Source of the DNA: a virus | Virus record (IMG/VR): IMGVR_UViG_3300027822_000033 | Span: 1 to 29,312 of that record | Length of the DNA stretch: 29,312 nucleotides | Reading direction: 5' to 3' (one strand) | Part shown: piece by piece, positions 1 through 29,312 of the stretch | How the letters are laid out: every line of letters starts with the position of its first letter | Numbering within the stretch: position 1 is the first letter of the stretch | The notes under the pieces: model-generated | Told to the model about the DNA's origin: nothing | Databases searched by the model: none | The model's input: only the letters and a program-made list of their open reading frames with translations | Made by a program: the position numbers and the translations under genes

Positions 1-444
1 ACTTATTCCACCAGATTCTTCTACCCAGTTATACTGTGGTGGTACAACTTTAGCTTCTATATTGCTAATTGTTTTTTGAACTTTTAATTTAAGCACTTCA
101 CCTTTTACATAAGGTTCAAGAATATTATTATATGTAAATTGCATAATTTTTGAGTTTATATAGTCATAGCGTATTTTATCCACACCACAAGAGCAATCAA
201 TCTTTTGTGATTGATCTACGAAGTATATTTCTATAATGGCCATTATTAAATATGACTTGTACACTTTGTTATTTTTCACTATTTCTACTACTAAGTTTTT
301 AAAGTCAGAATATTCAATAATACTCTTTATCTTGCTATTCTTTACAAGTTCTTTGACCTGTGCCCTTGTTCTTATACCCATATTATCATATTTACTGTAG
401 CTCCCCCAGTCCTCAGCACTTGTAGTTCCATATTCCATATTCAT
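1..444 (-). CDS. Hypothetical protein, 3' part beyond the window
   Basis: An open frame begins at an ATG whose first base is position 444. It overlaps the stop codon of the upstream M23 peptidase gene in an ATGA arrangement (441-444) and stays open for 148 codons to the left edge, so the C-terminus is missing. The visible part starts MNMEYGTTSAEDWG and is rich in Lys, Ile and Tyr. It has a hydrophobic stretch near residues 64-75 (YLIMAIIEIYFV) and a Cys-Ser-Cys at about 83-85. I recognise no family. The 4-bp overlap suggests translational coupling with the peptidase gene. The function is unknown. Confidence 0.7.
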   Translation of the reverse strand, partial: MNMEYGTTSAEDWGSYSKYDNMGIRTRAQVKELVKNSKIKSIIEYSDFKNLVVEIVKNNKVYKSYLIMAIIEIYFVDQSQKIDCSCGVDKIRYDYINSKIMQFTYNNILEPYVKGEVLKLKVQKTISNIEAKVVPPQYNWVEESGGIS

Positions 445-1067
445 AATTTAACCCACCTTAAAGGATCAACAAACACACCATCCGGTTTTTCTATAGATAA
501 GTGTAAATGTTCACCGGTTGACATTCCTGTGTTACCTTGTCTGCCTATAATACCCTTACTTCCAATTAGTTTGCCTTTACGATAAAACAAACCATCTTTT
601 AACACGTCACCCTCTTTGACATAAATAACTGACATGTGACCATAGCCACTTATCCAACCATCAGTGTGTTTTATTCTTACATATCCACCAAACAATTCAT
701 GTCCTTTATAATACCAATTAGGTACTGGCCAAACATCAAGTACTACTCCATCCTGTGCTATGGGTAATATCTCACAGTGCCAGTGGCCTACAATATCAAG
801 ACCTTTGTGTTTACCTGTTGTTACACCACCTGTGAAAGGGTTAAGTAACTCTCTATAACCAAATGGACTAGTCAATTTATCTAAATGGTGCATAGGACTA
901 GTATACTTGTACACACGTACTTTCTCTGCTTCTTCTTGTGCAAGTATAGAGTTAATAGTACCATGTAGCGCTTTAAGCTCTGCCTCTTGCTCTTTATCAC
1001 TTACCCAGTGACCTTGGATACTTGCTAAAGTAATTATAATTAACAATAGTACTAGTTCTTTGTTCAT
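441..1067 (-). CDS. Secreted M23-family (LytM-like) zinc metallopeptidase
   Basis: A 208-residue protein with an N-terminal hydrophobic export signal or membrane anchor (residues 4-18, ELVLLLIIITLASIQ) followed by an M23 peptidase domain. The zinc-binding motifs are clear: H87-K-G-L-D91, GYGH144 and H187-L-H189 in a TGEHLH context. The family cleaves peptide cross-links in peptidoglycan. The ribosome-binding site is AGGAG, about 8 nt before ATG 1067. It sits in a leftward operon of small unknown genes, not in the rightward lysis cassette some 25 kb away. A lysis endolysin that reaches the wall by the host export system is the simplest reading. A role in cell-wall remodelling or superinfection exclusion is also possible. 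The family call is firm and the role is inferred. Confidence 0.9.
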   Translation of the reverse strand: MNKELVLLLIIITLASIQGHWVSDKEQEAELKALHGTINSILAQEEAEKVRVYKYTSPMHHLDKLTSPFGYRELLNPFTGGVTTGKHKGLDIVGHWHCEILPIAQDGVVLDVWPVPNWYYKGHELFGGYVRIKHTDGWISGYGHMSVIYVKEGDVLKDGLFYRKGKLIGSKGIIGRQGNTGMSTGEHLHLSIEKPDGVFVDPLRWVKL

Positions 1068-1078
1068 TGCCCTGTCTC

Positions 1079-1300
1079 CTATGCCTCTAACACTATTTCT
1101 TTGATGAGGATTACTTCGTCACTATCATCAAAGTTCCATGTTGATCCATCTACAATAAACATTGCATTTCTTAGACCTTCAAACTCATTGTTTAATTTAA
1201 GCATTACTTCTACACTATCAGAATTGATGAACATTCCACCAGCTTTAATTTGACCAAATGATGTAATATGTTTTTCTACCGTTGTATGAATAGTTCTCAT
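1079..1300 (-). CDS. Small hypothetical protein (73 aa)
   Basis: A 73-residue acidic protein starting MRTIHTTVEKHITSFGQIKAG. The start ATG at 1300 overlaps the stop codon of the upstream gene (1297-1299), and the stop lies 11 nt before the peptidase start, so the gene is embedded in a tight leftward operon. The sequence is compact, with no signal peptide or membrane segment. The pattern GQIKAGGMFINSDS..EVMLKLN suggests a small beta-rich fold, but I recognise no family. There is no strong ribosome-binding site of its own, so translation is probably coupled to the upstream gene. Confidence 0.7.
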   Translation of the reverse strand: MRTIHTTVEKHITSFGQIKAGGMFINSDSVEVMLKLNNEFEGLRNAMFIVDGSTWNFDDSDEVILIKEIVLEA

Positions 1301-1506
1301 ATATCCAACCCAAACTCTGCCATTTCTACATCGCTAAACTCATGCCTATTTTGCATACGCTTTAAGCTAGCCTGTTCTCTTTTTATCTGGTCAAGTAGCT
1401 CTTGCCAATTGTCCACGGCCTCTTGCAATAGTTCTATATTCTCAGGATCTTCTAATACACCACCTGTTGTTATTGCGTAGTTTACATCATCTAATAAATC
1501 TTTCAT
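1297..1506 (-). CDS. Small acidic hypothetical protein (69 aa)
   Basis: I choose the ATG at 1506 (MKDLLDDVNYAITTGG), preceded by a good AAGGAG 7 nt upstream. The frame is open further up to 1575, but that extension only translates the GA-rich simple repeat as alternating Arg/Glu/Asp and is unlikely to be protein. The 69-residue product is strongly acidic at its N-terminus. Its middle is a predicted helix with coiled-coil character (ENIELLQEAVDNWQELLDQI). I do not recognise a family. It overlaps the next gene by 4 bp. Confidence 0.7.
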   Translation of the reverse strand: MKDLLDDVNYAITTGGVLEDPENIELLQEAVDNWQELLDQIKREQASLKRMQNRHEFSDVEMAEFGLDI

Positions 1507-1525
1507 TTCTATCTCCTTACCTCTA

Positions 1526-1562
1526 TCTGTGTCTGTCTCTCTGTCTCTCTCTCTCTCTCTCT
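1526..1562. repeat. CT/GA simple-sequence tract upstream of a small gene
   Basis: A run of CT dinucleotides with interspersed GT, ending in about nine consecutive CT units (1544-1562). Read leftward it is a polypurine GA tract lying 20-56 nt before the ATG at 1506, just upstream of its AAGGAG ribosome-binding site. It may form part of the mRNA leader or be a slippage-prone spacer. The same vocabulary recurs at 3403-3444. Confidence 0.8.
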
Positions 1563-1576
1563 GCCTCCCGTGCACT

Positions 1577-1873
1577 TTACAATATAAAGCCTAATGGCTC
1601 AATTACCTTTTCTAATTGTTTTTGAGTATCTAGTATATATACTTTTAATGGTGTTTCTTTGCGCTTGGCACAGTACAATTCAAAAGCACCGTCCGTTGTC
1701 AAATGATATTGATTACCATGATCATGTAATCTTAGTCTTGGATCAAGTCTATGTCCGTTTGGTTCTCTTGTTACTGTTGATTCTAACAAACTAGCTTGCT
1801 CTTCTGAGAGTTCAACGTATATGAACTTGCCATGTTTCCTTTGCCCTTTGCTCTTGGTGTAAAATACTGTCAT
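1577..1873 (-). CDS. Hypothetical protein (98 aa)
   Basis: A 98-residue protein starting MTVFYTKSKGQRKHGKFIYVEL, with AGAGG about 8 nt upstream of the ATG. The N-terminal third is basic. The rest is mixed, with a conserved-looking core LHDHGNQYHLTTDGAFELYCAKR that reads as paired beta strands. There is no signal peptide, membrane segment or Cys-based metal site. It sits between the helix-turn-helix gene and the small acidic gene of the same leftward operon. I do not recognise it. Confidence 0.75.
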   Translation of the reverse strand: MTVFYTKSKGQRKHGKFIYVELSEEQASLLESTVTREPNGHRLDPRLRLHDHGNQYHLTTDGAFELYCAKRKETPLKVYILDTQKQLEKVIEPLGFIL

Positions 1874-1887
1874 TTCTTTACCTCTTT

Positions 1888-2184
1888 TTAATTTATATGT
1901 TTTGTATACTCTTCTGCTTTTTCATTAAATCTTGTTACTAGGCCACTTGTCCCAGCTAAACAAAAATTATAGTCCGTTAATTCAGAAGCTAATATAACAA
2001 CTGTCCTTTTAATTTTTATAGCTTTTAATTTACCTGTTCTGTTACCTTTTAAAACTAATTTTCTAACTGCTTGCTCTGTGCGCTTTGTCAATTTTGCGAA
2101 AGTTGACACACTATAATATTTTGAACCATTTATGCTTATCACATTTTTGAGCGCTTGCTCTGTATCCATGCCCTTATTTACCAT
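1888..2184 (-). CDS. Helix-turn-helix DNA-binding protein (excisionase/MerR-like)
   Basis: I start the gene at ATG 2184 (MVNKGMDTEQALKNV), preceded by AGGAG with 7-nt spacing, which gives 98 residues. An upstream in-frame ATG at 2253 would add only repeat-derived Arg/Glu/Gln-rich sequence. ATG 2169 is an alternative. The segment YYSVSTFAKLTKRTEQAVRK followed by LKAIKIKRTVVILASELTDY has the layout of an excisionase or MerR-type winged helix-turn-helix: helix, tight turn, recognition helix with Arg/Lys, then a beta hairpin. It is the first gene of its leftward operon and lies next to the repeat-rich region 2254-3515, which could contain its targets. DNA binding is inferred from sequence shape only. 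Confidence 0.65.
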   Translation of the reverse strand: MVNKGMDTEQALKNVISINGSKYYSVSTFAKLTKRTEQAVRKLVLKGNRTGKLKAIKIKRTVVILASELTDYNFCLAGTSGLVTRFNEKAEEYTKHIN

Positions 2185-2262
2185 TCCCTCTCTCCTGTGC
2201 CCTGTGGCCTGTGCCATGGGCTCTCTCTGCCTTTCTGACTCTTGTCTCTCCATGTACCTATG

Positions 2263-2291
2263 ACCTTAACATTTCTATTAAATAATGTCAA
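2263..2291 (-). promoter_or_regulatory. Possible leftward promoter for the 2184 operon
   Basis: On the minus strand a perfect TTGACA (plus 2286-2291) is followed after 17 nt by TAAGGT (plus 2263-2268), a poor -10 match. The perfect -35 and its position before the first gene of the operon support it. The weak -10 lowers confidence and suggests an activator or a false hit. Confidence 0.35.
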
Positions 2292-2301
2292 GAGGTTTGA
2301 G

Positions 2302-2316
2302 TATACATTATGTATA
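2302..2316. promoter_or_regulatory. 15-bp palindrome, operator candidate
   Basis: TATACATTATGTATA has perfect 7-bp arms around one central base. It lies 10 bp upstream of the candidate leftward -35 element, where an operator or activator site would be expected. The base composition is AT-rich, so a chance palindrome is possible. Confidence 0.4.
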
Positions 2317-2378
2317 TTCATAAAAAAATATTTCTGATGGCTATTTAATATATGCTATAGGTCACAGGATAGTCAGTA

Positions 2379-2693
2379 ATGGAGATAATGGAGATATAGA
2401 ATGGAGCTAATAGAGATAATGGAGCTATAAAGTAGAGGTAATGGAGATAATGGAGATATAGAATGGAGATAATGGAGATAATAGAATGACACATATTGGA
2501 GATAATGGAGATAATTGAAATGGAGATAATGGAGATAATGGAGTCACTAATATTGGAGTTAATAGAGATAATGGAGGTGTTTATTAGTAATGATTCCTGT
2601 AATGGAGATAATGGAGATTTAAAAAGTGGAGATAATGGACATAATTATTTTGCTTGGTGGAGATAATGGAGATATTTTGAGAAATGGAGATAA
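2379..2693. repeat. TGGAGATAA repeat array (iteron-like)
   Basis: Twelve exact copies of GGAGATAA and several near copies (GGAGATAT, GGAGATTT, GGAGCTAA, AGAGATAA) lie within 315 bp, all in the same orientation. They usually come as pairs of directly abutting 9-bp units (TGGAGATAATGGAGATA) separated by 10-30 bp of AT-rich spacer. More copies lie outside the array: GGAGATAA at 3242, GGAGATAT near 3310 and 6255, and an inverted pair near 3170-3185. No convincing gene overlaps it, because frames through it only translate the repeat. Iterons for a replication initiator, or binding sites for a phage regulator, are the leading ideas. Confidence 0.9.
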
Positions 2694-3065
2694 ATTTTAT
2701 GTAACTTGTTACAGTGTAAGGAGTTACGGGGATTTGTGATTGGCTACTGGCCACAGGCTCGACTTGAAGTGCTATACATTTGAATGTACAGGGCCCTTGG
2801 CTATGGGCACAATCTATATACAAACATAAGAGTAACTTTGTATGATGAGCATTTTAGTAATGTAGGTGCTCAAGTCTAATGTAGTAGAGTTGAAGTAGAG
2901 TTATTGGATGTATTGGAGATCCTTGGCACTTTGTCAGTTTTTTTATATACAAAGTTGACACTCTTTTTTTGACCTTTTTTTGAGAGGCCTTAAAAAAAGT
3001 TGGATTTTTGCTATCATATTTGTGGTGTTGGTGACATCAGCCTGTACTTCTACGCTCTACTACAC

Positions 3066-3074
3066 TTATACACA
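3066..3074 (+). promoter_or_regulatory. DnaA-box-like 9-mer TTATACACA
   Basis: TTATACACA fits the relaxed bacterial DnaA box TTATNCACA. It is a single copy in a gene-free repeat-rich region, so it supports an origin there only weakly. Confidence 0.3.
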
Positions 3075-3130
3075 GGACACAGGATACATATCTCTGAAAT
3101 GACCCTTATAGGAGCTTTACAAAGTTGTTG

Positions 3131-3230
3131 ACAAAACATACAAAGTGAAATTGGAATGCCAACAAAAACCTCCAATATCTCCACTCAAAAATATACCTTA
3201 CTAAAATAGTCTTCATACAAAACATACAAA
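3131..3230 (+). repeat. 14-bp direct repeat ACAAAACATACAAA, two copies
   Basis: Exact copies at 3131-3144 and 3217-3230, 86 bp apart, inside the gene-free region. Their function is unknown. A 14-bp exact repeat is more than expected by chance even at this base composition, though AT-richness raises the background. Confidence 0.7.
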
Positions 3231-3402
3231 CTGTAGCGATTGGAGATAATAGAGATTTTAGAGAATGTTAAAATAAAAATAGCTTTTTTGGTCTAAATTA
3301 ACATTTTTATGGAGATATTGGAGATTTATTTCTACCCTTATTTTTGTCTAAATGTTCGTTTTTAGCTCAGCTCTGTTCTGTTAGTGTTCAGCCTTTATCC
3401 TT

Positions 3403-3444
3403 GTCTCTGTCTCTGTCTCTGTCTCTGTCTCTGTCTCTGTCTCT
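3403..3444. repeat. (GTCTCT)7 perfect hexamer microsatellite
   Basis: Seven perfect tandem GTCTCT units, then GGGGCACAGGGC. It lies just beyond the terminator of the leftward gene 3516-3941 and outside any credible gene. Such tracts are prone to slippage, so copy number may vary between isolates. A related CT tract lies at 1526-1562. Confidence 0.95.
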
Positions 3445-3458
3445 GGGGCACAGGGCAA

Positions 3459-3492
3459 ATAAAAAAGCCTACACTTACTATAAGTGTAGGCT
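3459..3492 (-). terminator. Strong rho-independent terminator of the 3516-3941 unit
   Basis: Read leftward, a perfect 12-bp stem AGCCTACACTTA/TAAGTGTAGGCT (plus 3466-3477 and 3481-3492, 3-nt loop) is followed at once by a run of six T (plus 3461-3466). It lies about 24 nt after the stop of the leftward gene at 3516 and should end its transcript. Confidence 0.92.
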
Positions 3493-3515
3493 CTGAATTA
3501 GTAGTTAATTACTAA

Positions 3516-3941
3516 TTATAATTCAGCATTTACAACTGGTACAAATCCTGTCCAGCCTCGGGGAGCATTTTCTCCTCTACCAGCAATAGAGTAATTGCCA
3601 TTTTCAAACTTAACCCATATTCTGTTTTCAGGTTCAGCTTTGATGAAATCTCTGATTTTTTTCTGCATTGTTGGCTGGCCATAGCCGAACTTTGTAAAGA
3701 TATCAATTGCAGAGACATCACCAGCAACCAGTAATTCTTTGAGTTCATTTGAAATCTGCATGCCCTGTGATCTTGCCCCCATGCCAGCAAGATATTTGAT
3801 TGCTTCCAGTACTTCACCAGTTAAGGCTTTTCCAGCTTCTGTTTCAAGATAAGCTTTGACAATTGCTTTCTTTGCTTTTCTTTTTTCTGTGAAAGCTGAG
3901 CCTTTTTTGTTCTCTTTTGTCTCTTCTTTTCCGAATGCCAT
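3516..3941 (-). CDS. Hypothetical protein in an isolated, heavily regulated unit (141 aa)
   Basis: A 141-residue protein starting MAFGKEETKENKKGSAFTEK, with a very basic N-terminal tail (residues 5-30), an acidic/helical middle, and a C-terminal part (TMQKKIRDFIKA...IWVKFENGNYSIAG) that could be a helix followed by a small beta wing. I recognise no family. DNA binding is a guess from the basic tail and wing-like end. The ribosome-binding site is AAGGA about 8 nt before the ATG. Its codons look less AT-rich than those of its neighbours, which may mean high expression or a different origin. It forms a single-gene unit with its own promoter, three inverted repeats at that promoter and a strong terminator. 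Confidence 0.8.
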   Translation of the reverse strand: MAFGKEETKENKKGSAFTEKRKAKKAIVKAYLETEAGKALTGEVLEAIKYLAGMGARSQGMQISNELKELLVAGDVSAIDIFTKFGYGQPTMQKKIRDFIKAEPENRIWVKFENGNYSIAGRGENAPRGWTGFVPVVNAEL

Positions 3942-3985
3942 TTTGTTTGTCCTTTGATGTTTTTGAACACCGTTTTTGATTTTTA

Positions 3986-4004
3986 GACTTGGTATACACC
4001 AGTC
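3986..4004. promoter_or_regulatory. 19-bp imperfect palindrome, operator candidate
   Basis: GACTTGGTATACACCAGTC pairs at seven of nine positions around its centre. It lies just downstream of the expected start of transcription of the 3941 gene (about +8 to +26), a common position for a repressor operator. Confidence 0.5.
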
Positions 4005-4012
4005 TTTAACTG

Positions 4013-4031
4013 TCTATGAGTCTATCATAGA
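4013..4031. promoter_or_regulatory. Inverted repeat TCTATGA/TCATAGA over the -10 element
   Basis: Perfect 7-bp arms (4013-4019, 4025-4031) with a 5-bp centre lie across the proposed -10 of the leftward promoter. This would suit a repressor site. Confidence 0.45.
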
Positions 4032-4047
4032 TACTTAATAGTGTCAA
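4019..4047 (-). promoter_or_regulatory. Leftward sigma70-type promoter for the 3941 gene
   Basis: On the minus strand TTGACA (plus 4042-4047), 17 nt, then TAGACT (plus 4019-4024). The -35 is perfect, the -10 matches four of six bases, and the spacing is ideal. The predicted start of transcription is near 4012, giving a leader of about 70 nt. Confidence 0.6.
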
Positions 4048-4069
4048 TGGAGTCCAAACCCATTGACAC
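4041..4069. promoter_or_regulatory. 10-bp inverted repeat carrying TTGACA in both arms
   Basis: GTGTCAATGG (4041-4050) and CCATTGACAC (4060-4069) are perfect arms around a 9-nt loop. The left arm contains the leftward -35. The right arm has a TTGACA facing right with no good -10. It is followed by a T-rich stretch on the plus strand. It could be an operator over the -35, or a hairpin acting on transcripts arriving from the 6035-4077 operon. Confidence 0.55.
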
Positions 4070-4076
4070 CATATTT

Positions 4077-4250
4077 TTAATTTTCTTGTTGATAAAAGCA
4101 AAACAACATCATTTCAATTAACAGTTTTGAGTCTACGTGATTGTACTGCTTTAGTTTACTGAAAACAGTATATTCACTATTTTTTATTTGACTATAAAAG
4201 TATGCTTTGTTACCATTGTTGTAGCTTTCTAATAAGCTATCTATGTTCAT
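4077..4250 (-). CDS. Small hypothetical protein (57 aa)
   Basis: This short frame starts at ATG 4250 (MNIDSLLESYNNGNKAYFYS) and ends with TAA at 4077. AAGGAAG lies about 6 nt before the start, and the start is 22 nt after the stop of the upstream gene. The product is 57 residues, rich in Tyr, Ser and Asn, and ends in a hydrophobic-aromatic stretch (LLIEMMLFCFYQQ). I recognise no family. The ribosome-binding site, operon position and codon use support a real gene, the last of its leftward operon. Confidence 0.7.
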   Translation of the reverse strand: MNIDSLLESYNNGNKAYFYSQIKNSEYTVFSKLKQYNHVDSKLLIEMMLFCFYQQEN

Positions 4251-4272
4251 TTTTTTCTTCCTTTATAATAGT

Positions 4273-4788
4273 TTAGTACGGTGTACCATTACTTAAAAAA
4301 GTGCAATGGTTATTTGTTATGGTTTCTACTATAGCTATATCACTTGTGTAATAATCATAACTATTATGTAAGCGTGTCAGAAAGCTATTTAACTTAGATT
4401 GTAGTAGACTATTGCACTTGTCATTATCAATATAATTTTTTGCTCTACTTCCACCGAAATATTGAGTCTCAATAGATATTCCTTCATAATCGATTATATT
4501 TCTAGCTTCCTTAGTTCTTAAGTCATAGCCTGAAGACTTTAGCAATAATGTAATGTCAATGACACTAGGCTTACCCATGTAGACATAATTTGATCGATCA
4601 AGATCGAAATAAAAACTATCACAAGTTACACCTATTTTTTCGAGTTCTATTATAAAGTCCTCATAGTCGAATGAATACCATTCATAATCTACATTGATGT
4701 CATAATTGTCTTGTATTATTTTTTGCTGTATTTCTTTAGACAATTCTTCAAGTTCATAAATTTTTTTTGTTTCTGTTATTACTTTCAT
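4273..4788 (-). CDS. Conserved phage-type hypothetical protein (171 aa)
   Basis: A 171-residue acidic, Tyr-rich protein. The N-terminus, YELEELSKEIQQKIIQDNYD followed by INVDYEWYSFDYEDFIIELEKIG, resembles a family of uncharacterised proteins I recall from many phages and prophages (helix, then a D-I-N-V-D-[YF]-x-W core, then a beta region with FYFDLDR). No function is established for it that I can name. AGGAG lies about 7 nt before the start. A 9-bp-stem hairpin lies between this gene and the one upstream. It is the fifth of six genes in its operon. Confidence 0.75.
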   Translation of the reverse strand: MKVITETKKIYELEELSKEIQQKIIQDNYDINVDYEWYSFDYEDFIIELEKIGVTCDSFYFDLDRSNYVYMGKPSVIDITLLLKSSGYDLRTKEARNIIDYEGISIETQYFGGSRAKNYIDNDKCNSLLQSKLNSFLTRLHNSYDYYTSDIAIVETITNNHCTFLSNGTPY

Positions 4789-4819
4789 CTTTCTCTCCTA
4801 TAAATTATTAAGATAACAA

Positions 4820-4847
4820 GGGGCACTGGACATATAGCCAGTGCCCT
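4820..4847 (-). terminator. Intercistronic hairpin, possible attenuator
   Basis: GGGCACTGG (4821-4829) pairs perfectly with CCAGTGCCC (4838-4846) around an 8-nt loop, in the 74-nt gap between two leftward genes. On the leftward transcript it is followed by CTTGTTATCTTAAT, U-rich but not a clean run, so partial termination or RNA processing is more likely than a full stop. Confidence 0.5.
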
Positions 4848-4862
4848 ATGTTCTATCAATAA

Positions 4863-5201
4863 TTAAAATAGCAAGTTGAGTTCGTTGATCCTATAAAATG
4901 GGACAATTTCGTTCTTTATACTGTCAGATACGAACCATTCAAAATCTTTCTGAAATACGTGTTGAGGTCTTCCATATAGTAAAGCGTTAAGCCTTGATTT
5001 TGTTGTTACTGACTTCCAGCCACCGTCATATAAGTATAAAGCATGGGTATGCTTTTTTATTTTAGCAATTAGATTGTTATATAAGTACACTTTTAAGTCG
5101 CTTTCATTATCGTATATTTCAACTTTTGTATTATCTTTTTTCCAATTCTTCCATTGATAAATCGCTTCTAACATTTCCTTTTCAATTATTCTCATTTTCA
5201 T
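4863..5201 (-). CDS. Hypothetical phage protein (112 aa)
   Basis: A 112-residue protein starting MKMRIIEKEMLEAIYQWKNW. The central part WKSVTTKSRLNALLYGRP followed by VFQKDFEWFV resembles, from memory, small early phage proteins in which a Trp-Lys-Ser-x-Thr-Thr-Lys-x-Arg-Leu-Asn core precedes a Gln/Trp-containing helix. No function is known to me. AGGAG sits close before the start. The stop is followed by the hairpin at 4820-4847. It is a member of the leftward early-type operon. Confidence 0.75.
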   Translation of the reverse strand: MKMRIIEKEMLEAIYQWKNWKKDNTKVEIYDNESDLKVYLYNNLIAKIKKHTHALYLYDGGWKSVTTKSRLNALLYGRPQHVFQKDFEWFVSDSIKNEIVPFYRINELNLLF

Positions 5202-5210
5202 TCTCTCCTT

Positions 5211-5681
5211 TCAATTTAGTTCTATATATCCGTTAAAGCTACACGCTTCACTCAATCCGTTTATTGTATCAAGTCTATCATTTTTAAACCTGTCAAAATA
5301 TCCATTGCCCTGTAAATGAATATCATCATTATTATAATATTTACTGTAGACAGCTTGTTCATCAAAATTGATTATGCCGTGATTAGAATAAACAAATTGT
5401 ATTGTTCTAACATCAATATTTGACTTTTTATACTGTTCACTGTCAATTCGATGTTCAGATATTCTTATTCTTCTAGGAAGTCCAAAGTATAACATATTAA
5501 CATTATGTAATACTACGCGTGTAAAATTGCTATTACTGCATTGTAAGTCATTCTTTTTAAAGTAGTACTTTTCTGTCCCCTTATTATCTTTATACAATAG
5601 GACTAATCCATATCTATAAAGATACCCTGTCAAATTGTAGTTTACATGTTTTTTTAATACTTGTTTAATGGTCATTTTCAT
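5211..5681 (-). CDS. Hypothetical protein (156 aa)
   Basis: A 156-residue Tyr/Asn-rich protein starting MKMTIKQVLKKHVNYNLTGY. The start at 5681 lies inside the end of the upstream 57-aa gene (17-bp overlap), with AGGAG about 5 nt before it. A second ATG two codons on is an alternative. The sequence has alternating strand-like segments (LVLLYKDNKGTEKYYFKK) and no signal peptide, metal site or recognisable enzyme motif. I do not recognise the family. Position suggests an early host-takeover function, which is only inference. Confidence 0.7.
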   Translation of the reverse strand: MKMTIKQVLKKHVNYNLTGYLYRYGLVLLYKDNKGTEKYYFKKNDLQCSNSNFTRVVLHNVNMLYFGLPRRIRISEHRIDSEQYKKSNIDVRTIQFVYSNHGIINFDEQAVYSKYYNNDDIHLQGNGYFDRFKNDRLDTINGLSEACSFNGYIELN

Positions 5682-5838
5682 TTTCTCCTTTTAATTTATC
5701 GAAATAACTATCATAACAGAAATCGTAGTCTTCTTCAAGCCATGTAATATCAGTATCTGATAATTTTAAATCATAATCTAAAATACTGATATGACTTGAT
5801 AAATTGTCAATTTTAATATTCAATTCATTAGTCTGCAT
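5665..5838 (-). CDS. Small acidic hypothetical protein (57 aa)
   Basis: A 57-residue frame from ATG 5838 (MQTNELNIKIDNLSSHISIL) to TAA at 5665. It is preceded by AAGGAGGTG, the strongest Shine-Dalgarno sequence in this operon. The product is very acidic in the middle (DTDITWLEEDYDFCYD) and ends GENENDH. It overlaps the next gene by 17 bp and starts 3 nt after the stop of the 5841-6035 gene. No family is recognised. Very acidic small early phage proteins sometimes act as DNA mimics or inhibitors, but nothing here shows that. Confidence 0.7.
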   Translation of the reverse strand: MQTNELNIKIDNLSSHISILDYDLKLSDTDITWLEEDYDFCYDSYFDKLKGENENDH

Positions 5839-5840
5839 TG

Positions 5841-6035
5841 TTAAAACACCTCCTTTATTTCATCATAGTATTCATTAAGAATTATCGAGTACTGTAATAG
5901 TAAAGCTATACTATGTTTCAGTACTGGATAATATTTTAATCTTAAATAGGGTTCATAAGCATTGATTTTTTTAATACTGTCAATCAATTGTATTGACCTA
6001 TTTTCCAGTCTAATTGCCTCATCAATTTGTATCAT
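5841..6035 (-). CDS. Small helical hypothetical protein (64 aa), first gene of operon
   Basis: A 64-residue protein starting MIQIDEAIRLENRSIQLIDS, with AAGGAG about 10 nt before ATG 6035. It is predominantly helical, with two helices joined at NAYEPYLRLKYYP, and has no membrane segment strong enough to call. It is the first gene of the leftward six-gene operon and has a leader of about 140 nt if the promoter at 6183-6211 is right. I do not recognise the family. Confidence 0.65.
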   Translation of the reverse strand: MIQIDEAIRLENRSIQLIDSIKKINAYEPYLRLKYYPVLKHSIALLLQYSIILNEYYDEIKEVF

Positions 6036-6145
6036 TTTTTATTTTCTCCTTACTTATATATAGCAATAATCATGCCAACTATACAGTAGTGTACTATCAA
6101 TTTAACACTAGTACAGTAACATTGCTCATAGTTAGTTAAGAATAT

Positions 6146-6162
6146 AGTGTTATAATGACACG
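6146..6162. promoter_or_regulatory. 17-bp operator-like site, copy 1
   Basis: AGTGTTATAATGACACG matches copy 2 (6230-6246) at 15 of 17 positions. The start-to-start distance is 84 bp, about eight helical turns, so proteins on the two sites would face the same side. It lies downstream of the proposed leftward -10. Confidence 0.55.
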
Positions 6163-6182
6163 TAATAATGCATATATATACT

Positions 6183-6211
6183 AGTATAGGTACATATTGA
6201 CACACTTTTAA
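6183..6211 (-). promoter_or_regulatory. Possible leftward promoter for the 6035 operon
   Basis: On the minus strand TTAAAA (plus 6206-6211), 17 nt, then TATACT (plus 6183-6188): four and five matches of six to sigma70 consensus. It lies between the two operator-like sites, which supports it. AT-rich sequence gives many chance hits, so confidence is moderate. Confidence 0.45.
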
Positions 6212-6234
6212 TGTTAATTAACGCTTAAAAGTGT
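6202..6234. promoter_or_regulatory. 10-bp inverted repeat around GTTAATTAAC
   Basis: ACACTTTTAA (6202-6211) pairs perfectly with TTAAAAGTGT (6225-6234). The 13-nt loop contains the palindrome GTTAATTAAC (6213-6222). The right arm runs into operator copy 2, and the left arm covers the proposed leftward -35. Confidence 0.6.
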
Positions 6235-6246
6235 CATAATGACACT
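6230..6246. promoter_or_regulatory. 17-bp operator-like palindrome, copy 2
   Basis: AGTGTCATAATGACACT has perfect 8-bp arms around a single central base, the size and symmetry typical of phage repressor operators. Its partner is at 6146-6162. Confidence 0.6.
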
Positions 6247-6358
6247 TGATAATGGAGATATTGGACATAAATAAACACCTATGTAAGTAGCATTTTGCAC
6301 TTAATAACGTGGATATAGTCAAGTTCATGCGACCTTAGCAATGTACAGGGGATAATAA

Positions 6359-6384
6359 TATAATGTGGCAAGTGTCCAGTAGCA
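6359..6384 (+). repeat. 26-bp direct repeat, copy 1
   Basis: This block, centred on GTGTCCAGT, matches 6523-6548 at 22 of 26 positions. Both copies begin with a TATAA/CTG word followed by GTGGCA. The function is unknown; a regulator site or packaging element is possible. Confidence 0.7.
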
Positions 6385-6522
6385 TAGGACACACAACATA
6401 TAATATAAAATATATAGCACGTGATATTATCAAGAGTGTTCTGTAAATAATTGACATAGTACATATATTATATAGTATAGATAATATATCACGGTATAAT
6501 GTAATAAGTGTACTATTGACAG

Positions 6523-6548
6523 TATACTGTGGCACGTGTCCAGTGACA
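6523..6548 (+). repeat. 26-bp direct repeat, copy 2
   Basis: This is the second copy of the repeat at 6359-6384, 164 bp downstream. A perfect TTGACA (6516-6521) lies just upstream, but no good -10 is at the right distance. The two copies are not obviously part of any gene. Confidence 0.7.
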
Positions 6549-6704
6549 ATGTAATGATAATACTTACAATATAATGTATGCATGCAATAGTAATTATTAT
6601 TAGCATACAGTTGATAGCAAGCACAAATATAATATTTTAATAATAATAATTGCAAGTAAAGAGTCAAATTAAAACAGTGACAGCATGCTTTCAAAAAGTT
6701 TATA

Positions 6705-6724
6705 CCCCCTACCCCCTTGGGGGG
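6705..6724. other. C5-TA-C5-TT-G6 block in AT-rich DNA
   Basis: CCCCC, CCCCC and GGGGGG runs lie within 20 bp of otherwise very AT-rich intergenic DNA. They can fold as a CCCCC/GGGGG hairpin with a tiny loop, or place two G5 runs on the minus strand and a G6 run on the plus strand. Such a block upstream of the small terminase gene could mark a packaging or protein-binding site. Confidence 0.5.
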
Positions 6725-6781
6725 CATTTACCCACTATTTCACATTTAGAAATTGACACCTCAGTCCTCTCACAGGACCAA

Positions 6782-6837
6782 GGGCACAGGGAGTAGAACA
6801 CAGGGCACAGGGAGTAGAACACAGGGAATAGAACACA
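6782..6837 (+). repeat. 21-bp tandem repeat, two full copies plus a partial third
   Basis: A 21-bp unit beginning GGGCACAGGGAGTAGAACAC occurs at 6782-6802 and 6803-6823, followed by a degenerate copy GGGAATAGAACACA (6824-6837). It is the densest cluster of the CACAGG words scattered through the gene-free regions. Confidence 0.9.
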
Positions 6838-6882
6838 GGACATAGTATCAAGGGCACAGAACACAGATTATAGTATCGAGGT

Positions 6883-6917
6883 TAATCATCATTACAGTCA
6901 TTGGCGTATGATGATTA
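6883..6917. other. 10-bp inverted repeat TAATCATCAT/ATGATGATTA
   Basis: Perfect arms at 6883-6892 and 6908-6917 around a 15-nt centre. It is not followed by a T-run on either strand, so a protein-binding site or RNA structure is more likely than a terminator. Confidence 0.5.
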
Positions 6918-6989
6918 TAATTAAGTCATATACAAGCATCAAGTATGCCTAAAAAACCTGTCAGTCAATGACCTCTGATGTTTCTGTAT

Positions 6990-7063
6990 AATAAATAGCA
7001 CAGGCCACAGGCCACAGGCTCTAAAATAGGATAAAATTGGATCTGTGCCCTGTGTTCTGTGCC
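6990..7063. repeat. CACAGG words and long-range inverted partner
   Basis: Three CACAGG words occur in tandem at about 7000-7019. At 7050-7063 the sequence CTGTGTTCTGTGCC is the exact reverse complement of GGCACAGAACACAG at 6853-6866. The block lies immediately upstream of the terminase genes. Confidence 0.65.
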
Positions 7064-7142
7064 ATTTTACCGGATTTGATTGACAATCTATAAAGCAATG
7101 CTCAAGCTTGTTATATATAAGAAACTAAAGATCATTCAAAGC

Positions 7143-7172
7143 TTGACAAATAGTGTATTCTATGATTATAAT
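7143..7172 (+). promoter_or_regulatory. Consensus sigma70 promoter at the small terminase start
   Basis: TTGACA (7143-7148), 18 nt, TATAAT (7167-7172): both elements are perfect. The -10 ends 6 nt before the ATG at 7179, so transcription would start at or next to that ATG and the mRNA would be essentially leaderless. Confidence 0.65.
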
Positions 7173-7178
7173 ATATTT

Positions 7179-7526
7179 ATGGACAGTTCTAAATTGAGAG
7201 ACATATATGAATTAGCTGAGTTAGTTATTCAAGAATATTCTAAATCTTATGATTTAGATATTGCTATGATGAAGGCTGAGGTGTCCAGTGAAGAAGCTGA
7301 GTTGCTAAAGAAAGATGAAGAATTCATGTATAGAGTTGCTTATGAAGATGCTTTGATAAGGGAATCTATTATAGAGACTATGGTTTCAAATATGAAACAT
7401 GATCAAAGGAACTCTCAGAAAGCAGCTGTTGATTTAGGAAACATCTTATACAAATCTAAGTTCAACAAGAAAGAAGAAGATCAAAAAGGACAAGTACCTG
7501 ATAAAATTATTCTGAGTGGAGCATAG
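7179..7526 (+). CDS. Terminase small subunit (probable)
   Basis: I choose ATG 7179 (MDSSKLRDIYELAELVIQEY), giving 115 residues. The frame is open further back (ATG 7098, TTG 7080), but those starts have no ribosome-binding site and would add a Lys/Ile-rich extension overlapping a perfect promoter. The product is helical and charged. Its C-terminal half, EDALIRESIIETMVSNMKHD followed by QRNSQKAAVDLGNILYKSKF, has the layout of terminase small subunits after the DNA-binding domain. It ends 2 nt before the large subunit gene, which is the main support. The protein would bind the packaging site and help load DNA onto the motor. ATG 7098 would give a 142-residue form. Confidence 0.7.
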   Translation: MDSSKLRDIYELAELVIQEYSKSYDLDIAMMKAEVSSEEAELLKKDEEFMYRVAYEDALIRESIIETMVSNMKHDQRNSQKAAVDLGNILYKSKFNKKEEDQKGQVPDKIILSGA

Positions 7527-7528
7527 CA

Positions 7529-8821
7529 ATGACTCAGAATGTAGAGATAATTAAAAAAGTCAAAGAAGAACTTGTTGACAATTGTAATGCAAGACATAGG
7601 ATTGTTTACGGGGGACGTGGCAAAGGTGCTAGTTGGAGTATTGCAAGAATACTATTGTTAGAAGCAATGCAAAAAGAATTATTTATTGTATGTGTACGTG
7701 AAGTGCAGAAATCAATTGAATTGTCAGTGCAGAAGTTGTTGGTTGACACAATCAAGTACTTTGGTTGGCAATTCTTTTATAAGATAACGAAGAATAAAAT
7801 AATTGGTAGCAATGGTTCAGTATTCGTGTTCAGCGGATTACATGAACATAACAGTGATTCCATAAAGTCACTAGAAGGTGCAGATAGATGTTGGGTGGCA
7901 GAAGCACAAAGTATATCGAGACAAAGCATTGATATACTAAGACCAACAATAAGAAAAGAAACTGCGGTGTTTTGGTGGGACTTTAACCCTAGGTACAGTA
8001 GTGATCCAGTATGGGTAGACTATATTAGAAACCATGATCCAAATGCGAAGACATTGTTTTTAAGACACTTTGATAATAAGTGGTTCCCTAAAAGTTTAAA
8101 AATGGAAATGGAAGCTGATTATAAAAGAGATGAAAACAGGGCACGGCACATATGGGAAGGTGAATTGTCGGATGCTAATGATAGTTTTGTTTGCCCTGCT
8201 GAGTTAGTGGAAAAGGCACAGGAAAAGATTATTAAGCGTCCTAGGCCACAGGTTCCACAAATAGGGATGGATATTGCACATCAAGGTGGTGATGAGATAA
8301 CTTTCTATAAATCTATTGATAACAAAGTTGTTGATACTTATTTTGCAAGGTATCAGGATGCTGTTACAACATTGAAAGATGCAAAACAGTTTGCTACTAA
8401 GAATAGCAACATAAAGATTGACAATGGCCACTTGGGAAGTGCCCTAGCAGATATGCTTGAAGATGATGGGTACACAGTTAATAGAATTAACTTTGGTGGG
8501 ACTCCTAAAGATACAGAACACTATGAAGATACAGCAACTGAGATGTATTTTGAATTCCGTGATCAATTAGAATATAGTGATATACCAGTTGACGAAGAAT
8601 TAGCAATACAGTTGTACACAAGAAAGTATAAATATATAAATGGTAAAAGAGGCTATGAAGTAATGAAAATTGAAAGTAAAGATGATTTTGCAGAACATAC
8701 ACATGCACTTCATAAGTCTCCTGACAGGGCAGACGGATTAGTACTTTGTTTTTATGATCCTGCTGGATCTATGGATGTAAGTAGCATAGCTGGTGCAATA
8801 ACAGCGTATGGTGGTAAATAA
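7529..8821 (+). CDS. terL: Terminase large subunit (Terminase_3 type)
   Basis: This 430-residue DNA-packaging motor subunit has an N-terminal ATPase domain with phosphate-binding loop G28-G-R-G-K-G-A-S35, Walker B strand CWVAE125 in the characteristic GADRCWVAEAQ context, and downstream FWWDFNP. The C-terminal nuclease domain shows IGMD248, KID298 and PDRAD402GLVL as likely metal-binding acids. This is the PBSX/SPP1-like Terminase_3 family. In that family the loop usually reads GRGSGKS. Here the lysine is two positions earlier and alanine takes its usual place. GGAG lies about 8 nt before the start. The stop overlaps the portal start by one base. It translocates DNA into the prohead and cuts concatemers. 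Confidence 0.95.
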   Translation: MTQNVEIIKKVKEELVDNCNARHRIVYGGRGKGASWSIARILLLEAMQKELFIVCVREVQKSIELSVQKLLVDTIKYFGWQFFYKITKNKIIGSNGSVFVFSGLHEHNSDSIKSLEGADRCWVAEAQSISRQSIDILRPTIRKETAVFWWDFNPRYSSDPVWVDYIRNHDPNAKTLFLRHFDNKWFPKSLKMEMEADYKRDENRARHIWEGELSDANDSFVCPAELVEKAQEKIIKRPRPQVPQIGMDIAHQGGDEITFYKSIDNKVVDTYFARYQDAVTTLKDAKQFATKNSNIKIDNGHLGSALADMLEDDGYTVNRINFGGTPKDTEHYEDTATEMYFEFRDQLEYSDIPVDEELAIQLYTRKYKYINGKRGYEVMKIESKDDFAEHTHALHKSPDRADGLVLCFYDPAGSMDVSSIAGAITAYGGK

Positions 8822-10254
8822 TGAGTTTATTAGGTACTTTATTTGGAACAAAGGCTGTTCAAGAGCGTTCAGTAATTCTTAATGTTACTCAGCCGAAAAC
8901 AGTTGAGAGAGACTTTACAAATGCAATTAAAACTAATAGAAAAATAGCCAGAGAAATATATCACAATGTAAATAAGAATTATGCACTTGCTGGACAATTA
9001 GTAAGACCAATAGTAAATAACAATGTTAATTTTATTGGTATTCCTACTTTATTTGGTAACAAGAAAAATATAAAAGTAATTGAAGATATTAACATTGATT
9101 ATAGAAGTATCCATAAATCAGTAGAAATTGATGGTTCAGTATTTGTATGGCCTCAATGGAGAGAAGATCATATTGAACTTGTGCAAATACCAGTGGACAT
9201 AGTACAAAGAACATTTATTGATCCTGTCACTAAAGAAGTTATAGGTTATAGACTAAAAGAAAATATTCAATATGACACTATAAAAGACATAGATCAAAGA
9301 GTAGAGATTATATGTACTATAACTAAATCTTATATAAAAACTGAAATATCTGGTTCGATCATTAAAACTATTACAGCGAAAAATGTCCTTGGTGTATTGC
9401 CTTTAGTTCATTTTAGCAATGATAAAGATATTCTGGAGTTATATGGTCATTCAGAGTTTGAAGCAATAGAACCACAGTTAAAGTTCTATCATAATTTAAC
9501 CTATGAAGCTGGATCTGCACAAAGCAGAGATGGACATCCTAAATTAAAAGTAACAACTAAGAATCCTAAGCAATGGATAGATAATAACTTTGGTGCTGGT
9601 GCATTTGATAATTTAGTTAAGAATGGTGGAACTATCTCTATGGGGGATAGAGACTTATTTATCAATGGTGAGGGTGATGATGTTAATTATTTGTACCTGA
9701 ACAAGACAACTGGGGATTATGGGGAATTGTCGGGTACAACCTTTATGAATATAGTAGAAGGTTCAGAAACACCAGAGATAAACTTTGGTGCCAATCTTGG
9801 TACTTCTTTGGCCAGTGTCAAAGAATATAGGCCAATTTGGATTAAGAAGATTGAAGCTAAGCAGTATGAAAGAACAGCACCTTGGATAAAGGTTTATGAA
9901 CTTATTTTAGCTTTACATAATTTTGTTAACTTCAAGTCACTTAAAAATGATATTGTAATAGTTTGGCCTACTCCTAACTTTGCTTCTGTTAAGGAACAAT
10001 CTGAAATAGTAAATGCTTTTGCAAAGGCTCTTGAAAAGTTAATAACTTCTAATGTACTTACTGAGGAAGAAGTATATAGGACAATAAAGGAACTTGATAT
10101 ATTTGAGCTTGAAGAAACTTATGAAAAGCATAAAAAAGTAATTGAAGAGGAGGTAAAGATACGTGAGGAGAAAGCTAAGAAAATCGCTGATGCAGCAGCA
10201 AAGAAGTCCGGTGACAAAGGAACAGAAAGTTCTAGCGAAAGTGACGATGAGTAG
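8821..10254 (+). CDS. Portal protein (SPP1 gp6-like)
   Basis: A 477-residue protein directly after the large terminase (TAATG overlap). The portal ring forms the DNA entry channel of the prohead and docks the terminase motor and head-tail connectors. The segment EIDGSVFVWPQWREDHIELV, then QIPVDIVQRTFIDPVTKEVI, is the typical clip/stem-leading region of this family. The long C-terminal stretch after about residue 395 is helical, acidic and coiled, ending in a Lys/Ala then Ser/Glu/Asp tail (SSSESDDE). No strong ribosome-binding site is visible, so translation is likely coupled to the terminase. Position, length and sequence agree. Confidence 0.88.
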   Translation: MSLLGTLFGTKAVQERSVILNVTQPKTVERDFTNAIKTNRKIAREIYHNVNKNYALAGQLVRPIVNNNVNFIGIPTLFGNKKNIKVIEDINIDYRSIHKSVEIDGSVFVWPQWREDHIELVQIPVDIVQRTFIDPVTKEVIGYRLKENIQYDTIKDIDQRVEIICTITKSYIKTEISGSIIKTITAKNVLGVLPLVHFSNDKDILELYGHSEFEAIEPQLKFYHNLTYEAGSAQSRDGHPKLKVTTKNPKQWIDNNFGAGAFDNLVKNGGTISMGDRDLFINGEGDDVNYLYLNKTTGDYGELSGTTFMNIVEGSETPEINFGANLGTSLASVKEYRPIWIKKIEAKQYERTAPWIKVYELILALHNFVNFKSLKNDIVIVWPTPNFASVKEQSEIVNAFAKALEKLITSNVLTEEEVYRTIKELDIFELEETYEKHKKVIEEEVKIREEKAKKIADAAAKKSGDKGTESSSESDDE

Positions 10255-10507
10255 ATTAAAGATTGAAGTAAGTAAACTTATTAATTACTTTAAATCAAGA
10301 GATGAATATAGAATTGAACTTCGTAAATGTATAAAAAAATATGGTTTTGCTAACTTACCTGCTAGTGTACAGAGAACCGTGCCTACAGATATGAAAGTAC
10401 TGTATGAGATTAAATGGTGGATGCAACCTTTTGTATGGTTTAGAATATTCCAAACTGCTTGGCTTCGTGCAGAAAGTAAAGGTTTAAGGAGAGCGTTACA
10501 TGGGTAA
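10247..10507 (+). CDS. Small basic hypothetical protein between portal and protease (86 aa)
   Basis: I start at ATG 10247, which overlaps the portal stop (ATGAGTAG), giving 86 residues (MSRLKIEVSKLINYFKSRDE). The frame is open back to 10163, but that would overlap the portal coding region. The protein is basic, with an aromatic stretch (YEIKWWMQPFVWFRIFQTAW) that could be an amphipathic or membrane-associated helix. I do not recognise a family. It overlaps the protease start by 8 bp, so it is translationally coupled within the head operon. A minor head or morphogenesis role is inferred from position. Confidence 0.65.
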   Translation: MSRLKIEVSKLINYFKSRDEYRIELRKCIKKYGFANLPASVQRTVPTDMKVLYEIKWWMQPFVWFRIFQTAWLRAESKGLRRALHG

Positions 10508-11621
10508 TGAATCACAGATAACTTTTAAAAGTAGTATTATTACTAATTTTAAAGAAACAAAGTTAAAAGGTATAGACTCAGTGCCTGTTGGTAATTCAAG
10601 TGCCTATAGAACTTTAACTGGTGAAGCAGATATACATGAGTTTATTAACACAGTAGCATTGGGAGAGGATAATCCGGCACATCCAGATTCATATACTACT
10701 ATAGTTTTAACACCAGAATGGGCACAGAGCTTTTCTGATGCAATAAAGAGTTCACCTAAACCTCTGTTTATTCCAGGTCATACTGATGCTAGTATAGGTT
10801 ACAAGGCTAGGGCTATACCAGATGGATATTTGACAGGTGGCATAGTAAGTGGTAATACATTGTATTTAAGAAATACACTTGTTATGGAAGGCACAGATGA
10901 AAAGAAAGCTTTAATTGAACAAACAATTAAAGAGATAAGTGCTAAAATGTTAAGTACATCAACTTCAGATTACATGAAATATGAGACAAAAGTTGATGAA
11001 GATGATAATGTGACATATTTTGCAACTGAATCAGTTAAGGGTCAAAGCAATGCAATTGTTGAGGTTGACATGACTGGTTCTGATGCTAGTATAATAATAA
11101 CATCGTTTAAAGCCGAGATCGACTCAAGCGGTGAAAAAGAGAAAGGAGAAAAGCGAATGGATGAAAAAACCATGACAAACGCAGAGTTGTTTGTAACTTT
11201 GAAAAATCAGCTTGATTCCGGTCGATTGGCACTGTCAGAAGTAGCCAGTGGTCTTGGTGTTGATGTAATGACTTCAAAGCAAAAGACAGCTTTAAAAAGG
11301 CTCAATGATGCTGAAAGTAAAGTAGGCAATATTGAAGAGTTCGTTACAAGTGTTGTAGCAGACAAAGAAACTGCTTTTGCTTCATTGAAAGAAGCAAAGA
11401 TTAAAGAAGTCTTTAAAACTGAAGAGCTTGTTGAAATTGCAACACCAATGTTTGCACTTAAAAATGGAAGCGTAGAGGACATTGACAAAGAGGTTCTTAG
11501 AATCTCTGAACTCAAAGTGTTCAAAGCAATCCAAGGCAAAGTTGCAAGTGCAATGAATTATAATCCTGGAACTGGTGAAAATGAAGAAGTAACCGAGTCC
11601 AATGAAACAATGGAGGGTTAA
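10500..11621 (+). CDS. Capsid maturation protease with C-terminal scaffold domain
   Basis: A 373-residue protein. Residues about 25-205 look like a prohead protease: a TLTGEADI strand, PLFIPGH94TDAS, the beta-rich GYLTGGIVSGNTLYLRNTLV, and a Ser-rich helix SAKMLSTSTSDYMK that may carry the nucleophile. From residue 220 the sequence is helical and charged with few aromatics, as in scaffolding proteins. The layout matches lambda C/Nu3 and Mu I/Z, where protease and scaffold share a C-terminus. The protease would cleave scaffold and itself during head maturation. Catalytic residues cannot be fixed by eye. It starts in an 8-bp overlap with the previous gene. Confidence 0.8.
   Translation: MGNESQITFKSSIITNFKETKLKGIDSVPVGNSSAYRTLTGEADIHEFINTVALGEDNPAHPDSYTTIVLTPEWAQSFSDAIKSSPKPLFIPGHTDASIGYKARAIPDGYLTGGIVSGNTLYLRNTLVMEGTDEKKALIEQTIKEISAKMLSTSTSDYMKYETKVDEDDNVTYFATESVKGQSNAIVEVDMTGSDASIIITSFKAEIDSSGEKEKGEKRMDEKTMTNAELFVTLKNQLDSGRLALSEVASGLGVDVMTSKQKTALKRLNDAESKVGNIEEFVTSVVADKETAFASLKEAKIKEVFKTEELVEIATPMFALKNGSVEDIDKEVLRISELKVFKAIQGKVASAMNYNPGTGENEEVTESNETMEG
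11157..11621 (+). CDS. Scaffolding protein from an internal in-frame start
   Basis: Codon 220 of the protease gene is an ATG (11157) preceded by AGGAG (11144-11148) with 8-nt spacing, as good as any start in the operon, and it marks exactly where the sequence changes from protease-like to scaffold-like. Initiation here gives a 154-residue acidic helical protein (MDEKTMTNAELFVTLKNQLD) sharing its C-terminus with the protease. In lambda and Mu the equivalent internal products are the major scaffolds. Translation from this site is inferred from the ribosome-binding site and domain boundary. Confidence 0.7.
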   Translation: MDEKTMTNAELFVTLKNQLDSGRLALSEVASGLGVDVMTSKQKTALKRLNDAESKVGNIEEFVTSVVADKETAFASLKEAKIKEVFKTEELVEIATPMFALKNGSVEDIDKEVLRISELKVFKAIQGKVASAMNYNPGTGENEEVTESNETMEG

Positions 11622-11625
11622 ATAA

Positions 11626-12033
11626 ATGGCAATGGTAGACGCTAAAGTTAACTATAACTTCCATGAGAGTGAAGTTGACATGAATCAGGTTAAAGTGACC
11701 AATGACCTAGGTTATGCTGTAGAACACCTTGAACTTGTGCTGATTGCTACAATGTTCGGTCAGGTAACAGAGATTGATGGTATTGCAATTGGTGCAGATG
11801 GGATGATTGATTTAAACCCAAATCGAAAGATTAGTACAACTCAGATTGATACTGGTGATACTTTCGTTATTGGTGCTCCGGTGTACTTTCATGTTGCACA
11901 TAAAGTACTTGAAGTAACAAGTGCTTCTGGTAATGTAGCAGTTGGTATTTGTACTGCAATAAACAATGGTGTGTCTGTAGAATTCATGCCTTTCGTTCAA
12001 AGAACTGATGTTACCGGTTTGGTAGTAACATAG
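11626..12033 (+). CDS. Capsid decoration/cement protein (DUF2190-like)
   Basis: A 135-residue beta-rich protein just before the major capsid gene, where head decoration proteins are normally encoded. The C-terminal part GDTFVIGAPVYFHVAHKVLE then VTSASGNVAVGICTAINNGV follows the DUF2190 pattern: an early 'value, cell, conversion' beta unit and a repeated GVA-type turn. Such proteins bind the outer capsid lattice after expansion and stabilise it. GGAGG lies about 10 nt upstream. ATG 11632 (third codon) is an alternative start. The assignment rests on position and sequence style, not on a clear motif. Confidence 0.7.
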   Translation: MAMVDAKVNYNFHESEVDMNQVKVTNDLGYAVEHLELVLIATMFGQVTEIDGIAIGADGMIDLNPNRKISTTQIDTGDTFVIGAPVYFHVAHKVLEVTSASGNVAVGICTAINNGVSVEFMPFVQRTDVTGLVVT

Positions 12034-12051
12034 GATAAAGGAGAATAAATA

Positions 12052-13293
12052 ATGGCTGAATTGATTACAAAAGAAATCCTTAACGCCCAGTTTCAGGATA
12101 AGATGCTGAAAGGTGAAAAGGTAATGGTTAAGAACCCTGCAAGTGTTATGAGCACTCAGTTCGGTTCTGTACTGCCTAAAAGTGGTGCACTCCTTGATGA
12201 TTCAAGTTTAGGACTTGTTAATCAGGCACAGGGACTTAACAGAATGGGTAATATAGTACTTTCTGGTAAATATGAAAGTGGCTTTGATTATCCATTTAGC
12301 AAAAGAGGTTCTATCAATGATAGGATTCGTAAAGGTACTTTCTCAATGGATACTATGCGAGCAGAGTTTGCTACTGGTAATACTCTTAATGATAATTGGA
12401 CTGATCTAATTGATGCAATTAGACTTGATCTTACAATCAGAAAAGAAGCTAATGCAACTATAAGACAGTTCATCTACAGTGAAATACAAATGCCAAATGC
12501 AACAAAGGACATTCGTCCTAGTGAATTGTATCCTTATGGTATAGTGTTTGAAGAAAATAATGGTGAAGGTCAATCTGTAAGACAGGGTGCAAATATGGGT
12601 GGTGCAGTAGATACTATCCCAATGAAGATTTATGCTGCTGGTTTTGTATGGACTCTTCTTGCAAAACTTTTCGATGGTACTTATGATTTGTCCAGACTTT
12701 CAGATGGTGTGTCTCTTGCTTATGCTGCAAAGAAAGATGATCTTGCAATAAGTCCTATTCTTGCTGATGTATATGGTACTTCTGGAACAGCTAAATGGAC
12801 TGCTGCTTCTTCTATTGGAACACTTCGTCAAGAATTATTGATGAATACATTGATGGATGCAATTGATGACCTTGCAGATAGGGTTGATCCTATTACTGGT
12901 AGAAAAATTGTTGGTGAAGGTCTTGTTGCTCTTGGTACTTCAAAAGATATGCGACACATGGCACATGTTATGTCAGGTCTTGGAAATTCCACACCTGAGA
13001 AGTATTCACCACTTAGTCAGATAACTAAGCTTATTGGCTACGAAGGTGAAACAATTGACATGCCCGGTGAAACTGTTACTTACACAGGCTGCACAGATAA
13101 CACTGTTTATTTGGTTAAGCCTAATAGATATTTTAAGATTCCTGTTAAGAGGAATCTTGTAATGGAAATTGATGCACAGCCAAATGTAAATACTCTTGCT
13201 CAGGAACAGAAAGCATGGTATTTTGTTGAAGCTATGTACAATGCAATTGGTATTGATAACTTTATTCAGAAAGTTACTCTTCCAACTTGGTAG
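12052..13293 (+). CDS. Major capsid protein
   Basis: A 413-residue protein after the protease/scaffold and decoration genes, where the major capsid gene belongs. AAGGAG lies 9 nt before the start. The N-terminal stretch (ITKEILNAQFQDKMLKGEKV) is helical, as in a delta domain or N-arm. Residues 300-413 contain a strand-rich section (LVALGTSKDMRHMAHVMSGL, VYLVKPNRYFKIPVKRNLVM) that fits the HK97-fold A/P-domain end. Codon use looks tuned for high expression relative to its neighbours. A stem-loop follows the stop codon (13303-13338). The fold is inferred from context and length. No protein signature is unique to it. Confidence 0.85.
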   Translation: MAELITKEILNAQFQDKMLKGEKVMVKNPASVMSTQFGSVLPKSGALLDDSSLGLVNQAQGLNRMGNIVLSGKYESGFDYPFSKRGSINDRIRKGTFSMDTMRAEFATGNTLNDNWTDLIDAIRLDLTIRKEANATIRQFIYSEIQMPNATKDIRPSELYPYGIVFEENNGEGQSVRQGANMGGAVDTIPMKIYAAGFVWTLLAKLFDGTYDLSRLSDGVSLAYAAKKDDLAISPILADVYGTSGTAKWTAASSIGTLRQELLMNTLMDAIDDLADRVDPITGRKIVGEGLVALGTSKDMRHMAHVMSGLGNSTPEKYSPLSQITKLIGYEGETIDMPGETVTYTGCTDNTVYLVKPNRYFKIPVKRNLVMEIDAQPNVNTLAQEQKAWYFVEAMYNAIGIDNFIQKVTLPTW

Positions 13294-13302
13294 AATGTTC
13301 AG

Positions 13303-13338
13303 TAGGTCAGGGAGCGTCCTTTGATGTTCTCTGGCCTA
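13303..13338 (+). terminator. Hairpin after the major capsid gene, partial terminator candidate
   Basis: TAGGTCAGGGA (13303-13313) pairs with TCTCTGGCCTA (13328-13338) in 11 pairs, two of them G-U, around a 14-nt loop, and is followed by TGTTTTAG. It lies within the 66-nt gap after the capsid stop and ahead of the next gene's ribosome-binding site. It could cause partial termination or protect the capsid mRNA 3' end. Confidence 0.5.
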
Positions 13339-13359
13339 TGTTTTAGAGGAGTATAATTT

Positions 13360-13719
13360 ATGACAGACGTTGATAAACTTAAACATTTTATGAAACCTTA
13401 TTATCAGGAAGATGTTGATTTAGGCTTATTGACAGCTTACATAAGTGATTACTCATATCCAGAGTGTGCTGCTAGTGCTTTATGGTTTGAGCTAGCTGGT
13501 GCAGTTGGTCTTGAAATGCAAGGTGTACAGAAGATAGATTCTGGTGCAGAGAAGACTGTGTATAGTGAACCTGGAACTATGCAACTTGCATGTGAAAAAC
13601 AAGGTAAGTATTTTGGTGAAAGATGCAATGATCTTAGTGGTGTAGGTTCAGTAGCAATTAAAACTTCTAAACCAGCTGTAGGTGGAATAGAAGAAGCTTA
13701 TGGGAAAACTAATGAGTAG
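13360..13719 (+). CDS. Head-tail connector protein (adaptor position)
   Basis: A 119-residue acidic protein starting MTDVDKLKHFMKPYYQEDVD, preceded by GAGGAG. The helical opening KLKHFMKPYYQ..DLGLLTAYISDY resembles the first helices of the HK97 gp6/SPP1 gp15 adaptor family, which forms the ring under the portal. The C-terminal half is Gly/Ser-rich and less typical. It comes right after the major capsid gene in the usual place. It overlaps the next gene by 20 bp. The adaptor assignment is from position and helix pattern. Confidence 0.65.
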   Translation: MTDVDKLKHFMKPYYQEDVDLGLLTAYISDYSYPECAASALWFELAGAVGLEMQGVQKIDSGAEKTVYSEPGTMQLACEKQGKYFGERCNDLSGVGSVAIKTSKPAVGGIEEAYGKTNE

Positions 13720-14125
13720 ACTTAGTGTTATTAGAAGTACTTGGAATAAGTACATAGCACAGAACCAATGTACTATTGTTAATTGGGTAAGGCCAACAGT
13801 AGATAATGGCTATGGTATACTTATTCCAGATATAACTAAAGTTGCTGTAGAAACTACTTTAGGTATAGGAAGAGTATCAAGAAGAAGTTTACCAGATCCC
13901 TATATATCTGGTGCTAGAACACCCTATGATTATAAGGACGTATTTTATTTAATAGTTGCTTATGACACTACATGGCTCAAAAAAGGAATTGTATTTGTTT
14001 ATAAAGATAATAAGTTTAGAACTAAGCTGATGGAAAAGCGTTATATGTTTGGTGATGTAGTATATCAGATATGTGGTTTAGAGCAAGTAACGAGTAATGA
14101 TATAGGAGATTATAGTGGCAACTAG
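13700..14125 (+). CDS. Head-closure/stopper-like protein
   Basis: A 141-residue beta-rich protein. Two starts are possible, ATG 13700 and ATG 13712; the second overlaps the previous stop in an ATGAGTAG arrangement. The sequence (VNWVRPTVDNGYGILIPDIT, FYLIVAYDTTWLKKGIVFVY) is strand-rich, with a gatekeeper-like Asp/Asn turn. Its place, second after the capsid gene, fits SPP1 gp16/HK97 gp7-type stoppers, which seal DNA in the head and give the tail a docking surface. The family is not certain from sequence. Confidence 0.6.
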   Translation: MGKLMSRLSVIRSTWNKYIAQNQCTIVNWVRPTVDNGYGILIPDITKVAVETTLGIGRVSRRSLPDPYISGARTPYDYKDVFYLIVAYDTTWLKKGIVFVYKDNKFRTKLMEKRYMFGDVVYQICGLEQVTSNDIGDYSGN

Positions 14126-14297
14126 AGATTTAGTGATGCTTAATGATGAAGATGAAGATGAAAAAGAAGATACTAAAAATATAGCTATAGTCATATCAGA
14201 TAGGTGTATGCTTAATGGTAATGTTATAACTATTCCTTTAAATGAAGCCTTGAGTATTGCAGCTAATATCAATATACAAATAGCGATGTTGATATGA
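14115..14297 (+). CDS. Small acidic hypothetical protein with GTG start (60 aa)
   Basis: The start is GTG 14115, with AGGAG 6 nt upstream. It overlaps the previous gene by 11 bp, and its stop overlaps the next ATG in an ATGA arrangement, so the gene is locked into the operon. The product (MATRDLVMLNDEDEDEKEDT...) has a poly-acidic segment at residues 11-20 and a hydrophobic second half ending in IAANINIQIAMLI. I recognise no family. Position within the head-tail connector genes suggests a structural accessory or chaperone role. Confidence 0.65.
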   Translation: MATRDLVMLNDEDEDEKEDTKNIAIVISDRCMLNGNVITIPLNEALSIAANINIQIAMLI

Positions 14298-14683
14298 CAA
14301 TACAATTTGTTATTAACGATTCATTAGGAGATTACTTTAGGGAACAGTTTAAACTAAGAGAAAAGGAGTCATTAGCTATATTTCATTATTACAAGGTAGA
14401 AGTTCTTAAATGGTTTCAAATGGTACAGGGTGGAGCACCATCAGGTACCACAGGTAGATTTTGGACAAATCATACTTTTAAAGCTGTTGAAGCTTTATTT
14501 ACAGAAGTATTAGCAAATAGAAGTGAGATAATTTTAAACATAGAATATAACACTGGACATGCTGATTATGTTAAGTATCTTGAAGAAGCACATAATCTTA
14601 GATTTGCAGCTTTACCTACTATACTTAATAAGTTTGCTGATGCTCTAATAAGAGATTTAAAAATGCTTTATGGAGATACTTAA
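14294..14683 (+). CDS. HK97 gp10-like tail completion/neck protein
   Basis: A 129-residue protein with the hallmark layout of the HK97 gp10 family: an N-terminal helix (GDYFREQFKLREKESLAIFHY), a glycine/Thr turn before an aromatic stretch (TGRFWTNHTFKA), the strand with HADYVKYLEEAHN, and a terminal helix (FADALIRDLKMLYG). Family members form the tail terminator/neck layer or act in tail-to-head joining. It overlaps the previous gene by 4 bp and abuts the tail terminator gene by one base. The assignment is one of the firmer ones in this stretch. Confidence 0.78.
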   Translation: MTIQFVINDSLGDYFREQFKLREKESLAIFHYYKVEVLKWFQMVQGGAPSGTTGRFWTNHTFKAVEALFTEVLANRSEIILNIEYNTGHADYVKYLEEAHNLRFAALPTILNKFADALIRDLKMLYGDT

Positions 14684-15114
14684 TGGTTTTGCAAGCAATT
14701 ATAGCACAGCTTAAAACAGGTTCTATAAAAACTGTATATACTAGGGGTAACTATCAAACTTATCTTAGTGGTAAGGGAGTTAATGATATGATGACACCTT
14801 ATGTTGTTGTGTTTAATGATTATCCTGTAGCTTCTTATTATCAAGCAAATAATATTGTTGATCAGTATGTAGTTGAAGCTCACTTTCCAACAGGAATGAT
14901 AAATGAGGTAACATCATATATTGAAAATGAACTAGTAACCTTATTACATAGAAAAAGATTAGTTGATGATATGATATATAATTTTCAAGTATATGTTACT
15001 ATGGGAATTAGTATACTATCAGAACCAAATGATGATAAAAGTATAACTGGTGGTAATGATGATGGTACTATCAGTAGATATAGAAGAATCTTTGTGCCTA
15101 GGAGGGGCTTATGA
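14683..15114 (+). CDS. Tail terminator-like protein
   Basis: A 143-residue protein starting MVLQAIIAQLKTGSIKTVYT. The fold signature is alternating strands after an N-terminal helix (PYVVVFNDYPVASYYQANNI, VVEAHFPTG, YNFQVYVTMGISILSE), typical of the lambda U/SPP1 gp17 class that caps the tail tube and joins it to the head. It lies directly between the gp10-like gene and the major tail protein, the expected slot. It ends in a basic stretch RYRRIFVPRRGL. It overlaps the small gene after it by 4 bp. Confidence 0.7.
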   Translation: MVLQAIIAQLKTGSIKTVYTRGNYQTYLSGKGVNDMMTPYVVVFNDYPVASYYQANNIVDQYVVEAHFPTGMINEVTSYIENELVTLLHRKRLVDDMIYNFQVYVTMGISILSEPNDDKSITGGNDDGTISRYRRIFVPRRGL

Positions 15115-15320
15115 AGTACAAGTATTATGACAAAGGGGACAGACTCATAGCTGAATCTGATTCACCTATACAGTTTAATGTTGCACGTTTTCCTATATGG
15201 AAAAGTATTAAACCTGTTGTCATGGAAGAAAAAAAGAAAGCTACCGTTGACGTGGCTAAAGATGAAAGTATGAAGCAACCATACAAAAAGAAAAAGAAAA
15301 TAGAGGAGGACTATAACTAA
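15111..15320 (+). CDS. Small basic hypothetical protein (69 aa)
   Basis: A 69-residue protein starting MKYKYYDKGDRLIAESDSPI. Its C-terminal half is a Lys-rich tail with few hydrophobics (MEEKKKATVDVAKDESMKQP followed by poly-Lys), probably disordered. The N-terminal half is strand-like (PIQFNVARFPIWKSIKPVV). It is coupled by a 4-bp overlap to the tail terminator gene and ends on the first base of the major tail gene start. I recognise no family. Charged small proteins here may be minor tail-tip or assembly factors, but this is a guess. Confidence 0.6.
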   Translation: MKYKYYDKGDRLIAESDSPIQFNVARFPIWKSIKPVVMEEKKKATVDVAKDESMKQPYKKKKKIEEDYN

Positions 15321-16294
15321 TGGGATATACATTTGATAAAAAGACATCCTTTTCACTTGAAGGATCAAGATGGAGAAGATTAAATCCAGATGGTACTTAC
15401 CCAGCCATTGATAGACAATTGGGTTTCTTAGACACAGCAGATGTGTCAAGTTTAACATCAGCAGCAACAATGTCTTATAGACTTGGGGCTAGTGGTGCAT
15501 TTACAGAAATAGTTGTTGACTTTACAGCAATGACAATTACTGATAATTCTGCTATGACTGTTGCAGAAGCAGTAACTGGTCTTAATCTTGATGCAGCATT
15601 TAGTGCAGTATTCACAGCAAGTGCAGATGCTGACACAGGTAGACTCTTAATCGTTGAAACAGCAGATACAGCAACTTACTTAGAATTTGGACCGAGTCTT
15701 GTTGAAAACATTGTTGAAGTGTTAGGTCTTGGATCTTACACAGGGCATACAATGGGTTTTGGAACACACTTTATTGATTGTTTTGATAACTCAGGTGCTC
15801 TTGGACTACCAAAGGAAATTAAAGATTTTGAAGAAGTTGAAATTGAATCAGGTGATGGCTCTACTATTTCAATGGTAACTTCTGCATTACTTAAAGGACT
15901 TAATCCATCATTAGCTCTTAATGATGAAAGTTGGGAACTTAAAGAATTGATACAGGGTGGATCTAATGATCAGGCTGTAACAGGTACAACTAATAGATAT
16001 ACACCTCCAACAGGTTCTCAAGTTTATCTTCCAAACTTTGCTGGTGAAGTTTATGAGGCTAAGTATGACAAAGGTGCTAGTATGCGTAATAACATGACTG
16101 GCTACAAGAGACTTAATCTTAATAACTGTTCTGGTATTGAAGGTGATATGAGTGATGAGGTTAAATCATGGGCAACTTATCAATTTAATTTAAGAGTTCG
16201 TGAGTATTTTGTTAACGGTGTAAGATATTCTGGTTACACAGAAGACTCACTGAGTCTTGCTGATTTTGACTCACTTAGTATTTCAGTAGGCTAA
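15320..16294 (+). CDS. Major tail (tube) protein with an extra domain
   Basis: A 324-residue protein with GAGGAGGA as ribosome-binding site 7 nt before ATG 15320. The N-terminal segment (MGYTFDKKTSFSLEGSRWRR) and the C-terminal two-thirds (KDFEEVEIESGDGSTISMVT onwards) fit a tail-tube protein, placed between tail terminator and chaperone. Residues about 44-138 are Ala/Thr/Ser-rich with a repeated strand pattern (VVDFTAMTITDNSAMTVAEA) recalling an accessory beta domain found in some tail sheath and structural proteins. If this is a decoration domain, it would project from the tube. A stem-loop follows the gene. The tube role is well supported by context. Confidence 0.8.
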   Translation: MGYTFDKKTSFSLEGSRWRRLNPDGTYPAIDRQLGFLDTADVSSLTSAATMSYRLGASGAFTEIVVDFTAMTITDNSAMTVAEAVTGLNLDAAFSAVFTASADADTGRLLIVETADTATYLEFGPSLVENIVEVLGLGSYTGHTMGFGTHFIDCFDNSGALGLPKEIKDFEEVEIESGDGSTISMVTSALLKGLNPSLALNDESWELKELIQGGSNDQAVTGTTNRYTPPTGSQVYLPNFAGEVYEAKYDKGASMRNNMTGYKRLNLNNCSGIEGDMSDEVKSWATYQFNLRVREYFVNGVRYSGYTEDSLSLADFDSLSISVG

Positions 16295-16298
16295 TAAA

Positions 16299-16304
16299 AA
16301 AGGA
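16299..16304 (+). promoter_or_regulatory. Looped-out ribosome-binding site candidate (AAGGAG)
   Basis: AAGGAG lies over 50 nt before the ATG at 16357, too far for normal use. The 16312-16348 hairpin sits between the two, and folding it would bring them to about 16 nt apart. The sequence immediately before the ATG has no Shine-Dalgarno match. This resembles the looped-out arrangement known for some T4 genes. Confidence 0.35.
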
Positions 16305-16311
16305 GCATTTT

Positions 16312-16348
16312 TAGGGGTAGAGTGCTATTAAATAGTGCTCTATCCTTA
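16312..16348 (+). terminator. Stable hairpin after the major tail gene
   Basis: GGGTAGAGTGCTA (16315-16327) pairs with TAGTGCTCTATCC (16333-16345), three pairs being G-U. Pairing extends outward to 16312/16348. The loop is TTAAA and the 3' side is TTATTGTAATT. It is the strongest hairpin of the late operon and may give partial termination or set tail protein stoichiometry. Confidence 0.6.
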
Positions 16349-16356
16349 TTGTAATT

Positions 16357-17076
16357 ATGAAAAAACTAATTAACAAGATAGAAATATTAAGCAATGAAGA
16401 CTTATTTGATATAATAGACAACAATACAGAAATTGTTGTAATTGCACCTTGGAATGGAAAGCCTATACCAATAACCATTAGAATGTTAGATAGTGTTTCA
16501 ATGACATCTTGTGGAGAGTTTAATACTGTGTCTGGTGTAGTAAATGAAAAAGAAACTACTAAGTTTGATATGGAAAGTGTAGTAAAGGCTAAAAATATAC
16601 ATGAAAATATGCTTAAACTTGCTATGGTTCATCCAACATTTAAAGAATTAGAAGATCATCTTAGATCTAAAGATTTTTATAACAATGCTAAAAAAGAAAT
16701 TGAAGAGATAGAAAAGTTAATAGATAAATTGACAAATGAAAAGGATAAAGAAAAACATAGATCAGTATTAGAAAGATTAGAATTATCAGTATCTTTTATT
16801 ATGCCAGAAGATTTTACATCATATATTGTTACTATACTTTTGCAGAGAGAAGCAACTGATATAAATAAATTAACCAGAAATACTTTATTACAGTCAGGAT
16901 TTTTAGGTGAAAAATATAACAATAGACCTTCGGAGTACATTGAAGGAACATTTACAGAAAAGCAAAGAGTAGACATAGATGTTACAGCATTGACATTAGT
17001 AGCTGACTACAGAGAGCAGCAAAAAATGGATAATGGCAAAGGTGGCATGAAATGGATAAGAGGTGGATCTAAATAA
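16357..17076 (+). CDS. Tail assembly chaperone-like protein
   Basis: A 239-residue protein between the major tail protein and the tape measure, the position of tail assembly chaperones (lambda G/GT). It has an N-terminal strand-rich region (EIVVIAPWNGKPIPITIRML), a long charged helix (residues 108-148, EIEEIEKLIDKL), and a C-terminal part with LTLVADYREQQKMDNGKGGM. No frameshift site is evident: it is one intact frame, so it may carry both chaperone parts or use a different system. The stop overlaps the tape measure start by one base. There is no ordinary ribosome-binding site (see the hairpin entry). The function is inferred from position and length. Confidence 0.65.
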   Translation: MKKLINKIEILSNEDLFDIIDNNTEIVVIAPWNGKPIPITIRMLDSVSMTSCGEFNTVSGVVNEKETTKFDMESVVKAKNIHENMLKLAMVHPTFKELEDHLRSKDFYNNAKKEIEEIEKLIDKLTNEKDKEKHRSVLERLELSVSFIMPEDFTSYIVTILLQREATDINKLTRNTLLQSGFLGEKYNNRPSEYIEGTFTEKQRVDIDVTALTLVADYREQQKMDNGKGGMKWIRGGSK

Positions 17077-20000
17077 TGGCAACTGGATCAGTAGCACAAG
17101 GTAAGATAAACGCAGAAATAATACTCAAACTTGATTCCTTAGCTACAGGTCTAAGTAAAGTTGATGGGATGATTAGTGGTTTTAATACAAAAACAGCTGC
17201 TCAAAGTCAAAAAAGTGCTAAGGCTACAAGTGCTGCTTGGATGGCTGGTTTTGCTTTAATCTCAATGTATGTACTTAAAATGGCTAAGAAAGTAACTGCT
17301 GCTTTTGGTGACATGATTAATGTGTATGCACAATTTGAACAATCACTTGCTAATACTCAATCTGTTGCAAGGGCAAGTGCCGAAGAGTTAGATGCAATGG
17401 AAAGAGCAGCAAGAAGGGTTGGTGCTACAACTAGGTCAACAGCTAGTGAAGCAGCAGATGCCTTGTACTATTTGGCTTCTGCTGGTTTTAGTGCTTCTGA
17501 ATCTATAGCTGCATTAGATGGTGTTAATGCTTTAGCTATAGCAACACAATCAGATCTTGCAAGTACTTCTGAAACTGTTGCAACTACTATAAGACAATAT
17601 GGTTTAGAGACAAGTGCTGCTACTGACATAGCTAATACATTTACTGCTGCAATTACTAATTCACTTGCAACAATGAATAAATTAGCTAAATCATTTGAAT
17701 ATGTTGGTCCAATTGCTGCTGGCCTTGGTATTACTGTTGAAGAGACAACTGGTGCTTTACAATTATTATACAATAAAGGTTTTAGTGGTGAAAAAGCTGG
17801 TCGTGGTTTAAGAAGTATACTTGTTGACTTAGCAGATTCTACAAGTGTTGTAAATAGAAAATTGGGTGAGCTTAATATATCTTTTGATCAAGTTAATCCA
17901 GCTACTAATGATCTTGCTGATATATTTGATACATTAAGAGAAAATGGTGTTAGTGCTGCTAATGCTGCTGCTATTTTTGGTAAAGTATCTGGTGTTCAAT
18001 TAGCTTCTTTAATATCAGTTGCTAGTAATGCAAAAGGTGGTATGGTTGAGTTAACTGATGCTGTTACAGGAACTAATAGAGCATTTGAAGCAATGGATAT
18101 TCAGATGGATACATTGCAAGGTTCAATTGATAAGTTTAAAAATGCGGAAGAAGCTTTAAAAATAACAATAGGTAAACAGTTAGATCCAGTATTAACAACT
18201 ATTGTTGATACATTTACAACTCTTATAAAGACAATAAATAAATTACCTCCACCTCTTTTAGCTGCTATTACAACAATAGCAGCAATAGCAGCAGTATCTA
18301 CTATTGCTGCTGTTGCTGTAGTTGCACTTAATGTAGCAGCTGTAGCAGCTGTTGGATCATTAGCAGCAGCAGCATCTGCCATAGCTGCCATAGCTGTGCC
18401 TCTAACAGTAATTGGTGTTGCTGGTGCAGCAGCTGTTGCCGTTTTTGATCGAATAGAGAAGACTAAGTTTGATGAGGTTAAATCTGAGTTTAAATCTTTA
18501 AGTAGTGAGGCTGAACTTACTAAGGATGATTTAGAAGTTCTTTATTCTTATTCTGATGAACTTAGAGGCAATTTCAAAGCTATATTTAGTGATACTAAAG
18601 ATATTGAAGGTATGAAAAAGGAAGTTGAAGATTTGGCCGAAGCTTATGATCTAACTTCTGAAAAAGTGCTTGCTATAGCTAAGGCAGATAGTAAATTAGA
18701 TAATGGCTATAAAAAAAGAATTGCTATGGTTACTGAACTATTTAGAGTGGACAAAGGATATAGGGACTATCAAGCTATAAGATCAGCAGAAGACCTAAAA
18801 AATAGTGAAGTGCAATTTGGTCATATGGAGCAAATGGCTAAGTATAAAAAGGAAGCTATATTACAAAGCGTAATTGAAAAAGAACAACAAAAAGCTTTTG
18901 AAGATTCAACTAAAACATTAACAGTTGCTTTTGATAGAGCTAAAGAAATGCAAAAAGCTTTTGGTGATGAGTTTGATAGAAATGCTTATTTAACAGATAT
19001 ATTTAATGGATCAATAAAAAAGTTGATAAACGAAGGTTTAGCGTGGGAAGATGAAGAAATACAACATCAAATTAAATTATACCAAGATTTACAAGATCAA
19101 ACAGAAAAAGTATCAGCTGCTGGTTTAACAGATGCACAAAAAAATATAGCAGCTCAAAAAGAGCTTAGAGAAACTTTAGCACAGATTACACAAGAAAAAG
19201 AATTAGCAAATAAAACTGGAAAAGATTATAATGATTCTCTCAAGAAATCAGAAGCAGTTCAAGCTACTATAAATGGGCTTATTAAAGAAGGATTTACTGT
19301 TCAAGGTGGGGCTATACAACAAATACTTAAACTATTTGGTGACCTAATTATTAAAGGTGGTGAATATAATATAGTACTTGATGAGTATAAAGATAAATTA
19401 GAAAGACTTAAAGCTTCAAAAATGGGGTTGATTGATTTAGATGAGAAAGCAGCAATAGTAAGTGCAAATAGTAAAAATGCAACTCAAGACGATTTAGATG
19501 CTATTACAGATTATTTTGAACAATTAAGAGAAAATGAGCGTAAAGCACAATACACTGCTTTAGATTTAACTGATAAGCTTAATAAATTGACCAAGTCTAA
19601 TAAAGAACTTATTGAAGAGGAAAGAGAAAGAGCACATACATCAATAGAATCATCAGATCTTAGTAGAGATGCTATGAATGATCTAATTGTAATTACTGAT
19701 AAGTATTTTGATAAACTTAAAGAGAAAGCTGCTTTTGATGAGTTCATAGATAATTTTTCTAATGTCGTAGATAAAATACAAGATTTTACTGGTGCAATAG
19801 ATGATTTTATACAAGCATCTATTCAAAATCAAATAGATAAAGAAAATGAATTACTTCAAACAAAGCTTAGTGCTTTAGATATAGCAGAAGAGGCAGAGTT
19901 AATTTCGTTAGGTTTATTAGAAAAAACAGCGTTAGAAAAAGCACAAGATAAAATAAATGCTGCAATAGCAACTGGGGATGCTATTGCTTTAGTAGAAGCA

Positions 20001-20501
20001 CAAGATGCATATGATCGTTTAGTTATACAACAGGATTATGATGCACAGAGAGCTATACTCGAAGATGCATCTGCTAAAAGAATGGCAGATCTTAAATATA
20101 AAGCTGATTTATCTGCTTGGGCCGCTAATTCAATACAAGCAATATCAAGTAGTGCATTAGCTATTATAGAAGCTTATACAACTCCCGGTGTTGGTATTGC
20201 TGCTGGTGTTGCAATGAGTGCATTAACAGCTTTGCAATTAGCTACTATAGCTATGAATAGGCCTAAGCCTCCTGAGTTTGCTAATGGTGGTGTAATTCCA
20301 GGATCAAGTTATAAAGGTGATTCAACACCTGTCCTTGCTAATGCTGGTGAAGTAATCTTAAATCAAGCACAGCAAGAAAATGTAGCAAATCAATTAGGTA
20401 ATGATCAACCAATAAGTATTACTGTTAATTCTATATTAGATGGTAAAGTAGTAGCAACTAATTCAGCAAAGTACTATAGAAATGGGCAGGTGAAATTATG
20501 A
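17076..20501 (+). CDS. Tape measure protein
   Basis: A 1141-residue tape measure. The N-terminal third (about 90-330) is the TP901-type core (GATTRSTASEAADALYYLAS, GITVEETTGALQLLYNKGFS, GEKAGRGLRSIL). Residues about 390-456 are a long Ala/Ile/Val stretch with several membrane-like segments. A central and C-terminal helical coiled region (480-1010) follows. The end carries FANGGVIPGSSYKGDSTPVL typical of tape measure C-termini. At about 1.5 angstrom per residue the tail would be about 170 nm. The protein sets tail length during assembly and is thought to enter the host membrane with the DNA. The start overlaps the chaperone stop; the stop overlaps the next gene. Confidence 0.95.
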   Translation: MATGSVAQGKINAEIILKLDSLATGLSKVDGMISGFNTKTAAQSQKSAKATSAAWMAGFALISMYVLKMAKKVTAAFGDMINVYAQFEQSLANTQSVARASAEELDAMERAARRVGATTRSTASEAADALYYLASAGFSASESIAALDGVNALAIATQSDLASTSETVATTIRQYGLETSAATDIANTFTAAITNSLATMNKLAKSFEYVGPIAAGLGITVEETTGALQLLYNKGFSGEKAGRGLRSILVDLADSTSVVNRKLGELNISFDQVNPATNDLADIFDTLRENGVSAANAAAIFGKVSGVQLASLISVASNAKGGMVELTDAVTGTNRAFEAMDIQMDTLQGSIDKFKNAEEALKITIGKQLDPVLTTIVDTFTTLIKTINKLPPPLLAAITTIAAIAAVSTIAAVAVVALNVAAVAAVGSLAAAASAIAAIAVPLTVIGVAGAAAVAVFDRIEKTKFDEVKSEFKSLSSEAELTKDDLEVLYSYSDELRGNFKAIFSDTKDIEGMKKEVEDLAEAYDLTSEKVLAIAKADSKLDNGYKKRIAMVTELFRVDKGYRDYQAIRSAEDLKNSEVQFGHMEQMAKYKKEAILQSVIEKEQQKAFEDSTKTLTVAFDRAKEMQKAFGDEFDRNAYLTDIFNGSIKKLINEGLAWEDEEIQHQIKLYQDLQDQTEKVSAAGLTDAQKNIAAQKELRETLAQITQEKELANKTGKDYNDSLKKSEAVQATINGLIKEGFTVQGGAIQQILKLFGDLIIKGGEYNIVLDEYKDKLERLKASKMGLIDLDEKAAIVSANSKNATQDDLDAITDYFEQLRENERKAQYTALDLTDKLNKLTKSNKELIEEERERAHTSIESSDLSRDAMNDLIVITDKYFDKLKEKAAFDEFIDNFSNVVDKIQDFTGAIDDFIQASIQNQIDKENELLQTKLSALDIAEEAELISLGLLEKTALEKAQDKINAAIATGDAIALVEAQDAYDRLVIQQDYDAQRAILEDASAKRMADLKYKADLSAWAANSIQAISSSALAIIEAYTTPGVGIAAGVAMSALTALQLATIAMNRPKPPEFANGGVIPGSSYKGDSTPVLANAGEVILNQAQQENVANQLGNDQPISITVNSILDGKVVATNSAKYYRNGQVKL

Positions 20502-21202
20502 GAATAATGACTAGAAATGTGATAGAAGAAAATAGTTCAATTGTAATGACTAATATAGATCCAAATTATCCTATAGAAAATGTGTACAGTAACATGCTTG
20601 AAGAAATTATGCAATCATCTGATAGTAATACAGTTATAACTGTAGCATTTGATATTGATAAAATTATTGATAGTATATTTTTTGGCTATCACAATGCTTC
20701 TAATGTTACTTTTGTATTTAAGAATAGTGCGGGTAGCACATTAGGAACAGAAATATTTGCTTTCCCACAAATTTATGACAAAGAATATATAACTAAATTA
20801 AGTACTGTAAGATCAATAGAAATAACAATGAGTACATCAGAACAATATTTGTTTATTGGTAATATAGCATGTGGTAAGTATACACAAATGTATAATGTTA
20901 GAGTTCCAATGACAGTCGAACATGTAGATTCATCAATTTTTTCACAGACTAATGGAGGTCAATTTCTTTATAGAACAGGTATTACATTACAAAGTTTTAA
21001 TGTAGACTGTGATAAAATTACTGATGAACAAGTAGCAGAGTTTGAAGCAGCTTACTCTTATGTTCACAAGGGTAAAACTTGGTGGATAGACAGAACAGAA
21101 GATCAAGATAACCAAATGCTCTGTGCTTTTGATGCTAATTATCATACTACAAGACGTAGTACACTAACAGATTTAAGCTTTTCAATTAAGGAGTCAAGAT
21201 AA
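20498..21202 (+). CDS. Distal tail protein (Dit-like position)
   Basis: A 234-residue protein starting MRIMTRNVIEENSSIVMTNI, overlapping the tape measure stop by 4 bp. The first half is beta-rich (VITVAFDIDKIIDSIFFGYH, NASNVTFVFKNSAGSTLGTE), like a sugar-binding or galectin-type sandwich. The second half (QSFNVDCDKITDEQVAEFEA, then KTWWIDRTEDQD) resembles the baseplate hub-ring fold seen in distal tail proteins. Directly after the tape measure is where the distal tail protein sits in siphophages. It would form the ring at the tail tip. The family cannot be confirmed by eye. Confidence 0.65.
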   Translation: MRIMTRNVIEENSSIVMTNIDPNYPIENVYSNMLEEIMQSSDSNTVITVAFDIDKIIDSIFFGYHNASNVTFVFKNSAGSTLGTEIFAFPQIYDKEYITKLSTVRSIEITMSTSEQYLFIGNIACGKYTQMYNVRVPMTVEHVDSSIFSQTNGGQFLYRTGITLQSFNVDCDKITDEQVAEFEAAYSYVHKGKTWWIDRTEDQDNQMLCAFDANYHTTRRSTLTDLSFSIKESR

Positions 21203-22365
21203 TGGCCATAAATGAAGTAATATTTCCAACAGTACCTAATCCAGTATCAGGTGACTGGTCAAAGGCCATAGAACTAATAGAAATGGCTATGCAAAACATT
21301 AACAATCCAGTACAGGTTAATGGATCTAATATTCCTCAAGGTTCAACATTTCAGGTTGGTGGTCATGTATACTACACTGATTCTGATACAACTATTACAG
21401 GAACACTGTCTAAGTATGTTAAACTAACAATAAATGGCACAACACTTGTTCCTTCTTTTGTAGTTAATTTGACAGGTGTTACTTGGAATAAGATTTATAA
21501 TGGATACTATGATACTTCTGACAATCTCTATGTATTTAATGAGTTTCAAGCTTACAGTTCGGGTGAAGTGTCATCCTTACAAACAAAAGAAGGAAAACTT
21601 TCAAGAGTTATTAAAGGCAAGGCAGATATAACTCTTAGTAATTATGATAATGACTCAGCTTCACAGATTCAGGAAGGTTCTGTGTTTGAAAATAGAGGTA
21701 AGCTTATTGAAGTGGAATCAGATGTAACACCGATTGGATATTCAGGAATAAGCAATTCAACACTTTTCTATTTGTATTATGATGAATCTGCCGGAGCTTT
21801 CATTTATTCAAGCACTGCCCCAACTTGGAGTGATTCAAAACAAGGTTGGTATAATGGAAATGACCGAGCTTTCTTTAGTATGTATAAAGATAGTGGTGGG
21901 ACGTTGTATCAATTAAAAACAAAATTACAAGATCAAAATAATATAAAAATAAGTAATATTGAAACTCTTAATAGTGGGTCTTCGTGGACTGTCCCTGCTA
22001 ATGTATACAGAGTAAAAGCAATTATTATTGGTGCTGGTGGTGGTGGTGCTAGTGGAGCTAGTAGTGGTGGAGAGGGTAGTAATGGTGGTTCAACTACATT
22101 CAATAGTGAAATATCAATTGGTGGAATTGGAGGAAATAAACTCACCTCTGGAGCTGATTCTATTGACGGATTTGTGAGTGGAAATGGTGGAGGAGAATAT
22201 TCTACTCAAGGTGGAACGGGTGGTCAGATCAGAGTATTATTATTTTCCGTACTTCCGGGTGACTCTATTTCCTATTCTATAGGAGCTGGTGGAGCTGGTG
22301 GAGCTGGTGGAAGTAGCGAAACTGGAGGAGACGGTGGAAATGGACAAATAATATTGGAGTATTAA
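21202..22365 (+). CDS. Glycine-rich tail tip protein, putative adhesin
   Basis: A 387-residue protein starting MAINEVIFPTVPNPVSGDWS, overlapping the previous stop by one base. The N-terminal region (1-60) looks like a virion attachment segment and the middle (60-250) is beta-rich. From about residue 261 a Trp-Thr-Val-Pro motif introduces a Gly/Ser/Ala-rich domain (VKAIIIGAGGGGASGASSGG, then SIGAGGAGGAGGSSETGGDG) resembling the glycine-rich tip domains of receptor-binding adhesins such as T-even gp38-type. Such domains are usually at fibre ends; here it is between the distal tail and hub genes. Receptor binding is inferred. Confidence 0.65.
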   Translation: MAINEVIFPTVPNPVSGDWSKAIELIEMAMQNINNPVQVNGSNIPQGSTFQVGGHVYYTDSDTTITGTLSKYVKLTINGTTLVPSFVVNLTGVTWNKIYNGYYDTSDNLYVFNEFQAYSSGEVSSLQTKEGKLSRVIKGKADITLSNYDNDSASQIQEGSVFENRGKLIEVESDVTPIGYSGISNSTLFYLYYDESAGAFIYSSTAPTWSDSKQGWYNGNDRAFFSMYKDSGGTLYQLKTKLQDQNNIKISNIETLNSGSSWTVPANVYRVKAIIIGAGGGGASGASSGGEGSNGGSTTFNSEISIGGIGGNKLTSGADSIDGFVSGNGGGEYSTQGGTGGQIRVLLFSVLPGDSISYSIGAGGAGGAGGSSETGGDGGNGQIILEY

Positions 22366-22443
22366 ATGAGTTTTATAATTGAATTACAGGGGCAAATCGT
22401 AGAGTAGATTTGAAGAATTTTATATAAGGATAAGCAATAAATA
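22366..22443 (+). other. Short spacer with no credible gene
   Basis: The 78 nt between the glycine-rich gene and the hub gene hold a 13-codon frame starting MSFIIELQGQIVE that ends at 22407, and a weak AAGGAT ahead of ATG 22444. The small frame could be a leader or the remnant of a gene, but nothing more supports it. Confidence 0.4.
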
Positions 22444-24351
22444 ATGTACGTTGTAGCTGAAATAACAAGATTAAAAGCAATCTCAAACTATTATGCCCCG
22501 ACACCAGAGCACCCTTTTTGTGTGTCATTTAAGTTTTGGTATGGTGATGCTAATGAAAATATAGCTGATTTTTGGACTACTGATCTTGGTGTTACAGAAC
22601 CATTAACAGAGAGAACATACATAACAGGTGTCGTGTATGCTCACTCTGTGAATTATTCTGTGAAGGATACTCTTGCAGAATGTTTACTTGATTCTCAAAG
22701 TTATTATTGGAATAATGCTGATCAAATACTTACTATTCATTATAATCAATTACATCATATTGATTATACAGATTTTAATTTTGATATTGGCATTGCAGTA
22801 GGTCTAACTAACGATAAAATTCGCTATTTTGAAAATAGACCTTATTGGCCTTTCTTAATAAACTTTCCACAAATTGAAACATCTGTTGATAAGTTTAATT
22901 ATGATCAATTATCTTTTATTGTTGATACTATGAGCTGTGATAATAGAAGTGGGTTTTTTAATCAATTTAAAACTATACCTATTTATGGTAATAAAGTTTC
23001 AATTAAAACTGGTAATAAAGGTGATGAGTATATAGACCTAGTAGAAAGGGCAAATTATTATGTAGATGATTATAATTTTTCAGCAGATAAATTTGATATT
23101 GATATACAAGATGTGAGAAAAACTCTTACTGCACAAGTACCAAATACTATTCTTAATAATACTGATTATCCCAATCTTGGTGAGCATAGTATAGGCAAGA
23201 TAGTACCTTTTGGCTATAGCCCTACTGATGGTTTTTTACATGATGTTGAAGGTTTACTTGTTAATGAAGAAGCATTAAATGGTACTATTAAACCAGACTT
23301 TTTATTTTTAGAGGTACTACGTGGTTCAGTTGTTGCAGATGATATTACAGTTTGGGTAAAAAATGCAGATGATGTATGGATAGAACAAACTTCTGGTGTA
23401 GCAGTTAATTGGACAACTGGCATAGTAACTGTAGATGGTGCAGAAACATCCAGTGGTTCAAATTATAGTGCATTTCCTGTTAAAGCAAATGTTCGAGGTA
23501 TTGCTAATAATTATGCAAGTGATATTATAAAAGACATGAATGAAAGATTTTTAGGTCTTCCTTATGATTCATCTAATTATGATCAAACAGAATGGGAAGT
23601 AGAAGAAAGTTACCTTAAACCAGTTACTTTGTACATGGATAAAACTAAAGATATATATGAATGGATAAAAGAACTTCAATCATTATCTATTGTAGGATTT
23701 AGATACACTAATACATATAATAATAAAAGAACTATAAGAATTGATAATCCTAATAGAGATTTAAGCTATTCTATTCCTACTGTACATATTAAAAATGTTG
23801 ATGAAATAATTGCAGAATCTAATAAGGAAGATGTATACAATAAAATTTATATTGGTTATAATTTGTCAATAATAAATGATACAGCACCTAGGACAGAGAA
23901 CATAGATTATTTTGATGAGTCCTTTGCAGAATATGGAATAGAAAAAGTCTATAATAAAACTAGTGGACTTATTACAGAGGCAGAAGCTATAAATCGTGCT
24001 TTAGTTCAAGCAGAAGATTATTTCTGGATACACAAAGTATTTGAAATAGAACTAATTGGTGAAAAATATTTAGACATCAGACTTTATGATATTTTAGAAG
24101 TAAATATTTCACTACAGATTAGGAAATTAACATGGACTCCAACAGGAATTGTTTCTGAATGGATTGGTGATGAATATTTTGGTAAAGTTCGTGGACAAAT
24201 AGTGAGTAAAGAACCAAATTATGAACTTCAAACTAATACTATAAGATTAAGACAAAAAGAATATAGTGATTTGTTTGAATCATTATATCCAAGTGCAAGT
24301 AGTGTATTGAGTGCTGGTTTATTAAGTGTTGGTTTATTGGGAGGAGATTAA
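22444..24351 (+). CDS. Tail hub/tail-associated protein
   Basis: A 635-residue protein after the distal tail and adhesin genes. The N-terminal 250 residues are beta-rich (RLKAISNYYAPTPEHPFCVS, IADFWTTDLG), the middle (270-420) has alternating strands (DITVWVKNADDVWIEQTSGV, AVNWTTGIVTVDGAETSSGS), and the C-terminal part (FEIELIGEKYLDIRLYDILE) resembles hub domains of the gp27/Tal class. It probably forms the trimeric tip on which the fibres sit and closes the tube. No endopeptidase motif is evident, so this is a structural hub. The start has only a weak AAGGAT. Confidence 0.65.
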   Translation: MYVVAEITRLKAISNYYAPTPEHPFCVSFKFWYGDANENIADFWTTDLGVTEPLTERTYITGVVYAHSVNYSVKDTLAECLLDSQSYYWNNADQILTIHYNQLHHIDYTDFNFDIGIAVGLTNDKIRYFENRPYWPFLINFPQIETSVDKFNYDQLSFIVDTMSCDNRSGFFNQFKTIPIYGNKVSIKTGNKGDEYIDLVERANYYVDDYNFSADKFDIDIQDVRKTLTAQVPNTILNNTDYPNLGEHSIGKIVPFGYSPTDGFLHDVEGLLVNEEALNGTIKPDFLFLEVLRGSVVADDITVWVKNADDVWIEQTSGVAVNWTTGIVTVDGAETSSGSNYSAFPVKANVRGIANNYASDIIKDMNERFLGLPYDSSNYDQTEWEVEESYLKPVTLYMDKTKDIYEWIKELQSLSIVGFRYTNTYNNKRTIRIDNPNRDLSYSIPTVHIKNVDEIIAESNKEDVYNKIYIGYNLSIINDTAPRTENIDYFDESFAEYGIEKVYNKTSGLITEAEAINRALVQAEDYFWIHKVFEIELIGEKYLDIRLYDILEVNISLQIRKLTWTPTGIVSEWIGDEYFGKVRGQIVSKEPNYELQTNTIRLRQKEYSDLFESLYPSASSVLSAGLLSVGLLGGD

Positions 24352-24353
24352 AA

Positions 24354-26480
24354 ATGAGTGAAAGAGTAACTACAAGATATAATTATAAAGATTTAGTAAG
24401 TACTGGATTAGCATTTTCAGAGGTAGAGATTACTGATGCAGGAGTAGATGCTAATTACTTAACTGATCTGCATGCTTTTTTAGAAGAAGGTTTTAGTCTT
24501 AATACTCAAGCAGATGGTAATGGAACCAATATTACAGATTTTGTGCTCTCTGAAAAGAATAGTCAATTAACAAAAGTATATGGTAAAAATGTGTATGAGA
24601 AGATACAAATAACAAATGTTACTTATCAAACAGGTACAATATACGCAACAGGATATTATTCTGGTGATGTTAATTTTGCTGAATACTTTAATAATCTTCA
24701 AGGTCAAATTGATGAATTATTAACTGGTACATCTAAAATGTTACTTAGCCAATTATCTTATTTTCCTACATACAAGGATAGATCAGCATATGGTCTTTTA
24801 GCATTTACGCATGATAGTTTTTCACAGGCTAATTATCAAGGTTTATTTGATGAAATAGGACATATTTATAACAGTATGCACGTAGAAGCTGGAGGAGCAG
24901 ACCTATCAGCCTCCAGTACATTATTTTATGCTACACCAATTCCCGGATACTATGAACGTGGGGGGACTCAAGATACAGTAGCTATAGACTCAACAACAGA
25001 TGTTGATGCTTCAACAGAACTTATTACTCTTTCAACAGCCGATTACAATGCTCTGTACATGACAAGAGGTGTACTTGGCACAGGTGCAAATGGTGTTCCT
25101 GTTCGACTTAAATTAGTATCAGGTGCTTTGCCGAATGGTCTTGCAATTGACACAACTTACTTTGTACGGTTTAAGACTACACCAGATATTGAACTTTATG
25201 ATACAGAAGCACATTCAATAAATACAGCATCAACAACAGGAAGAGTTGGTTTAACTGATGCAGTAGGCACTTTTAAAATTACACAGGAAGGTATTGTTTT
25301 AGATGATGCTTTTCAGGGACATTGGCACGATTTATCAGGAGTAGGAACAGTAGGAAGCGAAGCTAGATGGGGTAATACAGCAATAAATGGTAATCCAACA
25401 TCAGACATTCAAGCGGCTGAGGCAAAAAATGCTATAGCCGATTCTGTAAATGGCACACCACGAACATCCAATGAAACTCGACCTAAAACATTTATATCTT
25501 TTGGCTATATAAAAGCAGAACATGTTACTACTTCAGGTGAACCTATAAGTGCTTTAAGGTATGACACAGGATGGATTGCTAATAGTGACTGGACAGATTT
25601 TAATTTAATTATAAATCATGGTTTATCTGCTCATTTGAGTAATTTAGAAGTAGAGTTCACAATTTCAGAAGATGGTACAGATGCTACATCATTTAGAGTA
25701 AGTCCATCACATTCTTATCCTGGGTCTGGTGCTGAGCATACCGGATATACTTATTATGAAATAGATAATAAAAATATTGAAATACAAACTGGTAGAGATG
25801 GTGTTTATTATACCAAAAAGCCAGATGGACTAGGTGCTTATTTAGATACAGAGTCATGGTATTACAAAGTAGTAATAACCAAACCAAACCTAGTAGCAAC
25901 TTATGCAGATACTTCCTTTCGTAAAGTTTATGACATATCAGATGCAACGGATTATACTTTCACTCTGCCGGATGCAAGCACACAGTTGACAGAATATAAT
26001 ATTAAACGAACAGGTGCAGGAGCGGGAACAGTAACAGTCACAGCAAGTGGAAGTGATACTATAGAAGGTTCAAGTGCTGATTACGTTATTAGAGGTGACG
26101 AGACTCTTCGCATAATACCAAATGGAACTAATTGGGCTATAGTAAGTACTAATGAAAAGAGAGTATGCAAAGCATGGGTTAATTTTGATGGAACTACAAA
26201 TACAGCGGGAAAATGTACTATAAGAGATAGCTATAATGTATCGAGTGTAGATGATCTAGGAACTGGGAAATATCAAGTAAATCTAATAAATGCTATGAGT
26301 GATACTAACTATAGTATTGTCGTAACTTCTAACACTGGGCTAACGTATGCAGGCAGGACTTCACCAGCAACAACCACATATCTAGCTCCTACAACAACAT
26401 CATTTATAATTTCAAATGCATCTGTAATAGCAGAAGGCTTGAATGCTGCTTATATTTCAGCTCAAGTATTTGGATCATAA
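24354..26480 (+). CDS. Tail fibre with collar-type domain
   Basis: A 708-residue protein with GGAGGAG 8 nt before ATG 24354. The N-terminal 150 residues are unique (virion attachment). At about 150-320 a collar-like domain is interrupted by a beta-rich insert (206-308) before the hallmark QGHWHDLSG at about 320 and ETRPKTFISFGYIKA at about 373, motifs of phage tail collar fibres. A second region (about 380-500) is strand-rich. The C-terminal 100 residues (VCKAWVNFDGTTNTAGKCTI, VSSVDDLGTGKYQVNLINAM) match a domain that I recall at the end of many receptor-binding fibres. It should be the main host-recognition fibre. Only the domain roles are inferred. Confidence 0.8.
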   Translation: MSERVTTRYNYKDLVSTGLAFSEVEITDAGVDANYLTDLHAFLEEGFSLNTQADGNGTNITDFVLSEKNSQLTKVYGKNVYEKIQITNVTYQTGTIYATGYYSGDVNFAEYFNNLQGQIDELLTGTSKMLLSQLSYFPTYKDRSAYGLLAFTHDSFSQANYQGLFDEIGHIYNSMHVEAGGADLSASSTLFYATPIPGYYERGGTQDTVAIDSTTDVDASTELITLSTADYNALYMTRGVLGTGANGVPVRLKLVSGALPNGLAIDTTYFVRFKTTPDIELYDTEAHSINTASTTGRVGLTDAVGTFKITQEGIVLDDAFQGHWHDLSGVGTVGSEARWGNTAINGNPTSDIQAAEAKNAIADSVNGTPRTSNETRPKTFISFGYIKAEHVTTSGEPISALRYDTGWIANSDWTDFNLIINHGLSAHLSNLEVEFTISEDGTDATSFRVSPSHSYPGSGAEHTGYTYYEIDNKNIEIQTGRDGVYYTKKPDGLGAYLDTESWYYKVVITKPNLVATYADTSFRKVYDISDATDYTFTLPDASTQLTEYNIKRTGAGAGTVTVTASGSDTIEGSSADYVIRGDETLRIIPNGTNWAIVSTNEKRVCKAWVNFDGTTNTAGKCTIRDSYNVSSVDDLGTGKYQVNLINAMSDTNYSIVVTSNTGLTYAGRTSPATTTYLAPTTTSFIISNASVIAEGLNAAYISAQVFGS

Positions 26481-26490
26481 GGAGAACATA

Positions 26491-27066
26491 GTGTATAAAG
26501 AAGCAATAACAGCCGATTGGATAACAGAACCTATAACAGATACTCAGTATGCAATTGAAGAGTATGAAGATAAAATAGTTATTAAGTTTCAAGGGTCATG
26601 CTCAAAACTTGACTGGCTTCAAAACTTTGACTTTTTGGTTAAACCATATAAGCACATGGAGAAAGTGTTCTTTGTTCATCGTGGGTTTTTAAAAAAGTGG
26701 AAGGCCGTAAAAGATGATATAATTCCTAAAGTAATTTTTAAGCACAAGGTTATTCAGATATTAGGCTATTCTCAAGGTGGAGCTTTAGCACAACTTTGCC
26801 ATGAGTATATTTATTTTCATACAAAGATTCAGCCAAATACAATAGTGTTTGGTAGTCCAAGAGTATTTGGATTTTGGCAGAGTAAACTATTAAAAAGTAG
26901 ATTATCGAATGTGATAAGATATGAGAATGGAAATGACATAGTGCCAAGTTTACCTTGGTTTTGGTTAGGATTTAAACATTATGGAAAGTTAACACATATA
27001 GGCAAAAAGCAATGTGTGCTTCGCTTTTCAATAAAAGATCATTTAAACTATGAAAAGAATTTGTAA
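26491..27066 (+). CDS. Class-3 lipase-like alpha/beta hydrolase
   Basis: The start is GTG 26491, with AAGGAG about 9 nt before it. The open frame extends to 26443, but that part lies inside the fibre gene. The 191-residue product has a lipase signature: G92-Y-S94-Q-G-G nucleophile elbow, D149 in GNDIVPSLP, and H184 in DHLNY, in correct order and spacing for a Ser-Asp-His triad. FVHRGFLKKWKAVKDDI is also typical of Lipase_3. There is no signal peptide. It begins 10 nt after the fibre stop and opens the lysis-like cassette. It could hydrolyse lipid or envelope esters during lysis, or be a tail-tip enzyme. Catalytic class is well supported, biological role is not. Confidence 0.85.
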   Translation: MYKEAITADWITEPITDTQYAIEEYEDKIVIKFQGSCSKLDWLQNFDFLVKPYKHMEKVFFVHRGFLKKWKAVKDDIIPKVIFKHKVIQILGYSQGGALAQLCHEYIYFHTKIQPNTIVFGSPRVFGFWQSKLLKSRLSNVIRYENGNDIVPSLPWFWLGFKHYGKLTHIGKKQCVLRFSIKDHLNYEKNL

Positions 27067-27077
27067 GGAGAAAGGTT

Positions 27078-27341
27078 ATGGTGATAACAGAGAAAACTAA
27101 TTTTAAAATAAGTATTGCTACGTTTGTAACCGTTTTAATATTTATTGTTTCAACAGTTTATCAAACAGCAGTCTGGAAAACTGAAATGGAAAAGAATGTA
27201 GAGCAGAATCATATAGAGATACTGAAGACAGAAGAGATCCAGAATCTTGTTGTTATAAAACAGTCTCAACAAAATGCTGTGTTTGCAGAGATAAAGACAG
27301 ACCTTAGATGGATAAGAGCGAAACTTGAGGAGATAAAATAA
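27078..27341 (+). CDS. Small membrane protein with coiled coil (87 aa)
   Basis: An 87-residue protein starting MVITEKTNFKISIATFVTVL, with AAGGAG upstream. One clear transmembrane segment (residues about 10-30, ISIATFVTVLIFIVSTVYQ) is followed by a long charged helix (EKNVEQNHIEILKTEEIQNL to DLRWIRAKLEEIK). The layout resembles small phage membrane proteins of the holin/hemolysin-accessory kind. No enzyme motif is present. It sits between the lipase and the cysteine-peptidase-like gene in the lysis cassette. It may be an anti-holin, a pinholin-like partner or an accessory membrane factor; none of these is shown by the sequence. Confidence 0.65.
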   Translation: MVITEKTNFKISIATFVTVLIFIVSTVYQTAVWKTEMEKNVEQNHIEILKTEEIQNLVVIKQSQQNAVFAEIKTDLRWIRAKLEEIK

Positions 27342-27342
27342 C

Positions 27343-27795
27343 GTGTTGTTCCAAACTGATCCAGAGCTACAATTTAATGCAAAATCTGATTGCTATTTAT
27401 TTGATATATTGAAGATTCATGAACTTGTTGGTAAGCATGAGTTTACCAGAGAACAAATAAGAGATATTAGAAGAGTATCAGTTAGAACTAATTTCATGGG
27501 AAAGGATGGTTACCTAAATGCAAAGGGTATCTCAGGTATTTCAATGGTTGCTTCGGGGCTTACAGGATATAATGTATACATGCGTAGAGTGGGGAGCAAT
27601 AGTAACTATAATTACATTATTGCTGAGTATCAGCGGAGGATTGATAGTAGCAGCATGGTTGATCACTTCGTTTTGGCTAACTTTGAACAACCTAATAAGG
27701 TAGTAGATTATGATCCTTGGAGTTTCTTTGGAAGTAGAACAGTAAGAGAAGGAAACATTGTAGGTTTCCGTTACATTTTTGCAGAGGCGGTATGA
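27343..27795 (+). CDS. Papain/C39-like cysteine peptidase-like protein, possible endolysin
   Basis: The GTG start at 27343 has GAGGAG upstream. The 150-residue product begins MLFQTDPELQFNAKSDCYLF, with C17 in an early helix, H108 in DHFVLANFEQPNKVV, and D122/D124 in VDYDPW. A Cys-helix, then His-Phe-Val strand, then Asp-Pro is the layout of C39-like/papain-fold peptidases. There is no export signal. The length and style recall, unverified, a DUF261-type family I associate with spirochaetes. The slot just before a holin is where endolysins sit, so wall cleavage is plausible. The catalytic role is inferred. A frame inside this gene (27518) is listed in the findings. Confidence 0.6.
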   Translation: MLFQTDPELQFNAKSDCYLFDILKIHELVGKHEFTREQIRDIRRVSVRTNFMGKDGYLNAKGISGISMVASGLTGYNVYMRRVGSNSNYNYIIAEYQRRIDSSSMVDHFVLANFEQPNKVVDYDPWSFFGSRTVREGNIVGFRYIFAEAV

Positions 27796-27798
27796 TAT

Positions 27799-28008
27799 AT
27801 GACAGATTTACAAAAAAAGAAATTGCAATCACGTCGTTTTTGGGTTGTGATTTGGGCATGTCTACTGGTGACTATATGGGGATCTGTGAGTATGATAGTT
27901 GGGAGAGAACCAGCATGGTTAGTTGTAGCAATGAATCTTCTAATTGCAATACCAGCAAGTTATGTTACAATAACAACTATCAAGAAAAGGAAGGAGATAA
28001 ATAGATGA
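27799..28008 (+). CDS. Holin-like protein with two transmembrane segments (69 aa)
   Basis: A 69-residue protein starting MTDLQKKKLQSRRFWVVIWA. It has a basic, charged N-terminus, two hydrophobic segments (about 14-34 and 40-59, separated by REPAW), and a basic tail (KKRKEINR), the classic layout of class II holins. The ATG at 27799 lies 4 nt after the previous stop. A second ATG at 27792 opens another frame that looks unlike a protein. It is next to the endolysin-like gene. Holins make the inner membrane permeable to start lysis. Assignment is by topology and position only. Confidence 0.72.
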   Translation: MTDLQKKKLQSRRFWVVIWACLLVTIWGSVSMIVGREPAWLVVAMNLLIAIPASYVTITTIKKRKEINR

Positions 28009-28202
28009 CATCAATATATTGTCCTTATTGTGGATCAGATAATATTGATACTTTAGGGAGGTGTAGTAGATGTGGAAATTATTATCAATTTGTAAGACAG
28101 GATGATTCAGGTTATGATCCAATTATACAATTGCCTATAACTCGAACTTTACATATAAAAATAGGTAAAGTTAATCAGCTAATGCCTTTGGAGGGAAAAT
28201 GA
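28005..28202 (+). CDS. Zinc-ribbon protein (65 aa)
   Basis: A 65-residue protein starting MTSIYCPYCGSDNIDTLGRC. C6-x2-C9 and C20-x2-C23 form a four-cysteine zinc ribbon, followed by a short strand-rich tail. It overlaps the holin stop by 4 bp and ends on the ATG of the next gene (28199-28202, ATGA), so it is translationally coupled in the lysis cassette. Zinc ribbons of this size usually bind nucleic acid or a protein partner. No lysis role is known to me, so its placement here is unusual. Confidence 0.75.
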   Translation: MTSIYCPYCGSDNIDTLGRCSRCGNYYQFVRQDDSGYDPIIQLPITRTLHIKIGKVNQLMPLEGK

Positions 28203-28681
28203 AATGGTTAAGACATTCTTTTATGGTTTATTTGTGGGTTGTATTGTTGCTGGCATTTGCTGGTGGAGCATGGGGAGAAACGACCTTAGACAAATACGAT
28301 CGGATTACCAGAGATCTTCAGAAGATCTCCAACGAGTACAACGAAATATCAGTGAACTCTCAACTAACTCTACAAGATTTGCAGGAGATATTACCACAAT
28401 TAACGCAACGAGTAAACGGATTGCAGACAGAAGTGAACGGATTGATCAAGGACTCACAAGACTTAACGGAGACTTCGGAGGGGTTATTACAAAAGTGGAT
28501 CAACTTGAAGAATGGAATAGACAATCTCTCATCCTCAATAGAGACTTTGGGGACAAGCTTTACGATTTTAGACAGCTCAATAAAGAGAGCAGAAAGGAAG
28601 AGTAATACAGGTTTAGCAATAGCAATTATTGCTGCTGTCCTAGCTGCTATTGCAGCAGGATATAGCATATTTAGTAAATAA
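28199..28681 (+). CDS. Exported coiled-coil protein with C-terminal membrane anchor (outer frame)
   Basis: A 160-residue protein starting MKWLRHSFMVYLWVVLLLAF, an export signal likely cleaved near AWG-E (about residue 26). Residues 28-130 are an almost uninterrupted coiled coil (LTLQDLQEILPQLTQRVNGL, LQTEVNGLIKDSQDL). Residues about 139-158 (LAIAIIAAVLAAIAAGYSIF) are a transmembrane segment. It lacks a lipobox cysteine. The layout (exported, coil, C-terminal anchor) resembles a unimolecular spanin without lipid anchor. GGAGG lies only 4 nt before its ATG. The frame wholly contains a second coiled-coil gene (28204-28605). Membrane fusion at lysis is inferred. Confidence 0.75.
   Translation: MKWLRHSFMVYLWVVLLLAFAGGAWGETTLDKYDRITRDLQKISNEYNEISVNSQLTLQDLQEILPQLTQRVNGLQTEVNGLIKDSQDLTETSEGLLQKWINLKNGIDNLSSSIETLGTSFTILDSSIKRAERKSNTGLAIAIIAAVLAAIAAGYSIFSK
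28204..28605 (+). CDS. Membrane coiled-coil protein embedded in another frame (spanin-like)
   Basis: A 133-residue protein starting MVKTFFYGLFVGCIVAGICW in the +2 frame relative to the 28199 gene and lying entirely inside it. The first 24 residues are one transmembrane segment with a Cys13 in FVGC, close to but not matching a lipobox (position -3 is Phe). Residues 27-130 are a coiled coil with charged faces (DLRQIRSDYQRSSEDLQRVQ and later ITKVDQLEE). The ribosome-binding GGAGG is 9 nt before this ATG, better than for the outer frame. Embedded spanin genes in other phages (lambda Rz1) are known, so a two-gene spanin is the leading reading. Confidence 0.65.
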   Translation: MVKTFFYGLFVGCIVAGICWWSMGRNDLRQIRSDYQRSSEDLQRVQRNISELSTNSTRFAGDITTINATSKRIADRSERIDQGLTRLNGDFGGVITKVDQLEEWNRQSLILNRDFGDKLYDFRQLNKESRKEE

Positions 28682-28692
28682 CGGAGGAAAAG

Positions 28693-29312
28693 ATGGGAAT
28701 AGCTGATGATATTAGTGTAGCTGCTAATGGGGATATAAGACATGCTGCGGGGACAGATAATTACAGGGTTCTTGAATTACACAGATTTTTGCAGGATTTG
28801 GCTGATGATGCTGTAGCGTCAGGAGATGATTTATTAGATATTACGAGTCCAGATCCCTCCGCCAGATCTACTGATAATATTATTACATTATTAGGAAATT
28901 ATAATATTGATGATGATTTAGCTAAATATCTGTATGATGGTTCAATTGTTCAAGGAACCGGTGCATCAGAAGTAATGTATGCAGGACTTGAAATTGTTGG
29001 TTCTCTTTTTGGGACTACAACTCTACAAGTTGTACAAAATAATGCTTTATATGATACAGATAGTCCTTTTTGGGATACAGGAATTAATGTTGATGCAACA
29101 GCTAATATACTTTGTCGAATGTTAATCAAGGTGAAGATTGCCGGAGCTGATATTGATAGGAAAAAAATAAGAGTATTTGCTCGAGAATGGGGACATACTT
29201 ATGCTGAATTTAGTGTAACAATGGGACTTGGTGTATCGATAGCAGCTATATTTACTAATGAAGATTTGAATAATAAAACTGCTCAAGGGACTTTAGCTGG
29301 ATGGACAACTAT
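28693..29312 (+). CDS. Structural-looking protein, 3' end beyond the window
   Basis: The start is ATG 28693 with GGAGG 5 nt before it, 11 nt after the preceding stop. The frame is open to the right edge, 206 codons visible (MGIADDISVAANGDIRHAAG). The sequence is Asp/Gly-rich with LHRFLQDLADDAVASGDDLL near 29-48, SARSTDNIITLLGNYNIDDD near 57-76, and beta-rich sections such as VFAREWGHTYAEFSV. I recall this type of protein as a virion component seen in many phages of aquatic and gut habitats, possibly a tail or fibre protein, but I cannot name a function. It follows the lysis cassette in the same rightward operon. Confidence 0.7.
   Translation, partial: MGIADDISVAANGDIRHAAGTDNYRVLELHRFLQDLADDAVASGDDLLDITSPDPSARSTDNIITLLGNYNIDDDLAKYLYDGSIVQGTGASEVMYAGLEIVGSLFGTTTLQVVQNNALYDTDSPFWDTGINVDATANILCRMLIKVKIAGADIDRKKIRVFAREWGHTYAEFSVTMGLGVSIAAIFTNEDLNNKTAQGTLAGWTT

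Follow-up and report, generated by a model that had tools for sequence, protein, structure and literature searches.

Iteron origins of plasmids and phages are built from repeat units of about 17–22 bp. In Streptomyces, BldC is reported to bind one 9-bp direct repeat per protomer, with the protomers arranged head to tail in filaments, at sites that vary in their number of repeats (PMC5859096). The excisionases/RDFs, among them Pukovnik Xis, lambda Xis and RdfS, are small filament-forming proteins of phages or ICEs (PMC11963761).

The locus described here shows a known kind of array geometry in a new setting. It lies in a virus record of 29,312 bases, referred to below in its entirety as the window, which carries the TerL (terminase large subunit) and portal genes. 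Like the BldC system, it combines 9-bp direct repeats with a small predicted winged helix-turn-helix (wHTH) protein, encoded beside the gap that holds them. Unlike the BldC system, it is a phage array of 26 units in 314 bp, the protein shares only 13–14% identity with BldC over 50–55 aligned residues, and binding is here a proposal. The predicted fold is also that of these excisionases/RDFs, but four records of this phage group, which may be fragments, lack PF00589. A literature search on the letters of the repeat gave nothing phage-related by title among the matches listed.

Structure of the array

A dense array had been reported in the preliminary description, and the counts bear this out, with 12 exact copies of GGAGATAA within 2381–2693 and 26 recognisable units in all (read by eye, two of the 26 being weak). 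Over the whole window, GGAGATAA occurs exactly 15 times, always on the + strand, against 1.12 expected, and none of 100 shuffles reached 15. Among 8-mers counted per 315-nt stretch, TGGAGATA is the commonest: the stretch from 2380 has 15 copies of it, and no 8-mer exceeds 7 in any of 100 first-order shuffles. As a DNA feature, the array is genuine, far from random, and conserved in part.

The units abut in groups of two or three, separated by spacers of 4, 6, 9, 13 and 22 nt, and Tandem Repeats Finder returned a period of 9 and a composite period of 31. The step from group to group is about 31–33 bp in the first half of the array, i.e., three DNA turns. Column counts over the 26 units are T26 G22 G26 A26 G24 A19 T24 A24 A18; positions 1, 3, and 4 are invariant, position 5 deviates in two units and position 2 in four. 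A CRISPR-like reading was ruled out by the 9-bp unit size and the irregular spacers. The region had also been called gene-free, a fair description, as the sole open reading frame of at least 60 aa inside the array is 2584–2823 on the − strand, with a TTG start.

The mean identity of the units is 0.82, the four 6-nt spacers reach 0.42 against 0.34 by chance, and the three 4-nt spacers 67%. Because the units are much more alike than the near-chance 6-nt spacers, they look constrained. This difference is the opposite of what recent block copying would leave, and it bears on a neutral origin of the array, in which slippage or unequal exchange multiplied a short site into a long array with no role of its own. 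We regard such an origin as improbable, even though the blocks at 2376 and 2438, 62 bp apart, share 94% identity over 48 nt, which is a mark of block duplication.

Genomic setting

The array is found within a 1.3-kb non-coding gap (2185–3515), 195–510 bp upstream of the start codon of the HTH gene that borders the gap, as had been claimed, on one side; the gene at 3516–3941 borders it on the other. The features of the region are collected in Table 1. The − strand carries the left-arm open reading frames that have relatives (441 to 6035), and the + strand carries the structural genes, from 7080 onwards. At the place matching the candidate promoter of the HTH gene, the closest relative (G001, see below) has TTGACA-17-TATATT, also read by eye.

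Table 1. Positions of the repeats, genes and signals in and around the gap
Feature	Position	Strand	Remark
The array itself: 26 units of 9 bp (TGGAGATAA as consensus), grouped in abutting twos and threes	2380–2693	+	
Unit starts, first half	2380, 2389, 2402, 2411, 2420, 2433, 2442, 2451, 2464, 2473, 2482, 2497, 2506		
Unit starts, second half	2521, 2530, 2539, 2554, 2563, 2572, 2603, 2612, 2627, 2636, 2658, 2667, 2685		
98-aa HTH protein (ATG at 2184) with a predicted winged HTH of Xis/BldC/MerR type	1888–2184	−	
Possible HTH-gene promoter, TTGACA, 17 nt, TAAGGT	2263–2291	−	By eye, below scan threshold
Second TACAAA-type 9-bp pair, one mismatch	3130–3144	+	86 bp from the first
Inverted pair TGGAGATAT TGGAGGTTT, as read on the − strand	3166–3183	−	
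Second 9-bp-phased motif, TACAAA-ACA-TACAAA, exact	3216–3230	+	Core common to relatives
Outlying pair TGGAGATAA TAGAGATTT	3241–3258	+	
Outlying pair TGGAGATAT TGGAGATTT	3310–3327	+	About 190 bp from the end of the 3516–3941 gene
Terminator-like hairpin 3' of the 141-aa gene, at the gap edge	3464–3494	−	
141-aa protein, possibly winged helix, alternative binder	3516–3941	−	Low-confidence model

No near DNA relative of window positions 1–25000 was found in the phages collection. Among named phages, the identity of TerL is about 32% at best, and a scan of genome contigs gave TerL matches of only 32–39%, nearly all in alphaproteobacterial MAGs. Window 4863–5201 and L073:12134–13661 gave matches to the Kyanoviridae Gp96 family and to Pam3 gp33- and gp34-like families. 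These matches hint weakly at a cyanophage link, whereas the distant TerL matches point to alphaproteobacterial MAGs instead. As a separate observation, CACAGG and GGGCACAGGGC words and a perfect TGTCTC run recur between genes of the window (6781–6881, 6999–7019, 3402–3445, and 2196–2222), and G001 has CAGAGAGA runs in a gap matching these.

A 9-bp rhythm in related phages

Relatives were IMG/VR viral contigs with the same gene order, found via TerL, portal and the two flanking proteins. The closest is G001 (TerL 79%, 141-aa protein 60%, HTH protein 54%); G002, G003, and G004 follow, G005–G008 are more distant, and G009 is too short for the gap. The gap between the 141-aa gene and the HTH gene is kept in the window and in G001–G004, with the HTH gene directly next in the window, G001, and G002, one 262-aa open reading frame between in G004 and three small ones in G003. 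The repeats of G005, G006, and G008 are found on the upstream side of the 141-aa gene instead, and in two of these, G005 and G006, kilobases separate them from the HTH gene, with the 141-aa gene still adjoining the repeats.

A blind tandem scan of eight gaps (window, G001–G006, and G008) gave 28 clusters of period 9 against 1.46 expected, a number that none of 200 shuffles reached. Since the 9-bp period was first noticed in the window, the sum without it is also given: 18 clusters against 1.32 expected, again reached by none of 200 shuffles. Period 9 is the most over-represented in the gaps of these seven relatives, where period 10 gave 6 clusters against 0.47 expected and period 8 gave 13 against 4.0. 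Period 7 is over-represented about twofold in the same gaps (23 clusters against 11.2 expected). At least one period-9 cluster is present in seven of the eight gaps, the miss being G006, where the core search shows a 9-bp triple. Over five contigs, period-9 clusters are densest in the gap, at 4.10 per kb, compared with 0.88 per kb in the divergent gap and 0.36 per kb elsewhere.

The letters repeated at this period differ between phages. All six exact TACAAA pairs at period 9 in the window, G001, G003, and G004 are in the gap; G002 has none, and its three one-mismatch pairs are all in the gap. Another 11 pairs with one mismatch occur in the other four contigs, 4 of them in the gap. G005 and G008 share the core GACTAC, and G006 and G007 the core TGTCAC; all three cores were picked after the gaps had been viewed, the blind scan being independent of them. 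Opposing 9-bp sets, 75–81 bp apart, are found in six of nine records (G001, G002, G003, G004, G007, and G008), and the core search showed none in G005 and G006. The two TACAAA sets of the window have the same orientation and are 86 bp apart.

TGGAG itself occurs 28 times in the gap of the window, 10 times in that of G001, once each in G002 and G004, and not in G003. The window has 11 TGGAG pairs at period 9, all but one of them in the gap; both pairs of G001 are in the gap as well, and G002–G004 have none. No such pairs at periods 7, 8, 10, 11, or 12 were found anywhere in the contigs compared. None of the contigs holding the exact 18-mer (L004–L013) has an array like this one or more than four copies of TGGAGATA. 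The long TGGAGATAA block is an expansion found in this record only, while the 9-bp head-to-tail step is conserved though the letters differ between phages. Conservation of the repeats in relatives had been set beforehand as a test, and the outcome is split, the TGGAGATAA expansion being absent and the 9-bp arrangement kept. For a neutral duplication, the restriction of the array to one record and the drop from 28 to 10 TGGAG in the closest relative are what would be expected; the presence in relatives of 9-bp tandem sets with different letters, located in the same gap, argues against it.

Outlying copies and a possible RNA reading

Outlying copies had been noted, and these are present: the copy at 3242 is exact, those at 3310 and 6253 are close matches, and an inverted pair lies at 3183–3166. 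The outlying pairs hold the 9-bp step in both orientations, a further point against neutral duplication. G001 has a pair oriented like that at 3310, about 215–225 bp from the end of its homologue of the 3516–3941 gene, and its two TGGAG pairs are in opposite orientations, as are the outlying pairs of the window. Exact GGAGATAA at 27329 and 27993 is in the ribosome-binding-site position of the open reading frames at 27343 and 28005.

The use of GGAGATA as a ribosome-binding site in this genome (upstream of the open reading frames at 14683, 27343, and 28005) gives some footing to a reading at the RNA level, in which the + strand would be a stacked ribosome-binding-site decoy or the − strand would carry anti-SD-like units, and the predictions give weak structure for either strand of the array, which would therefore be accessible. 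We nevertheless consider it very unlikely. The SD-like strand is antisense to the operon, because the left-arm open reading frames with relatives are on the − strand; promoter-like sites number 11, against 9.3 in shuffles (sd 2.8); TGGAG pairs are found in both orientations in the window and G001; and the core repeated at the 9-bp rhythm in the other relatives has no GGAG. The earlier suggestion of stacked ribosome sites or a pairing RNA is thus not upheld, and neither strand folds better than shuffles. At the gathering score, Rfam gave no family in the window, L014, L015, L016, or L018.

Candidate binding proteins

The AlphaFold model of the HTH protein (mean pLDDT 86.7) has the wHTH order of elements. 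Its top structural neighbours are Pukovnik Xis (Z 6.8), BldC (6.7 and 6.4), and SoxR (5.2), followed by RdfS (5.0) and lambda Xis (4.4), with RacA also among the neighbours, all of them below the safe-match level, as Z values under 8 may mean merely a common arrangement. BldC had been proposed from the 9-bp step before the structural search. BldC-family proteins are MerR-like, with one small wHTH domain and no coiled coil. Foldseek gave E-values of 0.9 or worse, and a viral fold library gave rows named HTH, Xis, Cox, and MerR, none with an E-value below 0.001. Against HTH_17 the protein scores 16.9 bits, below the Pfam cut-off of 27, as does the family in four of five members; it is the sole HTH_17-like match in the window, G002, and G004, G001 having one extra weak match. 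Eight of 10 records encode the protein; the two in which it was not found are contigs of 5.7 and 12 kb. A PDB-sequence profile search with it returned no HTH regulator. The BldC consensus AATTXXXXC fits most units in some register; a random AT-rich 9-mer often does too, and the fit was not counted.

The model of the 141-aa protein (pLDDT 57.5) consists of helices followed by a two-strand hairpin, and was too poor for a fold search. Profile searches of the PDB gave nothing useful for either protein, and neither had a match above the Pfam cut-off or in PHROGs at 0.01. The 141-aa gene adjoins the 9-bp repeats in the relatives examined, and since it neighbours them in both gene arrangements, its product is a serious alternative binder. 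TGGAG and TACAAA may also have different binders, as TGGAG pairs are absent from G002–G004 despite their similar HTH proteins.

On balance, we favour a reading in which the array offers binding sites for protein within a control region of the phage and a small wHTH protein builds a nucleoprotein filament on them. Each 9-bp unit would be the candidate site of one subunit, most likely of the wHTH protein encoded at 1888–2184, arranged head to tail like BldC and Xis. The abutting twos and threes would act as cooperative nuclei from which the filament would spread over about 310 bp, and groups about 31–33 bp apart, as in the first half of the array, would share one face of the DNA. The filament would most likely set the level of the HTH protein's own operon, the simplest role given the position of the array upstream of its start codon, with the organisation of a replication origin in the gap as a possible further role. 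The preliminary description had offered a replication origin or a regulator-binding array; the regulator half is the better supported, as the 9-bp rhythm recurs in the gap of relatives and the top matches of the predicted HTH fold include direct-repeat binders, and the origin half is possible, with no support from skew or DnaA boxes.

If binding is confirmed, 26 units of 9 bp, all pointing the same way, would make up a natural DNA track on which the cooperativity and direction of a filament-forming wHTH protein could be measured. Head-to-tail filaments of wHTH proteins would then reach beyond excision and development, into the control centre of phages with no detected integrase. A 9-bp period within a fixed gene slot is a search key independent of sequence. 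More speculatively, and with considerable doubt, these undescribed phages may form a family whose centre for replication or early-gene control is made of opposing 9-bp head-to-tail sets spaced by about 80 bp. A BldC/Xis-like protein would bind these as a genome organiser or initiator, with no integrase; the recognised letters would change between phages while the 9-bp step stays, and here a second, TGGAG-type site would have been expanded to 26 units.

An excision site was rejected as an explanation, the tyrosine integrase PF00589 being found in none of four records (G000, G001, G002, and G004) and in 14 of 14 control genomes, in a search for tyrosine integrases only, over records that may be fragments. 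A type I partition centromere was rejected likewise, with the ParA-type ATPase PF13614 in none of the four records and in 14 of 14 control genomes, in a search confined to ParA-type motors.

The gap as a possible replication origin

Several direct repeats, opposing sets, a non-coding slot and a nearby DNA-binding gene are traits shared with iteron origins. The units could then be iterons bound by an initiator and the gap the phage origin, opened by replication genes that these phages carry, a possibility that we judge rather unlikely. It draws on the long, repeat-rich non-coding gap in an otherwise packed genome, on the opposing 9-bp sets in six of the nine records, on a 56-nt inverted repeat in the gap of G002, and on the gene content of G001, which includes a family A DNA polymerase, an AEP primase, an SSB, and a UvrD helicase; it is because of this polymerase, primase, SSB, and helicases that an origin in the gap stays in consideration. 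Unlike an iteron origin, however, the locus has a 9-bp unit and no initiator assigned, its two gap neighbours being without a match above the Pfam cut-off. The cumulative GC skew turns at the divergent transcription boundary, outside the gap (6126 in the window, 18914 in G001, 29741 in G002, and 13162 in G004), a signal confounded by gene direction, and the AT content of the gap is within 0.03 of that of the whole contig in all four.

The DnaA-box-like 9-mer reported earlier is a single TTATACACA at 3066. DnaA boxes have the sequence TTATCCACA and are not usually abutting. The unit complement, TTATCTCCA, matches this box at 7 of 9 positions, which, together with the good box at 3066, could suggest that host DnaA loads on the units as a low-affinity array. 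Such a role is extremely improbable: abutting units do not have the usual box spacing, the shared TACAAA core is unlike a DnaA box, and a search for TTWTNCACA found one box each in the gaps of the window and G001 and none in those of G002, G003, and G004, so that the cluster of boxes of a DnaA-dependent origin was not found in any of these five gaps.

Additional repeats in the contigs compared

In G002, the inverted repeat (L035:5024–5079 and 5288–5343) is 88% complementary, with 208 nt between its arms, which include TTGTATATA-type 9-bp sets. A further repeat type, TGATCGTTT, occurs in the gap of G001 both as an inverted pair and as a distant copy (L027:8895–8942 and 9535–9553). A 74-aa open reading frame inside an inverted repeat of 21–24 nt, 95–96% complementary, is found at L015:1878–2228 and L016:7172–7531; the non-coding stretch before it, which has no Rfam match at the gathering score, is conserved and structured-looking. 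Finally, the first and last 1000 bases of G001 share words of at least 60 bases, which suggests that its genome is circular or terminally redundant.

Follow-up and report, generated by a model that had tools for sequence, protein, structure and literature searches.

Two coiled-coil membrane proteins in overlapping frames of a phage gene cassette: a possible spanin-like pair without a lipid anchor

The locus and its surroundings

The window, a complete IMG/VR record of 29,312 bases, is a linear piece of tailed-phage DNA that carries TerL, portal, tape measure and tail genes. Close to its right end two reading frames of the same strand, here called A and B, share one stretch of DNA (Table 1). 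B, 402 nt long including its stop codon, lies entirely within A at a frame offset of two. Both frames, and the GGAGG site before them, had been picked out in an earlier sequence-only reading whose coordinates, frames and lengths all proved correct on recheck. An antisense open reading frame at 28360-28743 was dismissed as a by-product. Far from the pair, in a gene-poor region of the window, positions 3344-3496 form a simple repeat, one frame of which reads as SLSLSL repeats.

Table 1. Features of the A/B locus and its cassette, with the partner protein of a comparable pair (positions are those of the window unless another locus is named)
Feature	Position	Strand	Remarks
Class 3 lipase	26443..27066	+	Pfam Lipase_3; counterparts L005:4468-5169(-), L104:9064-9687
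Protein with N-terminal transmembrane (TM) segment, 87 aa	27078..27341	+	weak match to Rz-like spanin PHROG, E 0.002
DUF261-like protein	27343..27795	+	homologue L004:2162-2641(-), which matches DUF261 full length, E 9e-5, just under cut-off
Small membrane protein, holin candidate, 69 aa	27799..28008	+	no firm family match
Zinc-ribbon protein, 65 aa	28005..28202	+	Pfam Zn_ribbon_3 E 1.6e-4, under cut-off; absent here in L004
GGAGG Shine-Dalgarno site	28190..28194	+	4 nt to A's ATG, 9 nt to B's ATG
ATGAAATGG double start	28199..28207	+	ATGA overlaps upstream stop; second ATG (28204) begins B
Frame A	28199..28681	+	160 aa; homologue L004:1447-1956(-)
A residues 1-26, predicted signal peptide without Cys	28199..28276	+	KD peak residues 8-26, 1.92
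A residues 139-157, C-terminal hydrophobic segment	28613..28669	+	KD 2.43; coded entirely past B's stop
Frame B	28204..28605	+	133 aa, nested in A; homologue L004:1532-1951(-)
B residues 4-23, predicted N-terminal TM segment	28213..28272	+	contains Cys13 and Cys19; Cys not conserved
L106 partner protein	L106:6255-6704	-	signal peptide, long helix, C-terminal part like four beta strands, ...GVGVKF

The genes before the pair form a cassette that runs from the lipase through a membrane ORF, the cell-wall-enzyme candidate and the small membrane protein to the pair itself, an order common to the window and to two of the loci introduced below, L004 and L104. The class 3 lipase, kept in the cassette in three phages (window, L004/L005 and L104), could attack envelope lipids. 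At the place of the ORF that follows it, L004 has an ORF with a weak XhlA-like match. In the DUF261-like protein Cys, His and Asp-Pro-Trp are conserved between the window and L004, and we regard it as a candidate cell-wall enzyme, possibly papain-like; its structure model (pLDDT 43) was too poor for use, and a search of plasmids with it gave no match. DUF261 is known mainly from spirochaetes, which serves as a hint of the host only. The holin candidate has counterparts at the same position, of 70 aa in L004, directly before A/B, and of 81 aa in L104. Holin and cell-wall enzyme are candidates on the strength of topology for the former and of a sub-threshold DUF261 match for the latter. A second cell-wall-enzyme candidate is provided by M23 peptidase genes, encoded on the other strand at 441-1067 (-) in the window and L104:13626-14093 (-).

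Relatives

Scans of viral contigs with A, B and the lipase as single proteins found no relatives of any of them, and tblastn with the two proteins of the pair, run on 50,697 phages, gave no match. Scanning with a conserved tail protein recovered G001 and G002, records nearly identical to each other; a scan with TerL added a single distant TerL only. In G002 (48.9 kb), a distant relative, an A/B pair is present at 44.4-44.9 kb (locus L004), both frames being open over their full length and encoding A' of 169 aa and B' of 139 aa from the ATG. A and A' are 28% identical (BLASTP 1e-11), B and B' 30% (BLASTP 2e-11). Tail-fibre gene sequence occurs at both ends of the G002 contig (L003, L005), which suggests that the genome is nearly complete and either circular or terminally redundant.

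A search with a tail-fibre fragment led to a further set of loci, L104-L109. The pair in L104 and L105 consists of a 110-aa protein with an N-terminal TM segment and a 127-aa protein with a signal peptide, a coil and a C-terminal TM segment, overlapping by 245 nt. The two topologies match those of B and A, and the pair has the same place in the cassette and the same +1 register; it has no detectable sequence similarity to A/B, so that the resemblance consists in these three features. Chance would produce the L104 overlap, taken by itself, in only 0-4% of shuffles, a moderately low rate; the two records that hold it are identical there. In L106 a coil protein with an N-terminal TM segment is followed by a signal-peptide coil protein, adjoining a clear amidase endolysin. 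Coordinates show that at all four loci (window, L004, L104 and L106) the partner's frame is +1 to that of the N-terminal TM protein. The L106 partner is a possible beta-anchored o-spanin: in its structure model the helix is confident and the C-terminal part falls below a pLDDT of 50, so that a beta anchor is only suggested. Many overlaps in the GC-rich L108 and L109 were set aside as composition artefacts. L107, from a 146-kb record with the tail-fibre motif, has a NUMOD3-containing, homing-endonuclease-like gene near its tail genes (L107:13671-14633).

A host search with TerL in bacterial genomes returned matches of 30-46% only, scattered over many phyla, and no host was therefore assigned; two other phage genes (12052-13293 and the G002 polymerase) indicate differing hosts. 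That the host has an outer membrane is a presumption.

Predicted anatomy

The topologies given here are predictions of signal peptide, TM segment and coiled coil that rest on hydropathy (KD) and on periodicity computed for this analysis. A opens with a basic start that precedes hydrophobic residues 8-26; its mature end lies approximately at ETTLDKY, with ESSLDQY as the aligned counterpart in L004. A region with marked heptad-range periodicity follows, and after it the hydrophobic segment close to the C-terminus, which is found also in the A of L004 (KD 1.64) and in the L104 analogue (KD 2.51). B is hydrophobic from its N-terminus to about residue 23, with peaks of 1.86 in the window and 2.07 in L004, and periodic over the remainder to its C-terminus. 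For both proteins, in the window and in L004, heptad-range periodicity exceeds that of essentially all of 2000 residue shuffles, and the hydrophobic segments and periodic regions of the L004 proteins are arranged as in the window. Hydropathy and heptad periodicity thus agree with the membrane segments and coiled coils first described for both frames.

The same description had A lacking a lipobox, and this was borne out in the window, L004 and L104. A of the window is altogether without Cys; Cys10 of A in L004 sits within LVMVC, which is not a lipobox. Neither mature A nor mature B carries a periplasmic Cys: the Cys of A in L004 is within its signal peptide, Cys13 and Cys19 of B are both within the TM segment, and B in L004 has no Cys. 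A rule-based scan of all frames of the window, under a strict rule, found no lipoproteins.

Two frames under selection

Has one stretch of DNA been held to two proteins at once? Alternative same-strand frames of 19 other genes in the window stay free of stops for at most 61 codons, against 134 at A/B. For codon nulls one protein was kept while synonymous codons were either redrawn from phage usage or shuffled among its own codons, with 2000 trials each. On redrawing, the other frame was open in 0/2000 in both directions and both phages, B's frame acquiring a mean of 17 stops when A was kept; on own-codon shuffling it was open in 0-31/2000 over the same directions and phages, the window giving 0 and 7/2000. 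Similarity was assessed with the same two nulls, on the presumption of saturated silent sites, and none of the 2000 trials in each direction reproduced that of the other protein under either model: B against B' scores 108, with null maxima of 89 and 83 when A' is kept, and A against A' scores 144, with maxima of 89 and 116 when B' is kept. Third-position identity between the window and L004 is 0.39-0.40 in the neighbouring lipase and DUF261-like genes, in line with that presumption, and inertia of the DNA is therefore not the cause of the conservation at A/B. As a control, the equally diverged DUF261-like gene (34% identity) scored 29-35 when its frame was shifted and met 7-26 stops; by the same measure the A/B overlap scored 117-120 and was free of stops.

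These comparisons, between two independent sequences only, show two coding frames under selection at A/B. The proposal that both frames encode protein is upheld, since both are open and conserved in L004 beyond the codon nulls and the shifted-frame controls; a relative with one frame broken, which would have told against it, was looked for, and L004 keeps both.

Starts and translation signals

The two starts are 5 nt apart. The ATGAAATGG that holds them is identical in L004, though the gene upstream differs: the stop codon that A's ATG overlaps belongs to the zinc-ribbon gene in the window and to the small membrane gene in L004, and because this overlap is kept with different upstream genes A is probably translated by coupling. 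It had been suggested that a single Shine-Dalgarno site serves the locus and favours the inner frame, and the spacings agree, 9 nt for B against 4 nt for A in the window and 7 nt against 2 nt from the equivalent GGAG in L004. It is likely that B is started from this site and A by coupling to the stop of the preceding gene.

A spanin-like reading and its alternatives

On balance, and with confidence only a little above even, we read A and B as a spanin-like lysis pair, in which B would serve as the inner-membrane spanin and A would fill the o-spanin's position. B would be a type II inner-membrane protein, its N-terminus inside and its coiled coil in the periplasm, as in an i-spanin. A would be exported by a cleavable signal peptide, have a periplasmic coiled coil of its own and be held by its C-terminal hydrophobic segment; it would occupy the o-spanin position by virtue of its +1 register to B and of an anchor coded past B's stop. 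With B translated from the Shine-Dalgarno site 9 nt upstream and A coupled to the upstream stop, the holin and the cell-wall enzyme would act first; the coils of A and B would then come together and collapse, in the manner proposed for spanins, and thereby contribute to disruption of the outer envelope. We infer the lysis role, the formation of a complex, the order of events, the membrane that receives A's C-terminus and the coupling. The hydrophobicity of A's C-terminal segment would suffice for a halt in the inner membrane, in which case both proteins may share one membrane and bridge nothing.

A broader and more tentative proposal, to which we would give slightly less than even credence, is that of a spanin system without any lipid anchor, in which an i-spanin works with an exported coiled-coil partner whose C-terminus is held in the envelope. 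As a joint claim it would have the partner's anchor alpha-helical here and in L104 and possibly beta-barrel-like in L106, with one lineage having its genes nested and their starts 5 nt apart.

The proteins may of course be real and have nothing to do with spanins. They could be a type I and a type II protein of the cytoplasmic membrane, displayed on its outer face, with a role in controlling the holin or the cell-wall enzyme, or in keeping out superinfecting phage. Both anchors resemble inner-membrane helices and no outer-membrane anchor was detected in either protein; the neighbouring ORF at 27078 also has an N-terminal TM segment, and the XhlA-like match of the L004 ORF at its place points the same way. 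However, coiled coils, a nested +1 register and a place behind a small membrane gene in three phages suit spanins better, as does the amidase endolysin that adjoins the comparable pair of L106, and we consider such a regulatory or exclusion role unlikely, if worth keeping in mind.

The outer envelope might instead be disrupted by the class 3 lipase, with A and B merely assisting or spacing the membranes. In mycobacteriophages it is the LysB esterase that disrupts the outer envelope, and the window, L004/L005 and L104 each have a Lipase_3 gene in this cassette. Such a role for the lipase would not account for the selection on a nested pair of coiled-coil membrane proteins, however, and L106 shows by eye only a short lipase-like N-terminal fragment with no family match; we think this improbable.

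Less probable again is the reversed anchoring put forward in the sequence-only reading, which would place B, lipidated at Cys13, in the outer membrane and A in the inner one. The C-terminal TM segment of A does resemble the inner-membrane end of a u-spanin, and Cys13 sits in FVGC, which appears among the catalogued deviant lipoboxes of o-spanins (PMC6139136). Yet position 13 is Ile in L004 (LTGI), which keeps both proteins, the h-region between Lys3 and Cys13 has 9 residues only, and the hydrophobic stretch runs on past Cys13 (IVAGICWW) in the manner of a TM helix, so that lipidation of B is not supported. That a single frame is real and the other open by chance or composition, the overlap being richer in G+C (0.40 vs 0.34) and so expected to have fewer stops, is already contradicted by the similarity nulls in either direction, the shifted-frame controls and the conserved double start.

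Comparison with known spanins

Family searches lend the spanin-like reading modest help: the best PHROG match of B is an Rz-like spanin family (E 5e-4), a weak match of a kind generally unreliable for coiled coils, and that of the B-like protein in L104 is likewise weak. Of the features by which spanins are known, the N-terminal TM segment and periplasmic domain of an i-spanin are predicted for B in the window and in L004, and the overlapping gene in another register of a two-component spanin is present over 402 nt with both frames selected. The lipobox of an outer-membrane o-spanin lipoprotein is missing from A in the window, L004 and L104, and B's FVGC is not conserved; a periplasmic cysteine for a covalent dimer is missing in the window and L004. 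Of the two marks of a unimolecular spanin A lacks the N-terminal lipobox and has the C-terminal TM segment (residues 139-157). Since the outer-membrane lipoprotein, the periplasmic cysteine and the u-spanin lipobox are all wanting, the pair is not filed as a spanin: the layout of a spanin-like pair, as first proposed, stands, and membership does not. Catalogued spanins depend on a lipid anchor, and to judge from its residues the A/B pair carries none; it seems only slightly better than an even bet that the pair is a lipid-free variant that works like a spanin without being a member.

The embedded Rz/Rz1 genes of lambda resemble it: there, too, a single piece of DNA specifies two envelope proteins in different frames, after a holin gene (a holin candidate in the window), with the second frame +1 to the i-spanin frame and one protein having an N-terminal TM segment and a coiled coil. 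They differ in that here the i-spanin-like frame is the inner and shorter one, starting 5 nt after the other, and the partner A is not a lipoprotein, having a Cys-less signal peptide and a C-terminal anchor, with no periplasmic Cys in the pair. With the unimolecular spanin of T1, gp11, A shares an N-terminal export signal, a C-terminal TM segment and the lack of a periplasmic Cys; unlike gp11 it has no lipobox, its coil is predicted to be alpha-helical where gp11 has a beta-rich domain, and its DNA also encodes another protein.

At the least, the locus offers a clean example of selection maintaining two long membrane proteins on shared DNA, their start codons 5 nt from each other. In 91/677 phage genomes of Gram-negative hosts there is no recognisable spanin, recognition resting on the lipobox (PMC6139136), and a recurrent lipobox-free pair offers a new target for spanin searches in such genomes. 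Kongari and colleagues named type I inner-membrane proteins and outer-membrane proteins as possible, unexamined spanins, and gave no example (PMC6139136). A fits the type I topology of that suggestion, the L106 partner ends in what a low-confidence model gives as a possible beta-type anchor, and A and B make the suggestion directly testable.
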